64,000 nucleotides of DNA from Limnochordaceae bacterium. GTDB lineage: Bacteria > Bacillota > Limnochordia > Limnochordales > Geochordaceae. The position numbers and the translations under genes are program-made. Positions 1 through 64,000 of the stretch are shown here, in pieces. Position 1 is the stretch's first letter, and the number at the start of each line of letters is the position of its first letter. The notes under the pieces were generated by a model that saw only the letters and a program-made list of their open reading frames with translations, had not been told where the DNA came from and searched no databases. The DNA is taken from NCBI GenBank assembly GCA_014896295.1, contig JADBKR010000007.1:124001-188000 (forward strand), given 5' to 3'.

Positions 1-1180
<1,180 letters not shown>

Positions 1181-1221
1181 CCGACCTCCGCCACACTTCC
1201 CGGGCCCGAAGGCCGCCGCTA

Positions 1222-2199
1222 TTATAACCCGGCCCCCTCCGGCGGTGAAAGCTTGGCCAGCGCCTCGAGGGCCGCAAGGGCACCGGCCAGGGCGGCGTTA
1301 TCCGACAGCGGGCTCGAGCCGCTCGCCCAGCGTGGACGCGACGGTGCGCCGGCCGGCGCCTGGAGCACCATGACCACCACCGCCGGTGCCGACGAAGGCC
1401 CCGCCACGTCCACCCAGTGGAGCACGGCAGGCCCCCCGCCCGGGAGCCGGCCCCCCAGGGCGTCGACCACCGCCCGGGCGCCGAGCAGCGAAGCCAGGCT
1501 CTCGCCCTGCGGCCCCCGCGCCGACCCCGTCGCCTGCCGGCTCTCGCCGTCCGACAGGGCCACGCTCACCTCGGTCTCGCCGGGTGCCATCCGCATCGTG
1601 ACGGACTCGAGCCGCCACGGAAACTCGGGCCGTACCGCCACGGCCGCCGGAAGGGGCGGCGAGACCATCGGGCGCTGCGCAGCAGGCGGGAGCGGGGGCG
1701 GCCCCGGGAGGGCCTGCCCCACCGGCTCCGAAGGCTCGGGTCGAGGCTCGAGGGGCCCCTCGGCCTCTTCGAGCGGTTCCCGCACGGGGCCGGCCCGCCC
1801 CTCCACCACGGGCGCAGGTCCCGGTGGGGGACCGGGCCGAGCCGCCATCCGGGAGCGGGGGCCCCCCTCGGATGCCCCCCGGCTTCGCGTGACCACCACG
1901 CTGACTTTCTGGTGAGGGATCGAAACGTTGAAATGTACCAACAAAAGGGTTTGGATATCCCGAACCACCAGCTTGGGAGGACGCTCGCCCGTCACCACCA
2001 CGTGGATCTCGCTCGGGCGCCCCTCCCGGTCCCAGAGGACGCGGCAGCCGACCACCCCTTCGATGGTCTCGATCAGCTCTTCGAGCTGACGCTCCGCCGG
2101 CAACCGCATCGACACGTCTTCACCGGATTCGGCCTGACCGGCGGGACCGGGCTGCTTGTCGGCGCGGGGGCGGGTCTGGCGAGGGTCATGGGAACCCAC
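1222..2199 (-). CDS. Conserved hypothetical protein with two small domains joined by a Pro/Arg-rich linker
   Basis: 325 residues from a GTG start; an alternative start is the ATG at 2109 ([12 protein letters not shown]), which fits the start of the conserved part better, but neither has a strong ribosome binding site. Residues about 31-105 form one domain ([20 protein letters not shown], then [14 protein letters not shown]), followed by a low-complexity Pro/Gly/Arg linker and a second alpha/beta domain from about residue 200 ([19 protein letters not shown], then AVVDALGG). The layout is soluble and cytoplasmic, with no signal peptide or membrane segment. I do not recognise a named family. Its position between secA and a nucleotidyltransferase-like gene offers no clear function. 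Confidence 0.7.
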
Positions 2200-2308
2200 C
2201 GATGGTTTTGTCAGAGCCGCTCACCTGCCTGTGGCCGTAGTAAGAGGAGCACGCTTGTCCCGGCCGCTCGTCGCAAGAGAGTGCCCCTTCTCGCAAGCGC
2301 AACGGACC

Positions 2309-3421
2309 TCAGCGCGCGCCGCCGACCCCCCGCAACCTGGCGTCTACGAGAGCCCACACCCCTCCGCTGACCAGGGAATGCCCACCGAGCAGAGTAGGGA
2401 TCGTCGCCTCCTGCGCCGCCCGGGTGAACTCCCGCAACCCGGGATGGCGAATCTCCTCCCACGCCCCCACATCGGACCAAAAACGCTCGGCCTGGGTCAG
2501 AGCCCACCGGCGATGGGCGAACAACACCCGCGTGTCGAGCAGCGCTGCGGACGCGATCCGAGCGATCCGCTCGAACAGCCCCCGGCTGCCCACGCTCTCC
2601 CACAAAAAACCGATCAACGAAACGACCTCGCCTCGTACGTCCCGCCCCAGGGACTTCATGCCGCGCTCCTCGGAGAAGACCCGCAGCCGGCATCGGGTAC
2701 GGTCGTCCAGGTAATGAAACAGGGGAGACCCGATCCGGCCGAAAATCAACAGGTCCGCCGCAGGGTCGTCCATCACCCCCATCACCGCCTTCACCCGGCG
2801 CAGGTCGAGCGGCTGCGCCTCGAGCGCCCGCCGGGTCTCCGGGCCTGTGCCCGGGTGGATGCTCAACGCCAGCAGATCGACGGGTGTGTCGATGTCGAAG
2901 TGGAGGCCGAGGGTGCGAGGAGGGTGAGCCAGGGGCAGGCCTGCGTCGAGATTGAGCGCCATGGCAAGGCTGTTGTCCATGGCGGGCAAATCGATGCCCC
3001 GGATCGCGCTCGCGGGGGTGAAAGCGACCAGATCGGCCGAATGCACGTTGTTGGCGATGACCACCCGGTCGTGACGTGCGAGCTCTCGGGCGACCCACGC
3101 CAGGTCGTCCGGGGTGGCCAGGGCCCCCAACCCTCCGCTCATGTAGATGACCCGGTCCAGGCGGCGCCGCTCGATGATCTCCCCCAGGCGCTTGCCAAAG
3201 TGGAAGGACGGCTGGCCCCCGTCCCAGTCCACCTCGGCTCCGGCCGCCCGGACCGAGGCCGCCAGTTCCTCGCTGTCGGTGGCGACGATCACGCGATCGA
3301 TGGCCCCGCACCCCAACGCCCTTCGCGTGGTGTCGACGACCACCGCCCGCCGCACCGCGGCGAGCATACGTTCGACGCTACTGGCGGCCTGCCCCCCTTC
3401 GAAGATGACGAGGCTCACCAT
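2309..3421 (-). CDS. Nucleotidyltransferase-like (GT-A fold) protein of unknown substrate
   Basis: About 370 residues from ATG at 3421, 17 bases after the hpf stop; an upstream in-frame start at 3472 would overlap hpf. The N-terminal 200 residues look like a MobA/CofC-type nucleotide-sugar transferase fold: MVSLVIFEGGQAASSVERML, then IDRVIVATDSEELAASVRA, then RVIYMSGGLGALA and a possible metal/substrate region NNVHSADLV. A helical C-terminal part of about 170 residues follows (EERGMKSLGRDVRGEV). No signal peptide. The fold assignment rests on motif pattern only; substrate and pathway are unknown. It is probably co-transcribed with hpf. Confidence 0.6.
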   Translation of the reverse strand: MVSLVIFEGGQAASSVERMLAAVRRAVVVDTTRRALGCGAIDRVIVATDSEELAASVRAAGAEVDWDGGQPSFHFGKRLGEIIERRRLDRVIYMSGGLGALATPDDLAWVARELARHDRVVIANNVHSADLVAFTPASAIRGIDLPAMDNSLAMALNLDAGLPLAHPPRTLGLHFDIDTPVDLLALSIHPGTGPETRRALEAQPLDLRRVKAVMGVMDDPAADLLIFGRIGSPLFHYLDDRTRCRLRVFSEERGMKSLGRDVRGEVVSLIGFLWESVGSRGLFERIARIASAALLDTRVLFAHRRWALTQAERFWSDVGAWEEIRHPGLREFTRAAQEATIPTLLGGHSLVSGGVWALVDARLRGVGGAR

Positions 3422-3437
3422 GGAGAGAAGCCGAGCC

Positions 3438-4019
3438 CTACTCGCCGGGCTCGATGAGTCCGTAGTTGCCATCCCGCCGCCGGTACAGCACGTTCATCTC
3501 GTCGGTGGCGGCGTTGCGGAAGACGTAGAAGTCGTGCCCCAGCATCTCCATCTGCAGGATGGCCTCGTCGACGGCCATGGGCTTCATGACGAAGCGCTTG
3601 ACCCGAACGACCCTGGGCGCGCCGGCCTCGGAGGCTTCGGCCGGCTCCTGCGCGGCGACCTCCGGCGCCTCGGCCTCCGCGCCCTGGCGGGCGGGCTGGC
3701 TCTTGGGCTCGAAGCGCGACTTGAAGCGCAAGAACTGCCGCTCTGCCCGGTCAACCGCCTCGTCCACGGCGCCCAGCGCCTCGCCGGAGCGCCCGACGCC
3801 CCTCAGGAAGACGCCGCCGAACTGCAAGGTCACCTCGGCCGTGTACTGGCCCCGCAAGAAGCCCAGCGCCACCTCGGCGCGGACGGCAGCGTGGTTGTTG
3901 AAGTAGCGGCCGAGCTTGGACGCCTTGCGGATCGCCTGCTCCCGCAGCGCCGGCACCACGTCCACGTTCTTACCCTTGACGACCACGACCATCCCGGTGC
4001 CCTCAGCACTGGTACCCAT
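3438..4019 (-). CDS. hpf: Long-form ribosome hibernation promoting factor
   Basis: 193 residues. The N-terminal domain (VVVVKGKNVDVVPALREQAI) binds the 30S subunit, and the conserved C-terminal dimerisation domain (VKRFVMKPMAVDEAILQMEM, then VLYRRRDGNYGLIEP) lets two ribosomes pair into 100S particles. This two-domain long form is typical of Firmicutes and many other bacteria, unlike the short E. coli HPF. A charged linker rich in Glu and Ala separates the domains. ATG at 4019 is preceded by GGGAGG with a rather long spacing; ATG at 3992 (MVVVVKGKNV) is an alternative start. Proximity to secA is common in Firmicutes. Confidence 0.95.
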   Translation of the reverse strand: MGTSAEGTGMVVVVKGKNVDVVPALREQAIRKASKLGRYFNNHAAVRAEVALGFLRGQYTAEVTLQFGGVFLRGVGRSGEALGAVDEAVDRAERQFLRFKSRFEPKSQPARQGAEAEAPEVAAQEPAEASEAGAPRVVRVKRFVMKPMAVDEAILQMEMLGHDFYVFRNAATDEMNVLYRRRDGNYGLIEPGE

Positions 4020-4127
4020 CGCGGCAACCGTACCTCCCTACGGTCCTCTCTCGCCCCCGGGACGCCTGCGCCTCACGGAGGGATCCTTCCGTTTGATCCG
4101 TCCAATCCCTCTTCGGAGGGAGCGCGC

Positions 4128-4787
4128 TCAGGCGGTCACCCGCAACCTGCGCTCCATCCAGGCCAGGAGGTAGGATACCACCTTGGTCATGACGAGGTAG
4201 AGGATCGTGACCGCCAGGAGCACCTCGAAATAGCGGAAAGTACGGCTGCCCAGGAGCTGCCCGCGCCGCATCAGGTCCTCGAGGGCGATGACCGAGACCA
4301 GGGACGAGTCCTTCAGCATCGCGATGAACTCGTTGCCCAGGGGCGGCAGGATCCGCCGGAAGGCCTGGGGCAGGACGATGTAGCGCATGGTCTGGGAGTA
4401 ATTCATGCCGGTCGATTGGGCCGCCTCGATCTGCCCCTTCTCGATGGACTGGATCCCGGCCCGCACGATCTCGGCGATGTAGGCCGCGCTGTTGAGGCTG
4501 AGCGCCAGGAGGCCCGCGGCCAGGCTGGAGAGCGGAAAGCCCAGGATCTGCGGAAGCCCGTAGAAGACGAACAGGATTTGCGCCAGAAGCGGCGTGCCCC
4601 GGAAGACGTCCACGTACCCGGAGGCCACGCGGGACAGGGGGCGAAACCGCGAAAGACGCAAGAGCGCAAGCGCCGTGCCGAGCACGACGCCTGCGCTCAC
4701 CGAAAGCACGCTCAGCACGAGCGTCGTCTCGACGCCCGCCATCAGATAGGGAAACGCGCTCCAGACGATGTCCCAACGAAAGCCCAT
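4128..4787 (-). CDS. Polar amino-acid ABC transporter permease
   Basis: 219 residues, HisM/GlnP family inner-membrane permease. The N-terminal part has a first membrane segment (TTLVLSVLSVSAGVVLGTAL) and the family signature YVDVFRGTPLLAQI. The EAA loop that contacts the ATPase is present around AAQSTGMNYSQTMRYIVLPQ, and further segments follow. The start is 32 bases downstream of the binding-protein stop, so the two form an operon. No ATP-binding subunit follows: the next gene downstream is hpf, so the ATPase must be encoded elsewhere or shared. Confidence 0.93.
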   Translation of the reverse strand: MGFRWDIVWSAFPYLMAGVETTLVLSVLSVSAGVVLGTALALLRLSRFRPLSRVASGYVDVFRGTPLLAQILFVFYGLPQILGFPLSSLAAGLLALSLNSAAYIAEIVRAGIQSIEKGQIEAAQSTGMNYSQTMRYIVLPQAFRRILPPLGNEFIAMLKDSSLVSVIALEDLMRRGQLLGSRTFRYFEVLLAVTILYLVMTKVVSYLLAWMERRLRVTA

Positions 4788-4818
4788 CGTTTGCTCGAGG
4801 CCGGTATCCTACGCCCGG

Positions 4819-5625
4819 CTACCGTCCGATCCAGCGGGCATAGATCTTGTCGTAGGTACCGTCGCGCTTGATCTCCTGGAGCGCCTCGTTGATGGCCTTC
4901 AACAACTCCGGGCGGCCCTTGCGCACCGCGATGCCGTAGTACTCCTCCGTGAAGGGCGTGCCGACGAACTCGATCTGGCCCGGGTACTCCTTCACCAGCT
5001 CGACCGCCACGGGCAGGTCGATGACCGCGGCGTCGGCCGAACGCTGCATGACCGCCTGGACCGCCAGCGGGGTCGTGTCGTACTTGTCGATCCGGGTGAC
5101 GCCGGCGATCTTCTCGCTGGCGAACTGCCCCGTCGTGTTGATCTGGACGGCGACGACCTTGCCCTTGAGGTCATTGGGCCCCTTGACGCGCGTGTCGCCC
5201 TTGCGCACCACGATGATCTGGCCGGCGTTGAAGTAAGGGTCGGAGAAGTCGACCGCCTGCTGGCGCTCGGGGAGAATGGTCATGGCCGAGATGACGACGT
5301 CGTAGTTGCGGTTGTTGAGCCCGGGAATGAGCCCGTCCCAGCCGACGTTCTGGATGACGACCTTGGCTCCCAGGCGCTTGCCGATTTCGCGGATCAGATC
5401 CATGTCAAACCCGCGAAATTCGTCGCCCTCCATGAACTCCATCGGAGGGTACGTCGCGTCCGTGCCCACCCGCAGCGTCTCGGGCACGCCGGGCCGGGGC
5501 GCGGCCCCCACGCCGGCCGCCCCGGCGCCCCATGCCATCGCGGCCAGGACGACCAGGGCCGCCGTCCATCCGGCGCGTCGCACGATGCTCCGTCGACAGT
5601 TCGGCTCCAGCGCTCCCCTTCTCAT
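4819..5625 (-). CDS. Amino-acid ABC transporter substrate-binding protein (family 3)
   Basis: 268 residues from ATG at 5625 (MRRGALEPNCRRS), with AAGGAG about 12 bases upstream; a longer frame to 5730 exists but its extra residues look unlike protein. A Sec signal peptide (TAALVVLAAMAWGAGAAGVG) is followed by the typical start of family 3 binding proteins (LRVGTDATYPPMEFMEG) and by FDMDLIREIGKRLG, VVISAMTILPERQQ and the C-terminal EALQEIKRDGTYDKIYARW. It binds an amino acid outside the membrane and delivers it to the permease encoded just downstream. The ligand cannot be told from sequence. Confidence 0.93.
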   Translation of the reverse strand: MRRGALEPNCRRSIVRRAGWTAALVVLAAMAWGAGAAGVGAAPRPGVPETLRVGTDATYPPMEFMEGDEFRGFDMDLIREIGKRLGAKVVIQNVGWDGLIPGLNNRNYDVVISAMTILPERQQAVDFSDPYFNAGQIIVVRKGDTRVKGPNDLKGKVVAVQINTTGQFASEKIAGVTRIDKYDTTPLAVQAVMQRSADAAVIDLPVAVELVKEYPGQIEFVGTPFTEEYYGIAVRKGRPELLKAINEALQEIKRDGTYDKIYARWIGR

Positions 5626-5999
5626 GGTGCCCCACTGCTCCTTCCGTGCGCAACCTGAAACTCCGTCCCGTAACCCGAAGCTCCGCCGGGCAGGGCCGCC
5701 ACCGGGCTGACCTGGCCTTTGCCCCCACACCCGCCTGCCGGGGAGCTCAGCCCACCCATCCCGGGCCGTCTCGAGGATCCCAGCTCCGGGCTTTCGCTCC
5801 CTCTCCGCCTGGCCCGCACAAAGGGGCCGGCGGGCAGGACTTACAGCTAAGCCGCGCCATGCTCGGTCGCCGCCGCCGGCCTCCTCGTGCCGGCCGGCGG
5901 CGGCGCCTTACGTGGGTCGCTTCGCCCGCGGCTGGCATCGACTTTCAGCCACAGACCCCGGGGCGGTACCTGCGTCTCCCAGTATAACGGCTCAGGGCC
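5626..5999 (-). other. 374-bp leader/intergenic region with a strong GC hairpin
   Basis: No gene seen. It contains a very stable stem-loop (arms CGCCGCCGGCC and GGCCGGCGGCG at about 5870-5905) with no U-run after it on either strand. It separates the stop of the peptide-binding protein gene from the start of the amino-acid-binding protein gene and should hold the promoter of the latter. I looked for T-box, lysine, glycine and cobalamin elements and found none convincing. Confidence 0.4.
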
Positions 6000-7571
6000 T
6001 TACTTCTTGTACATCAACCAGGTACGGAAGTTCATGGACGGATCCAGCACGATCCCCTCGACGTTGCGCTGGGCGATGGCCAGGTGCTGGATACTGTTTT
6101 GCCAGAGCGGGATGAGGATCGCGCTCTCCGCCAGCTTCTGCTGGGCCTGCACGTAGAACCGCTCCCGGATGTCCTGGTCGCTCACGTGCTTGGCCGCCGT
6201 GAGCAGCCGCACGAACTCCCGGTAGTACGCCCGGTCGGCCTCGCTGGTCGCCCGGTCGAGGTGCGTGCCCAGCGACCCCGGCGCCTCGGTGAGCCACGGC
6301 GCCAGGAAGTTGTCCGGGTCGAGGAAGTCGGGGTACCAGCCCAGGAAGAACATCCCGAGCGCGCCCTCGCTCATGCGGGTCACGTACGTGCCCCACTCGA
6401 GGGCTTGCACGTCCACCTTGACCAGCCCGGTCTCTTCCAGGCTGTCCTTTACCACCGCTGCGACATCGCCCTCCGTGGTGCCGTAGTGGCTGGGCGTGTA
6501 CCAGAGGGTGATGGTGAGCGGCTTGCTCTGGGAGTACCCGAGCGCGGCCAGCGCCTTGCGGGCGCCCTCGACGTCACGCTTGGGGTACGCCTCGATGTGG
6601 CTCCACATACCCGGCGGCACCATGCTGTAGAGCGGCGCGTTGAGCCCGCCGAAGACGTCGCTCACGATCCGCTCCCGGTCGATGGCCAGCGCCAGCGCCC
6701 GGCGCAGCGCAGGGTTGTCGAAGGGCTTTTGCGTCACGTTGAACACGATGTAGCGGACCGAGAGGCTCCCCTTGCCCTTGATGACGGCAAACCGCCCGTC
6801 CTTCTCCAGGCTGGCGATGTCCTCCGGGTTGAACGTCCGGAAGCCCACGTCGATCTGCCCGGACTCGAGCGCCGCCCGCAGCGCCGACGCGTCCGAGTAG
6901 AAGACCTCGATGATGCGCTGCGTCTTGGGCTTGGGCCCCCAGTACTTGTCGTACGCCTCGAGCACCACCCGCTGGTCCGGGTCGTAGCGCACGAGCTTGT
7001 ACGGCCCGGTGCCCGCGTACTGCCCGTTGACCATCTTGTCCGCCGGCATGGACTTAGGGCTGAACGCCATCACCGGAGCGATGGGGTCGGCGAGGCGCGC
7101 CAGGAACGTGGCGTCGCTCTGCTTGAGGGTGATACGCAACGTGTATTCGTCGACCGCCTCGATCTTGTCGATGCCCTTGATGAGCCCGACGGCGCCCTCG
7201 GGGCCGTCCAGCTTCAGCGCCCTCTCGAGGCTCCACTTCATGGCCTGCGCGTTGAACGGGGTCCCGTCTGTGAACGTCACCCCCCGGCGCAGATAAAAGG
7301 TGTACACCTTCGCGTCGGACGAGATCTGCCACCGCTCCGCCAGCGACGGCACCAGCCTGGCCGTGCCCGGCTCGGGTGTGACCAGCGTCCCGGTGGTTTG
7401 CTCCAGTACGTGCCACGTCCAGAAGTCATACGAGTTGGCGGGCTCGAGCTGCGTGACCTTGTCCGTCGTGCCGATGATGAGGGTCGAATCCTGGGCGGCC
7501 AGCGCCCCCGCCGGCATCATCGCCACCAGGGCCAGCACCACCCACCAGGAAAAGCGCCCTACCGCTCTCAT
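6000..7571 (-). CDS. Peptide/nickel-type ABC transporter substrate-binding protein (family 5)
   Basis: 523 residues, the usual length of DppA/OppA-type proteins. Signal peptide (WWVVLALVAMMPAGALAAQD) then LIIGTTDKVTQLEPANSYD, the family motif YTFYLRRGVTFTDGTPFNAQ around residue 90-110, and AGTGPYKLVRYDPDQRVVLE. It is the last gene of a three-gene cassette (permease, permease, binding protein). Ligand could be a peptide, sugar oligomer or other small molecule; the family is broad. No ATPase genes accompany the cassette. Confidence 0.93.
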   Translation of the reverse strand: MRAVGRFSWWVVLALVAMMPAGALAAQDSTLIIGTTDKVTQLEPANSYDFWTWHVLEQTTGTLVTPEPGTARLVPSLAERWQISSDAKVYTFYLRRGVTFTDGTPFNAQAMKWSLERALKLDGPEGAVGLIKGIDKIEAVDEYTLRITLKQSDATFLARLADPIAPVMAFSPKSMPADKMVNGQYAGTGPYKLVRYDPDQRVVLEAYDKYWGPKPKTQRIIEVFYSDASALRAALESGQIDVGFRTFNPEDIASLEKDGRFAVIKGKGSLSVRYIVFNVTQKPFDNPALRRALALAIDRERIVSDVFGGLNAPLYSMVPPGMWSHIEAYPKRDVEGARKALAALGYSQSKPLTITLWYTPSHYGTTEGDVAAVVKDSLEETGLVKVDVQALEWGTYVTRMSEGALGMFFLGWYPDFLDPDNFLAPWLTEAPGSLGTHLDRATSEADRAYYREFVRLLTAAKHVSDQDIRERFYVQAQQKLAESAILIPLWQNSIQHLAIAQRNVEGIVLDPSMNFRTWLMYKK

Positions 7572-7635
7572 GTCGTTCCTCCCTTCGGATTGGCCGTTCT
7601 ATTCCCTTCCTGGTCCACCAATTCCTGCCCGCGCC

Positions 7636-8526
7636 TCACGTCGTGAGCCGCTTGCGCCGGGGATCCAGCCAGTCGTTGATCCCCTCCCCCACCATCCCGA
7701 AACCCAGCGACACCACGATGATGAACAGCCCCGGGAACGTCACCAGCCACCAGTGCCCCGCCTGCAGGAACTTCTGGCCATTCTGGATGTCGAACCCCCA
7801 ATCGGGCGTCGGCGGCGGCAGGCCGAACCCCAAGAAGGCCAGCGCGGCCTCCGTCAGGATGGCGTCCGCCACGGTGAAAGAGGAGACCGCCAGGAGAGCC
7901 GGCAGCGTCAGGGGCGCGACGTGCAAGAAGAGGGTGCGCAGCCTCGAGGCTCCCAGCGCCCGGGCCGCCTCCACGTGCTCCATCTCCCGCACCTGCAGCG
8001 TCTGGCTCCGGGCCAGACGGAAGTACGTAGGGACGTACACGAGAGCGATGGCGAGCACCATGTTGAGCATGCCGGGGCCCAGCATCGCCACCACCACGAT
8101 GGCCAGCACCAGCGCGGGAAACGAGTAGACCGCGTCCATGACCAGCGACAAGACCCGATCCACTGTGCCGCCCCAGAAGCCCGAGACCCAGCCCAACAAC
8201 GAACCGGCGCCCAACGACGCCAGCGTCGCCACCGCCGCCACGGTGAGGGGCACGCGGCCTCCCCACACGACCCGGCTGAAGACGTCCCGGCGCAACTGGT
8301 CGGTGCCCATCCAGTGGCCGGCCCCGGGCGGCTGCAGCCGCTCGCCCACGGCGTCCGTAGGCGAGTAGGGAGCAATGGATCCCGCCAGGAGCGTCAAGGC
8401 GACGGCCAAGACGACGATGCCGCCTCCGACGGCCAGGAGGTAGTGGCGACCCAAACGGTGCAGCCCCAGCGCCCGGACGCCCCAGGCGGTCGACGTGGCC
8501 GTCTCGACTGTACTGGATGATGCCAT
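7636..8526 (-). CDS. Peptide-type ABC transporter permease (DppC-like)
   Basis: 296 residues. An N-terminal cytoplasmic tail and first membrane helix (YLLAVGGGIVVLAVALTLLA) are followed by the OppC-type N-terminal motif (IAPYSPTDAVGERLQPPG, GHWMGTDQLRRDVFSRVVWG), and the EAA loop (HVEAARALGASRLRTLFLHV). It pairs with the DppB-like permease immediately upstream (12-base gap) to form the channel of an importer for peptides or related compounds. Confidence 0.94.
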   Translation of the reverse strand: MASSSTVETATSTAWGVRALGLHRLGRHYLLAVGGGIVVLAVALTLLAGSIAPYSPTDAVGERLQPPGAGHWMGTDQLRRDVFSRVVWGGRVPLTVAAVATLASLGAGSLLGWVSGFWGGTVDRVLSLVMDAVYSFPALVLAIVVVAMLGPGMLNMVLAIALVYVPTYFRLARSQTLQVREMEHVEAARALGASRLRTLFLHVAPLTLPALLAVSSFTVADAILTEAALAFLGFGLPPPTPDWGFDIQNGQKFLQAGHWWLVTFPGLFIIVVSLGFGMVGEGINDWLDPRRKRLTT

Positions 8527-8538
8527 CGCGCTTTCCCC

Positions 8539-9549
8539 TCAGAATCGCACCCGTGGGTCGAGCAGCGGGTACGTCATGTCCACCAGCAAGTTGATCACCG
8601 AGATGAAGAGGGCGATGAAGACCACGCTGCCCTGGATGGCGGGGAAGTCCCGGTAGTCGATGCTCATGAGGAGATACCTGCCGATCCCGGGCCACGAGAA
8701 GACGGTCTCCGTCAGCACGGCGCCGGCCAGCAACAGCGCGAACTGCATGCCCACGACGGTGACGATGGGGATCATGGCGTTGCGCAGCGCGTGCACCCAG
8801 AGCACCCGGCGCTCCTCCAGGCCCTTGGCACGAGCGGTACGCACGTAGTCGGCGTCCAACACCTCGAGAAGGCGCGTGCGGCTCAAGCGGCCCACGACCC
8901 CGGAGAGCACCACGCCCAGCGTCACCGCCGGCAGCACCATGTGATGCAACGCGCTGCCCAGCGCCTGCCAGTCGCGCTCGAGCAGCGCGTCGAGCGCGTA
9001 GAAGCCCGTACGGGGCTCGAACAGCGCCGCCGTCACCGGGTCCAGCCGCCCGCCCACCGGAAACCAGTGGAGCCGCACGGCGAAGACCATCTGCAGCATC
9101 AGGCCGAACCAGAAGATGGGCATCGCGAAGAAGCCCACGTTGGCCAGGCGCATCGCATGGTCCGGAGCCCGGCCGGCCCGGGTGGCGGCCACCATCCCGC
9201 CGGCCAGCCCCAGCACGAAGGCGACCAGCATCCCCGAGACGGCCAGTTCCAGCGTGGCCGGGAACCGCTCGAGCAACTCCTGGATGACGGGTCTGCCGGT
9301 GCGGATGGACGTGCCGAAGTCTCCCCGGGCCACCTGCCCGAGGTAATCGACGTACTGAAGGAGCAACGGGCGGTCGAGCCCGAGCCGCTGGCGGTACTCC
9401 GCGATCACCTGCGGGCTGACGTTGCGGCCTCCCAGCATGGCGAGCACCGGGTCGCCCGGCATCACCCGCAGGATCAGGAACATGATACTGACCAGGATCA
9501 GGATGATGGGAACGGCAAGGCCCAGGCGCATCAACACGTATCGGGCCAA
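8539..9549 (-). CDS. Peptide-type ABC transporter permease (DppB-like)
   Basis: 336 residues from a TTG start at 9549 (MARYVLMRLGLAVPI), chosen because GGGAGGAGG lies nine bases upstream; the frame is open further but the extra 57 residues are Arg/Pro-rich and unlike the family. Motifs: IILILVSIMFLILRVMPGDP in the first helix, GDFGTSIRTGRPV, and the EAA region YVRTARAKGLEERRVLWVHA. First gene of the cassette; its promoter region abuts the divergent TPP riboswitch. Confidence 0.93.
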   Translation of the reverse strand: MARYVLMRLGLAVPIILILVSIMFLILRVMPGDPVLAMLGGRNVSPQVIAEYRQRLGLDRPLLLQYVDYLGQVARGDFGTSIRTGRPVIQELLERFPATLELAVSGMLVAFVLGLAGGMVAATRAGRAPDHAMRLANVGFFAMPIFWFGLMLQMVFAVRLHWFPVGGRLDPVTAALFEPRTGFYALDALLERDWQALGSALHHMVLPAVTLGVVLSGVVGRLSRTRLLEVLDADYVRTARAKGLEERRVLWVHALRNAMIPIVTVVGMQFALLLAGAVLTETVFSWPGIGRYLLMSIDYRDFPAIQGSVVFIALFISVINLLVDMTYPLLDPRVRF

Positions 9550-9717
9550 AAGGGGCGGCCTCCTCCCTCGGCGTTGGGGCCGATTTCGCCGTGGCCGCGG
9601 GCGCCCCCTGCTGCGCCCAGGTCTCGACGCGCGAAGGCGGAAGGGAATCGGATGCCGGCACCGAATCACCCCATCGGGTTTAGGATCCGTTCCGAGCATC
9701 CAGGGTTTCCGGCGAGC

Positions 9718-9834
9718 CACTGGGGGAGCCAGGTGCGCTGAGACTCGGGGCGCCTCTGCGACGCCGGCAGGCCGGCGGCAGGGGGTCCCGGGACCCCTCG
9801 GACCTGATCAGGGTAATGCCTGCGGAGGGAAGGG
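9718..9834 (+). promoter_or_regulatory. TPP (THI-box) riboswitch
   Basis: All conserved TPP-aptamer blocks are present in order: GGGGGAGCC at 9722-9730, GCGCTGAGACTC (the pyrimidine-sensing CUGAGA block) at 9735-9746, a variable GC-rich P3 extension, ACCCCTCGGACCTGATCAGG, and GGTAATGCCTGCGGAGGGA closing P1. It lies upstream of a ThiT transporter gene, so it should shut off uptake when thiamin pyrophosphate is plentiful. Confidence 0.95.
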
Positions 9835-9861
9835 GCCGCCGCTGGGGTTACGTCCTCTGGT

Positions 9862-9895
9862 CGGCCATCGCCTGCCTGTGCGCAAGCGATGGCCG
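9862..9895 (+). terminator. Probable riboswitch expression-platform terminator
   Basis: A perfect 10-bp stem (CGGCCATCGC at 9862-9871 and GCGATGGCCG at 9886-9895) about 30 bases after the TPP aptamer, followed by the U-containing stretch TCGTGTCTTC. Likely forms when the ligand is bound and stops transcription before thiT. Confidence 0.6.
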
Positions 9896-9992
9896 TCGTG
9901 TCTTCAGGCGCGTGAGGGGCACCCTCCGCTCCCTGCCTGCTTCGGCAGAAGTCGGCCGCCGGGCCGGCTGGGAAGGGGGTGCACTTCGCATC

Positions 9993-10547
9993 ATGCAGCA
10001 ACGAGCCGGGGTGTCGTCCTACTGGACCCGCCGGACTCCCACCCATCTGGTGGCCGAAGGCGGCATCGCGGTGGCCCTCTCTGTGGCGCTGAGCGCTCTC
10101 AAGCTCTTCCAGATGCCGCAGGGAGGCTCCGTCTCCCTCGAGATGGTGCCGCTTTTCATCCTCGCGGCGCGCTGGGGCGTCTGGCCGGGGATCGTCGCCG
10201 GTGCGGCCTCAGGGCTCCTGCAGATGGCGTTCGGCGGCTACGTCGTGCACTGGGCGCAAGCGCTGCTCGACTATCCGGTGGCGTTCGGCGTGCTGGGGAT
10301 AGCGGGCGCGTTTCGCTCGCCCGAGTGGGGCGTGGCGGCCGGTTCGCTGGGGAGGCTCGCAGCGCACTGGCTGTCGGGGATCGTCTTCTTCGCCAGCTAT
10401 GCGCCGGCCGGGCAGCCGGTGGCCCTCTACTCCCTCGTCTACAACGTGACCTACCTCGTCCCCGAGGCCGTGGTCACCGTGGTGGTCGTCTGGGCGCTGC
10501 GCACCCGCACGGAGCTGTTCCGCCGGGTGGCCCTGCCGGCAGCGTGA
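9993..10547 (+). CDS. thiT: Energy-coupled thiamin transporter substrate-binding subunit ThiT
   Basis: 184 residues from ATG at 9993 (MQQRAGVSSYW); the frame is open 59 codons further but that part overlaps the riboswitch and its terminator. ThiT is the membrane S-component that captures thiamin for an ECF transporter. Typical features: LVAEGGIAVALSVALSALKL, then GGSVSLEMVPLFILAARWG, the block WGVWPGIVAGAASGLLQ, ending in YNVTYLVPEAVVTVVVVWAL. Six hydrophobic segments are expected. The EcfA/EcfA'/EcfT energising module is not in this window. The upstream TPP riboswitch fixes the substrate class with good confidence. Confidence 0.93.
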   Translation: MQQRAGVSSYWTRRTPTHLVAEGGIAVALSVALSALKLFQMPQGGSVSLEMVPLFILAARWGVWPGIVAGAASGLLQMAFGGYVVHWAQALLDYPVAFGVLGIAGAFRSPEWGVAAGSLGRLAAHWLSGIVFFASYAPAGQPVALYSLVYNVTYLVPEAVVTVVVVWALRTRTELFRRVALPAA

Positions 10548-10620
10548 ACGTGAGGGGCCGGGGCGGCCTGCAGCCTTGCAGGTGCTCCCGGCCCTGCCGT
10601 TTCGTGGTCTTTGCGCACGC

Positions 10621-11151
10621 TCAGCCTTGCGGCGCGGCGCCCCCCTCCGCCGCCGGGCGGGAGGCCGCGGGCGCCGCCTGGGCAACCCCGGTCGTCCCGC
10701 TGCCGGGCGCAGCCCCATGAACGGCGGGCTCTTCCAGCGTCACGCGGTAGGTGAGCCGGGTGCCGGCTTTGAGCGTGGCCGCCACCGAGCAGTACTTCTC
10801 GAAGGAGAGCCGGGCCGCGTCTTCCACCGGCTTACGGGGCAACGCGCTCCCCCGCACCACGTACTCGATCTCGATGGCGGTGTACCGGCGCGGGTGCTCG
10901 GGCGCCCGCTCGCCGTGGATCCGCAGCTCCACCCCCGTGAAGGGCACGCGCTTTTTGTGCAGGATGCTCACCACGTCCATCCCGGTGCATCCCCCGAGCG
11001 CGATGAGCAGCATCTCCATGGGGCCGGGAGCCCGCTGGGGCTCGTCGCTTCCCGGCTCGTGGCCGTCCATGACGGTGAAGTGACCCGACGGCCCGTAGCC
11101 CACGAAGGCCATGCCTCCTGCGTGACGCACGACCACGTCCATCGCTGCCAA
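10621..11151 (-). CDS. OsmC/Ohr family protein
   Basis: 176 residues. The family reduces organic hydroperoxides using two reactive cysteines, and both are present: C55 in ALGGCTGMDVVSIL and C121 in SFEKYCSVAATL. The N-terminal strand (MDVVVRHAGGMAFVGYG) and FTGVELRIHGERAPEHPRRY match the YhfA/OsmC branch. The last 30 residues are an Ala/Pro-rich tail. It starts 12 bases after the P-type ATPase stop, so the two are probably one transcript. Confidence 0.9.
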   Translation of the reverse strand: MAAMDVVVRHAGGMAFVGYGPSGHFTVMDGHEPGSDEPQRAPGPMEMLLIALGGCTGMDVVSILHKKRVPFTGVELRIHGERAPEHPRRYTAIEIEYVVRGSALPRKPVEDAARLSFEKYCSVAATLKAGTRLTYRVTLEEPAVHGAAPGSGTTGVAQAAPAASRPAAEGGAAPQG

Positions 11152-11163
11152 TGCAAGCCCTCC

Positions 11164-14046
11164 TCATTCGTGCGCGACCCGGCGGCGGGCGACCGCCCGT
11201 TCCACCGCCTTCACTGCCTCTACTATCGGGATCGGGGCGAAGGCCGCGAGCAGGATGCCTTCCCACTCGGGACCGTTGAGGGGCGTGACCCCGAACACGC
11301 CGGCCAGGGGCGGCCACAGGAGCACCACCAACTCGAGGGCGGCCGAGATAGCGAACGCGCCGAGCAGCCACCGGTTGGACAGCGGCCCGACCTGCACGAG
11401 CGACTGGCGGCTCGACCGGATGTTGAACGCGTGCGCCAGCTGGGACAGGGCGAGCGTCGCAAAGGCCGCCGTCCGGGCCCGCTCGATGCCGTGCCCCTCG
11501 CTCAGCACCCACGAGTAGACGGCCAGCGTGAGCGCACCCAGCATGAGCCCCTGGTAGGCGTCTCGCCACGCCATGCCGCCGGCGAAGACGCCCTCCCCGC
11601 GCCGGCGCGGCGGCCGCTCCATGAGGCCCGGCTCGGGCGGGTCCACGCCGAGCGCCAGCGCGGGCAGCCCGTCCGTCACCAGGTTGACCCACAAGATCTG
11701 GATGGCGGTGAGCGGGCGCCCCAGGCCGAGGAGGATCGCCCCGAAGATGGTCACGATCTCCCCCAGGTTGCACGAGAGCAGGTAGTGCACGAACTTCTTG
11801 ATGTTCTCGAAGATGGTCCGGCCTTCGGAGACCGCGGCCACCACCGTCGCGAAGTTGTCGTCGGCCAGCACCATGTCGGCCGCTCCCTTGGCGACGTCCG
11901 TGCCCGTGATGCCCATGGCCGCCCCGATGTCGGCCCGTTGCAGCGCCGGGGCGTCGTTGACCCCGTCTCCCGTGACGGCCACCACGTGCCCTCGTCGCCT
12001 GAGCGCCTCGACCACCCGCAGCTTGTGCTCCGGCGTGACCCGGGCGTACACGTCGACGTCCTCGACGACCCTCTCGAGATCCTCGTCGCTCATCCGGTCG
12101 AGCTCCACGCCCGTCAGCACCCGGGCCGTGCCGCCGGAGCGCATCAGCCCCACCTGGCTTGCGATGGCGGTGGCCGTGTCCCGGTGGTCTCCCGTGATCA
12201 TGATCGGCCGCACTCCGGCCCTGCGGCTGACCCGCACCGCCTCGGCCACCTCCGGCCGCGGGGGGTCGATGAGACCCACCAGCCCCAGCAGCACCAGTGC
12301 CTGCTCGGCCACCTCTTCTCTCATGGGCTCGAGGGGGACCTGCAGGGGCCGCACCGCCACGGCCAGGACCCGCAGCGCGTCACGGGCCATCGCCGCGTTG
12401 GCCTCCATCACCTCCTGCCTGGCCTGCTCGTCGAGCGGTTCCACCCGCCCTCCCCGGAGGATGGCCTGGCAGCGGCTCAGCACCGACTCCGGACTGCCCT
12501 TGGTGAAGAGCAGGTAAGGCGCGCCCGCCAGCAGCTCGGGCCCCGGCCACGCGAGACTCCCCCGCCCGGCGCCGCGGGTCAGCGTGGCGCTCAGCGCGCC
12601 GTCGCCGGCGGCCGCCACCTCGTCGCCCGGCGAGGGCTCTTCCGCTGGGGGCGCGTTGCGGTGCAGGGTGGACATGCGCTTGCGCCGGGACTCGAAGGGC
12701 ACCTCGCCGATGCGGGGAAAGCGCCGGTGCTCGTCTTCCGGCCAGAAACCGGCCCGGGCGGCCGCGGCCAGGATGGCCGTCTCGGTGGGATCCCCCACGG
12801 CCCGCCAGCCCCGCTCCTCTTCCAGGCGCTCCAGCCGGCCGTCGTTGACCAGCGAACCGCCCCGCAGTACCCACTCGAGCGCGGCAGCAGCAGCGGGATC
12901 GAGGCTCTGCCACACCCCGGACTGCCGGGCGGCGGGCCCGCCGGGCCGGCTCTCCTGCCCCAGCCCCCTCAGGTCCACGACGACGCCCTCGATCCACGCC
13001 CGCACCGCTTCCATGCGGTTTTGGGTGATGGTGCCGGTCTTGTCCGAGGCGATGACCGTCGCCGCCCCCAGGGTCTCCACGGCAGGCAGGCGGCGGACGA
13101 TGGCCTGGCGCGCCGCCATCCGCTGCACGCCCAGGGCCAGCACGATGGTCACGATGGCCGGCAGGCCCTCCGGGATGGCCGCCACGGCCAGGCTCACCGC
13201 CGTCATGAACATGTCGAGCAGCGGCTCGCCCCGGGCCAGGCCCACCGCGAACACGACGACGACCACGCCGAGCGCGATCCCGCCGAGCACCTTGCCGAGC
13301 TCGGCCAGCCGCCTCTGCAGCGGCGTCGGCTCCGGCTCCTCCTGGCGAAGGTACGCGGCGATCCGCCCCATCTCCGTCTGCAGCCCGGTGCCGACCACCA
13401 CGCCGACGCCCCGGCCGTAGGTGATGACCGTGCCCATGTAAAGGAGATTGGTCCGGTCGGCCACCGCCGTCTCCGGCGGGAGCACCTGGGCGGCCTCCTT
13501 GCTGACGGGCACCGACTCTCCCGTGAGCGGAGCCTCGTCGGCCTGCAGGTTGGCCGCCTCGACCAGGCGCAGGTCCGCGGGCACCCGTGAGCCGGCCTCG
13601 ACCAGCACCACGTCGCCGGGGACGAGCTCTCGAGCGTTGACGTCCACGAGGTGGCCGCCTCGCAAGACCCGGGCGTTGGGGTGCATCAGTTCCCTGAGGG
13701 CGGCCAGGGCATGCTCGGCGCGGTTTTCCTGGGTGACGCCGAGCACGGCGTTGAGGATCACGATGGCCAGGATGACGAAGGCGTCGGACCACTCGCCGAG
13801 CGCCACCGAGATCACGGCGGCTGCGATGAGGATGAGGACGAGCGGCTCCCGGATCTGGTCCCACGCCATGGCCCAGATGGTACGCCCGGGCGCCTCCGGG
13901 ATGGCGTTGGGGCCGAAACGCCTCAGCCGGGCCTCGACTTCGGTAGGGGAGAGACCCCGTTGGGGGTCCGTCTCCAGGCGACGACACGCTTCTTCAGGAG
14001 CCAGGGCATGCCACGGGGTCGACGGGGCGGGGGCGGCGTCACCCAC
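11164..14046 (-). CDS. P-type cation-transporting ATPase, calcium (P2A) type
   Basis: 960 residues, normal length for bacterial P2A pumps. N-terminal cation-ATPase domain (WHALAPEEACRRLETDPQRG), the actuator motif LTGES, the M4 motif AAIPEGLPAIVTIVLALGVQ that includes the ion-binding Pro-Glu-Gly, the phosphorylated DKTGTITQNRM near residue 335, and the hinge TGDGVNDAPAL. The C-terminal six-helix cation ATPase domain is complete. Most likely exports Ca2+ (possibly Mn2+) from the cytoplasm. Followed by the osmC-like gene. Confidence 0.94.
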   Translation of the reverse strand: MGDAAPAPSTPWHALAPEEACRRLETDPQRGLSPTEVEARLRRFGPNAIPEAPGRTIWAMAWDQIREPLVLILIAAAVISVALGEWSDAFVILAIVILNAVLGVTQENRAEHALAALRELMHPNARVLRGGHLVDVNARELVPGDVVLVEAGSRVPADLRLVEAANLQADEAPLTGESVPVSKEAAQVLPPETAVADRTNLLYMGTVITYGRGVGVVVGTGLQTEMGRIAAYLRQEEPEPTPLQRRLAELGKVLGGIALGVVVVVFAVGLARGEPLLDMFMTAVSLAVAAIPEGLPAIVTIVLALGVQRMAARQAIVRRLPAVETLGAATVIASDKTGTITQNRMEAVRAWIEGVVVDLRGLGQESRPGGPAARQSGVWQSLDPAAAAALEWVLRGGSLVNDGRLERLEEERGWRAVGDPTETAILAAAARAGFWPEDEHRRFPRIGEVPFESRRKRMSTLHRNAPPAEEPSPGDEVAAAGDGALSATLTRGAGRGSLAWPGPELLAGAPYLLFTKGSPESVLSRCQAILRGGRVEPLDEQARQEVMEANAAMARDALRVLAVAVRPLQVPLEPMREEVAEQALVLLGLVGLIDPPRPEVAEAVRVSRRAGVRPIMITGDHRDTATAIASQVGLMRSGGTARVLTGVELDRMSDEDLERVVEDVDVYARVTPEHKLRVVEALRRRGHVVAVTGDGVNDAPALQRADIGAAMGITGTDVAKGAADMVLADDNFATVVAAVSEGRTIFENIKKFVHYLLSCNLGEIVTIFGAILLGLGRPLTAIQILWVNLVTDGLPALALGVDPPEPGLMERPPRRRGEGVFAGGMAWRDAYQGLMLGALTLAVYSWVLSEGHGIERARTAAFATLALSQLAHAFNIRSSRQSLVQVGPLSNRWLLGAFAISAALELVVLLWPPLAGVFGVTPLNGPEWEGILLAAFAPIPIVEAVKAVERAVARRRVAHE

Positions 14047-14203
14047 CTCGGGGCGCGCTTCGGGGCGAGCCGCCGGAGCACCGGTGCGGGCTATCGCAGG
14101 TCTTCCCTTCGCGTCGGCCAGGCTTCGAATGGGTGGATTCGCGTGAGCCTGTCCCGGTCTGCTCCCAATCTACCACAAAGCATGCCGGTGGTAGAATGAG
14201 CCC

Positions 14204-15199
14204 ATGCAGACGCCGCGTCACGATGTTGCGCCACCCGCCGGCCCGGCCGGCGGCGCATCGGGGGCGCCTCTTGCCGCCTTCGCCACCCTGGCCCTCGGGC
14301 CGTGCGACGCCGGGCGTACCGTGCGCCAGGTGCTGTTGGGGCGGCTGCACCTTTCCCGTTCGCTGTTGCGCAGGCTCAAGGCATGCGGGGGGATCCGGGT
14401 GGACGGTCGCCCGGCCCGCGTTAGCGACGTCCTCGGCCCGGGCGACCGTGCCCTCGTCCTGTCCCTGCCCGCCGAGTTGCCGGCGGCGCCCGAGCCGGTG
14501 GCCGTGCCCGTCGTCTACGAGGACGCCCACGTGATGGTGGTCGACAAGCCGGCCGGCCTCGTCGTGCACCCGTCGCGGGGACATCCCGGCGGTACCCTCG
14601 TCAACGGGGTCGTCTACCACCGGCTGGAGAGGGGCGAGCCGCCCTGGGTGCATCCCGTGCACCGTCTCGACAAGGAGACCTCCGGGCTGATGGTCATCGC
14701 CAAGGACCCCTACGTCCACGAGCGGCTGGCGCCGCACTCGCCGTCCGGGCGGGCGGCCCTCAAGCGCTGGTACGTGGCGCTGGTGCACGGCCGGCTGCAG
14801 CCGGCCGCCGGCACGGTGGCGGTGGCCATCCAGGAGCCTCCGCCGGAGTCGGCGACCCGCACCCCCGCGTTGGCCGGAGGCGGCAAGGCGGCCCTGACCC
14901 GCTACCGGTCGCTTTGCTACGTTGGCCTGCCGGACGGCCGGGAGGCCAGCGTCGTGGCGTTATCCCTCGGCAGCGGCCGCACCCACCAGATCCGGGTGCA
15001 CATGGCCCACCTCGGCCACCCGGTGGTCGGCGACCCCCTTTACGGCCGGCCCGCGGTCGAAGCCGGGCTGCCGTCCCCGCCCGGCTACGACGAGGCGCCT
15101 CGCATGGCGCTGCACGCGCACAAGGTGAGCCTGGCGCATCCGGTCACCGGGCGGCGGCTGGTGCTGAAAAGCCCGGTGCCCTTTGCCCCTTTCGCTTGA
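14204..15199 (+). CDS. RluD-like 23S rRNA pseudouridine synthase
   Basis: 331 residues. An S4 RNA-binding domain occupies about residues 40-90 (LSRSLLRRLKACGGIRVDGR). The catalytic domain begins at VPVVYEDAHVMVVDKPAGLV, contains the catalytic aspartate in HRLDKETSGLMVIAKD near residue 156, and ends with the family motif GRTHQIRVHMAHLGHPVVGD. It converts specific uridines in 23S rRNA, or possibly another RNA, to pseudouridine. The 30-residue N-terminal Ala/Gly/Pro tail is unusual. It is flanked by genes on the minus strand, so it stands as a single transcription unit. Confidence 0.93.
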   Translation: MQTPRHDVAPPAGPAGGASGAPLAAFATLALGPCDAGRTVRQVLLGRLHLSRSLLRRLKACGGIRVDGRPARVSDVLGPGDRALVLSLPAELPAAPEPVAVPVVYEDAHVMVVDKPAGLVVHPSRGHPGGTLVNGVVYHRLERGEPPWVHPVHRLDKETSGLMVIAKDPYVHERLAPHSPSGRAALKRWYVALVHGRLQPAAGTVAVAIQEPPPESATRTPALAGGGKAALTRYRSLCYVGLPDGREASVVALSLGSGRTHQIRVHMAHLGHPVVGDPLYGRPAVEAGLPSPPGYDEAPRMALHAHKVSLAHPVTGRRLVLKSPVPFAPFA

Positions 15200-15204
15200 A
15201 CGGC

Positions 15205-16041
15205 TCACTTGAAGACCAGCTGGATGCCCCGGGTGAAGTAGCGGCTGGCCGCCACGAAGACGAGCACGATGGGCAGCGTGAGCAGCGTGCTGGCCGCGTA
15301 CAGCGGCCCCGGATAGGTCGCGTACGGCCCGCTCATCGTCGCGATCAGCACGTTGAGGGTCATCATCCGGTACTCCTTGACGACGATGAGGTCCCACAGC
15401 AGCTCGGACCACCGCTCCATGAAGAGGAAGAGCCCCACGACGGCCGTGATCGGGATGGACATGGGCAGGACGATCCGGGAGATGATCCGGAGCTCCCCGG
15501 CCCCGTCGATCCGGGCCGCCTCCAGCACCTCCTGGGGAATGGACTTGAAGAACGACACGTACATGAAGATGGCCCACAAGTTGACGGCCTTGGGAACGAT
15601 CATGCCCCAGTACGTGTCGTACATCCCCAACTGGCGCACGACCAGGAAGGTCGGCACCAGCAGGATGATCGCCGGGTAAAACATCTGGAACAAGATCACC
15701 TGGTTGACCACGTCGCGCCCCCGCCAGCGCAGGCGGGACAACGCGTACCCGACCACCAGCGCCGAGGCCAGCATGAGCAGCGTCGAGGCGCTCGTGACCA
15801 GCGCGCTGTTGCCGAACGCCCGCAGCCACGGTCGCGCCAGCGCGATGGCCGATCCGTGCAGCAGCCAGTCGTACGAGCGCACCGTGAGCTGGGTCGGCAC
15901 GATGGACCGGTTGACCTCGCTCCAGGGGGCCAGCGACTGCAGCACCATGTACGCGTAGGGGAAGATGGACACCGCGAGGCCCACGATCAGCAGGATGGCC
16001 TTGCCCACGGCCCGCAACGCCCGCGCCCGCCTCACACCCAT
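15205..16041 (-). CDS. Sugar ABC transporter permease, MalG-like
   Basis: 278 residues from ATG at 16041; start and the stop of the previous permease overlap (ATGGGTGTGA), indicating coupled translation. Hydrophobic first segment (AILLIVGLAVSIFPYAYMVL), typical MalG features including WRGRDVVNQVILFQMFYPA and the EAA loop EAARIDGAGELRIISRIVLP. C-terminal residues YFTRGIQLVFK are typical of the family. It forms the channel with the MalF-like protein for a carbohydrate. No ATPase nearby, as usual for cassettes sharing MsmK-type ATPases. Confidence 0.94.
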   Translation of the reverse strand: MGVRRARALRAVGKAILLIVGLAVSIFPYAYMVLQSLAPWSEVNRSIVPTQLTVRSYDWLLHGSAIALARPWLRAFGNSALVTSASTLLMLASALVVGYALSRLRWRGRDVVNQVILFQMFYPAIILLVPTFLVVRQLGMYDTYWGMIVPKAVNLWAIFMYVSFFKSIPQEVLEAARIDGAGELRIISRIVLPMSIPITAVVGLFLFMERWSELLWDLIVVKEYRMMTLNVLIATMSGPYATYPGPLYAASTLLTLPIVLVFVAASRYFTRGIQLVFK

Positions 16042-16988
16042 CCGGTGGCCCTCCCCCACCACTCCATCAGGCGCCGTACCACCGTCAGGACCAGGAAGAC
16101 GGCCACCGCATTGAGGACCGCCACCGCGGAGGCGTACCCGGCCCTGAGCGCGCTGAAGGCCTGGTAGTAGATCTCCAGGTACCACGTGTGGGTGGCGAGG
16201 TCCGGGCCCCCGCCCGTCAGCATGTACGGCTCGGTGAAGATGCCGAACATCAGCCCCACCGCCAGGATCATGACCGAGTAGAGGGCCGGGTAGAGCTGCG
16301 GCAGCGTGATGCGCCAGAAGGAAGTCCACTGGCCGGCGCCGTCGATGGCCGCCGCCTCGTACAGCTCCCGGGGGATGGACTGGAGCCCGGCCAGGAAGAT
16401 GAGCGCGTAGTAGCCGGAGAACTTCCAGGCGATCATGAGTGCGATGACGGTGATGGCCAGCGCCGGCACGCCGAGCCAGTCGGGCACGTCCCCGAAGAGC
16501 CGGAAGAAGACGTCGCTGACGGGGCTGTTGTAGGAGAGGATCCCCTGCACGACCAGGGCCATGGCCACGCCCGACGCCAGGTACGGCATGAAGAAGCCGA
16601 CCGCCGCCAGCCCGCTCCACCGGCCCAGGGAGTTGACCAGGAGCGCGATGCCGATGGCCGCCACCAGCACCGTGGGCAGGAAAATGGCCATGAACTTGAA
16701 CGGCGTCCAGAACGCCGCCTGCACCCGAGGGCTCGCCAGCGCCTCGGCGAAGTTGGCCAGCCCTACCCAGTGGCGCTGGGGCGAGATCAGGTCCCACCGG
16801 GTGAAGACCAGCACCGCCGCCCAGGCGAACGGCACGACGAAGAAGATCAGGCTGAAGAGGAGGTACGGGGAGGCGAGCAGCCATCCCCGCATCTCCTCCC
16901 GCCGCCGCATACCGGACCGCCGGCGCGGCGCGACCGCCGCGCCGGCTACCACGACCCGTTGCCGGGCCTGCAGTTCATGCTGTGGCAC
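16032..16988 (-). CDS. Sugar ABC transporter permease, MalF/UgpA-like
   Basis: 318 residues from a GTG start at 16988, ten bases after the binding-protein stop; ATG at 16910 (MRRREEMRGWLLA) is an alternative. Family features: WLLASPYLLFSLIFFVVPFA, TRWDLISPQRHWVGLANF, PYLASGVAMALVVQGILSYN and the EAA loop YEAAAIDGAGQWTSFWRITL. Six membrane segments. Part of the binding protein-MalF-MalG operon. Confidence 0.94.
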   Translation of the reverse strand: MPQHELQARQRVVVAGAAVAPRRRSGMRRREEMRGWLLASPYLLFSLIFFVVPFAWAAVLVFTRWDLISPQRHWVGLANFAEALASPRVQAAFWTPFKFMAIFLPTVLVAAIGIALLVNSLGRWSGLAAVGFFMPYLASGVAMALVVQGILSYNSPVSDVFFRLFGDVPDWLGVPALAITVIALMIAWKFSGYYALIFLAGLQSIPRELYEAAAIDGAGQWTSFWRITLPQLYPALYSVMILAVGLMFGIFTEPYMLTGGGPDLATHTWYLEIYYQAFSALRAGYASAVAVLNAVAVFLVLTVVRRLMEWWGRATGWV

Positions 16989-16997
16989 GCCGCATCG

Positions 16998-18318
16998 CTA
17001 CCGCTTCAGGATGGCCTCCATGGCAGCTTTGGCATCCTGCCAGGCTTTCTCCGGGGTCTTGGTGCCCCGCACGGCCGGCACCAGCCCCGCCTCGCCCAGC
17101 GCCGTCTGCACGTCGGAGAACCGGGAGTTGGCGAACGGCGGAACCGCGTACGGCAGCTCCTCGGCGTAGGGCACGAGCTCCGGATGCTCCTTGAAGTAGG
17201 CGGCGAAGGTGGGCGACACGCTGAGATCCCCGCGCACGGGCGGCAGCGACGTCGCCTGCAGCCACTTCAGGTCGTTGTCCGGCTTGCTGAAGACCCACCG
17301 GATGAACTGCCACAGCGCCAGCTGCTGCTCCTTGGGCGCCTGGGCGTAAATCACGAGCCCCTTGGCGTCGGCGAAGGTCCGGATGGGCTTGTCCGCCGGG
17401 TAATTGTCGGGCACGGGGGGCGGCGCCAGCGTGAAGGTCTGGCCCAGCTTCATCTCGGGGAAGCGCTGCTTCCAGTCGGGGAAGGTCCACGGCCCGATGT
17501 CCGACCAGATGGAGACGCCGGTCAGGAACGGATCGGTCGCCGGCCGGGTCAGCAGGAACCGCTCCTTGTTGAGGTCCTGGTAGAACTTGAACACGCCCAC
17601 GGCGGCCTCGGGGTCGGCGGTCACTTCCTGGCCCGTGACGAACGGGTGGCCGTCGCTGGCCGCATCGTACAGCATGAAGAAGTCGAACCACCGCTGCCAC
17701 CACGTGGTGTCCAGCAGCTCCGCCCGCGCCATCAAGAACATCCGCGGCTTGGCCTGCTTGAGCCGGCGGGCCACGCCGAAGACCCCGTCGTAGGTGCGCG
17801 GCGGCCCCTGGAAACCGAGCTCCTTGAGGGTGTCGAGCCGCCAGCCGAAGAGCATGGCGTTGCTATAGATGGGCAGCACGTAGTAGTGGCCGTCGGGAAA
17901 CTTCCAGCCCTGGATGGCCTCCTCCATGCGCCGGCTCTTGAGCAGCTCGTTCCAGCCCGGCAGGGTGTCGAGCGGGACCAGGGCCTTGCTCTCGTACAGC
18001 TGGGCGCCGAAGCCCATGAAGATGTTTTCGGATCCGGTCGGCGCCGTCTTGCCGGCGATGGCCGTCAGGATCGTCGCCTCCGACGTCGGGGACTCCGCCA
18101 TGGCCCGCACGTCGATCTTCACGTCCGGGTGCTCTGCCATGAACGCCTTGGCCATGTCGCGCCAGAAGATCTCCTGGGTGGGGTTGGGCGCGCTCCAGAA
18201 GCGTCGCGGAGGCAGCGAGAGCTCCCTCCACCGCCAGGGCCACCATCACGGCTGCCGCCACCGCCACCATCGCCGGCCATGCTGCCGCCCTCCTGGTCCA
18301 TCGTCGTGCCAAGCGCAC
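16998..18318 (-). CDS. Sugar ABC transporter substrate-binding protein (family 1), frame broken near the signal peptide
   Basis: Start GTG at 18318 with GGGGAGGG seven bases upstream. The signal peptide (AMVAVAAAVMVALAVEGALA) is in one frame and the mature protein (FWSAPNPTQEIFWRDMAKAF onward) in the next; the break is at about 18195-18210 and removing one base restores a 439-residue protein. Mature part: GKTAPTGSENIFMGFGAQLY, NAMLFGWRLDTLKELGFQGP, and a C-terminal TPEKAWQDAKAAMEAILKR typical of carbohydrate-binding proteins. First gene of the operon with the MalF/MalG-like permeases. Likely functional in the organism if the break is a sequencing error. Confidence 0.88.
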
Positions 18319-18453
18319 GCACAGTCCCTCCCCTTCAGGATACGGTTGCGGCTGCGGGCGGACGCCAGGCGCACGACCTCGCGTCCTGCCGCGGGCCGTT
18401 GCCCAATCGGAAGCTTTTAGCGCTCTGCGCCCGATCTCCTCCTCGCCCTTTCC

Positions 18454-20908
18454 TCAGGTCGCGCCGTCCCCGCCGGCTCCCAGGGCAGGGCGGGCGGCGG
18501 CTCGCTCGGGCGCTCCTGATGCCTCGGCCGGCTGCGGCCCGGCCGTAGCGGGGCGCATGTGGAGCAGCCCTTTCACGGTGGCCCACAGCATGGGCACCAC
18601 GCCGAGCACGATGAAGACGCTGTCGGGCAGCATCCGCAGCCACAGCAGGCGGTGCACCCACGGCGTCTGGTAGAAGGCCGGATCCCGGGCGAAGGCGAAG
18701 CCCTGGCCTGCCGACGCCTGGAGCTGCCCGATCCCCACCGGGATCAGGGTCAGCGCCACCATCCCGGCCAGCCCCAGGTTGAGCCCCCAAAAGCCCCACC
18801 GGACGGCCCGCTCCGAGAAGGCGTCGGGCCGGGCCAGGCTGCGCAGCACGAACACCAGCAGGGCCAGCGCCAGCATCCCGTAGACGCCCATCAGAGCCGC
18901 ATGGCCGTGCGCCGCCGTGAGGAACGTGCCGTGCTCGAAGTAGTTGACCACGGGCAGGTTGATGAAAAAGCCCAGGATGCCCGCTCCCACCAGATTCCAG
19001 AAGGCCGTCGCCATCAAGAACCAGAAGACGGGCGCGTAGGCGAACCGCCCGGACGTCGCCTGTCCGGCGCTGCGCTCAGCCGCCCGCATCAGGCGGTACT
19101 GGTCGTACGCCTCCACGCCGAGCAAGGTGAGCGGCACGACCTCGAGCGCCGAGAAGGTGGCCCCCAGCGCCAGCCACAGCTCCGGGAGCCCGACGAAGTA
19201 GTAGTGGTGGGCCGTGCCGATGACCCCCGTGGCCATGACCAGGATCACCTGGAAGTACGTGGCCCGCAACGCCGACGAGGGCCGCACCAGCCCCAGGTGG
19301 ACGAGCAGGGCGGCGGTCACCACCAGGGTGAACACCTCGAAGATCCCCTCGACCCACAGGTGGATCACCCACCACCGCCAAAACTCGGCGATCGCCCAGT
19401 TGGTCCCCGGCTCGAAGAGCAGCCCGAAGCCGTAGAAGACCGGGATGGCGGCGCTCGCGTACAGCAGCAGGTGGGCGAGGCTGCCCGGGTCTTCCTGGCG
19501 CTTCAGGGCGCGGCGCAGCCCGCGGTAGACGAGCACGAGCCACAGGCCAAGCCCCGCGATGAGCAGCAGCTGCCACAGCCGGCCGAGCTCCAGGTACTCC
19601 CACCCCTGGTGCCCGATCCACCACCAGAGGCCTGCGCCGGCAGGCCCATCCCCGGCCGAAAGCCGCCCGGTCGCGCCCCACCACTCGCCCAGCAGGCTGC
19701 CGGCAGCGACCAGCAACAGTGCCCCGAACAGTACGTGCGTCCATGTCGCCTGCCCGCGCGGCTCCTCGGCCGACTGCCCGGATCGGGCGAGCGCAGGGGC
19801 CAGGAAGAGCCCGGCCGCCATCCATGCCGTCGCCACCCAGAAGATGGCCAGCTGCAAGTGCCACGTCCGGGCCACGGAGAAGGGCAACAGCCGGTCGATG
19901 GGAATGCCGCGCGATCGCTTTGATGCCGAAGAAGTCCGGCGCGACGTACCCGTGGGCCATCCAGCCGCCCAGCAAGGTCTGGACCAGCAGCAACGCCACC
20001 ACGACCAGCAGGAACTTGCCGGCCGCTCGCTGTCCGGCCGTCAGCTCCCGGGGAAGGGAGAGGCCCCGGGCGCCCGGATCCACTCCCTCGCCCGCGGCCG
20101 GCTCCATCTGCAGCCGGTACCGGAAGTAGGCCCACAGCACCAGCGCCAGGACGGCGAGGAGCAGCGCCACGCTCACGGCGCTCGCCACGACGGACCCCGG
20201 CGTCACCGTGTTGCCGGCCGCCGGCTCGTAGGGCCAGTTGTTGGTGTACGAGTAGGCCTGGCCAGGCCGCCGGGCGGCCGACAGCCACGCCGTCCAGAAG
20301 AAGAACCGGGAAAGCGCCGGTACGTCCCGGGCCGAGACGATCCCGGCCGGAAGCGACGCCGCCGGGTCGCCCCTGGCGAAAAGCTCCCGGTAGTACCCCT
20401 CGACCTTTTCGAGAGCGTAGGCCTGTGCCGGGGTGATGGTGAGCGTGCGCGTCGCCGGGTCGTACCGGTTGGCGCTGAGCTCGCGGCGCACCCGGGCCTC
20501 GACGAGGGCTTGCCGATCCCCGGCCGCCTCAGCCGAGCCCGGCGCCGGCAGGCGCGCAGCGTAGTATGCCTGCATCGCCTGCACCATCAGGCGAAGCGTC
20601 TGGGCGGTGAAGTCCGGACCGCGCATGGCACCGTTGCCCAGCACGGAGCCGTAGTCCATGAGGCCGTAGCGCTGCCACGCCGATTGGCCCTGCAGGATGG
20701 CCTGCCCGTCCCATGCCCGGCCCGTGCCCTCCACCACGACGCTCTGCGGCACGGGCGGCACCTCGCGAAGAGTCGTGGCCGCCCCCACCACCATGACCGT
20801 GAAGACGGCCAGCACCGTGAGCACCAGCGCGTACTTCCAAAACCCCGACCGCTCGATGTCCTGCGCCTTGCCCGGCCAGACCGGCCGCGCATCCAGCCGC
20901 GCTGCCAT
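18454..20908 (-). CDS. norZ: Quinol-dependent nitric oxide reductase (qNOR), one frame break
   Basis: Single-subunit membrane enzyme reducing NO to N2O with quinol. About 817 residues once one extra base near 19912 is removed. The N-terminal part (SGFWKYALVLTVLAVFTVMV, then the periplasmic cytochrome-c-like fold that lacks haem, ending YSYTNNWPYEP) is fused to the NorB-like catalytic core: FGALLLVAAGSLLGEWWGAT, HLWVEGIFEVFTLVV with catalytic-site Glu and His, and GTAHHYYFVGLPELWLALGA with the haem-ligand His pair. The break falls between GYVAPDFFGIKAIA and IDRLLPFSVARTWHLQLAIF. It starts 24 bases after an NsrR-like gene, which explains its likely control by NO. Confidence 0.92.
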
Positions 20909-20932
20909 CCGCTCCAGCCCCCCTGCTGCCCT

Positions 20933-21374
20933 CTACCCCGCGGAGCGCTCCTCCGCGTCGCTCGCTTGCGGCCCCGCCCGGCGCGCCAGCTCCTCCAGGG
21001 TCATGCTTTGCAGGTAAGCCTGCACGGCCTCCCGCAGCCCGTCGAGGATCGGATGGAGCGCGCACTGCGCGGGAGGCGGGCACTCGCCGGGCCAGAGCAT
21101 GCAGCGGGTGAAGAGCGTGGGCCCCTCGGCCGCCTCGACGATCTCGAGCAGCGGTCACTTTGGCTGGATCCCGGGCCAGGCGCACCCCTCCTCGCGCCCC
21201 CCGGGCCGTCACCACCAGGCCGGCCCGGGCCAACGCCTGCACGATCTTGGCCGCGTACGCCTCGGGCACGCGCTGGCGCCCGGCGATCGCGCGCACATCG
21301 GAGCCGTGCCCGGGCTGCCCGGCCAGGTCCAGCGCCACCCGGATGGCGTAGTCCGTCTGCCTCGTGAGCCGCAC
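20933..21374 (-). CDS. NsrR-like Rrf2-family iron-sulfur regulator, one frame break
   Basis: GTG start at 21374 with GGGGGAGAGGGGG upstream. The winged-helix part (MRLTRQTDYAIRVALDLAG, then VPEAYAAKIVQALARAGLVV) and the C-terminal part (LLEIVEAAEGPTLFTRCMLW, then PGECPPPAQC) lie in different frames; removing one C near 21150 (giving VTLLEIV) restores a 146-residue protein, the normal Rrf2 length. Three cysteines (C-x6-C-x5-C) would hold the Fe-S cluster that senses NO. Directly upstream of qNOR and preceded by a large palindrome at 21495, so autoregulation and NO-responsive control of qNOR are expected. IscR-type function is the alternative. Confidence 0.85.
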
Positions 21375-21494
21375 TGCCTCTACCCCCTCTCCCCCGCGCC
21401 CTGGTCGCCGGCATTCGCCAAACCCGGCCCGCCCTCCCCGCTTCCCGGGGGCCTCACGAACCGGAGCCCACGGAGTGCTCGGCGGGGTATCGGA

Positions 21495-21520
21495 TGAATT
21501 GGACTATAATGTCCGATTCA
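21495..21520. promoter_or_regulatory. Candidate NsrR operator (26-bp palindrome)
   Basis: Two arms, TGAAT-x-GGAC and GTCC-x-ATTCA, flank a central TATAAT. Nine of ten arm positions on each side pair symmetrically by design of the arms, with single unpaired bases between blocks. It lies about 120 bp upstream of the NsrR-like gene and nowhere else that I could see. Typical of Rrf2-dimer operators. Confidence 0.6.
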
Positions 21521-21533
21521 GACCATAAGCGAA

Positions 21534-21561
21534 GCACCCGCCCCCCACCAGGGGCGGGTGC
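21534..21561 (-). terminator. Terminator after tatA
   Basis: Perfect 11-bp stem (GCACCCGCCCC with GGGGCGGGTGC) with a six-base loop, in the space between tatA and nsrR. U content downstream on the minus strand is modest (TTCGCTTATGG), so efficiency is uncertain. Confidence 0.6.
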
Positions 21562-21664
21562 CCTTGCTTTCGGGGTACTTTCGTCACCTCGCGGGAGACG
21601 GGCCGGTCTCGCTACTTGTCTGCCGGCGACCTCACGAGCCCCTCGAGACCCCGCATCCGGCCCC

Positions 21665-21874
21665 TCAGGCCTGCGGCCCCGTACCGGACGCCTGCTGGCC
21701 CTTACTCTTGTCGGCCGTCTCGGCGTGCTCCTGTCGAGCGCCGCTGACCGACTCCTTGAACTCCCGGAAACTCTGGCCGATGGCCCTGCCGAGCTGAGGC
21801 AACTTGCCCGGGCCGAAGATGATCAGCGCCAAGAGCAGGATGACCAGGAGCTCGGTCGGCCCGATATTGGGCAT
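21665..21874 (-). CDS. tatA: Twin-arginine translocase subunit TatA
   Basis: 69 residues: one N-terminal membrane helix (MPNIGPTELLVILLLALIIF), the hallmark FGPGKLPQLGRAIG hinge and an amphipathic helix (FREFKESVSGA), then a charged tail. TatA oligomerises to let folded proteins across the membrane. Relevant here because the exported formate dehydrogenase at 54.7 kb carries a Tat signal. No tatC is nearby. Confidence 0.95.
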   Translation of the reverse strand: MPNIGPTELLVILLLALIIFGPGKLPQLGRAIGQSFREFKESVSGARQEHAETADKSKGQQASGTGPQA

Positions 21875-21939
21875 CTGTCACGTCCCCCTTTGGTCCCCCG
21901 ACCGTTCGCCCTGAGCATACCACAAATCCGGCCGCCGGT

Positions 21940-22788
21940 TCAGTTGATGACGTTGGGGTACAGCCGGGCGGCGAGCCAGAGCAGCGCCAGGAGCACGGCG
22001 GCCTGTACCCCGAAGTCCACGCCGAGGCCGGCCACGCTTTGCCCGCCCTGGATCATGAGCCCCCGCAGCGCATCGACCTGGTACGTGAGCGGGTTGACGC
22101 GCGAGATCCACTGCAGCCACGCCGGCATCACGCTCAACGGGTAGATGGCGTTGCTGGCGAAGAATAGCGGCATCGTCAGCACCTGCCCGATGCCCATGAA
22201 CCGCTCCCGCGTCTTGACCAGGCAGGCCACCACCAGGGAAAAGGTGGAGAAGATGGCGGCCCCCAGCACGACGAACCCCAACACCCCCGCCACCGCCGGG
22301 ACGGTGAGTTGCACCTGCACGCCCATGAGCACCGCCAGCAGGTAGACGATGATCGCCTGTGTGAGCGCCCGCACCCCGGCCGACACCGCCTTGCCGAAGA
22401 CCAGCGCCCCCCGGTACGCCGGGCTCACCAGGAACTTGTGGAGCACTCCCAGGTCCCGCTCCCAGATGACGGAGATCCCGTAGAAGATGGCGATGAACAG
22501 CACGCTCTGCGCCAGGATCCCCGGCGCCATGAAGTCGAGGTAGCTGACCTGCCCCGTGGGGATCGCCCGCACCCGGCTCATCACCTGGCCGAACACCACG
22601 AGCCACAGCGTCGGCTGCACCGCCCGGGTCAAGAGCTCCACGGGGTCGTGGCGCAGCTTGCGCACCTCCGCCTCGGCCACCGCCAGCGCCTGCCGCACGA
22701 ACTCCGCCGGCAGCGACGCCGCGCCCGGCGCCGGGAGCGTCGCCTCAGCCAAGCCGTCGTGCCGTGCGCCGAGTCCGGACTGCATCAC
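21940..22788 (-). CDS. ABC-2 type transporter permease (DrrB-like)
   Basis: 282 residues with a long N-terminal cytoplasmic stretch, then six hydrophobic segments. Signature elements of the DrrB/NodJ group: YLDFMAPGILAQSVLFIAIF, IWERDLGVLHKFLVSPAYRG, SRVNPLTYQVDALRGLMIQG. It overlaps the end of the ATP-binding gene by 44 bases and forms an exporter with it. Substrate could be a drug, lipid or polysaccharide precursor. Confidence 0.92.
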   Translation of the reverse strand: MMQSGLGARHDGLAEATLPAPGAASLPAEFVRQALAVAEAEVRKLRHDPVELLTRAVQPTLWLVVFGQVMSRVRAIPTGQVSYLDFMAPGILAQSVLFIAIFYGISVIWERDLGVLHKFLVSPAYRGALVFGKAVSAGVRALTQAIIVYLLAVLMGVQVQLTVPAVAGVLGFVVLGAAIFSTFSLVVACLVKTRERFMGIGQVLTMPLFFASNAIYPLSVMPAWLQWISRVNPLTYQVDALRGLMIQGGQSVAGLGVDFGVQAAVLLALLWLAARLYPNVIN

Positions 22789-23524
22789 GGAACGTCCCTC
22801 CCGTCTCGATGGAGCTGCCGGTGTAGTGGACGAACACCTCGTCGAGGGTCGCCTGCGGGCCCACCGCCGCCTTGAGCTCCCCCGGCGCCCCCACCGCCGC
22901 CACCTTGCCGAGGTGCATGATGGCCACCACGTCGCAGAGTTCGTCGGCTTCCTCCATGTAGTGGGTCGTCATGACGATGGTGGTGCCCAGGCGGTCGCGC
23001 AGTTCCCGGACGTGTTCCCAGACGGCCCGCCGGGCTACGGGGTCGAGGCCCACGGTCGGCTCGTCGAGGAAGAGCACGGCGGGACGGTGCAGCATGGACT
23101 GGGCGATCTCCAGGCGCCGGATCATGCCGCCGGAGTAGTTGCGCACGAGCGTGCCGCCGGCCTCGGCCAGCCCCATGAACGCCAGCGCCTCCTCGATGCG
23201 CCGGCGCCGCTCGGAGGCCGGGACCCCGTAGATCTTGGCGAAGATGAGCAGGTTTTCGTACCCGGTGAGCGCCCCGTCCGCCGAGAGGACCTGGGGCACG
23301 TAGCCGATCCGCCGGCGCACCTCCCGGGGCCGGCGGGTCACGTCGAAGCCGGCCACCTCCGCCGTGCCGCTCGTGGGCGGCAAGAGCGTGGTGAGCATCT
23401 TGATGGTCGTGCTCTTCCCGGCACCGTTGGGGCCCAGTAAGCCCAGGATCGACCCCGGCGGCACCGACAGCGTGAGGTGGTCAACCGCCACGAGGGTGCC
23501 GAACCGCCGGGTCAGCCCTTCCAT
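22745..23524 (-). CDS. ABC transporter ATP-binding protein (DrrA-like)
   Basis: About 259 residues from ATG at 23524 (MEGLTRRFGTLVAVDHLTLS); an in-frame start at 23554 would overlap the MarR gene further. Walker A GPNGAGKST, Q-loop YVPQVLSADGALTGYENLLI, signature YSGGMIRRLEIAQSM, Walker B AVLFLDEPTVGLDP, and the H-loop in TIVMTTHYMEEADELCD. The C-terminal domain with LDEVFVHYTGS is typical of DrrA-type exporters. Organised as marR-ATPase-permease with overlapping genes, so the regulator probably controls the exporter. Confidence 0.94.
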   Translation of the reverse strand: MEGLTRRFGTLVAVDHLTLSVPPGSILGLLGPNGAGKSTTIKMLTTLLPPTSGTAEVAGFDVTRRPREVRRRIGYVPQVLSADGALTGYENLLIFAKIYGVPASERRRRIEEALAFMGLAEAGGTLVRNYSGGMIRRLEIAQSMLHRPAVLFLDEPTVGLDPVARRAVWEHVRELRDRLGTTIVMTTHYMEEADELCDVVAIMHLGKVAAVGAPGELKAAVGPQATLDEVFVHYTGSSIETGGTFRDAVRTRRTARRLG

Positions 23525-24029
23525 CCGGACAGCCGCCGTTGCGGTCAAAGGCAACGTCTTTGAGCGCCTCCCTCAGGATCCCCAGGCCTCGCGACAGGGC
23601 GTGGAGCTCGGCCGGCGGCAGCGTCGAGAGCAACGTCGCCAGGTACGAACGGGTGGCCGAGCGCGCCTGCTCCAGGTGCTCGTGCCCCGACGGCGTCAGG
23701 CGCAGCTCGACCCTGCGGCGCTCGTCGGGCGCAACGGCCCGCATCACCAGTCCCCGCCGCACCAGCCGCTCCACGAGCGCGGAGGCGGTCGGAGGCGTGA
23801 CGCCCAGGTGGTCGGCCACCGCAGAGAGCGACGCTCCGGGGCAGCGGCTCAAGAAAGCGAGCGATCGGAACTGGGGGATGGACAGGGACGGCTGCGAGTG
23901 CCGGCGCATCTGGGTGCGGATGAACCGCATGACGGGCGGCACGACCTCCATGATCTCGCGCGCGCACGCCTCCGGCGTCGCCCCCTTGGCCGCCTCGTGC
24001 TCCGCCTGCTCTCTCGACTGGCGCCGCAC
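23481..24029 (-). CDS. MarR-family transcriptional regulator
   Basis: 182 residues. The winged helix-turn-helix is clear: LSIPQFRSLAFLSRCPGASL, VADHLGVTPPTASALVERLV, the wing VMRAVAPDERRRVELRLTPS, and the dimerisation helices that follow. First gene of the three-gene exporter operon, read on the minus strand. A perfect 11-bp palindrome 46 bp upstream is its probable operator. Confidence 0.92.
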   Translation of the reverse strand: MRRQSREQAEHEAAKGATPEACAREIMEVVPPVMRFIRTQMRRHSQPSLSIPQFRSLAFLSRCPGASLSAVADHLGVTPPTASALVERLVRRGLVMRAVAPDERRRVELRLTPSGHEHLEQARSATRSYLATLLSTLPPAELHALSRGLGILREALKDVAFDRNGGCPDGRADPAVRHPRGG

Positions 24030-24074
24030 CGTCGCCCTTCACCCCCTGTCGTGAAGCCCTGATTGCAAGCCAAC

Positions 24075-24085
24075 CTAACTGTTAG
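24075..24085. promoter_or_regulatory. Candidate MarR operator
   Basis: CTAACTGTTAG, a perfect 5-1-5 inverted repeat in the short space between the divergent marR and moeA-mobB genes. Placement suits repression of the exporter operon and could also affect the divergent gene. Confidence 0.45.
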
Positions 24086-24143
24086 CCTCACTCATTGTAC
24101 GCAGGAGATGCGCCCGGATCAACCTCCGGGGTATCATACCGAC

Positions 24144-25979
24144 ATGGGTCACCAGCTCACGGGACTTCCTCATGCGCCGGTCAGGGTCGAGGAGGCCGAA
24201 AGCCTCGTCCTCTCCCTCGCCCGGCCGGCGGGCGCCGAGCGCGTGCCGGTCGCCGGCGCTCTGGGCAGGCGCCTGGCCGCGCCGGTCGTGGCGCCGTTCG
24301 ACGTGTGGCCCTTCATGCGGGCGGCCATGGATGGCTACGCGCTGCGTGCCCGGGACCTCGCAGGAGCGTCGCCCGCCGCGCCGGCGCAGCTGCGGGTGGT
24401 CGGCGAGGCGTTCGCAGGGAGCGGGCGAGCGGGGCTCGTGGTCGGGCCGGGTGAGGCGGTTCGCGTCATGACGGGCGCCGTCATGCCCGAAGGAGCCGAC
24501 GCCGTGGCGCCGCTCGAGACGGTGGAAGAGGCCGGGGCGAGCGCCGGCCAGGGCTCCGGCGCCGTGATCCGGGTCGCCAGGGAGTTGGAGCCGGGCGCCA
24601 ACGTCTTCCCGAAGGGCGAGGACGCGGTCGCCGGGGAGGTGGTGCTGCGGGCCGGCCACCGGATCGGGCCCTCTTCTCTGGGGCTGCTGGCGGCGCTGGG
24701 CATCGCCGAGGTCGAGGTCGTGCGCCGGCCCCGGGTCGCCGTGCTGGCCGTCGGCGACGAGCTCCTCGCGCGGGGAGCAGGAGCCCCGCCCCCAGGCCGC
24801 GTGTACGACGCCAATACTCCTGCGCTCGTGGCCGCTCTGGAGGAGCTCGGGGCCTTGTCCCGCCCTCTCGGGGTCGTGCGCGACGACCCGGACGTCCTCG
24901 AGGAGGCCATCCGGACGGGGCTCTCGTTCGACATGCTGGTCATCACCGGCGGGGCGTCGGTCGGGGACCGGGACTTCACCGTGGCGACGCTGGCGCGGGC
25001 AGGCGCACAGGTACGCTTCACCCGGCTCTTGCTCAAGCCGGGCAAGGCGGCCGCCTTTGCCCACACCGACCGTTGCCTCGCCTTTGCGCTGCCGGGCAAC
25101 CCCGGAGCGGCCATGACCGCCTTCTGGCTGATCGTGGCGCCGGCGGTCCGCGCGATGGCCGGGGCGCCGCCCGAGGAGATCATGCCCGGCCGGGTGCCGG
25201 CCCGGCTCATGCAGCCGGTGCGGGTCCGTCCGGGCCGTCCACACTACCTGTGGGGGAGAATGGCGTCGTGCCGGGGCATGCGGGCCGTCTGGCCGGCCGG
25301 CCCGTCCGGTACCGCGGTGATCCGCAGCCAGGCGCTCGCCAACGCGCTCATCGCGCTGCCGGCGGAGGTCGCGCAGGCGCCCTCGGGGAGCGTCGTGGAG
25401 GTGCTCCCGCTGCCCGGCGAGGTGCCGGCCTTCGACTGGCTGCCGGTCCCGACGCTCTCCGTGGTGGGGCCGCACGATTCCGGCAAGACCACCCTGATCG
25501 AGGCGCTCTTGCCCGAGCTTGCCCGACGAGGCATCCGGGCCGGCGCGCTCAAGCACGACGTGCACGGGTTCGTGATGGACTACGAGGGCAAGGACACCTG
25601 GCGGCTGGGGCGGGCCGGGGCCGAGCGCGTGGGGATTGCCGGCCCGGGGCGATCCGCCGTCTTGTGGCAGCGGGAGGCGTACGCCTTCGATGCCATGGTG
25701 GCCTTGCTCGGCGAGGGCCTGCAGCTCGTCCTCACGGAAGGCTACAAGTCGGCCCGCATGCCCAAGATCGAGGTCGTGCCCGAAGGAGGCTCGCTGCTCT
25801 CCCCCGCCGCCGAGCTCCTGGCGGTGGTGAGCCGGCAGGAGCCCCCGCCGCAGCCGGAATGGCTGACCTTTGCCGACCTCGGCGCCGTGGCCGAGCGCGT
25901 CGAGCGGTGGCTCGAGCGGTGGTACCGCGAGAAGGCTGGAGCCGTTCTCGGGCATGACAGGGAGGCCGCTCGCCCGTAG
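24144..25979 (+). CDS. Molybdopterin molybdotransferase fused to MobB GTP-binding domain (MoeA-MobB)
   Basis: 611 residues from ATG at 24144. Residues 1-about 420 are MoeA, which inserts Mo or W into molybdopterin: VEEAESLVLSLARPAGAERV, PFMRAAMDGYALRARD, VRVMTGAVMPEGADAVAPLE, and ITGGASVGDRDFT. Residues from about 440 are MobB, the GTP-binding partner of MobA in forming the guanine dinucleotide cofactor: GPHDSGKTTLIEALLPEL (Walker A), GALKHDVHGFVMDYEGKDTW and LTEGYKSARMPKIEVV. Both activities are needed for the bis-MGD cofactor of the formate dehydrogenases nearby. Such fusions are known in other bacteria. The ribosome binding site is weak. Confidence 0.94.
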   Translation: MGHQLTGLPHAPVRVEEAESLVLSLARPAGAERVPVAGALGRRLAAPVVAPFDVWPFMRAAMDGYALRARDLAGASPAAPAQLRVVGEAFAGSGRAGLVVGPGEAVRVMTGAVMPEGADAVAPLETVEEAGASAGQGSGAVIRVARELEPGANVFPKGEDAVAGEVVLRAGHRIGPSSLGLLAALGIAEVEVVRRPRVAVLAVGDELLARGAGAPPPGRVYDANTPALVAALEELGALSRPLGVVRDDPDVLEEAIRTGLSFDMLVITGGASVGDRDFTVATLARAGAQVRFTRLLLKPGKAAAFAHTDRCLAFALPGNPGAAMTAFWLIVAPAVRAMAGAPPEEIMPGRVPARLMQPVRVRPGRPHYLWGRMASCRGMRAVWPAGPSGTAVIRSQALANALIALPAEVAQAPSGSVVEVLPLPGEVPAFDWLPVPTLSVVGPHDSGKTTLIEALLPELARRGIRAGALKHDVHGFVMDYEGKDTWRLGRAGAERVGIAGPGRSAVLWQREAYAFDAMVALLGEGLQLVLTEGYKSARMPKIEVVPEGGSLLSPAAELLAVVSRQEPPPQPEWLTFADLGAVAERVERWLERWYREKAGAVLGHDREAARP

Positions 25980-26030
25980 CCGCCGGCGCGTGTGCCCGGC
26001 AAGATGGGGCCGCGCCGGGCTAGCGGCCGG

Positions 26031-26049
26031 CCTGCCCTATGCGGGCAGG
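26031..26049. terminator. Hairpin between convergent genes
   Basis: CCTGCCC and GGGCAGG arms with a five-base loop in the 160-bp gap between the convergent moeA-mobB and Wzz-like genes. No clear U-run; a weak candidate for a two-way terminator. Confidence 0.35.
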
Positions 26050-26139
26050 AGACCGCAGCCCTCCGGGAGTCTCCGGATCGCCTGTGGGGATGGAACCGCC
26101 TTACCCAGCGCCGTCCTTTCCCGGTGGCTCGCCCCGCCC

Positions 26140-27430
26140 TTACTGCCCCACAGAGGGAACGCCACGGGCGGCGCCGGGTGCAGCCACCGCCGCCGGCTCC
26201 CGGAGCCAGTCCACCACGAACACCCCGAAGACGCTGGCCATCAGTCCGAGGAAGGCGGCCACGACCGTGTTGAGCAGCACTCGCGGCCGGGAGGGCGCCG
26301 CCGGAGGCACCGCGGGACGCACCACGGTCAGGGCGGAGTCGCCCGTGCGGCCTGCCAGCACCGATTGCTGCAGCTGGTATTGTTGCGAGGCCGTCTCGTA
26401 GCTACGCCGCGCGCTCTCGACCTGCCACTCGAGTTCGCGCTGCTGGGCTTGCAGGGCCACCAGCTCGCCGGTGAGCTTCTTCGACGTCGTCGGAGAGACG
26501 TGCGAGGGCTTCTTTCACCTGATCCCTCTCGGTACTCAGCTGGACCACCGACGCTTCGCGGATGCTGACCTCGCTCGCAAGCGTCACGTGCACCGGGTTG
26601 AGTTGCTCGTCCTGAAGGTTGACGAGGGGCTCTCCTCGCTGCAAATCGAGCGACCGGGCGGCCTGCGCCAACGCCGCGCCTTCCGGGGAAAGCACCCTGT
26701 CCAGTTTGATCACGGCGGGTTGAGCCGCCAGTTGTTTGCGCAGCTCTTCCAACCCGGCGAGCTGGGTCGCCAACGATATCTCCAGATCGGACAGGCGCGC
26801 CTGGTACTGGGCGATCAGTTGTAGCTTGGAATCGCGTTCGTTTTGCAGCTGCTGGACCGCCGCGCCCCGCTCACTGAAAGCCTGGAGCCGGGCAACCGCT
26901 TCGTCCATCGCCTGCTTCGCATGATCCCGCTGCTCGGCCAGTTGCTGCAAGGTGGACTGGACGCTGGCCCGGTTGACCCGCACGACCTCGTCTCTCAAGA
27001 GGGACGCGGCGTAGTTGGCCACGCGCGCGGCACTCAACGCGTCGGGGCCCTCTGCCTTGAGCTCCAACAGGTTGCTTTGCGGCACGACCCGGGCCTCCAG
27101 GGAGAACCCCACGAGGTTGGCCCGGTTTTCCCGGACCATTCCCTCTCGCACGAGGGCCTGGAACGGGTCGGAGGCGACGATCTCCTTGTAGCCGGCCGGC
27201 GTCAGCGCGACGACCTGGACAGCCGGCGCATTCTCGGGGGAAGCCTGCGTCTCCTGCGGTTGGACCACCAGCAAGACGGAAGCCTCGTAGACCCTTGGCA
27301 GGAGCAACCGGCTGACCAGGAATGCAAGCAGGGCGGCCCCGAGGGTCACTGCGGCGATCACGTAGCGGCCCCGCCAGATCCGCTCGACGTAGAGCCGCAG
27401 ATCGATCTCGTCGTCGATGGCGTTTTGCAC
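26140..27430 (-). CDS. Wzz/GumC-type chain-length regulator, one frame break
   Basis: Start GTG at 27430 (VQNAIDDEIDLRLYVERIWR). Two membrane helices, at the N-terminus (YVIAAVTLGAALLAFLVSRL) and near the end (LLNTVVAAFLGLMASVFGVF), flank a long coiled coil in the periplasmic or external part (LQQLAEQRDHAKQAMDEAVA). Such proteins set chain length in capsule or O-antigen export. The frame changes near 26475 between LARLSDDVE and KLTGELVALQAQQRELEW; removing one base restores 429 residues. Immediately downstream of fdhD. No polymerase or tyrosine-kinase partner is near, though the polysaccharide deacetylase upstream could be a companion. Confidence 0.82.
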
Positions 27431-27477
27431 CCGGGAAGCCCCCGAATCGCGTACCAGGATGTCGCGGATTGTCGGGG

Positions 27478-28386
27478 CTACCCGTTCGGTGCGGCGGCTT
27501 CCCGTTCCTGCATGGCCGGGTACGCGCCGGCACGCACGCACAGCCGCTCGGCCCCGGTGTACACGTTGAAGCGCTCGCCCCTGGCAAAGCCGATGAGGGT
27601 CAAGCCCCACTCTCGCGCAGCCTCGCAGGCAAGGCTCGTGGGCGCCGAGACGGAGACCACCGCGGGAATGCCTGCCATCGCCGCCTTCTGGACGATCTCG
27701 AAGCCCGCCCGGCCGCTCACCACCAGGATGTGTTGGGAAAGCGGCAACCCGCCGGAGAGGAAGGCCGAGCCCACGACCTTGTCGACCGCGTTGTGGCGCC
27801 CGACGTCCTCCCGCACCGCGACCAGGTGCCCGGATGCGTCAAAGAGCCCTGCCGCATGCAGCCCGCCGGTCCGGTCGAACAGGCGCTGGGCCCGCCGGAG
27901 CTCGCCGGGCAACTGCCCAATCACCCATGGATCGAGCCGGGGCACTCGAGGGCCAGCCCGGTAAGCCGGCTGGAGGCGCACGCTTTCGATGGAGGACTTT
28001 CCGCACAGCCCACAGCTCGAACTGACCCGAAAGTCCCTGCTGCCCGCGGCGAGCCGCTCGCAGACGCCGGCATCCTGCACCCACACGTTGACGATGTTGT
28101 ACCGCTGGGCGCCGTCGACCGTGGGATCGGCGCAGTAGGTGAGGCGCCAGACCTGGTGCGGCCCGTCCAGGATGCCCTCCGTGAAGAGAAAGCCCGCCGC
28201 GAGGTCGAAGTCGTGCCCCGGCGTCCGCATGGTGACGGCCACCCGGGCAAAGCGAGCGCCTTCGCCCCACCGCAGGCGAATCTCCAGGGGCTCTTCGGCG
28301 ACCAGGGTGTCCATCGCCCACGCCAGGGCCTCCCCCTCGACCCGGCCCACCCGCCAGCGAGCCACGGGGCCTCGCCCTGCCCCCAC
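27478..28386 (-). CDS. fdhD: Formate dehydrogenase accessory sulfurtransferase FdhD
   Basis: 302 residues from GTG at 28386 with GGGAGG eight bases upstream. FdhD passes sulfur to the Mo/W-bis-MGD cofactor and is required for active formate dehydrogenase. The catalytic CGLCGKSS motif is present near residue 120, with GHDFDLAAGFLFTEGIL, VREDVGRHNAVDKVVG and SVSAPTSLACEAAREW. A strong promoter lies upstream at 28434. Both formate dehydrogenases in this window are its likely clients. Confidence 0.96.
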   Translation of the reverse strand: MGAGRGPVARWRVGRVEGEALAWAMDTLVAEEPLEIRLRWGEGARFARVAVTMRTPGHDFDLAAGFLFTEGILDGPHQVWRLTYCADPTVDGAQRYNIVNVWVQDAGVCERLAAGSRDFRVSSSCGLCGKSSIESVRLQPAYRAGPRVPRLDPWVIGQLPGELRRAQRLFDRTGGLHAAGLFDASGHLVAVREDVGRHNAVDKVVGSAFLSGGLPLSQHILVVSGRAGFEIVQKAAMAGIPAVVSVSAPTSLACEAAREWGLTLIGFARGERFNVYTGAERLCVRAGAYPAMQEREAAAPNG

Positions 28387-28433
28387 CCGGACCGCCTCCC
28401 TGCACCGACGGGACGTGCGCTCGGGAACCGCTT

Positions 28434-28461
28434 TCTATATCGGCAGTATAAACGATGTCAA
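28434..28461 (-). promoter_or_regulatory. Sigma-70-type promoter for fdhD
   Basis: Reading the minus strand, TTGACA (28461-28456), 16-base spacer, TATAGA (28439-28434), about 48 bases before the fdhD start. A perfect -35 and a 5/6 -10 box. Confidence 0.7.
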
Positions 28462-28485
28462 GGCGCTATGCATGCGGCTACCCCG

Positions 28486-30006
28486 TCACCGCCATGCACG
28501 GGCCGTCACCCAGCGGTATCCCTGAGCCCGCAACCCGTCCACGATCCGCTCGATCTCGACCGGCGCGCTTCGCCTTCGTCCGTCTACCGCCACGATGGCA
28601 CCCTGCCGGGCTTGTCCCACCGCCCGGCGCACGGCCTGGTCGAGGGGAAGATCTGTCCGGATCCGGGCAGTCCACAGCACCGTGGTGAAGGCAGCGGCCC
28701 TGGCCGCCTGGACCACCCGCGAGTTCCAGCGTGCCGGTAGGGGCCGGAAGAGGTGCGGTACGCGGCCCGTCATCGCCCGCACCACCATGCGGGAATTGAC
28801 GAGCTCGTTGTAGATGCCGGCGTCGCTCAGGGTCGTGAGGTCCCGCTCTTCGTACGGGTGGACCCCGATGAGGTGGCCCTCCTGTGCGATGGCCGCCACC
28901 AGGGAGGGGTAACGTTCCGCGCGACTGCCGACCACGAAGAAGATGGCCCGCACCCCGAGCCTGTCCAGTACGTCCAGGATGGCGGGCGTGGTCTTCGGGT
29001 CGGGCGCCCCGTCCACGGTCAGGACGAGCTCGCGCCGGCGCGGCTCTCCCTGCACCTGCACCACCGGGTGGCCGCCTTGCTCGCGCAGGTACGTCTCGGG
29101 CGGGCGCACGTGGGCCCCTCGCCGCCCGGGTGCCGCCGTGGAGTGGCGTGCCGGGGAGCTCAGGTCGACCGGGCGGGAAAGGGCCAGGGCGAAGTCGGCA
29201 AGGCGGTAGCTCCCCAGGACGCGGATGCGGTGCAGGGTGAAGCAGTCGCGGACCGGCTTGGACTCGATGCCCTGGATGGTGGAAACGGCCGCCACGTACC
29301 CGGCCTGCTCGACCATGGCACGCAGGGTGGGGTCGAGCTCCCCGTAGGGGTAAGAGAAGAGCCGCACGGGCCGGCCAATGCGGGTCTCAAGGAGCTCGCG
29401 CGAGCGATGGATCTCGTACCAGGCCTGGTCGGGCCGGATCCTCGCGAGATGCGGGTGGGTCAGGGTGTGGGAGCCCACCTCGACCAGGCCGCTGGCCACC
29501 ATGCGTTGCAACTCCCGATCGCCGAGAAGCGGCTTGCGCGGGTAGCCCCGGGCCCTCTCCCACCGGTTGGCCGACAGGCCGGCCACCACGAAGATGGTGG
29601 CCGGCGCGTGCCGGGCCCGCAGGATCGGCCAGGCGTAGCGAAAGAGCTCCTCGTAGCCGTCGTCGAAGGTGATCGCGACCGTCCGGGGCACGAGGGGCTC
29701 CTCCCCGCAGAGCTGCCGGACCAGACGCCCGAGCGGCACCAGGTGGTATCCGTGGCGCTGCAGGTAGCGAATCTGGGCATCCAGCATGCGGGGCTCGACC
29801 CGGAGCCCGGTTGCGCCGCCCGCCGAGGCGGGCGCCACCCGGTGATACATGAGGATGAGCGCAGGCCCCCGTGCCCCGGCACGTGGCGCGGGGTGGCCCG
29901 AAGCGTCTGCCGGGCAAACGCCCGAGAGGAGCGCCACCAAGCACCACAGTACCGCCCGCCGACGCGCCCCGGGCCACGGGCACTGAGCCGGCCTCACGCA
30001 GCCCAT
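28486..30006 (-). CDS. Exported polysaccharide deacetylase with two NodB domains, the second degenerate
   Basis: 506 residues from ATG at 30006 (MGCVRPAQCPWPG) with GGGGGCGG upstream; the frame runs further but into selD. Signal or anchor segment VLWCLVALLSGVCPADA. The first NodB domain has intact catalytic motifs: TFDDG at 113-117, the metal-binding HTLTHPHL, and RLFSYPYGELD. A second NodB-like domain from about residue 325 has lost them: LTVDGAPDP replaces TFDDGP and HPYEERDL replaces the H-x3-H motif. It probably removes acetyl groups from a surface polysaccharide or peptidoglycan, with the second domain for binding. It sits between selD and fdhD without an obvious link to them. Confidence 0.9.
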   Translation of the reverse strand: MGCVRPAQCPWPGARRRAVLWCLVALLSGVCPADASGHPAPRAGARGPALILMYHRVAPASAGGATGLRVEPRMLDAQIRYLQRHGYHLVPLGRLVRQLCGEEPLVPRTVAITFDDGYEELFRYAWPILRARHAPATIFVVAGLSANRWERARGYPRKPLLGDRELQRMVASGLVEVGSHTLTHPHLARIRPDQAWYEIHRSRELLETRIGRPVRLFSYPYGELDPTLRAMVEQAGYVAAVSTIQGIESKPVRDCFTLHRIRVLGSYRLADFALALSRPVDLSSPARHSTAAPGRRGAHVRPPETYLREQGGHPVVQVQGEPRRRELVLTVDGAPDPKTTPAILDVLDRLGVRAIFFVVGSRAERYPSLVAAIAQEGHLIGVHPYEERDLTTLSDAGIYNELVNSRMVVRAMTGRVPHLFRPLPARWNSRVVQAARAAAFTTVLWTARIRTDLPLDQAVRRAVGQARQGAIVAVDGRRRSAPVEIERIVDGLRAQGYRWVTARAWR

Positions 30007-30092
30007 CGAAAGACCGCCCCCGCCTTCGCCGGTTGACCGGCCGGCGAGGATCAGTCTCTCCCGCGCCCGCCTATCGAGGCACGACCGCCCGC

Positions 30093-31167
30093 TCAGGGGA
30101 GCACGTGCACCTGGCCCGGGTGCTCGGCCACCACCTCGCCCACGATACCGGGTGCGGGGGCACCCCGTCGCCTGACCCGCTCCACCAGTTCCTCGGCGCG
30201 CTCGCGCGCAACCGCCATGAGCAGGCCACCCGACGTCATCGCGTCGCAGGCCAGGGTGCGGTCGACCTCGTCCAGCGCCTCGTCGAAGATCGCCCGGCCC
30301 TCGAGCGCCCACATCTGGTTGTGGCGGCTGCCTCCCGGGACGTACCTGTCCGTGGCGGCCAGCTCCCTCGCCCGGGGCAACAGCGGCACCTTGCCCCAGT
30401 ACAGGCGGACGCCCACCCGGCTCGATCGGGCCAGCTCGAGCGAGTGGCCCACCAGTCCAAAGCCGGTCACGTCGGTCACCGCCCGCACCCCGGTCGCCCG
30501 CATCTCGTCCGCGTAGTCGTTGAGCGCCAGCATCACCCTGGACATCTCCCGGGCATCGCCCTCATCGACCACGCCGGCCTTGAGCGCCGTCGATACGATG
30601 CCACCGCCCACCGGCTTGGTGAGCACCAGGAGGTCGCCGGGACGGGCCCCGTCGCGCCGGATGAGGCGCGCCGGATCGACCACGCCGGTCACCGCCAGGC
30701 CGAACTTGACCTCCCGGTCCTCCACCGTGTGCCCGCCGAGCAGGTGCGCGCCGGCCTCGTGGAGCTTGTCGATGGCTCCCTGGAGGATCCGCCCCAACAC
30801 CGAAGGCTCCGCCTTGCCCGTGGGAAAGCCGGCGATGCCGAGCGCGGCCACCGGGCGAGCGCCCATGAGGAGCACGTCGCTCATGGCGTTGGCCGCTGCG
30901 ATGGCGCCGAAGGTCTCCGGGTCGTCGACGATGGGCGTGATGAAGTCGACGCTCTGCACGAGCGCGAGCCCATCCCCGACCACGAAGACGCCTGCGTCCT
31001 CGGCCTCCTCGAGCCCCGAGAGCACTTCAGGCCCTCGCTCCGGCAACTTCAAGCCGGCCAGCATGCTGAACAGGTCCGCCGGACCCATCTTGCATGCTCA
31101 ACCCGCCTTCGAGCTCAACGACGTGAGCCGAAAGCGCTCCTCCCGATGATCCGGGTTGCTCCGCCAC
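30093..31167 (-). CDS. selD: Selenophosphate synthetase containing selenocysteine (UGA at 31098-31100)
   Basis: Makes selenophosphate, the selenium donor for Sec-tRNA, from selenide and ATP. The active-site motif usually read G-C-x-C-K is G-U-A-C-K here: an in-frame TGA at 31098-31100 precedes ACKMGPADLF. Downstream: VQSVDFITPIVDDP, MSDVLLMGARPVAALGIAGF, GHTVEDREVKFGLAVTG, TDVTGFGLVGHSLE and CDAMTSGGLL. Best start is GTG 31167 with GGAAAGGAGG ten bases upstream, giving MAEQPGSSG, but one base near 31143 must be removed to join RFRLTSLSSKAG, making 357 residues. An unbroken alternative starts at GTG 31205, overlapping the selB stop. A SECIS-like hairpin follows the UGA. Confidence 0.92.
31061..31097 (-). 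promoter_or_regulatory. SECIS-like hairpin in selD mRNA
   Basis: Immediately after the UGA: outer stem GCATGC with GCATGC (31097-31092 and 31066-31061), inner stem GGTCC with GGACC and a three-base GGC loop. Distance and size fit bacterial SECIS elements, which are bound by SelB just 3' of the Sec codon. Confidence 0.7.
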
Positions 31168-31201
31168 GGCCGCTCACCCTCCTTTCCGCCCGGGCACGCC
31201 C

Positions 31202-33140
31202 TCACTCCACGATTTGCCGCCGGTCCCCCGCTCTCCTGGTGAACCCTATCCGGTCGAGGTATTCGAGCAGCGGGATGACGAAGCGCCGGGTCGAACCCAG
31301 CGCGTCCCGCACCGCGGCCGGCTCGACCAGCCCGCCCGAGCGCCGGGCGACGGCCCGGACGTGCTCCATCAGTTGCCGTATCCGGGCGGCGGTGAAGACC
31401 AGATCCTGGTGCACCCGCACCAGTTCGCCCTGGGCTACGAGGAGCAGGATGAGCTGCAGCGAGAAGCCTTGGTCACGGGTAAGCTCGTCGAGGGTAGGCG
31501 GCGTGAAGCCTCGCCGCTCCAGCAGTTCCAGCAGACGGTGGCGCTCCTTTTCGTCTTCGGGCGAAAGCCTGGGCTGGAAAGAAGGCAGCCGGACGGTGGG
31601 GTTGTCCCACACCACCGCGCCCTGCCGCACCAGGGTTTCGAGCACGACGTCGAAGAACCTGGGCTCCAGGGCCAGCGTGGAGAGCAGGGTCTGGCGGGGC
31701 AGCCCCGGCGAGAGAGGGTTCGCCCGATGATAGGCGCCCAGCGTGCGATGTACGGCGCCCGCCACGCGCTCCCACATCGCCGGGGTGAGATAAAAGGGGC
31801 CCCGGGCCACGAGCCGCCCCGAGCCCGCCAGCCGGGCCAGCGCCTCGTCGACGGGCGTCCGGGTGAGGTGCAGACGGCGGGCCAATTCCGCGGCGGTCAG
31901 GGGCCCGTACGTGGCTGCCAGGGCTTCGACCGCGCCGTCCACGTCTCCCGAGGCAAGCGCCTGCATGGCCCCCGGATCGGCCGGCGGCCGGGAGGCACCG
32001 TGGAGGGTCCGGCAGGTCGCCCCTGAGGGGGGCGCCACCTGGCGCACCAGCCTGCGGCCGCGCAGAGGATCGGCCGAGGGATCGGCGACCACGCCCCCCG
32101 CGGCCGTCACCTGCCGGCCCGGATCCCGCAAGATCAAGCGGTCCCTCCAGCGCAGGGGAAGCGGGTGGGCCAGGAAGAGCTGAGCGAGCCCCGTCTCCGC
32201 CGGCCCCAGCTCCTCCGCGTCGCCGAGCAGCCGCACCGCGGGCCATGACCTCGGCCGAACCGGCGAAGCAGGCAAGCCGCATCCCCGTCCGGACGGCGCC
32301 GGCGTGGCGGGCCACCCGCAACTCCACGACCGGCGTCTTGCTCAGGGCCTCGTCTTCGAGGTGCACGACGGCCTGGCCCCGGCTGAGCTGTTCGTAGGAG
32401 ACCCCGAGGAGGTTGACGGCCACCCGGGCGCCGGGGGCGGCTGCCGACAGCGGCCGGTTGTGGCTCTGCAGGCCCCGGATGCGCCCGCGCAGGCCTCCCG
32501 GCTGGATCCCCACCTCCTGCCCGGGCACGAGGCTGCCGCCGGCCAGCGTCCCGGTGACCACCACGCCGGTGCCTCTCATCTTGATGACCCGATCGATCCA
32601 CAGCCGCGGCCACCCGCGGTCTTCGGCGGACGCCAGCTCCTGAAACCTGCGGTCGAGCAGCGCCCGGAGCTCCTCGAGGCCCCGGCCGGCAGGGGCAGAG
32701 ACGGCCAGCGCCGGTACGCCGTGGAAGTGGTGCTCCTCGAGGTGTCGCCGGACCTCCTGTGCCACCATCTCGGTCCACTCGGCGTCGACCAGGTCGGCCT
32801 TGGTGAGGACCACCACCGCCAGGGGGATCTGGAGCAGCCGGAGGATCTCGGCGTGCTCCTCCGTCTGGGGCATCCAGCCCTCGGTGAGGTCGACCACCAG
32901 CATCGCCGCGTCGATGCCCCCGAGGCCCGCCAGCATGTTGTGGATGAACCGCTGGTGGCCCGGGACGTCCACGATCCCCACCTGGCGCCCCGACGGCAAC
33001 ACCAGGGAGGCGAACCCCAGGTCGATGGTCATGCCCCGGGCCTTCTCCTCGGGCAGCCGGTCGGGGTCGGTGCCGGTCAGCGCCCGGATGAGGGTGCTCT
33101 TGCCGTGATCCACGTGTCCCGCCGTCGCTAGGACCGGCAC
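31202..33140 (-). CDS. selB: Selenocysteine-specific elongation factor SelB, one frame break
   Basis: Brings Sec-tRNA to UGA codons marked by a SECIS hairpin. GTG start at 33140, overlapping the selA stop by 13 bases. The GTPase domain is clear: TAGHVDHGKSTLIRALTGTD, DVPGHQRFIHNMLAGLGGID, VVVLTKADLVDAEW. Domains 2-3 follow, then the C-terminal winged-helix repeats that bind SECIS RNA (LTAAELARRLHLTRTPVDEA; REGFSLQ-like region DELTRDQGFSLQLIL; VIPLLEYLDRIGFTRRAGD). The frame changes near 32242, between GSAEVMAR and VRLLGDAEELGP; dropping one G gives 645 residues, the normal length. Middle gene of selA-selB-selD. Confidence 0.94.
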
Positions 33141-34582
33141 GCGCGCACCGCCCGTGCGGCCGCCTCGGCGACCGCCTCGTCCTGCTCCGGCCATACCGTG
33201 CGCAGATCGAGCACCAGCCGCTCCCGCTCGATCCTCCCCACCACCGGGGGCCTGCCCAGGCGCAGCGCCCGGGCCAGGCACTCGGCAAGCCCCTCGTTAC
33301 CCGCCGCCGCAGCGATCTGGACCCCCGCCGAGGAGAGCGCCGCCCCGGGAAGGGACCCACCCCCCACCTCCGACTCCACCGCGACGGCCCGTACCGTTAC
33401 CGCCTGCTCCAGCTCTCCCGCCAGGCGCTGCCGGATGGTCTCGGCCAGGCGGTGCGCCCGCTCCAGGAGTCGGTCCTGCGCGCGGTGGAGCATCTCCCAG
33501 ACCGGCACGTCCGTCACCCGGCCCTCCAGGTAGAGATCGAGGACGGCGGCCAGCGCGGCCAGGGTGAGCTTCCCGACCCGCACGGCTCTGAAGAGCGGGT
33601 GGCGCCGGGCCATTTGCACCACCTCTCGCCGCCCTACCACGATGCCCGCCTGCGGTCCTCCCAGGAGCTTGTCGCCGCTGAACATGACCGCATCCGCCCC
33701 GGCCTCCACCATCTCCCGGGCGGTCGGCTCGTGCGAACCGGCCCCCCACGCCTCGCTCGGCACCACGGCCCCCGAACCCAGGTCGACCAGGAGCAAGAGC
33801 CCCCGCCGGTGGGCCATCTCGGCGAGCGTGCGGGCCTCTACCGACTCCGTGAAGCCTACGATGCGGTAGTTGCTCGGGTGAGCCTTGAGGATGGCGCCGG
33901 TCTGGGGGCCGATGGCCTTTTCATAGTCATCGGGCCGGGTGCGGTTGGTGGTGCCCACCTCTTTGAGCACGCAACCGCTCTGGGCGATGATCTCGGGGAT
34001 GCGAAAGGAGTCGCCGATCTCGACGAGCTCGCCCCGGGAGACGATGACCTCCCGCCCCCGGGCGACGGCGGCGAGCACCAGGAGCACCGCGGCCGCGTTG
34101 TTGTTGACCACGAGGGCAGCCTCTGCGCCGGTGAGCGCCTGCAACAGGGGCTCGATGCGGGTGTCGCGCCGTCCTCGCCGGCCGGAGAGGATGTCCCACT
34201 CCAGGTTGGAGTAACCCTGGGCCACCTCCGCGATGGCCCGGACGGCTGCCTGCGGCAGGGGGGCGCGGCCCAGGTTGGTGTGGATCACTACGCCGGTCGC
34301 GTTGATGACCGGTTGCAGGCGGCGCGCCGCCAGCTCCTCGGCCCTGCGCCGCACCTCCGCCTGTACCAGGCCTTCCACCGGCTCACCGGCCCCGCCGTCC
34401 TCCAGACGCTCCCGCACGGCGTCGATGGCCTCCCGGACCACCCGCACCGCCAGGGGCCTCGGCAACCGGCTCGTCGCTTCCCGGACGGCAGCCTGGTGCA
34501 AGGCCTCATCGACCGACGGCAGCGCCCTGCGCGCATCCTCCGCCTCCACGGCCCGGCCTCCCCACCCCGCGCCGCCCGGCAC
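33128..34582 (-). CDS. selA: L-seryl-tRNA(Sec) selenium transferase
   Basis: 484 residues. Pyridoxal-phosphate enzyme that turns Ser-tRNA(Sec) into Sec-tRNA(Sec). Conserved regions: VINATGVVIHTNLGRAPLPQ, YSNLEWDILSGRRGRRDTRI, ALVVNNNAAAVLLVLAAVAR, SRGELVEIGDSFRIPEIIAQ, EVGTTNRTRPDDYEKAI, and the PLP lysine in MFSGDKLLGGPQAGIVVG. Intact frame. First gene of the selABD operon and divergent from tRNA-Sec, with 92 bases between them. Confidence 0.97.
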   Translation of the reverse strand: MPGGAGWGGRAVEAEDARRALPSVDEALHQAAVREATSRLPRPLAVRVVREAIDAVRERLEDGGAGEPVEGLVQAEVRRRAEELAARRLQPVINATGVVIHTNLGRAPLPQAAVRAIAEVAQGYSNLEWDILSGRRGRRDTRIEPLLQALTGAEAALVVNNNAAAVLLVLAAVARGREVIVSRGELVEIGDSFRIPEIIAQSGCVLKEVGTTNRTRPDDYEKAIGPQTGAILKAHPSNYRIVGFTESVEARTLAEMAHRRGLLLLVDLGSGAVVPSEAWGAGSHEPTAREMVEAGADAVMFSGDKLLGGPQAGIVVGRREVVQMARRHPLFRAVRVGKLTLAALAAVLDLYLEGRVTDVPVWEMLHRAQDRLLERAHRLAETIRQRLAGELEQAVTVRAVAVESEVGGGSLPGAALSSAGVQIAAAAGNEGLAECLARALRLGRPPVVGRIERERLVLDLRTVWPEQDEAVAEAAARAVRACRS

Positions 34583-34674
34583 CGTCGTGAGGGCGACGGG
34601 CCGGTGCGCGCGGGGTAGGTACGCCTTCGTAAAGCGTTTGCTAACTCCTCCTGATATCCGCTAAGCTGGTGCGC

Positions 34675-34775
34675 GGAGGGACATGGGCTCCTGGTGGGCC
34701 CCGAGGGCTTCAAACCCTTCGGGAGGGGCGCATGTTGCGTCTCTCGGTGGGTTCGATTCCCACGTCCTTCCGCCA
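34675..34775 (+). tRNA. selC: tRNA-Sec (anticodon TCA)
   Basis: 101 bases including an encoded CCA end. The eight-pair acceptor stem (GGAGGGAC with GTCCTTCC, one G-U pair) and the long extra arm are typical of bacterial tRNA-Sec. Anticodon TCA sits at 34710-34712 in the loop CTTCAAA. The T arm GGTGGGTTCGATTCCCAC is standard, and discriminator is G. It lies nine bases from the 3' end of the convergent formate dehydrogenase gene. Confidence 0.96.
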
Positions 34776-34783
34776 CCGGCTGC

Positions 34784-35671
34784 TCACGCCGTGCGCCGGG
34801 CATCGGTCTGTGCCTTCGGAAGGGCCTCCGGAGCAGTTTGCAGCCCCGCGTGCACGTACTGCCACCCGAAGCGCCCCTTGATGCACAGGTAGCCGCGGGT
34901 GGTCGGGTCGTCCACCGGGGCGGTGACCTTCACGATGCGGTTGTCCTGGACGGTGAGCTGCAGCTGGCAGCCCACCCCGCAATAGGGGCAGACGGTGGTG
35001 ACGGTACGCTGGCGGGACTCGTCCCACGCCCCGTCTCGCCGCATCTCCCACTGGGTGCGGAAGACCAGGGCCTCCGTCGGGCAGACGGCGACGCAGTTGC
35101 CGCAAAAGACGCAGGCCGAGTCCGGCAGGGGCAGGTCGAATCCCGGGTCGATCCGCGCCTCGTAGCCGCGGCCCGCCACGGCGATGGCAAAGGTGTTTTG
35201 CACCTGCTCTCCGCAGGCTTTGACGCAGCGATAGCAGAGGATACAGCGGTCCGGTTCTCGGACGTAGAGCTCGTTGTCCACCTTGGGGCCGCGGGCCGGC
35301 AGCGGCTCTTCGTGCTGCAGCGAAGCCCATCGCCCAGGGTCGGCGCCGAGCTCGGAGGCGAGGCGCCCGATCTCCGGGGCGAGGCGCGTGTCGGCCGAGC
35401 TCTCGAGGAGCTCCACGACCATCCGGCGGTTGGCCCGCACCCGCTCCGTGCCGGTGCGGACGACCATCCCCTCCTCCACCCGCCGCTGGCACGCCGGGAC
35501 CAGCGTCCGGGCCCCCTCCACTTCCACCACGCAGACCCGGCACGCCCCGATGGGCTCCAGGGTCTCGTGGTAGCAAACGGTGGGGATGGGGATGCCCGCC
35601 GAGCGGGCCGCCTCCAGGATGGTACTGCCGGGTGGGGCCTCTACCGGGCGGCCGTCGATGGTCAGGCGCAA
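34784..35671 (-). CDS. Formate dehydrogenase N-terminal iron-sulfur half (split catalytic subunit)
   Basis: 295 residues from TTG at 35671, ten bases after GGAGG. Order: [2Fe-2S] domain (CYHETLEPIGACRVCVVEVE, later PAC), then two 4Fe-4S motifs (CILCYRCVKACGE; CVFCGNCVAVCPTEA), then the first domain of the molybdopterin enzyme (CPYCGVGCQLQLTV, later YLCIKGRFGWQYVH). It stops about ten residues later, where a complete FDH alpha chain would continue into the Mo/W domains; those are encoded by the gene at 37623-39551. The His-Cys motif of NuoG (usually DCxxC) between the ferredoxin parts is missing. It probably assembles with the other half and with NuoEF. Confidence 0.85.
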   Translation of the reverse strand: MRLTIDGRPVEAPPGSTILEAARSAGIPIPTVCYHETLEPIGACRVCVVEVEGARTLVPACQRRVEEGMVVRTGTERVRANRRMVVELLESSADTRLAPEIGRLASELGADPGRWASLQHEEPLPARGPKVDNELYVREPDRCILCYRCVKACGEQVQNTFAIAVAGRGYEARIDPGFDLPLPDSACVFCGNCVAVCPTEALVFRTQWEMRRDGAWDESRQRTVTTVCPYCGVGCQLQLTVQDNRIVKVTAPVDDPTTRGYLCIKGRFGWQYVHAGLQTAPEALPKAQTDARRTA

Positions 35672-35678
35672 GGCTCCC

Positions 35679-37626
35679 TCACCTCCGCACGAGGCTGGCC
35701 AGCGCGTTGGGGGCAAGCTGCCCGAGCCCGCAGATCGAGCTGTCCCGCATCACCCGGGCGAGGTCGTCGAAGAGGGCCCGCAGGGCACCGTCCACCCGGC
35801 CGCCCTGCCGGCGGATGGCCCGGACCAGTTCCCACTGGCGGCGGGTGCCCACCCGGCAGGGTACGCACTGGCCGCACGACTCTTCTTGGAAGAAGCGGGC
35901 GATGCGCTCGGCCACCTCCCACAGATCGGCCGTCTCGTCCAGCGCCACCAGAGCTCCCGAGCCTACGGTGCCGCCGATGGCCTGCAGGGTCTCGAAGGCC
36001 AGGGGCGTGTCGAGCTCCTCGGGGAAAAGGAACGTGCCGGCCGCGCCTCCGCACAGGACGGCCTGGATGCGCCGGCCCCCGGATGCACCGCCGGCCAGCT
36101 CCTCCAGGATGGCCCGGATGGGGGTGCCGAAGGGCACCTCGTACAGCCCCGGCACCGCCACGTCCCCGCTCACCGAGACCAGCTTGGTGCCGGCCGAGCG
36201 GGCCGTGCCGAGCGCGCCGTACCACTCCCCGCCCCGCAGCAAGATGGGCACGACGGAGGCCAGCGTCTCCACGTTGTGGATGACGGTGGGCCGGCCGAAG
36301 AGCCCCCGCTGGGTCGGGAAGGGCGGCCGTGCCCTCGGCTCGCCGCGCAGGCCTTCGATGGAGTTGAAGAGGGCCGTCTCTTCTCCACACACGTAGGCTC
36401 CGGCGCCCCTGCGCACCTCCACGTCGAAGCTCCAGTCGCCTCCCAGCAGGTGGTGCCCGAGGTACCCTCGTGCCCTCGCCTCCTCGACGGCCCGCCGTAT
36501 GGAGCGGTACGCATCGGGGTACTCGCCGCGCACATAGATCCAGCCCCGTTCGGCCCCCGTGGCAAAGGCGGCGATGGTCATGCCCTCGAGCACGGCGAAC
36601 GGGTCGAGCTCGAGCAGCACCCGATCCTTGAACGTGCCGGGTTCGCTCTCGTCCGCGTTGCAGACCACGTACCGGGGCCCCGGCTCCCGGGCCACGGCCG
36701 CCCACTTGCGGGAGGACGGGAAGGCAGCGCCGCCTCGCCCCAGGAGACGGGCCCTTTCGACCTCGGCCATGGCCCACTTCGGGACCCAGCTCACGGGCGC
36801 GTCGTAACGCCTGATACCCGCCCCGGGCGAGATACGCGTCGAGGGTGGTCGCACCGCCCGAGAGCACCCGCTCGAGCAGCAGGGGCGTGGCCTCTCCCAT
36901 GCAGCCGGCGCGCGGGCCGGGGATGCCGGGCGAGCCACCGGAGAGCAGCGGCGCCCCGGCCGTCGCACCGTCCTGCCCACCTCTTGCTCCTTCCGGACGC
37001 CTGGCCGCCTCCAGGCCTCGCAGGCCTGCCTCCAGCCCCTCCGGGGTCAACTCCCCCCACACCTCGTCGCCGGCCAGCGCGGCAGGCGCCCGGTCGCACT
37101 GGCCCAGGCACGGCGAAAAAGCCCACCCGACGGAAGCGGCGGCGCCCGGCGAGGCCCCGTCGCCGTGCGAGCCGGACAGGCGGGCCGAGCCCGGCAGGCC
37201 GCGAAGCTCCCCATGCTCCGGACCGTGCAGCGGTGGGCCCAGGCGCTCGCGCAAGCGGGCGGCCAGCCGGTCCGCCCCCCGGCGCATGCACGCCACGTCG
37301 TCGCACAGGTGGACGATGTGCCGCGGGCCCGGCTCGGTGCGAAGGAGCGCGTAAAAGGCAGCAACGCCGTAGGCGTCCGCAAGCGGCACGCCGAGCTCCC
37401 GGCACACCGCCGCCAGGGCCGGATACGAGACCCACCCCCTGGCGCGCTGGAGCGCCTGCAGCGCCGGCAGCAGCAAATCGCGGCGGCCCCTGCGGCTCTC
37501 CGGAGCGACCTCGCCCCACACCTCCTGGAGCGCCACGGCCTCCTCGGGCTCCGGATCGGGCACCCGCTCCAGCCGGGAGAGGTCCACCCTGCTCCCCGGC
37601 GCCGGCGCGACCGGGCCCTGGCTCAC
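35679..37626 (-). CDS. NuoE-NuoF fusion, NAD(P)/FMN-binding subunit of formate dehydrogenase, one frame break
   Basis: GTG start at 37626 overlaps the TGA of the catalytic gene (GTGA). Residues to about 190 are NuoE-like: LPALQALQRARGWVSYPALA, VHLCDDVACMRRGAD, FSPCLGQCDRAPA (2Fe-2S cysteines). A NuoF part follows: GRGGAAFPSSRKW, VVCNADESEPGTFKDRVLLE, GAGAYVCGEETALFNSIEG, and the 4Fe-4S motif ESCGQCVPCRVGTRR. The frame changes near 36779 (ELGPE then WAMAEVERAR); removing one A gives 648 residues. It passes electrons from formate to NAD+, FMN first. The first Cys pair of the NuoE 2Fe-2S motif appears as a single Cys (CDDVAC counts one pair). Confidence 0.9.
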
Positions 37627-39551
37627 GCCCCCACCTCCTCCCGCACGGGCTCGATGCAGACCGCCGTCGCCTTGAACTCCGCGGTCCCCGCCTTCGGGTC
37701 CGTGGCGTCGATGGTCAAGCGGTTGGTGGCCACCTGTTCGGGCGAATGCAACGTCAGGAAGACGAGGCCGGGCTGCACCACCCGGCTCAGCGCCGCCCGC
37801 ACGTTCACCTCGCCCCTGCGGGAAGAGACCCGCACCCACTGCCCGTCGTTCACGCCGAGGCGGGCCGCGTCGTCGGGATGGATCAACAGCCGCTCCTCAT
37901 GGCCCCACGGAACGGCATACTGGGCCGTCTGCACGCCCGTATTGAACTGTTCGAGCCTCCGCCCCGTGGTGAGCACGAACGGGTAGCCGGCGTCGGGTCG
38001 TTCGACCGGCGGCGCCCACTCGACCGGCACGAACCGCGCCCGGGGCCCCTCGACCGGGCGTTTCCAGAGGCGAGCGTGCAGGAACGTCTCCCCCGGGTGG
38101 TCTTCCGAGGGACACGGCCACTGCAGGCCGTTCATCGCCTCCAGCCGCCGGTAGCTCATGCCGCGGTGGATGGGCGAGAGGCTGCGCAGTTCGTTCCAGA
38201 CATCCTCGGCGCCGGCGTAGTGCCAGTCGAAGCCCATCCGCCGGGCCACCATCTGCAGGATCTCGATGTCGTCGCGGGCCTCGCCCGGAGGATCGAGCGC
38301 CTTTCGCACCCGCCGGACGCGGCGTTCGCTCGAGGTGACGGTCCCTTCCGTCTCGCACCATCCGGCCGCCGCCGGCAGCACCACGTCGGCCAGCTCCCCG
38401 GTGGCCGTCAGGAAGATGTCCTGCACGACGAGAAAGTCCAGCTCTTCGAACAGCCGCTTCACCCGCTCGCCGTTGGCCTCGGAGCGCACCGGGTTTTCGC
38501 CGACCACGTACATGGCCCGGATGACCCCTTCTTCCATGGCCTCCAGCATGGCCGTCTGGTGCAGCCCGGGCTCCGGCGGGATGGTGCAGCCCCACGCCTG
38601 CTCGAAGCGCTGCCGCACGGCGGGATCCGTGAGATCCTGAAACCCCGGCAGGCGGTTGGGCAGGGCGCCCATGTCGCCTCCGCCCTGCACGTTGTTCTGG
38701 CCGCGCAAGGGGTTGAGGCCGGAGCCGTAGCGCCCGACGTGGCCGGTGAGAAGCGCCAGGTCGATGAGGGCGAAGACGTTGTCGGTGGCGTTGTGGTGCT
38801 CGGTGATGCCGAGCGTCCAGGCGATCATCGCCCGCGGCGCGGTGGCGTAGGCGATGGCCGTCTCCCGGATGAGCGCCGCCGGCACGCCCGTGATCGCCTC
38901 CGCCCGCTCCAGGGTGTATGGCTCGACCGAGCGGCGGTACGCCTCGAAGCCGTCGGTCGCCGCCTCGATGAACTCGCGGTGGGCCAGGTCTTCTTCGATG
39001 ATGACCCGGCCCATGGCGTTGGCCAGCGCGACGTCGGCGCCGACCCGGACGGGCAGCCACCGGTGGGCGTACGCGACGCTGGCCGTCCTCCTCGGGTCGA
39101 TGACGAACAGGCGCGTTCCCCGGCGCACCCCTTGGAGCATGTGCAAGAACATGACCGGGTGCGTCTCCCGGGCATTGGAACCCCAGAGGAGCAGGACGTC
39201 CGTCTCCTCCATCTCGCGGTACGAGTTGGTACCGCCTCCAGCTCCGAAGACGGTCGCCAGACCGGCGACGCTCGGAGCGTGTCAGGTGCGGTTACAGCTG
39301 TCGACGTTGTTGGAACCCATCACCTGCCGGGTGAACTTCCCTGCCAGGTAATTGAGCTCGTTGGTCGCCTTGGACGAACTGAAAAAGCCGAACGCCCGCC
39401 CGCCGTAACGCTGCCGCACGCGGGAAAGGGCGCCGGCCACCACCTCGATCGCCTCGTCCCAGCCGGCCCGCACCAGGCGCCCGTTGCGCCGCACGAGCGG
39501 GGCGAGCAACCGCTGTCCCATGGGGACGACCGCTCCTGCTGCCGTCGCCAC
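37623..39551 (-). CDS. Formate dehydrogenase catalytic half with selenocysteine (UGA at 39282-39284)
   Basis: 642 residues from GTG at 39551 with GGGAGG nine bases upstream. It begins after the N-terminal 4Fe-4S domain would have ended: LLAPLVRRNGRLVRAGWDEA. The in-frame TGA at codon 90 stands in the conserved context DSCNRT-U-HAPSVAGLATVF, exactly where FDH-H-type enzymes carry selenocysteine. Then LLLWGSNARETHPVMFLHML, IAWTLGITEHHNATDNVFAL, RGQNNVQGGGDMGALPN and the C-terminal molydopterin dinucleotide domain (LTTGRRLEQFNTGVQT). No signal peptide, so cytoplasmic. First gene of a three-gene operon whose last gene encodes the missing Fe-S half. Confidence 0.93.
39241..39278 (-). promoter_or_regulatory. 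SECIS-like hairpin in cytoplasmic formate dehydrogenase mRNA
   Basis: Three bases after UGA: outer stem GCTCCGA with TCGGAGC, inner stem TCGCC with GGCGA, apical loop GGTCT. The GGUCU loop resembles that of the E. coli fdhF SECIS. Confidence 0.8.
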
Positions 39552-39612
39552 CGTCGACCGCCTCCCATCCGGCGGAGAAAGAAAGGGAGACATCGTCATC
39601 ACTACTCTGAGC

Positions 39613-39618
39613 ATTATA
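39613..39618 (-). promoter_or_regulatory. -10 box of the formate dehydrogenase operon
   Basis: A perfect TATAAT reading the minus strand, about 60 bases before the chosen GTG start. No good -35 is visible at 17 bases (AGGTCC), which suggests an activator-dependent promoter. Confidence 0.5.
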
Positions 39619-39676
39619 CGGTTTCCCGGCGAGAGGACCTGCCCCTCGACCGTCCGTGGGCGGCAACTTTTGCGGC

Positions 39677-39704
39677 TTGCCATTGTGCCCACGATTGCTA
39701 TACG
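39677..39704 (+). promoter_or_regulatory. Promoter for lytS-lytTR
   Basis: TTGCCA, 16-base spacer, TATACG, about 40 bases before the GTG start of the kinase. Confidence 0.5.
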
Positions 39705-39743
39705 CTCCCTGGAAAACCCACCGGGCGGGGGTACGAGCCGGGC

Positions 39744-40859
39744 GTGGGCCGGTCCCAGACCGACGCGCTGGAGCTTCTGCTGCAGGCGCTGCCGCTGCTC
39801 AGGGGTGGCCTGACCCCCCAGTCGGCGGCCAAGGCGGCGCGACTTCTGCGCAACCGCCTGCACGTGGATGCGGCGGCCGTGGTCGACACGGAGGCCGTGC
39901 TCGCCTTCGAGGGCGCCGGCGCCGACCATCACCGCGCCGGCGATCCCATCGGCACCAGGCTCACCCGCCGGGCCCTCGCGACCGGCAGGCCGGCTCTGGC
40001 CACCACCCGCGAGGCCATCGGATGCAGCGTCCCTTCCTGCCCGCTGGGGTCGGCCCTGGTGCTCCCTTTGCGCGTACAGGGACGGGTGGTGGGCGCCGTC
40101 AAGCTTTACCAGGCGCGCCCGCGCCGCATGGGGCAGAGCAAGGTGCGGGCCGCCCGCGCCGTGGCCCGCCTCTTCAGCGTCTACCTGGAGCTGGCCGAGC
40201 TCGATGCCCGGGCCGCCCGGGTGACCCAGGCCGAGCTCGAAGCCCTGCGTGCCCAGATCTCGCCCCATTTCCTGTTCAACACCCTCAATACCATCGCGGC
40301 CCTCATCCGCGTCGACCCGCAGCGGGCCCACACTCTGGTCATCCGCTTCGCGGAGTTCTTCCGGGAGACCCTGGCCCAGCACGGCGAGGTCGCGACCCTC
40401 GAGGACGAAGTGCTGTACGTGCAGCAGTACCTGGCGTTCGAGGAGGCGCGCCTCGGCCAGCGGCTCACGGTGGAGTGGGACATGGAGCCCCAGGCCAGGC
40501 GGGCCGTGCTGCCCGTCCTGGTCATCCAGCCGCTGGTCGAAAACGCCATCATCCACGGGATCGAGCCGTGCCCCCGCCCCGGACGGGTACGGATCGTCGC
40601 GGTCTCGGAGCGGGGCGGCTATCGCATCCGGGTGGAGGACAACGGGGCCGGCATCCCCGCCGACCGGCTCCCCTATATCCTGGAGCGGGGTTACGGTACG
40701 GGCCTCGGGATGGGGCTCAGCAACGTGGACGCGAGGCTCAAGAGCTTCTTCGGGCCCGGAAGCGGGCTGCGCATCCACAGCCTGGTGGGCGAGGGCACCA
40801 CGGTAGAGTTTTGGATCCCGTCGACCCCGGCCAGGCCGCAGGCCCTGGCCCACACGTAG
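39744..40859 (+). CDS. LytS-type sensor histidine kinase
   Basis: 371 residues from GTG at 39744; the frame is open far upstream but that is antisense to the formate dehydrogenase genes. The N-terminal half is a soluble GAF-like sensor (AAAVVDTEAVLAFEGAGADH, then CSVPSCPLGSALVLPLRVQG), with no membrane segment. The kinase part has the phospho-acceptor motif ISPHFLFNTLNTIAALIRVD near residue 175, VIQPLVENAIIHGIEP (N box), VEDNGAGIPADRL and GLGMGLSNVDARL. It resembles BtsS/YpdA-type kinases that pair with LytTR regulators, here encoded 22 bases on. The C-P-S-C region in the sensor could bind a ligand or metal. Immediately upstream of RuBisCO genes. Confidence 0.92.
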   Translation: MGRSQTDALELLLQALPLLRGGLTPQSAAKAARLLRNRLHVDAAAVVDTEAVLAFEGAGADHHRAGDPIGTRLTRRALATGRPALATTREAIGCSVPSCPLGSALVLPLRVQGRVVGAVKLYQARPRRMGQSKVRAARAVARLFSVYLELAELDARAARVTQAELEALRAQISPHFLFNTLNTIAALIRVDPQRAHTLVIRFAEFFRETLAQHGEVATLEDEVLYVQQYLAFEEARLGQRLTVEWDMEPQARRAVLPVLVIQPLVENAIIHGIEPCPRPGRVRIVAVSERGGYRIRVEDNGAGIPADRLPYILERGYGTGLGMGLSNVDARLKSFFGPGSGLRIHSLVGEGTTVEFWIPSTPARPQALAHT

Positions 40860-40881
40860 ACGCAAGGGGGTGTGGTCGTCC

Positions 40882-41604
40882 GTGGGTTTGTCCGCCCTCA
40901 TCGTGGACGACGAGCAACCGGCCCGGCTGGAGCTGGCCCATCTCCTGCAGCAGGTGACGCCCGTCGACACCCTGGACGAGGCCGGCACCATGGTGGACGC
41001 GCTGGCCCGGCTGCAGGAGAAGCGTTACGACCTCGTCTTCCTCGACATCCGGATGCCGGGCGTCTCGGGGCTGGAGGCGATGCAGGTCATCAACCGTCTG
41101 CCCGATCCTCCGCCCGTCATCTTCGTCACGGCCTACGACGAGCACGCCCTGGCTGCCTTCGAGGTCGGCGCCAGGGATTACCTGCTCAAGCCGGTCTCCG
41201 AGGCGCGCCTGCGGCTCACGCTGGGGCGGTTGCTGGACCGTCGCCGGGAAAACGGCCTCGCCCGGGTGGCCCACGACCGGCTCCCCGTCGAACAGGAAGG
41301 GCACACGCGTCTCGTGCGGGTGGCGGACATCCGGTTCATCCACGTGCGGGGCCACACGGTCTACGTCCGCACCTTCGACGCCGAGTGGGCCAGCCGCGCC
41401 TCCCTCGCCGAACTGGCCGACCGGCTGGCGCCGCAGGGTTTCGTGCGGGTGCACCGGGCCTACCTCGTCAACCCCGAACACGTCCTCGAAGTCCATCCTT
41501 TCTTCGCGGGCACCTACATCCTGCGCATGGACGACCGGGGCAACAGCGAGGTGCCGGTGAGCCGTTCGTCGGCCCGGCTGGTCCGGGAGATCTTCGGGCT
41601 GTAG
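40882..41604 (+). CDS. LytTR-family response regulator
   Basis: About 240 residues from GTG at 40882 ([20 protein letters not shown]); a GTG at 40870 is possible. Receiver domain with phospho-acceptor Asp in [16 protein letters not shown] and the switch residues [17 protein letters not shown] and LLKP. The C-terminal LytTR DNA-binding domain includes [38 protein letters not shown] and [17 protein letters not shown]. LytTR proteins bind pairs of 9-bp direct repeats spaced by 12-13 bp, and such a pair lies 20 bp after the gene, before cbbL. Confidence 0.95.
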
Positions 41605-41624
41605 CCGCGCATCCCCGATCGCCG

Positions 41625-41654
41625 ACCGTTCGGGACGGGGTCTTTACCGTTCGG
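41625..41654 (+). promoter_or_regulatory. LytTR-type direct repeats upstream of cbbL
   Basis: ACCGTTCGG at 41625-41633 and again at 41646-41654, separated by 12 bases. Both match the published LytTR consensus [TA][AC][CA]GTTN[AG][TG] at every position, and the identity extends to 12 bases (ACCGTTCGGGAC). They lie about 75-100 bp before the cbbL start. Confidence 0.75.
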
Positions 41655-41726
41655 GACAGCATCATAGAAGCCCGGCGGTCGACCCGCTACGCTGGAAGAC
41701 GACGACGGCGGGAGGCGACCGAGGAG

Positions 41727-43187
41727 ATGGGAGAGACCAACGGGCAGGTAAGCCGTCTGTTCGACGCCGGGGTCAAGGATTACAGCGACGCGACCCGCTA
41801 CTACTATGATCCGGATTACGTCCCGGCCGAGACGGACGTGCTGTGCGCCTTTCGGGTGACGCCGCAGCCGGGCGTGTCCTTCAAAGAGGCCGCGGCGTCG
41901 GTCGCGGCGGAGTCCTCGTCCGGGACGTGGACGACGGTCTGGACCGATCACCTCACCGATTTGAGCCGCTATTCGGCCCGCTGTTACCGTATCGAGCCGG
42001 TGCCGGGGCGGGATGACCAGTTCATCGCCTACATCGCCTATCCCATGGACCTCTTCGAGGAGGGGTCCGTGGTCAACATGATGTCCTCCATCGTAGGCAA
42101 CGTCTTCGGGTTCAAGGCCATCCGGGCGCTGCGCCTGGAGGATGTCCGGGTGCCGGTCGCGTACCTCAAGACGTTCCAGGGACCTCCCCACGGCATCGTG
42201 GTGGAGCGAGACCGCCTCAACAAGTACGGGCGGCCGCTGCTCGGCGCGACCATCAAGCCCAAGCTGGGCCTTTCCGCCAAGAACTACGGGCGTGCCGTCT
42301 ATGAGTCGCTGCGCGGAGGTCTCGATTTCACCAAGGACGACGAAAACGTCAACTCCCAACCGTTCATGCGGTGGAGGGACCGTTTCCTCTTCGTCATGGA
42401 AGCGGTCCACAAGGCCGAATCGGAGACCGGTGAGCGCAAGGGCCACTACCTCAACGTCACGGCGCCCACGTTCGAACAGATGATCGAGCGGGCGGAGACG
42501 GCCCGGGAGCTCGGGTCGCGGATCATCATGGTCGACTTCCTCACCGCCGGCTTCGCGGCCCATACGTCCCTCTCCCACTGGTGCCGCAAACACGGCGTGC
42601 TCCTCCACTGCCACCGGGCGATGCACGCCGTGATCGACCGCCAGCGCGACCACGGCATCCACTGGCGGGTACTGGCCAAGTGGGCCCGGATGGCGGGGTG
42701 CGACCACCTCCACAACGGCACCGTGGTCGGCAAGCTCGAGGGCGACCGGCAGTCGACGCTCGGGGTCAACGATTTGCTGCGGCTCGACGACGTGCCGCAA
42801 GACCGGTCGAGGGGCATCTACTTCGACCAGCCGTGGGCGTCGCTCGCCCCGGTCATGCCTGTTGCGTCCGGTGGCATCCACGTCTGGCACATGCCGGAGC
42901 TCGTCCACCTCTTCGGGGATGACGCGGTGCTCCAGTTCGGCGGGGGCACCCTCGGCCACCCGTGGGGGAGCGCTGCCGGCGCCACCGCCAACCGCGTCGC
43001 GCTGGAAGCGGTGGTGCAGGCCCGCAACGCCGGCCGCGACCTGCTCGAAGAAGGGCCGGCCATCTTGAAGCAAGCGGCTCGCCGCTCCCCGGAGCTGCAG
43101 CTCGCGCTCGAAACATGGCAGCAAGTGCGGTTCGACTACGACGTGGTCGACCGGCTCGACCCCGTCCACAGCGGGACGGAGGGGTAA
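41727..43187 (+). CDS. cbbL: Ribulose-1,5-bisphosphate carboxylase/oxygenase large subunit, form I (IC-like)
   Basis: 486 residues from ATG at 41727 with GGGAGG eleven bases upstream. Catalyses CO2 fixation onto ribulose bisphosphate. Active-site residues present: K177 in [11 protein letters not shown], the carbamylated K203 in [18 protein letters not shown]296-R297 in HCHRAMHAV, loop-6 K336 in [11 protein letters not shown]381 in [12 protein letters not shown], and [11 protein letters not shown]. The stretch [15 protein letters not shown] after loop 6 resembles form IC/ID (red-type) enzymes. Typical red-type variants need the activase CbbX, which is not seen here. Followed directly by cbbS. 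Confidence 0.97.
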
Positions 43188-43189
43188 GC

Positions 43190-43498
43190 ATGGCCCTTCG
43201 CACGGAGATGTTCTCGTACCTTCCGCCGATGCCGCCCGAAGAGGTGCGCCAGCAAGTCGAGTACCTCATTCGAAGAGGGTACGTGCCGGGCATTGAATTC
43301 ACGCAGAGGCTCGACTCGCACGACGACTTCTGGAGCTTTTGGAAGCTGCCCTTCTTCCGGGGTGCGACCGTCGACGGCGTCCTCGCCGAACTCGAAGCGT
43401 GCAAGACCGCCCATCCCGGCGCCACCATCCGGCTCACGGGCTACGATGCCCGGCGCCAGTGCCAGGTGCTGAGTTTCGTGGTCCATCGCCCGGCGTAG
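43190..43498 (+). CDS. cbbS: RuBisCO small subunit
   Basis: 102 residues, start ATG at 43190 two bases after the cbbL TAA with GGAGGGG upstream. Features: FSYLPPMPPEEVRQQVEYLI, GYVPGIEF, FWSFWKLPFFRGATVDGVLA, IRLTGYDARRQCQVLSFVVH. It assembles with the large subunit in L8S8 form I. It is at the short end for the family and lacks the long C-terminal beta-hairpin extension usual in red-type small subunits. Confidence 0.96.
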   Translation: MALRTEMFSYLPPMPPEEVRQQVEYLIRRGYVPGIEFTQRLDSHDDFWSFWKLPFFRGATVDGVLAELEACKTAHPGATIRLTGYDARRQCQVLSFVVHRPA

Positions 43499-43561
43499 CG
43501 CCGGAGCCTCGCACCTTTGTGACTCGTGCCTCTCCAGGCCCCCCGATGGGCCCCTGGGACA

Positions 43562-43593
43562 GCTGCATCGCCTGCCCCCCCAGGCGGTGCAGC
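43562..43593 (+). terminator. Terminator-like hairpin after cbbS
   Basis: A 13-bp stem (GCTGCATCGCCTG and CAGGCGGTGCAGC, one T-G pair) with a C6 loop, followed by GCGTTTGG. Short U-run. It suggests prk has its own promoter. Confidence 0.6.
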
Positions 43594-43670
43594 GCGTTTG
43601 GGGAGAGATGGGAGGCGTCGCGCCGGCCACCGGGGCGCCGGAGCCGGGGTGACCATCCGGCGCCGGGATG

Positions 43671-43700
43671 ACCGGTGGCGCCCGCTTTTCGACCGTTCAG
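43671..43700 (+). promoter_or_regulatory. Candidate LytTR site upstream of prk
   Basis: ACCGTTCAG at 43692-43700 matches the LytTR consensus fully, extended identity ACCGTTCaGGAC with the cbbL repeats. Exactly 21 bases upstream is the weaker copy ACCGGTGGC at 43671. Located about 70-95 bp before the prk start, as for cbbL. Confidence 0.55.
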
Positions 43701-43767
43701 GACAAAACGTTTGAATGCACCGTGGGGGCCCGATAGGTTGGTATTCAAAAGGAGGAGGTTCATCCCC

Positions 43768-44796
43768 ATGGCAGACACCGTCGAGCGGCCCATCCTCCTG
43801 GGCATAGGAGGCGACAGCGGCAGCGGCAAGACGACCATCGCCCGCGGCCTGTACCGGCTGTTCGGCGCCGGCAACATCCTGAGCATCTGCCTCGACGACT
43901 ATCACAGCCTCGATCGGAGAGCCCGCCAGCAAGCCGGAGTGACGGCCCTCAACCCGGTCGCCAACCGGATCGACCTCATGGAAGAGCAGCTATGGGCCCT
44001 CAAGGACGGCCGGAGCGTGCTCAAACCCGTCTACGATCATGCGACGGGGACGTTCGGCCCTCCGGAACAGATCCACCCGAAGCCCTGGATCGTCGTGCGG
44101 GGTCTGTTTCCCTTTTTCACGGAGCGGCTGCGGGAGGCGTTCGACGTCCGGGTCTGGCTCGACCCCGACGAAGAGCTCAAATACCACTGGAAAGTGCAGC
44201 GGGACGTCGCGCAGCGGGGCTATAGCGTCGCCCAGGTGATCCGCCAGGTGGTGGAGCGCCAGGACGACCTGCGCCGCTACATCTTACCCCAGGCCCGCTA
44301 CGCGGACATGGTCGTGCGCTTCTACCCCCCGCCCGGGTACTTCGGCAAGGCGGGCGCAGGCGGCTCGGCCGGCAACGGCCACGGCGCCGAGACGCCGCCC
44401 GACCTCCACGTGCGGCTGACGTTGCGGCGCAGCGCCCCAGCCCCCGGAGTCGCCGAAGCCATTGCGAGAGCGGCTGCGCTCGACCAGGAGCATCACGGTA
44501 CGCGCAGGGGTGCCGGCGGTGTACGGATACAGCGCGGCGCCGAGGGTGGGGAGACCATGGTCGAGGTCGATGCGGGCCTGGATGGACACGTGGCGGCACC
44601 GCTGGTGCGAGACCTGGCATCCATGTTGCCCATCGACCCCCGGGCGACGGAGGAGATGGGGGTCTTCCTCGCGGGCGGGCGCGACCCGAAGCACAGCCAT
44701 TCGCTCCTGATCACCCAGCTCGCCATCGCCTGGCAGATGGTCGCAGCTCACGAATCCACCCGTTCCCTGGTCACGGAGAGAGCCTCGCCGGCGTGA
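43768..44796 (+). CDS. prk: Phosphoribulokinase (class II-like)
   Basis: 342 residues from ATG at 43768, AAAGGAGGAGG nine bases upstream. Makes ribulose-1,5-bisphosphate for RuBisCO. P-loop GGDSGSGKTTIARG at residues 14-27, the ribulose phosphate region CLDDYHSLDRRARQQAGVTA and ANRIDLMEEQLWALKDG, and WKVQRDVAQRGYS. The order and the DDYHSLDR block resemble the class II (cyanobacterial-type) enzymes rather than proteobacterial class I. The usual Glu in the I-E-G-L-H-P motif is Arg here (VVRGLFPFF). A C-terminal extension (residues 250-342) follows. Own promoter region with LytTR-like repeats. Confidence 0.95.
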   Translation: MADTVERPILLGIGGDSGSGKTTIARGLYRLFGAGNILSICLDDYHSLDRRARQQAGVTALNPVANRIDLMEEQLWALKDGRSVLKPVYDHATGTFGPPEQIHPKPWIVVRGLFPFFTERLREAFDVRVWLDPDEELKYHWKVQRDVAQRGYSVAQVIRQVVERQDDLRRYILPQARYADMVVRFYPPPGYFGKAGAGGSAGNGHGAETPPDLHVRLTLRRSAPAPGVAEAIARAAALDQEHHGTRRGAGGVRIQRGAEGGETMVEVDAGLDGHVAAPLVRDLASMLPIDPRATEEMGVFLAGGRDPKHSHSLLITQLAIAWQMVAAHESTRSLVTERASPA

Positions 44797-45228
44797 GCCG
44801 GCGGGCTCCCGGGCCCGGGGACAGTCTCGATGTCGAGCCCTTCGCTCTCGGCGTGGCGACGGATCTTCCACGAAGGACGCTTTTCCTGGGCACGCTCAGA
44901 CCCATGTCGGCCCCTTTCGCGACCTACTCAGGCTTGGCGTGACAACACCTCGACATGGACGCGCCACCACGGGGACGTCACCAGGGACCGACCCACTCTC
45001 CAGAAAACCCCGCCGTGTCATGACTCCAAACCGAGCCGGGCTGGTGGTCCAGCTAATGAAGCGTCCCTGACACCGCGGGCCGAGCTGCGCACAGCGTCTT
45101 ATGCGTAATGAATGGCAGGACCATCCTTACCAACCGCCGAATACCTTTATCGGTCAGGGCCTTCTGGTTGGAGTCGCCCCATGGGATGGCCACGTGATGT
45201 GCGATGTCATCTGCAAAGGGGGTATCCC
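44797..45228 (+). other. 432-bp intergenic region before the metalloprotease
   Basis: No gene recognised. A small hairpin GAGCC/GGCTC directly after the prk stop may help end transcription. GC content begins to fall here. No known riboswitch or clear promoter was identified; a strong ribosome binding site AAAGGGGG lies before the next gene. Confidence 0.4.
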
Positions 45229-48228
45229 ATGACGTTGTCTGCTCGGCCCAGGTGGATTTCGGCTCGCCTTCTTTCCCTGTTCCTTGCGCTGGCGTATGTG
45301 GCTGTCGCCGGTCTCCCCGGTCTGGCGGTCCCGGCGGCTCCTATGCCCCGGACGCTGACCAACCCGGACGGTACGACCATCCGGGCCAGGCAGTGGGGAG
45401 ACGAGTGGTATCACGGCTGGGAAACGGTGGACGGCTATACGATCGTTAAGGATGCTCAAGGATTTTGGCGTTACGCCGTACCAGATCCGGTACGGGGCCT
45501 TCGCCCCGAGGGGCCCAAGGCGAACGGCGCCCCTCCGGCAGGTCTGCCACGCCACGTACGGCCCCCCTCAGACTTCCTGCAGCGGATCCGGGAAATGCGG
45601 GCAAGCCGGGACGAGGCAATCCTCAAACAGCCTCCCCTGACTGGGACGGGCCATTTCCCCGTGCTGTTGATCCAGTTCAGCGACGGCCCGGCGACGTACA
45701 GTAACGCCGACTTCATAGACTTGCTCTTCACGCCTCAACCACGTAACCAGCTGGTCACGGGACCCGGTAGCATGCGCGACTTCTACGAGCAGGTGTCGTA
45801 CGGAGCCTACTCCGTGCAGGGCCAGGTCGGCGGATGGTACACGAGCGGGCAACCACACGACTACTATGGGCAGAATGACTCCGTCTACGGCGTTGACATG
45901 CATGCAGCTTCGCTCGTAGCCGAAGCGGTCCTGGCTGCAGACGCGAGCATCGACTTCAGCCAGTACGATAACGACGGAGACGGGTACGTTGACGTGGTGG
46001 CCGTCGTTCATCAGGGCACCGGCGAGGAGGAAGGAGTCGACCCCAACGACATATGGTCCCACAGCTGGAACCTTGCTGCCGCCCAATGCTTCCTGGATGA
46101 CGGCCCCGGGCCGATTACGACCAACGACGGCGTGATCGTGAACGACTACATCATCATGCCGGAGCTTCTGGGCGTGGCGGACCAAGATCCGTACGCAGGC
46201 ATGGCGACGGTCGGGGTGTTCACCCACGAGTACGGCCACGCGATTGGACTACCTGACCTCTACGACACCGACTACTCCTCCCAGGGCATCGGCAATTGGG
46301 GCCTCATGGGCGGAGGGTCGTGGAACGGTATCAACCGTCCGGGTGATTCCCCAGCCTTTATGGAGGCGTGGAGCCGTCTGCAGCTCGGATGGGTGACGCC
46401 TGCCCTGGCTGACAACTCCCAGGCGCTGACGCTGCAGCCGGTGCAGAGTTCCGGACAGGTGGTTCGACTGCTTAACGGGCCTGAGTACTTTCTACTCGAG
46501 AACCGCCAGAGCGAGGGCTTTGACCAGGCGTTGCCGGGCTTTGGCCTGCTCATCTGGCACATCGATGAACGGATGACGGGCAACACCAATGATTCACACC
46601 GCCTCGTCGACCTGGAGGAGGCGGACGGCCGGGACGACCTCGACCGGACGCGCCAGAATGGTGGAAATCGTGGCGACGCTGGCGACCCGTATCCCGGTAC
46701 GTCAGGCAATACCGCGTTTACAGCCACGTCATACCCCAACAACGTGCTGTACGACGGCACCGGAAGTGGGCGGGCCCTAACCGGTATTGCGCTGGCGGGC
46801 ACCACTGTCACGGCCCAGTTGCAGGTGAGTTCGCCTCCCCAAGCTACCGTGTCGGTCACACCGGGTTGGGGAGCGCCTCCACTACAGGTGACGTTCTCAG
46901 CCGCCGTCTCCGACCCGGACGGGGATGTGGCACAGACGTGGTGGCAACTTCCTGATGGAACGCGTGTTGACGGTCTGACCGCCTCGACGACGTTTACCGC
47001 GAATGGCGTATACACGGCTACCTTTCATGCTGTCGATGCAGCCGGTAATCCCAACGAGCAGCGGGTGAGCGTGCTGGCCGCCCCAGCAGGTACGATTCTC
47101 TTCGTGGATGACGACGAAGGTCAGTCGTACGAGGGATACTTCACCCGTGCATTCGAGCGGGCCGGCCTGGCGTACGTCACTACTACCCCGCCCGTGCACC
47201 TCGACCCACACATTCGTTACCCCATCGTGTGGAACGTCAACGACGGCTATCCGACGCTGACCAGCGAGGATCAGGCGTTTCTTGCTAGTTACCTGGACGC
47301 CGGAGGGCGGCTGTTCCTATCGGGACAGGACGTGCTTTGGGAAATAGCGGATCAATCGACGTTCGATGAGAAGTATCTCCACGTGAAAAGCCGCGTGGAC
47401 GACGTCGGTACGGCATCCGTAGCAGGGGTCGAGGGAGATCCCATCTCCAGTGGAATGAACATCGTGCTAGCCTACCCGTTCGCAGACTGGAGCGACAGCA
47501 TCGAAGTCGCCAGCGAGGCTTCCGGTATCTTCCGAAACGAACACGGTGCATTCAACGCTCTTCGCTTCGCCGGTGGATATCGCGTGGTCTTCCTGGCCTT
47601 CCCGTTCGAGGCGGTACCGCTGGATGGACCAGAACCCAACAATGCCCCAACTCTCGTTGCCCGCGTTTACAGGTACCTCGTTGGTCAAGGCACGCCTCCA
47701 TCAACTCCTAAGATTCCCTCCCGGTACGGCGCGGTGAATGTACCGGTGCAGCTGGATGGATCGAAAGCATCTGACCCGGATGGCGATCCCATTACCTACA
47801 GATGGAGCCTAGTTTCTTTGCCTGCCGGAAGCACAACTCAGCTGCGCAACGTGACCAGCCCAGTAGTGCAATTCGTACCCGATAAGCCTGGCGACTACGT
47901 GGTCCGCTTAACGGTAAGCGACTGGACCGGAGCCTCGTCTACCGAGGTAACGGTGAAGGTCGTCGAGGCATACGCAGCGCCTAACCCCGCGAGGGAAGCG
48001 ACACAGTTTTACTACGATACAGCTCTCGACGGCGGAACACTGAACATTTACAACGTGGCAGGCCGCCTGGTAAGGAGCCTCAAGCTCAACGCCAGCGGCC
48101 AGGTGCCGTGGGATCTGACCGATGCGACAGGCCGCCCGGTGGCGAGCGGCCTGTACCTGTGGGTGCTGCTCGACAAGAGCGGCAAGCCGGTGCTGGCTAA
48201 GCCGGAGCGGCTGGTGATCCAGCGCTAG
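45229..48228 (+). CDS. Secreted M6-family metalloprotease with PKD domains and a C-terminal sorting-type domain
   Basis: 999 residues from ATG at 45229. Signal peptide LLSLFLALAYVAVAGLPGLA. The peptidase domain has the zinc site HEYGHAIGLPDLYD near residue 334 and MGGGSWNG as in immune-inhibitor-A proteases. PKD-like beta domains follow (about 540-620 and 830-920; VSVTPGWGAPPLQVTFSAAV and VQLDGSKASDPDGDPITYRW). The last 80 residues (APNPAREATQFYY, NIYNVAGRLVRSL, VASGLYLWVLL) look like the FlgD-type/type A sorting domains used for type IX secretion in Bacteroidetes. GC and codon use are clearly lower than upstream genes, suggesting transfer or a surface-protein composition. Confidence 0.9.
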   Translation: MTLSARPRWISARLLSLFLALAYVAVAGLPGLAVPAAPMPRTLTNPDGTTIRARQWGDEWYHGWETVDGYTIVKDAQGFWRYAVPDPVRGLRPEGPKANGAPPAGLPRHVRPPSDFLQRIREMRASRDEAILKQPPLTGTGHFPVLLIQFSDGPATYSNADFIDLLFTPQPRNQLVTGPGSMRDFYEQVSYGAYSVQGQVGGWYTSGQPHDYYGQNDSVYGVDMHAASLVAEAVLAADASIDFSQYDNDGDGYVDVVAVVHQGTGEEEGVDPNDIWSHSWNLAAAQCFLDDGPGPITTNDGVIVNDYIIMPELLGVADQDPYAGMATVGVFTHEYGHAIGLPDLYDTDYSSQGIGNWGLMGGGSWNGINRPGDSPAFMEAWSRLQLGWVTPALADNSQALTLQPVQSSGQVVRLLNGPEYFLLENRQSEGFDQALPGFGLLIWHIDERMTGNTNDSHRLVDLEEADGRDDLDRTRQNGGNRGDAGDPYPGTSGNTAFTATSYPNNVLYDGTGSGRALTGIALAGTTVTAQLQVSSPPQATVSVTPGWGAPPLQVTFSAAVSDPDGDVAQTWWQLPDGTRVDGLTASTTFTANGVYTATFHAVDAAGNPNEQRVSVLAAPAGTILFVDDDEGQSYEGYFTRAFERAGLAYVTTTPPVHLDPHIRYPIVWNVNDGYPTLTSEDQAFLASYLDAGGRLFLSGQDVLWEIADQSTFDEKYLHVKSRVDDVGTASVAGVEGDPISSGMNIVLAYPFADWSDSIEVASEASGIFRNEHGAFNALRFAGGYRVVFLAFPFEAVPLDGPEPNNAPTLVARVYRYLVGQGTPPSTPKIPSRYGAVNVPVQLDGSKASDPDGDPITYRWSLVSLPAGSTTQLRNVTSPVVQFVPDKPGDYVVRLTVSDWTGASSTEVTVKVVEAYAAPNPAREATQFYYDTALDGGTLNIYNVAGRLVRSLKLNASGQVPWDLTDATGRPVASGLYLWVLLDKSGKPVLAKPERLVIQR

Positions 48229-48250
48229 CAGCTGCGGCGGGCAAGTGATA

Positions 48251-48281
48251 GCCGGGAGAGGTTCGTCATCCCTCTCCCGGC
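48251..48281 (+). terminator. Hairpin after the metalloprotease
   Basis: 11-bp stem GCCGGGAGAGG with CCTCTCCCGGC, loop of nine. No U-run follows, so a weak or factor-dependent terminator or an mRNA-stabilising hairpin. Confidence 0.5.
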
Positions 48282-48369
48282 CGCCGCTGAGGAGCAGAGG
48301 CGGCATAGGCAAGAGCACCGTCCGCAGCTTTATGCTCGGGGCCGGGGCACCTGGAAAGGGAGGATGACC

Positions 48370-49315
48370 ATGCGAGCCTTCAAGCGGTCGGCTATACCAG
48401 TCGGGCTGGCGCTCATGGTTATGGCGCTTCATGGCGCAGGGGCCTACGCAGCGGATGCCGGGTCTCAGACGGACTACTCCAACGTGGCCGCGGTGTTTCA
48501 AATCGGGATGGGGGCCCGGCCCCTGGCGATGGGTGGAGCCTTTGTTGGGCTGGCCGATGACGAAAACGCGGTCTTTTACAACCCGGCTGGACTGCCGTAC
48601 CTGGGAAGACTCGGCTTGACCAGCCTGTACTCCACCCAATACAGCGTGGTCACGTACGGCGCTCTCGGGCTGGCCACGCGGGTATTGGCATCGCGGCTCT
48701 ATACCCTCGACTCCCCGGGTATCTCAGGAGCGGGGCAGAATAGCGAAAATCCTGGGAGACTTCGCGTATACCAACTTGGCCGCGCTCGCGGGCTTGGGTA
48801 GGGATCTCGGGCCGCTCGCCATCGGGGCGCGCGCCAAGTACCTCGCCATCACGAGCGCCCGGCTCAATGAAGCGCAGGGCAGCAGCTCCATCGAGAAAGT
48901 GACGGGTAACGGCTTCAACATCGACCTGGCGGCCATGGTCAAACTCGGGAGCGTACGAGCAGGGGTTCTGTATGAGAACCTCTTCAACACCTCCGTTTCT
49001 TACTCAACAGGCGCATCCGAACGCTGGGAACACAAACTCCGAGCCGGCGTGAGTGCGTCGCTCGGCCGTGTGACGCTGGCTGCGGACCTGGAAAACCTCG
49101 GAGCCACGCCCGTGTACTACCATGCCGGGGCTGAGGTAGCGTTGGGTATGGTCGCGTTACGGGGCGGCGCCACAGGACCCCTGGGGGCGGCGGGCGACCG
49201 GGAGCTTTCGGCGGGCGCCGGGCTCCGCCTGGGCAACGCACAGGTGGACTACGCCTTCCTGATGCCCCAGACGCTTCCGCAGACCCATCGCTTGTCGCTG
49301 ACGGTACGCTTCTAG
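48370..49315 (+). CDS. PorV/UPF0164-type outer-membrane beta-barrel protein, one frame break
   Basis: ATG at 48370 with GGGAGG six bases upstream. Signal peptide PVGLALMVMALHGAGAYA, then VFQIGMGARPLAMGGAFVGL and DDENAVFYNPAGLPYLGRLG, the hallmark start of PorV/PorQ and related FadL-like barrels. Alternating strands continue to the terminal RLSLTVRF, an outer-membrane C-terminal signature ending in Phe. The frame changes near 48745; dropping one A from AAAA (giving SEILGDFAYTNLAALAG) restores 314 residues. PorV in Bacteroidetes is the shuttle of type IX secretion, so its place after a protease with a sorting-type tail is notable. Confidence 0.85.
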
Positions 49316-49336
49316 CGCGCAGGGCTTACTCAGTTG

Positions 49337-49359
49337 ACGGCTCAAAGCTGGGCCGTTTT
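49337..49359 (+). terminator. Rho-independent terminator after the PorV-like gene
   Basis: Stem ACGGCTC with GGGCCGT (one T-G pair), six-base loop, then TTTTC. Confidence 0.75.
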
Positions 49360-49388
49360 CCGGGGGCGTAGGTGCACGTCACTCAGAG

Positions 49389-49412
49389 GGGGCGGTCTCC
49401 GTGGGCCGCCCC
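49389..49412 (+). other. GC hairpin in the 226-bp gap before the large surface protein
   Basis: GGGGCGG with CCGCCCC around a ten-base loop, about 130 bases before the start of the surface-protein gene. Could be part of a leader or second terminator; nothing else recognised in the gap. Confidence 0.35.
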
Positions 49413-49541
49413 TTCACGGTCCTTGCGGTAATAGTCTACGAGAACATCCTCGTAGATGCGACACCATCCGCAAGGGCCGAAAGGGTAACGCCGTGATTCG
49501 TCCAAGACCCCGGGCGTAGAACCTTTCACCGGCAGGCCAGC

Positions 49542-52500
49542 ATGGCGGCGCCACATGAGTTCTTCAGCCGCAAAAGGCTACTCCACCAGTGCCTACGGGA
49601 TCTCGCGACGGCCTGTCTCGCTGCGGCCTGCGCGGTGTCCGTGGCCTGGCCTTCTGGAGCAGTACCTGTTGCAGACCCACCATCAGGCACATGCGATGCG
49701 GCAACGATCGCCGCAAAGGAGCCTAGCTCCGGCCCCGTCGAGGCCCCACACGCCGAGACGCCACAGGCCCCACCCCAAACTCCGAGCGTGCCACCGTCGT
49801 CGTCCCTCCCGCGGAGGGCGGGTGCCACTCAAGAAGGGCAGGAAGGCACCGCGCAAGCGCAAGCAAGTGTCACTGAGACCTTTTCGCCGTCATTCAGTGC
49901 CTCCGGGCAAAGTCTCTGGAATGTACGCTACGCCTGGGGCGACACTGCGGGTGTCATGGGGAAGGACCTGTACGCCATCGGCCATCCGACTTTCGAGCAG
50001 CAACTGCGGCTGCGGATGGAGGGGAAGGTCGCCACGGGCGTCACGGTGTCGGCGGACCTTGACAACATCAAGAGCGAAAACCTGCAACTCATCGGGATCG
50101 ACGTAACTTGGGGACCGAGCAAGACCCACCTGGGCGACATCCGGGTGCAGGGTCAAAGCACGTATGCCGTGAGTCAGGCCACGGTGAAGGGCGCCGACGT
50201 GGCGCTGGACCTCGGGAGCATGGCAGCTTTCGCTTCTGGCGGGTATCGCCCGGGGGATCCCGGCCAGCAAAACTTTCTACGGTACTCACAGCGAAGAGAC
50301 GGTCTCGCTTCGTAACCACTACCTCCGGCGGCAGCGAGCCCCCCTATGCTCCGTCTCGAGAAGGGACCACCCTACTCGCTGACCTCCGAGGCGCTGAGGG
50401 ATTCCGGCTGGACACCCCGTACGATCCCGACTTCACCAGGGTTTGGCTGGTCCCCGGCGACAAAGCTGCATCCGCCGGATGCCCGGCCTCTGCTGAGCCA
50501 CCTCTCGTCGAGTCTCGCCCGCTGCAAGAGCTGCTCAAGGCCTATCAGCTTGGGGCGCTCTACTACGAGGATGGCCAACCTGCAGGGCAACAAGGGGTGA
50601 TCCGGCCCGTCGCCGACCCCAGCACCCCGGTGCCAGGGCTGTCTCCTGAGGAGGTGCAGCGGGCCTTTTTCCGCCTCGGCCAAGGCGAGATATCAGGCTT
50701 TTCGACCGAGCCGGGCACCTCTCCAGCCGGATACATCCTGTTACAAAACGAGTCCCTCGACCTCATGCGCGCGCACGTCGAAGCGCTCATCCGCCGATAC
50801 AACGAACTCAACCAAAAGACGGGCCCCGAGCGCCTCGTGTACCCCTTCGTGCGGGGAAGCTCTCTCGAACTCGGAGTTCCTCACCAAGCTGCGCCAGTAC
50901 TACCACTTTGCCGCCGGTGCCGGGCAGTACCCCGGCGCCGTCGACTGACCAGCTCCCTCAGGAGCCCTGATGGGGGCTCTTCGCTGGCCCTACTATCCGT
51001 CGCTACGGTCGGGACGTGCCCTGGTTACCGCGAGCAGTTGGGAAGCGGGTCCTCCAATCCAACGGACGGAGTCGGCAGTGCCGGGCAAGCTGCCGTTCTC
51101 TACTTTCTCGGTAACACGGGCGTGCAGCCGGACAGCTTGAGCGTGGAGGTGGAGAGGACGGGCGCGCAGCCGGAGCCGGCCGACGGCCACGGCCTTTCCT
51201 GGACGTTGTTCGCCGAGGAGGGAGTGCTGCGTGTGGTCTACCCGCACTCGCTAGATGAGTTCAAGACGCAGTTTTCGGCACTGCGGGTGCGGTACCGCTA
51301 TACCGTCTCCGAGGGGATCTACGCCCTCGGGATCTCGGTGGCGGCCGGCAGCGAGAAGGTCTACCTCAACGGAGAGCTCCTGCGGCGGGAGACGGACTAC
51401 ACGATCGACTACGAGTCCGGAGTGCTGGTGCTGCTGAGGAATGTGGGGCCAAACGACCGGCTACAGGTCGACTTCGAGTATTTCCGGGGCGGGCTCGGGG
51501 CGGCGACGGAGTACAACCGCAACGTGTTCGGAGTGCGAGCGGCGTGGACGCCGACCGACCGGTGGAAACTGAGTGCGGAGGTCTTCTTCGAAGGAGACGA
51601 GCCGAGGCCCCTGGTGGAACCCGAAAGGGCGCGCACCATGCCCAACTCCCATACCGTAGTGGCGTTATCCGGCGCGTACCGCGCGGCGCAGAGCGGGCAC
51701 GCAGTCCGTGGTCAGTCAGGCGGGCAGGGTCCTTGGGCGCAGTTGGATGTCGCGTTTTCCCGGGACGTCAACCCGTTTGACGCCAACGCGAGGTTACCAC
51801 AGCTCAACGAGGTGTATGCGATCGCCGGAAGCGCCGCGCCTGGAGCCGCCAATTCAAGCGCCTGGGTGCTGTTGGGCCATCGGGCTGGGCTTACGGTCGG
51901 GGAACTGGACCCTGCCGGCGGCGAGCCGCGGTGGCACCGCTATACCACGGCGGCGGGCCTGAGCGGGCTCACCGTATACGCGATCGCGCCGGCCGTGCAG
52001 GGCACCGTTTCAGACAGCAGTTGGCCAGGCAGTCCCCTGCCCGCCGGCAGCACGTCTGCCGCGGCATGGGTGCTCGGAACCGAATCCGGGCTTACTTTGA
52101 TATCCAGTCCCGCGGGTCATGACCTCCCGTTCGACACCACGGCCAACTGGGAGCGCCGGTACACGTCCCAGGGTCTTCCGTCCAACCGCAGTGCGACGTA
52201 CTGTACGTCGGCGTGCCGACCCGGCCTCCTGGTCACGAGCAAGCCGTGGACTCTTCTGTCTGGGTCGCCACCGACAAAGGACTGGCCTGGGCAGACGCCG
52301 CGGAGCTCAACGTGGGCAACGTCGACGCGGCCCTCCGAGACTGGCACACGTTCAGCAGCACTACCTCGCCGTCTCTGCCCTCGGATGACATCAGGGACAT
52401 CGCCTTCGTTGCAGCGGGCGACGGCAATCGCTTTGCGCTCCTTGCCGTCTACCCGTCGGGCATCGCATGGATCCCGCTACAAGGGAGCTGGAACCCACCA

Positions 52501-54576
52501 TGGGACCAGACACGTCCACTCCTCCAACAAGACGGCCTGACCAGGGCCGCGGCCGTGCCCGTGAGCGGCGGGATCCGGGTGTGGGTTGGGAGCCGGGAGG
52601 GCCTGGCGTACGTGGATCTGGATCTGGACGGGCAGCCACAGAACGCTCCGCAACGTGCGGCGCCGTTGCCCGACGGATCCATAGGACAGGTACAGGCGCT
52701 CCAGGTGAGGCCATCTCAAACACTCGGCCTATGGGAGGTCTGGGCAGCCACATCCCTGGGGCTCTATCGGATTACGGACGCAGGTGGCAACCACCCATCG
52801 CGTGAAGCCATTGCGCTTGGCGGAGTAACGCCAGGCCCCGTGTCTGCCGTAGGTGTGGCGACAACCCCCGATGGGTCCGGTACCGAGATCTGGGCGGCAA
52901 CCCGGCCCGCCTCGGGCATGCCTCGTATCTTTCGCGAGCAGGACTGGGGGACCGACGTGGAAGTCACCCAGCAGGCTCTCCCCGAAGGGGATCCCGCGCG
53001 GTATCGCGACCCCGTGTCTCCGACCGTCTACGACGGCGCAGCGGGCCGGCTGGCGACCGGATACGATTGGCAGGGCGGCGGCTTGGAGCTCTCCTACGAA
53101 CGCGTCGATGGCCGCTTTCTCCCCATCAACGGTATTCAGCGCCAGGCGTTTGAGGCGTGGCAGGCAGCCTTGCACCAGCAGGTGACGCCGAACCTTGGGG
53201 TGGAGTTCACCCACAAGGACCGCCTCACCAGTACGCCGATTACGGGCGAGGCCCCCCAGCGCACCCTGAGCGATCAGCTCTCTGCTACCTGGACCCTTCC
53301 TCTGCCGGCCCCCTTCTCGTGGGCCTCCCCGCCCGCCCTGCGTGGTAGCATCCGGTGGGATCGGACGGACCGGGACATGGCCCTCCCTGGATGGGAGCAG
53401 ACGACCCTCACCCGTACCATCCAGGTACAGGAGAGTTTCTGGCAGCGCCGGCTCACGGCCGCGCTGGGGTACGAACACGTCATCTATGACGACCGGGGAG
53501 CTGCCGCGTTCGGGACCGGCCACTACGTGGCCCACAACCTGGTGGCCGACCTGTCGGCCAACCCTCTTCCCGAGGTCTCCCTCACCTTGGGATTCCGCTA
53601 TCCTCTCAAAGTGATCAGTGACCCTGGCGGGGCCGTGCCCGTCCGGGTCCAGGGAACCCAGAGCCTCAACGTGGGTGCTACCGCCTCCCGCACCTTCGGT
53701 GCCGTGCGAACGTCCTTCTCCGTGGGCCAGCAGTCCGGGTGGCGGGTGAGCGAGGACGGCACGGACTTCGAGCGACAGGACCGGCAAGCTACCCTCTCTG
53801 TGACGGCACCGGAGGTGACGTGGGGTGTCTGGAACCTCTCCCCAACGGGGCGGGTCACCTGGAGCCAGTCGGAGTCGCTGCGATCCCGTTCCGCTGCGGT
53901 GGGGCTCGGCGGCGGGTTGCAGGCGGCGTGGAGCCCGGTCCTGACTTTGCGGTTCGACGCGGCCCGGAGGTTCCAGCTCGCGGAGCTGCCGCTCGCGAAG
54001 CAGACCGTAGAGGACCGCCTGGAGCTGACCGCGCTCACGGACGCTTGGACAGGTGTGGAACCGTCGCTTACGTTGTCCCGGGAGGTACGCCACGTGGTAG
54101 CCCTCGGGGAAGACGGCGGAGCATCGCCGGGCGGGGAACGCCGGTCCCTCGACACGACCCACGCGGCCGCGCTTCGAGTCGGCTGGGAGCTTGCCCCAGC
54201 GTGGCCACAAGCGACCCGGCTGGGGACGCGATGGACCGCCGGCCCCGCAGCAGGTCAAGGAGGCCGAACGGCCGAGCTTTCGCACACGGTAACGTATCGA
54301 CCCGGCGGGCCGTGGAGCGTCTCCGCAACGGCAGGTGCAAGCCGGGGAGAGACGTGGCTCCCCGGCGACGAGCCCAAACCCCAGTGGCGAGCTGACCTGT
54401 CAGGCCAGGTGACCTACCGCTTTTCAGGGCAGTGGAGCGGGGGCCTGGAGCTAGGCTATTCCAGCGGGGTCGTGCCTCCATTGTTCGCTACCGGCCAGGG
54501 TACCGCCACGCCGACCGGCACCCCTGCCCCGTTCCGCACGGGGTGGATACGCCTGTTCGTCGAGGCCATGTTTTGA
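49542..54576 (+). CDS. Very large surface/outer-membrane protein with several frame breaks
   Basis: About 1,680 codons in one direction, spread over three frames with breaks near 50260, 50330, 50870, 50960 and 52230 at least. Parts, in order: signal peptide (LATACLAAACAVSVAWPSGA); strand-rich region (ASGQSLWNVRYAWGDTAGVM); a repeat unit GSEKVYLNGELLRRETDY followed by TIDYESGVLVLL and VDFEYF, like those in SprA-type/TANFOR surface proteins; propeller-like repeats (WVLLGHRAGLTVGELD, WVLGTESGLTLIS, WVATDKGLAWAD); and a long beta-barrel from about 53000 that ends FVEAMF. This implies an outer-membrane protein. The breaks may be assembly insertions as elsewhere, but their density here also allows a decaying gene. 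Function unknown. Confidence 0.65.
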
Positions 54577-54638
54577 GGGCATCCAGCTTCGGTTCTGTGT
54601 ACCCGCACGTTGACCCGAACAGTCGCTCGGCGGCGGCC

Positions 54639-54668
54639 TTGACAGTCGCTCTCGCAACCGCTTACCAT
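54639..54668 (+). promoter_or_regulatory. Promoter of the exported formate dehydrogenase operon
   Basis: Perfect -35 TTGACA (54639-54644), 17-base spacer, weak -10 TTACCA/TACCAT, 64 bases before the start. Confidence 0.6.
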
Positions 54669-54731
54669 TAGTGCTAACAGATGCCACTGGTTTCCAGATC
54701 GAGCCACGTCCGCCGAGCGGGAGGGTGAGGC

Positions 54732-57700
54732 ATGGGCCTTTCACGCCGTGACTTGCTGAAGGTGGGGGCCGCGACGGCAGCCGGGACGGCCACCGCCTCC
54801 TGGTGGGGCTGGGATCTGACCCCGGCCCGGGCCGCCGTCCGGGACCTCAAGATTGCCCGCACCCGGGAAGTCCACTCCATCTGCCCCTACTGCGCCGTCG
54901 GCTGCGGCATGATCGCCCACGTCAGCACCACCGGCGGCCTCAACTCCGCCCCGACCATCGTGCACATCGAGGGCGACCCCGATAGCCCCGTCAACGGCGG
55001 CACCCTCTGCCCCAAGGGCGCAAGCGCCATGCAGCTGCAGCTGAGCAAGGACCGCGTCAAGGGCCCCCGCTACCGCGCCCCGGGCTCCCACGGCTGGCAG
55101 GACGTCTCGTGGGACTGGGTCATGGACCAGGTCGCGTCCCGCATCAAGGCGAGCCGCGACCGGACCTTCACCGCCCGCAACGACAAGGGACAGCTGGTCA
55201 ACCGCACCGACGGGGTGGCGGTCTTCGGCAGCGCCACCATGAACAACGAGGACTCGTACCTCCTGGTGAAGACCACCCGGGCCCTCGGGATTTACTACTT
55301 CGACCACCAGGCCCGCATATGACACAGCCCGACGGTGGCCAGTTTGGCCGCCTCCTTCGGGCGCGGCGCCATGACCAACCACTGGCGCGACATCAAGAAC
55401 GCCGACGTCATCCTGGTCATGGGCGCCAATCCGGCCGAAAACCACCCGTGCGGCTTCAAGTGGGTCGTCGAGGCCCAGGCGCGGGGCGCCAAGCTCGTGG
55501 TGGTCGACCCACGCTTCAACCGCACGGCGGCCCTCGCCGACGTGTACGCTCCCATCCGGGCGGGCACCGACATCGCGTTCTTGGGCGGGCTCATCCACTA
55601 CGTCCTGGAAAACAAGCTCTATCACGAGGAGTACGTGCGGCTCCACACCAACGCCTCGTTCATCGTCAAGGAGGGTTTCGGCTTCCACGACGGGCTCTTC
55701 TCGGGCTTCGACGAGGCGGCCGGCGCGTACGCCGACAAGTCGACGTGGGATTACGAGCGCGACGAGCAGGGTAACGTCCGCAAGGACCCGACCCTCACGC
55801 ATCCCCGGAGCGTGTTCCAGCTCCTCAAGCAGCACTTCAGCCGCTACACGCCGGAGACGGTCGCCCGCATCAGCGGCTGCAGCGTCGAGGACTTCCTCAA
55901 CGTGGCCAGGGTCGTCGGATCGACCGGGCGGGCCTGACCGGGTCGGCACCATCATGTACGCGGTGGGCTGGACCCAGCACATGCACGGCTCCCAGATGAT
56001 CCGCACGGGCGCCATCCTGCAGCTGTTGCTCGGCAACATCGGGCGCCCGGGCGGCGGCATCAACGCGCTGCGGGGCCACGCCAACGTGCAGGGCGCCACC
56101 GACATGGCCGTCGTGGCCGACAGCCTCCCCGGCTACCTGAAGATGCCGATCGCTCCCCAGCAATCGCTGGAGGAGCACCTGAAGGCCTCCACGCCGGTCA
56201 AGCTCGACCCCGGCGCGGTCAACTACTGGAGCAACTATCCCAACTTCTTCGTGAGCCTGCTCAAGACGTGGTGGGGCGACCATGCCACGGCCGAAAACGA
56301 GTGGGCCTTCCACTACCTGCCCAAGAAGGAGCCGGCCACCGACGCCACCTACCTGGGCATCTTCGACGCGATGTACAAGGGCAAGATCGAGGGCCTGGTC
56401 GTCTTCGGCTTCAACCCGGTGCTCGCCGGGCCCAACACCCACAAGATCATGCAGGCCCTCGGCAAGCTCAAGTGGCTGGTCGTGGTCGACCCGTTCGACA
56501 ACGAGACGGCCTCCTTCTGGGCCCGCGACGGCGCCGACCCGGCCTCCATCCAGACCGAGGTCTTCTTCCTGCCCTCCACCCACTGGATCGAGCGGGCCGG
56601 ATCGTTCACCAACAGCGGCCGCTGGATCCAGTGGAAGGAGGCGGCGGTGCCGCCCGAGCCCGGCATCCGCTCCGATTCGTGGATCCTGGCCGGGCTCGTC
56701 CAGCGGCTCAAGCAGCGCTACGCGGCCGAAGGCGGGGCGTTCCCCGATCCCATCCTCCACCTCACCATGCACTACGCCAACCCCCAGGAGCCTTCCGAGG
56801 CCGACCTCGCGAAGGAGATCAACGGGTACGACCTGACCACCGGCAAGCTCCTCGACTCCTTCGCGCAGATGAAGGCCGACGGCACCACGACGGGCGGCAA
56901 CTGGATCTACACCGGCATCTGGACCGAGAAAGGCAACATGATGGCCCGCCGGGGCCTGGACGACCCGACCGGGATGGGCTTCTTCCACGAGTGGGCCTTC
57001 GCCTGGCCGGCCAACCGCCGGGTGTTGTACAACCGGGCGTCGGCCGACGCCGAGGGGCGCCCGTGGGATCCCATGCGGCCCGGCATCGTGTGGGACGGCA
57101 GCCGCTGGGTCGGCGACGTCCCCGACTACCCGGCCACCGCCGCGCCTTCCCAGGGGCTGGGGGCGTTCATCATGGCTGAGGAAGGGGTCGGCCGGCTGTT
57201 CGCCCGGGGCATGGTGGACGGCCCGTTCCCCGAGCACTACGAGCCCCTCGAGTCGCCCATCGCCAACCCGCTGCATCCCGAGGTACCCCGCGACCCCGTC
57301 GCCCCGGTTTACCAGAGCGACCTGTCGCTCGTCGGTAAGCCCGACGCGTTCCCGGTGGTGGCGACGACGTACCGGGTCGTCGAGCACGAGCACTTCGTCA
57401 CGTCGTGGGTGCCGTACCTGGTGGAAGCCATGCCCGAGTTCTTCGTCGAGATCCCCGAGGGGCTCGCCCGGGAGAAGGGGATCCAAAACGGCGGCAAGGT
57501 GCGGGTCCGCTCGGCCCGCGGCGAGGTGGTGGGAGTGGCCATCGTGACCCGGCGGCTCCGCCCGCTGACGGTCGACGGCCGCCAGGTGTGGCAGATCGGC
57601 ATCCCCATCCACTGGGGCTTCCGGGGCCTGATGGTGGGGCCCATGGCCAATCTGCTGACGCCGGACGCCGGCGACGCCAACACGAGGGCGCCGGAGTTCA

Positions 57701-57732
57701 AGGGCTTCCTGGTCGCCGTGGAAAAGGCGTAG
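54732..57732 (+). CDS. fdnG: Tat-exported formate dehydrogenase alpha subunit (FdnG/FdoG type) with selenocysteine, one frame break
   Basis: ATG at 54732 with GGGAGGG upstream. Tat signal SRRDLLKVGAATAAG; 4Fe-4S motif CPYCAVGCGMI; in-frame TGA at 55320-55322 (codon 197) in FDHQARI-U-HSPTVASLAA, the position of selenocysteine in E. coli FdnG (U196). After it: GRGAMTNHWRDIKNADVILV, GANPAENHPCGFKWVVEAQA. The frame changes near 55930; removing one G (STGRPDRVGTIMYAVGWTQH) gives 999 residues, normal for the family. It continues ALRGHANVQGATDM and ends with the dinucleotide-binding domain. It oxidises formate outside the inner membrane and passes electrons to the beta and gamma subunits. First gene of fdnGHI-fdhE. 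Confidence 0.95.
55327..55362 (+). promoter_or_regulatory. SECIS-like hairpin in exported formate dehydrogenase mRNA
   Basis: Four bases after UGA: outer stem GCCCGA with TCGGGC, inner stem GGCC with GGCC, loop AGTTT containing the GU typical of bacterial SECIS loops. Confidence 0.75.
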
Positions 57733-57748
57733 GACGGGGGCAACGGCC

Positions 57749-58675
57749 ATGGCCAACGTGCTTTCGCTCAAGCGGGTCTCCGCCTCGTCGAGCCCCCCGC
57801 CCGGGGTCAGCGAGGTGCAGCCGGTCGCCAAGCTCATCGACGTGTCGCGCTGCATCGGCTGCAAGGGCTGCGAGGTCGCCTGCAAGGAGTGGAACGACCT
57901 CCCGCCCGAGCCGACGCACAACTTCGGCAGCTACCAGAGCCACGAGGACCTGTCGGCCCAGACGTGGACCCTCATCCGGTTCCACGAGGTGGAGATCGAC
58001 GGGCGGCTGCAGTGGCTCATGCTCAAAGACCAGTGCATGCACTGCGAGGACCCCGGCTGCCTGGCGGCCTGCCCGTCGCCGGGCGCCATCGTGCAGTACG
58101 CCAACGGCATCGTCGACTTCAACCAGGACGCCTGCATCGGGTGCGGGTACTGCATCACCGGCTGCCCGTTCGACGTGCCGAGGCTTTCGGCCACGACCGG
58201 CAAGGTGTACAAGTGCAACCTGTGCGTCGACCGGGTGAGCGCCGGGCTCGAGCCGGCCTGCGCCAAGACCTGCCCGACGGGGGCCATCCAGTTCGGGCCC
58301 AAAGACCAGATGCTGGAACGGGCCCGGACCTCGGCGGAACGGCTCAAGCAGCGGGGATACGCCAGCGCGGCCGTCTACAGCCCCCAGGGCGTCGGCGGAA
58401 CGCACGTCATCTACGTGCTGCCCCACGGCGACGCGGTCGAGCAGTACGGGCTCCCGAAGGATCCGCAGGTCTCGCCGGCCGTCCACGCCTGGAAAGGCAT
58501 CCTCAAGACCATCGGCAGCATGGTGATGGGCGTCGGGCTGGTGGGGACGGCTCTGCATTACCTGACGTACGGCCCGACATGGGCCGAGGGCGACAAGGAG
58601 GACGGCGGCAGGCGGGAGGTGGCGAGCGTTGGGCGGCAGAGCGGGCAGGGCGACCAACCACACCGGAAGGATTGA
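57749..58675 (+). CDS. fdnH: Formate dehydrogenase beta subunit (four 4Fe-4S clusters)
   Basis: 308 residues. Four ferredoxin-type motifs are visible: CIGCKGCEVACKEW, CMHCEDPGCLAACP, CIGCGYCITGCPFD, CNLCVDRV with CAKTCPTGAI. A C-terminal hydrophobic segment (TIGSMVMGVGLVGTALHYL) anchors it in the membrane, as in FdnH. It wires formate electrons from the alpha subunit to the haem b subunit. Starts 17 bases after the alpha subunit and overlaps the gamma gene by 47 bases. Confidence 0.96.
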   Translation: MANVLSLKRVSASSSPPPGVSEVQPVAKLIDVSRCIGCKGCEVACKEWNDLPPEPTHNFGSYQSHEDLSAQTWTLIRFHEVEIDGRLQWLMLKDQCMHCEDPGCLAACPSPGAIVQYANGIVDFNQDACIGCGYCITGCPFDVPRLSATTGKVYKCNLCVDRVSAGLEPACAKTCPTGAIQFGPKDQMLERARTSAERLKQRGYASAAVYSPQGVGGTHVIYVLPHGDAVEQYGLPKDPQVSPAVHAWKGILKTIGSMVMGVGLVGTALHYLTYGPTWAEGDKEDGGRREVASVGRQSGQGDQPHRKD

Positions 58676-59345
58676 GCGCTTCAGCCTCTTCGAGCGCATC
58701 GTCCACTGGCTGGTGGCGCTCTCGTTCATCGTGGCGGCCCTCACGGGGATGGGGCTGTACATGCCCGGCTTGTTTTGGTTGACGTCGTTGTTCGGCGGCG
58801 GCACGCCGGCCCGGTGGCTGCATCCGTGGGCCGGCATGGTCTTCGCCGTGTCGCTCGTCGTGATGGTCGCCACGTGGGCGCGCCAGATGGTGCTCGACCG
58901 GCTCGACTGGCTGTGGCTGCGCCGGGTGTCGGCGTACGTCACCCACGGCGGCGAGACGGTGGAGGCGGGGCGGTTCAACGCCGGGCAAAAGCTCCTCTTC
59001 TGGACCGTGCTGGCGCTCGGCGTGCTGGAGGTGGGCACCGGGATCTTCATGTGGAACCCGGCGCGCTACGGCGGGACGCGGGTGATGCTGCTCGCCTATC
59101 CCGTGCACAGCCTGGTGGCGGCCGGATACGTCGCCCTCATCATCCTGCACGTCTACATGGCCACCATCGCGCTGCCCGGCACCTTCGAGACCATGACGCA
59201 CGGGCGGATCCCCCGGTACTGGGCGCGCTTTCACCACCCCCGCTGGTACCGGGAGATCGAGGCGAAGGAGGCCGCGCATGCCCCTGAGCCCGCACGTGTT
59301 ACCTCCGCCGTGGACATGGCAGCGGCGCCGCCAAAGGGCCGCTGA
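58629..59345 (+). CDS. fdnI: Formate dehydrogenase gamma subunit, cytochrome b556 type
   Basis: 238 residues from TTG at 58629, nine bases after GGGAGG. Four membrane helices with haem-ligand histidines: FSLFERIVHWLVALSFIVAA, WLHPWAGMVFAVSLVVMVA, YPVHSLVAAGYVALIILHVY. The segment GTFETMTHGRIPRYWARFHH is typical of FdoI/FdnI. It reduces the quinone pool. The last 40 residues form a soluble tail. Overlaps fdhE by 68 bases. Confidence 0.95.
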   Translation: MGGRAGRATNHTGRIERFSLFERIVHWLVALSFIVAALTGMGLYMPGLFWLTSLFGGGTPARWLHPWAGMVFAVSLVVMVATWARQMVLDRLDWLWLRRVSAYVTHGGETVEAGRFNAGQKLLFWTVLALGVLEVGTGIFMWNPARYGGTRVMLLAYPVHSLVAAGYVALIILHVYMATIALPGTFETMTHGRIPRYWARFHHPRWYREIEAKEAAHAPEPARVTSAVDMAAAPPKGR

Positions 59346-60199
59346 GCTGGCCGAGGCCCGACCCGCAGATCGCGCCGGCGCTCGCCTTCTACGCCGAGGT
59401 GGTGAGCGTCCAGGAGGCGCTCGCCCGGCATGCCGGGAGCGGGAACGGCCTGGGGGCGGGGTTGCCCGAGACCCTGCAGGAGGACATGCGCCTGTCTCGT
59501 GCACTGGCCGGCGGGGTGCCGGCGGGCGCGTTGCCCGTCCACCGCTTCCGCCTGCTCCTGGCGCTGGCCGAACGCCAGGGGCCCGAGCCCCTGGCCCGGG
59601 CGGCACGGCGGCTCCTCGGGGGCGGCGTCGAGACTCAGCAGACCGTGCTCGGGCGCCTGGTGGCCACGGGGGCGCCGGGCATGGTCGGCGTTGCCGCATG
59701 GGACGGGGCCGCAGGAGACGGCGCCGTGGATCCGGCCGAAGCCATGCTGGCCCGCCTGTTCCTGGAGCCCTTCCTGGAAGAGGCGGCGGCCCGGCTGCTG
59801 CGAGCCCACGTGCCGCATCACGGGCAAAGGAGCTCCTGGTACGCCACCTCCTGCCCTGTCTGCGGAGCGCCGCCCCAGGCCGGCTATCTGGTGGACGTGG
59901 AGGGCGGCGAGGGCGCACTTTTCCTCCACTGCTCCCTGTGTCACTCGGCGTGGCGGTACGCCCGCATGCGCTGCATGCTGTGCGGTGCGACCGGCACCCT
60001 CGTTCAGCTCCAGCCGGAAGGCGCCTCACACGTGCGGCTCGACGTGTGCGAGCGGTGCCGGGGGTATCTCAAGGTCTTCGATCTGCGCGTCGACGGGCGG
60101 GTCGTCCCGCCCGTCGATGACCTCGCCACCGTCTCGCTGGACCTGTTCGCCCTGGGTCAGGGGCTCTCGAAGCCCTCGGTCAACCTGGCGGGCGTGTAA
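59278..60199 (+). CDS. fdhE: Formate dehydrogenase accessory protein FdhE, one frame break
   Basis: ATG at 59278 with AAGGAGG six bases upstream. The N-terminal residues (MPLSPHVLPPPWTWQRRRQR, AAELAEARPADR) and the rest (ALAFYAEVVSVQEALARHAG) are in different frames; dropping one base near 59372 gives 306 residues, close to the 309 of E. coli FdhE. Four CxxC pairs that bind iron in a rubredoxin-like fold are intact: CPVCGAPP, CSLCHSAW, CMLCGATG, CERCRGY. FdhE acts in maturation of exported formate dehydrogenase. Last gene of the operon. Confidence 0.92.
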
Positions 60200-60215
60200 G
60201 CGACCGCCGAGACCC

Positions 60216-60728
60216 TCAGAGGCTGAACGCGTAGCGCACCCCGAGCCCGGTGTACAAGCTGTATCGTTCCCGCATATCGGTGCGAGACCAAACACGGTAG
60301 CCGGAGAAGCCGACTCCACCCGTCAACGACAACCGTCCCTTGACAGGGAGGTCCGCGCCCAACCCGACTTGGTAGCCGACTCCTTGCTCACTGTACAGCT
60401 GTACGTAAGCGAGCCCCGCGACCAGGAACGGCCGGAGCTCAGGCCCGGGCGCCAGGCGGTAGCGCAGGAGGACCCCCAACCTTGCGTCCGGATAGGTAAA
60501 CTCTCGCGAGGTCGGGGCATTGGGGTCTTGCTCGAGAGTCCGCATCCACGCGAGATAGGCCCCCCCGCCGAGTTCCACGTTCGGGCTGACCGGGGTCGTC
60601 ACCTCCACGCTGTAAAGGGAAGGCCACAGGTTGAGGGTGACGCTCACTTCCCGAGCGGATGCGACTCCCCCGGCCAACGCCAGGGCCAGGACGGTCCCCA
60701 CGACGAAGCCGATCCTCTTGTCCGCCAT
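60216..60728 (-). CDS. Small outer-membrane beta-barrel protein (OmpA N-domain/opacity-like)
   Basis: 170 residues from ATG at 60728 (MADKRIGFVVGTVLALALAG), with a signal peptide ending ASA near residue 25. The mature part consists of alternating strands typical of an eight-stranded barrel (VSVTLNLWPSLYSVEV, NVELGGGAYLAWMRTLEQ, PFLVAGLAYVQLYSEQGVGY, YSLYTGLGVRYAFSL). No catalytic motif. It is convergent with fdhE with a 16-base gap. A longer start at 60779 is less likely. Confidence 0.7.
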   Translation of the reverse strand: MADKRIGFVVGTVLALALAGGVASAREVSVTLNLWPSLYSVEVTTPVSPNVELGGGAYLAWMRTLEQDPNAPTSREFTYPDARLGVLLRYRLAPGPELRPFLVAGLAYVQLYSEQGVGYQVGLGADLPVKGRLSLTGGVGFSGYRVWSRTDMRERYSLYTGLGVRYAFSL

Positions 60729-60890
60729 GAGCCGGATTCCACCTCCGACGCAATGCGTGAGAATGGTAGGCATGTGCATTCCCTCTCACGCGGTTCGGGG
60801 GCGTTCCCCGGCTTATGGGGGTCGTTACCACTCCCGGAAACGAGGAGGCATCCGTCCCGGCCTGTTCCCTGTGGTGCTCGATCGGTCGGC

Positions 60891-61943
60891 TCACGCCACC
60901 AGCCTTACCGGCGTACGGGTCTCTGCCGATTGGTAGATCGCGTCGACGATCTGTTGCAGCGCCACCGCCTGGTCGGGAGTGCTCAGCGGTTGCGCCTCGC
61001 CCCGGATGCACCGCACGAAGTGGGCCACCTCGGCATGGTGCGGCTTCACCGTGGGAAGCCACGCCGGCGTCACGTCGACCAGCGTCTCGTGTGCCTCCCG
61101 GTGGATGCGCAGCGGCTGCAGCGTGAGCCCGCCCTCGGTCCCCTGCAGGCGGACGTTCATCTCGTCCATCGGCTCGATGTTCGCGGCGAAGCTGGTCTCG
61201 AGGAGCAGGCTCGCCCCGTTGGCGAACCGGATCATGGCGTGGGCCATGTCTTCGACCTCATAGTGCTGCCAGTCCCACGGTCCCCAGGGGGCGACCCCCG
61301 GGCGGATACCCAGCTTCTGGAAGGTCGCACCCAGCACCGTCTCCGGTTGCGGGTAGTCCATGAGCCACAGGGCCAGGTCGAGCACGTGCACGCCGATGTC
61401 CACGAGCGGCCCGCCGCCCTGCAGCGCCTTGTTGGTAAACACTCCCCAGCTCGGGATGCCCCGGCGGCGCATGGCCGTCACCCGACCGGCGTAGATCTCC
61501 CCCAGCTCGCCGGCGGCCACGAACCGGTAGGCCGCCTGAGCCTCGGGCTTGAAGCGCATGTGGAAGCCGAACGTGAGGATCCTGCCCGCCGCGGCGGCCG
61601 CCTCGCGCATGGCCTGCGCCTCGAGCACGGTCGTAGCCGGGGGCTTCTCGCACAGCACGTGGCAGCCGGCCTTCAAGGCGGCGATGGTGGCCGGAGCGTG
61701 GAACTTGTTGGGCGTGCAAACGCTCACCGCATCCAGCGTCTCCTGCGCGAGCATCTCGTGGTAGTCGGTGTAGCTGCGGGCAAACCCGAACTCTGCGGCC
61801 ACCCTGCGGGCCCGCTCGCCGTCGACGTCCGCGACGGCCACCAGCTCCACCTGGTCGCCGAGCGCCTGGTAGGCCGGGATGTGGGCGCCCGTGGCGATGC
61901 CTCCGGCGCCGATGATCCCCACGCGAATGGGCCGGCCGCTCAT
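60891..61943 (-). CDS. Gfo/Idh/MocA-family oxidoreductase
   Basis: 350 residues from ATG at 61943, overlapping the upstream stop (ATGA). NAD(P)-binding Rossmann motif VGIIGAGGIATGAHIPAYQA, the catalytic Lys motif CEKPPATT, and LVDIGVHVLDLALWLM. The C-terminal domain (VEDMAHAMIRFANGASLLLE) is typical. It probably oxidises a sugar or cyclitol, in line with the neighbouring TIM-barrel and GH4 genes. Confidence 0.93.
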   Translation of the reverse strand: MSGRPIRVGIIGAGGIATGAHIPAYQALGDQVELVAVADVDGERARRVAAEFGFARSYTDYHEMLAQETLDAVSVCTPNKFHAPATIAALKAGCHVLCEKPPATTVLEAQAMREAAAAAGRILTFGFHMRFKPEAQAAYRFVAAGELGEIYAGRVTAMRRRGIPSWGVFTNKALQGGGPLVDIGVHVLDLALWLMDYPQPETVLGATFQKLGIRPGVAPWGPWDWQHYEVEDMAHAMIRFANGASLLLETSFAANIEPMDEMNVRLQGTEGGLTLQPLRIHREAHETLVDVTPAWLPTVKPHHAEVAHFVRCIRGEAQPLSTPDQAVALQQIVDAIYQSAETRTPVRLVA

Positions 61944-62769
61944 GCGCGCCCGCCCCCCTTCCCGGCCGGGTCCGCTCTGCCGGCGTCGATCAGGAAGGGC
62001 TCCAGCGTTCGCCGGGCGATGCGGATGCCCGGGTAGCGCAGCGTCCGCACCCACGGCTCGGCGTGAGGTTCGATGATGATGTCCCCCCGATAGCCGTGGT
62101 GGTACAGGATGGCGAGCAGCGGCCCCCAGGCGGTTACCCCCATGCCCGCCGGCGGGTCGGTGAACCGCTTGCCCCCGATGGGCAGGGAGTCCTTGGCGTG
62201 GAAGTGGACGAACCGGTGCCCCCACGCAGCCGCCTCGGCCAGGTAGTCGCGACCGCCGTAGATGGCGTGAGACGGGTCGTACTTGATGCCGAGGCCGGGA
62301 AGGGCGCCGTGCACCTTCTCCCACATCGACGGGCGATCCACGCAGTTGCCCCAGTCGCAGTTGTAGACCGGCGACCCGCACCCCCAGCCGGCGCCCGACC
62401 TCGACCAGCCGGCCGAAGGCGTCGACGGCGCGGCGGGCGCACTCCTCCATGCTCCTGCCTGCCGCGGGCCCCGCCCCGCAGACGAACGTCGGCACCCGGT
62501 GCCGCGCGCACCACTCCATGAGCGCAATCGCCGAAGCCTCTTCCCGGTTGCGCACGGCCGCGTCGTCGGAGATCCGGTCCCGCCCGAAGCGCCCGATGGC
62601 GGAGAAGGCGACGCCGTACTCCTGCTCGTAGCGGCTGATCGTCTCCTCTTTCGCCGAGGAACCCGTCGATGGTCTCGTCGTTGACGTTGTACTCGACGAC
62701 GAGCCCTTCGTCCGCGGCGAACCGGAAGTCCTCCTCGGACAGGTCGGTGATGAACCCCAACCGCCCCAT
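61940..62769 (-). CDS. Xylose-isomerase-like TIM-barrel sugar isomerase/epimerase, two frame breaks
   Basis: ATG at 62769 (MGRLGFITDLSEEDFRFAAD) with GGGAGG seven bases upstream. Pieces in three frames line up as one protein: residues to DETIDGFLGE; then ISRYEQEYGVAFSAIGRFGR and RVPTFVCGAGPAAGRSMEEC; then VYNCDWGNCVDRPSMWEKVH, GIKYDPSHAIYGGRDYLAEA and RFVHFHAKDSLPIGGKRFTD. Breaks are near 62657 and 62376; removing one base at each gives 275 residues. Metal-site residues (D in KYDPSH, H in HFHAKD, E in IIIEPH) are present. Middle gene of a carbohydrate operon. Confidence 0.85.
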
Positions 62770-62830
62770 GCCCCTGCCTCCCATCCCTTCCGCGTGTTGC
62801 CCTTCTCCCGGTGCCCTCTTCCTGCTGCGC

Positions 62831-64000
62831 TCAGCGACCGCCCGGCTGCCGGAACTGGGGCAGCCAGTCGCGGTGCGCCTCGAGCAGCTCGTCGACCATC
62901 GCGGTGATCTCGTCGAGGGTGAGCTCGGCAGCCGTGTGGGGATCCAGCATGGCCGCGTGGACCACGTGATCCCGTTTGCCCGTGAGCGCAGCTTCGACGG
63001 CTACCGCCTGCACGTTGACGTTGGTCTGGATCAAGGCCGCCAGGTGGACCGGGAGCGCCCCGACGCGGGTGGGCTGCACCCCGGTGCGATCGACCAGGCA
63101 GGGCACCTCGACCACGCAGTCGTCCGGCAGGTTGGGGATGAGCCCCCGGTTGGGCACGTTGGCGTACACCGTCCGGGGCGTCCCCGTCTCCATGCTGTGG
63201 ATGATGAGCGGGGCGTACTCTCCGGACAGGTACACGGCCGGCAGCGTCCCGTGCTCGAGGGAGCGGCGCAGCTCCTGCCATCCGGCGATCTGCTCCTCGC
63301 AGCGGCGAGGGTACTCGTCGAGCGGGATGCGGTAGCGTTCGATGAGATCGGGCCGATCCCGGCGGATGAAGTAGGGTACGTACTCCGAGAAGTGCTCGCT
63401 CGACTCGGTGACGAAGTAGCCGAGCCGCATCATCATGTCGTAGCGGACCCGGTTCCACTCGGGCACCCGGCCTTCGTCGACGAGCCGCCGCAGCCGGGGA
63501 TAGAGGTCTTCGCCGTTGTGCTCCAGCCGCAAGTAGAAGGCCATGTGGTTGATGCCCGCGCACAGGTAGGTGAGCTCCTCGTAGGGAATGCCCAGGTCGT
63601 GCGCCAGCTGGCGAGCCGTACCCTGAACGCTGTGGCACAGGCCCACCGTCCGGACGGCAGGGACGGCGCGGCTCAAGGCCCACTGGTTCATGGCCATGGG
63701 GTTGGCGTAGTTGATGAACAGCGCCTGCGGGCAAAGCTCCTCGATGTCGCGGGCGATGTCGACGAGCACCGGGATGGTGCGAAGCGCCCGCATGATCCCG
63801 CCGATCCCCAGGGTGTCGCCAATCGTCTGGCGCAAGCCGTACTTCTTGGGGATCTCGAAGTCGATCACGGTCGCCGGCCGGTAGCCGCCCACCTGGATCA
63901 TGGAGATCACGTAGCCGGCCCCGTCGAGGGCCCGGCGGCGATCGGTCGTCGCGGTGACGGTGAGGTGCCGGCCCATCGTCTCGGCCAACCGGCGGGCCAC
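62831..64000 (-). CDS. Glycoside hydrolase family 4 (alpha-galactosidase/alpha-glucuronidase-like), N-terminus beyond the window
   Basis: 389 residues visible; the NAD-binding N-terminus is cut off by the window edge. GH4 enzymes use NAD+ and a divalent metal to split glycosidic bonds by a redox mechanism. Features: SMIQVGGYRPATVIDFEIPK, FINYANPMAMNQWALSR, the metal-ligand Cys in TVGLCHSVQGTARQLAHDLG, and the metal-ligand His in GINHMAFYL. The CHS motif is that of alpha-galactosidases, alpha-glucosidases and alpha-glucuronidases rather than the 6-phospho-glycosidases. First visible gene of the carbohydrate operon. Confidence 0.92.
   Translation of the reverse strand: MARRLAETMGRHLTVTATTDRRRALDGAGYVISMIQVGGYRPATVIDFEIPKKYGLRQTIGDTLGIGGIMRALRTIPVLVDIARDIEELCPQALFINYANPMAMNQWALSRAVPAVRTVGLCHSVQGTARQLAHDLGIPYEELTYLCAGINHMAFYLRLEHNGEDLYPRLRRLVDEGRVPEWNRVRYDMMMRLGYFVTESSEHFSEYVPYFIRRDRPDLIERYRIPLDEYPRRCEEQIAGWQELRRSLEHGTLPAVYLSGEYAPLIIHSMETGTPRTVYANVPNRGLIPNLPDDCVVEVPCLVDRTGVQPTRVGALPVHLAALIQTNVNVQAVAVEAALTGKRDHVVHAAMLDPHTAAELTLDEITAMVDELLEAHRDWLPQFRQPGGR

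Follow-up and report, generated by a model that had tools for sequence, protein, structure and literature searches.

A LytTR two-component system as the predicted switch of the Calvin-cycle genes in a Limnochordales bacterium

The stretch of DNA analyzed here (the window, 64,000 nucleotides) carries a LytS-type histidine kinase gene followed by a LytTR response regulator gene, cbbL, cbbS, and prk (Table 1), so that both RuBisCO subunits and phosphoribulokinase of the Calvin cycle are encoded together. The regulator has the phospho-acceptor motif FLDIRMPG and the DNA-contact motif FVRVHRA, the latter to be read against the FhRhHRS contact motif of LytTR proteins (PMC4227749). Whole-genome searches with PF04397 found a single LytTR protein in this genome and a single one in a second strain of the species.

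Table 1. Coordinates of genes, repeats, and proposed promoter elements at the locus, with the promoter sequences of the Limnochorda pilosa-like genome
Feature	Position	Strand	Remarks
LytS-type histidine kinase, 371 aa	39744..40859	+	Pfam GAF, His_kinase (PF06580), and HATPase_c; predicted GTG start
LytTR response regulator, 244 aa	40870..41604	+	Pfam receiver PF00072 and LytTR PF04397, far above cut-offs
Distal copy of direct repeat ACCGTTCGGGAC	41625..41636	+	9-mer core 41625-41633
Proximal copy of direct repeat ACCGTTCGGGAC	41646..41657	+	9-mer core 41646-41654
Proposed -35 of cbbL, TAGAAG	41665..41670	+	10 bp after repeat core; placed by the spacing in PMC6193735 Table 3; weak box
Proposed -10 of cbbL, TACGCT	41688..41693	+	17 bp after -35; placed by the register shared with prk and two L. 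pilosa-like promoters
cbbL, RuBisCO large subunit, 486 aa	41727..43187	+	PF00016/PF02788, NCBIfam
cbbS, RuBisCO small subunit, 102 aa	43190..43498	+	PF00101
Weak distal half-site of prk, ACCGGTGGC	43671..43679	+	period 21; when extended, 8/12 matches to ACCGTTCGGGAC
Proximal half-site of prk, ACCGTTCAGGAC	43692..43703	+	11/12 identical to the cbbL repeat
Proposed -35 of prk, TTGAAT	43711..43716	+	10 bp after 9-mer core; placed by spacing
Proposed -10 of prk, TAGGTT	43734..43739	+	17 bp after -35; placed by spacing
prk, phosphoribulokinase, 342 aa	43768..44796	+	PF00485; above cut-off for the NCBIfam phosphoribulokinase subfamily
G004 promoters marked by GACGGTCTGAGACAG and GACGGCTTGAGCCAG			

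The kinase has a LytS-type transmitter, with His_kinase (PF06580) and HATPase_c domains and the phospho-acceptor motif ISPHFLFN, together with a GAF domain. LytS-family kinases take their input through a five-transmembrane (5TM) membrane domain and GAF (PMC5552118). The window kinase gave no Pfam match to the 5TM-5TMR_LYT sensor, and hydropathy and alignment revealed no transmembrane segment in it or in its counterpart from the L. pilosa-like genome described below (G004), whereas seven relatives have one. Judged by its sequence, it is LytS-like but soluble, and falls short of a full LytS. Since the kinases linked to cbb genes lack the membrane part, they probably sense an intracellular signal through GAF, a domain that in these proteins bears a cysteine-CPL motif common to most of their relatives.

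Divergent from the kinase gene lies a gene for a selenocysteine formate dehydrogenase alpha subunit (37623-39596, minus strand; in-frame TGA at 39282-39284, motif NVDSCNRTUHAPSV), followed by NuoF-like and ferredoxin-like subunits, and a tRNA-Sec gene is found close by (34675-34771, plus strand). The window also holds a raiA RNA motif (RF03072, 113.9 bits) at 5697-5965 on the minus strand.

An earlier sequence-only reading had described two identical copies of ACCGTTCGG, separated by 12 bases and lying between the regulator gene and cbbL, as a perfect match to the LytTR consensus at the spacing known for the family. Sequence, placement, and spacing were all borne out: the first copy begins 20 bp past the end of the regulator gene, and the pair fits WMMGTTNRK-N12-WMMGTTNRK at every position. 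The exact repeat is longer than that reading gave, extending over 12 bases (ACCGTTCGGGAC) with a period of 21. The arrangement ACCGTTCGG-N12-ACCGTTCGG occurs only here in the window and never in 100 shuffles. For a random 122-bp stretch of window composition, the chance of a LytTR-consensus pair with a period of 20-22 is about 3e-5, and that of an exact direct repeat of at least 12 bases within 60 bp is about 1e-3. Across the 2.89-Mb genome, there is a single perfect consensus pair, the one before cbbL, and a complete second genome of the species (3.31 Mb) likewise has just one, in the same place; pairs with one mismatch are about as frequent as a reversed-pattern control in both genomes. The cbbL upstream region thus carries the operator form of LytTR response regulators, two direct repeats of about 9 bp with a spacer of 10-13 bp (PMC6193735, PMC11347149), upstream of a proposed -35.

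In published LytTR-activated promoters, the 9-bp repeats are mostly separated by 12 bp, and the distance to the -35 is strongly biased towards 10 bp (PMC6193735 Table 3). At cbbL, the order is 9-bp repeat, 12 bp, 9-bp repeat, 10 bp, -35, 17 bp, and -10, and the spacing from the repeats to the proposed boxes is that of known LytTR-activated promoters (PMC6193735). The proposed -35 and -10 boxes are weak, with 3-4 of 6 positions matching. A generic sigma-70 scan of 39500-45150 found no strong promoter, which is consistent with weak, activator-dependent boxes but is not positive evidence for them.

A further candidate site, missed by the sequence-only reading, precedes prk, where ACCGGTGGC-12-ACCGTTCAG-10-TTGAAT-17-TAGGTT spans 43671-43739 and the predicted site pair occupies 43671-43700. 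The proximal half is clear and the distal half is weak; only the former stands out because the distal half-site also belongs to a GC-rich hairpin (43626-43679, energy z -1.9), being part of its stem. The cbbL and prk promoters align in a common register at 28 of 45 positions (P ~0.004). In both genomes of the species, the pattern from proximal repeat to -10 has exactly two perfect matches, at cbbL and prk; as the pattern was derived from these promoters, the result says no more than that other close copies are absent. Genome searches with ACCGTTCNGGAC, the consensus pair, and the repeat-to-minus-10 pattern yielded no additional regulon members above control counts beyond cbbL and prk. Other exact 12-mer matches, at L013 and L014, were dismissed as sites, having neither a partner repeat nor promoter-like spacing. 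The GC-rich hairpin in the gap between cbbS and prk is terminator- or attenuator-like (43626-43690, plus strand), with GCCACCGG...CCGGTGGC followed by GCCCGCTTTTC.

To what extent these elements are conserved was judged from one direct close comparison, between two strains of one species, and from a more distant genome. The second strain is 97.7% identical to the window over 14 kb, with no substitution in the 33-bp cbbL repeat block or in the 48 bp that run from the prk proximal repeat through the -10, and with three substitutions in or next to the cbbL -35, which reads TGGAAG there and TAGAAG in the window. Genome G004 (L. pilosa-like and probably that species; 3,817,036 bp) encodes an orthologous kinase and regulator, 68-69% identical to those of the window (68-70% for the regulator, whose contact motif is hardly changed), in the order kinase, regulator, NuoF/FdhB-like gene, glpX, cbbL, cbbS, aldolase-like gene, and prk. 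The perfect LytTR repeat pair is absent from G004, where a diverged element occupies the same register. Conservation in relatives that keep the gene order, the check proposed with the sequence-only reading, gave a mixed outcome: it is complete within the species but limited to this diverged element in G004, despite the retained gene cluster.

In G004, the promoters of the fdhB-like gene and cbbL have a long element in common. With both pairs of promoters, from the window and from G004, slid against each other as 50-column blocks, the best register placed GACGGTCTGAGACAG over the proximal repeat ACCGTTCGGGACAG, with 96 of 200 matches against 78 for the next best and none of 5000 column shuffles reaching it (P < 1/5000). 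Alignments of single window-G004 promoter pairs were mostly not significant, and the two-by-two block test alone was clear; with a matrix derived from the acetyl-CoA synthetase (acs) promoters described below, the G004 half-sites rank only in the top 2-3%. We take this as a promoter type that would be conserved between the window species and G004, with half-sites that have drifted. Both G004 promoters (L037:9037-9110 and 11544-11615) also share a nearly identical 25-base TGCGCGAAAGTGGGCARAAGCACAG, at and after the proposed -10. It is longer than a promoter needs and may represent an additional regulator site or a recent duplication.

Outside Limnochordales, the nearest regulators are approximately 40-48% identical and the nearest kinases approximately 41-45%, and some of them lie beside acs or CstA genes, neighbors that were named from sequence reading and similarity. 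LytST pairs next to acs or cstA (L140, L143, L221-L229, L147) show at acs the same 9-12-9-10-(-35)-17-(-10) geometry as cbbL, as in ACCTTTAAG-12-ACCTTTGAC-10-TTTTCT-17-TAAGAT and, in another promoter, ACCGTTAAA-12-ACCTTTGGC-10-TTTATT-17-TAAGAT. They differ from the window in their gene neighbors, which relate to acetate and pyruvate, in kinases that have membrane segments, and in half-sites of ACCTTT/ACCGTT-like sequence that mostly lack the CGGGAC extension. Among 127,940 positions scored as period-21 pairs on both window strands, a matrix built from the acs half-sites placed cbbL at rank 11 and prk at rank 13, a test that is not wholly independent because the training sites were partly picked by likeness to the window motif.

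The acs promoters of L140, L141, L143, L220, L221, L223, L224, L226, L229, L230, and L239 carry ACC[GT]TT-type repeats followed by 10 bp, a -35, 17 bp, and often TAAGAT. This conserved operator at acs, found with many Bacillota LytST pairs, suggests that acetate activation is under a widespread LytTR switch.

The usual regulator of cbb genes was also sought. There was no match to PF03466 (LysR_substrate) in either genome of the species; no LysR-type regulator, and therefore no CbbR, was found, which sets the locus apart from CbbR-regulated cbb operons, whose genomes encode a LysR-type CbbR, usually next to the cbb genes themselves. Among 398 sampled genomes of the phylum, RbcS occurred only in the window species, G004, and two other genomes. 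No RuBisCO or PRK gene lay near related LytTR regulators at any of 80 loci, within at most 10 kb on each side and with many contigs shorter than that. One other Bacillota genome, G225, has a LysR-like gene (L194:7767-8672, plus strand) convergent with and abutting cbbS, its cbbLS lying at 8663-10796 on the minus strand; regulators of this type are more usual near cbb genes.

We propose that a LytS/LytTR two-component system, kin to acetate and pyruvate systems, has probably been recruited to activate cbbLS and prk. LytTR control of cbbL, as the sequence-only reading had suggested, gains support from the single LytTR protein, the adjoining and only perfect operator, the spacing to -35 and -10, the predicted prk site, the related layouts, and the lack of a LysR-type gene. 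The soluble GAF-domain kinase would sense an intracellular signal, presumably an internal metabolic or redox cue, and phosphorylate the regulator, two molecules of which would occupy 41625-41654 in head-to-tail orientation along one DNA face, the 21 bp corresponding to two helical turns. The bound regulator may then recruit RNA polymerase to the weak sigma-70-type promoter at 41665-41693 to turn on cbbLS, and the same regulator would activate prk from 43671-43700, giving a small regulon of two genes specific to the Calvin cycle.

Could the regulator instead bind the cbbL repeats mainly to repress? The LytTR protein CoxC represses the aerobic CO oxidation genes (PMC11347149), but its operator overlaps the -35, whereas at cbbL 10 bp separate the repeat from the proposed -35, and the boxes are weak; activated promoters typically show both features (PMC6193735). 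Because there is no such overlap at cbbL, and given that CoxC is a one-component protein with three repeats rather than a two-component system with two, we consider repression unlikely. The repeats might also owe nothing to regulation and reflect chance or a local duplication, as the window has three further sites with exact 12-base direct repeats within 60 bp. None of those three matches the LytTR consensus at the right period, and finding the consensus at this period next to the sole LytTR gene, together with a prk copy in register and full conservation, is jointly unexpected by chance, which makes an accidental origin the least credible of the alternatives.

Very improbable, too, is the idea that cbbL and prk answer to CbbR or some other regulator while the neighboring LytTR protein controls, for example, the divergent formate dehydrogenase. 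The orientation of the kinase gene relative to the selenocysteine formate dehydrogenase gene would fit such a division, as would G004, where the first gene after the regulator is NuoF/FdhB-like and has the same promoter element; CbbR is the usual cbb regulator, and a LysR-like gene does lie beside cbbLS in another Bacillota genome. Set against this, neither genome of the species yielded a LysR_substrate domain, and the intergenic region between the kinase and formate dehydrogenase genes has no LytTR pair, while good pairs are present at cbbL and prk.

Activation of cbbLS and prk by the LytTR regulator can be placed in a wider reading, which we favor somewhat over its negation. Here, a soluble GAF-only kinase and a LytTR regulator would read an intracellular metabolite or redox signal and form the sole dedicated Calvin-cycle switch in Limnochordales, acting on cbbLS and prk in the window species and on the fdhB-like gene and cbbL in G004. 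The pair would descend from LytST/BtsSR-type systems such as those that neighbor acetate and pyruvate genes elsewhere in the Bacillota, and would functionally replace CbbR, filling the role that CbbR has elsewhere.

Descriptions of transcriptional control of bacterial CO2 fixation have involved CbbR and, for some organisms, regulators of the RegA type, and the papers on cbb regulation that we found concern these two. The sequence-only reading considered LytTR control of cbb genes undescribed; in agreement, the open-licence literature yielded no relevant paper linking LytTR with RuBisCO or the Calvin cycle, an absence that is not proof. According to passages of PMC11456536, Carboxydochorda (NCBI: Carboxydichorda) subterranea, a member of Limnochordales related to Limnochorda pilosa, has formate dehydrogenase and the Calvin cycle, which supports its autotrophic growth on CO, H2, and formate; horizontal acquisition of the cycle is proposed there. 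The window genome fits this description and is probably that of this species or of a very close relative. Those passages discuss no Calvin-cycle regulator, and LytTR does not appear in the main text. If our interpretation is correct, a horizontally acquired Calvin cycle has been fitted with a regulator of the acetate/pyruvate-switch type where no LysR-type gene was found. The locus offers a compact, testable candidate operator and a soluble kinase, whose ligand is probably a central metabolite. The novelty would lie in a known regulator family acting on a target new to it, and in a kinase that lacks the membrane sensor.

Among known systems, CbbR also controls transcription of RuBisCO and PRK genes but is of the LysR type, and the search of the window genome gave no LysR_substrate protein. 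RegA/PrrA shares control of RuBisCO and PRK transcription with the proposed system, and RegA belongs to a class of response regulators other than the LytTR type, lacking a LytTR domain. In architecture, the window system resembles the pyruvate-responsive BtsS/BtsR and YpdA/YpdB of E. coli, each with a GAF, His_kinase, and HATPase kinase and a receiver-LytTR regulator. BtsR is the best NCBIfam relative of the window regulator, which at 162.5 bits lies below the cut-off of 246 for the BtsR equivalog PRK11697. The surface plasmon resonance (SPR) probe used for BtsR (YehT) contains ACCGCTTAC-12-ACCACTCAG (PMC4847170), with the same period and nearly the same half-site as in the window. The E. coli systems differ in that the window kinase lacks the 5TM domain, part of the LytS input (PMC5552118), and in that they target pyruvate transporters, whereas the predicted targets in the window are Calvin-cycle genes. 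LytTR control of chemolithotrophy genes has a precedent in CoxC and RcoM, regulators of the cox genes for aerobic CO oxidation with direct repeats 12-13 bp apart (PMC11347149). Like the proposed system, these place a LytTR domain over chemolithotrophy genes through spaced direct repeats, but they are one-component CO sensors, with an MHYT membrane domain or heme, that use three 8-bp TTCNNGCA-like repeats and act on cox.
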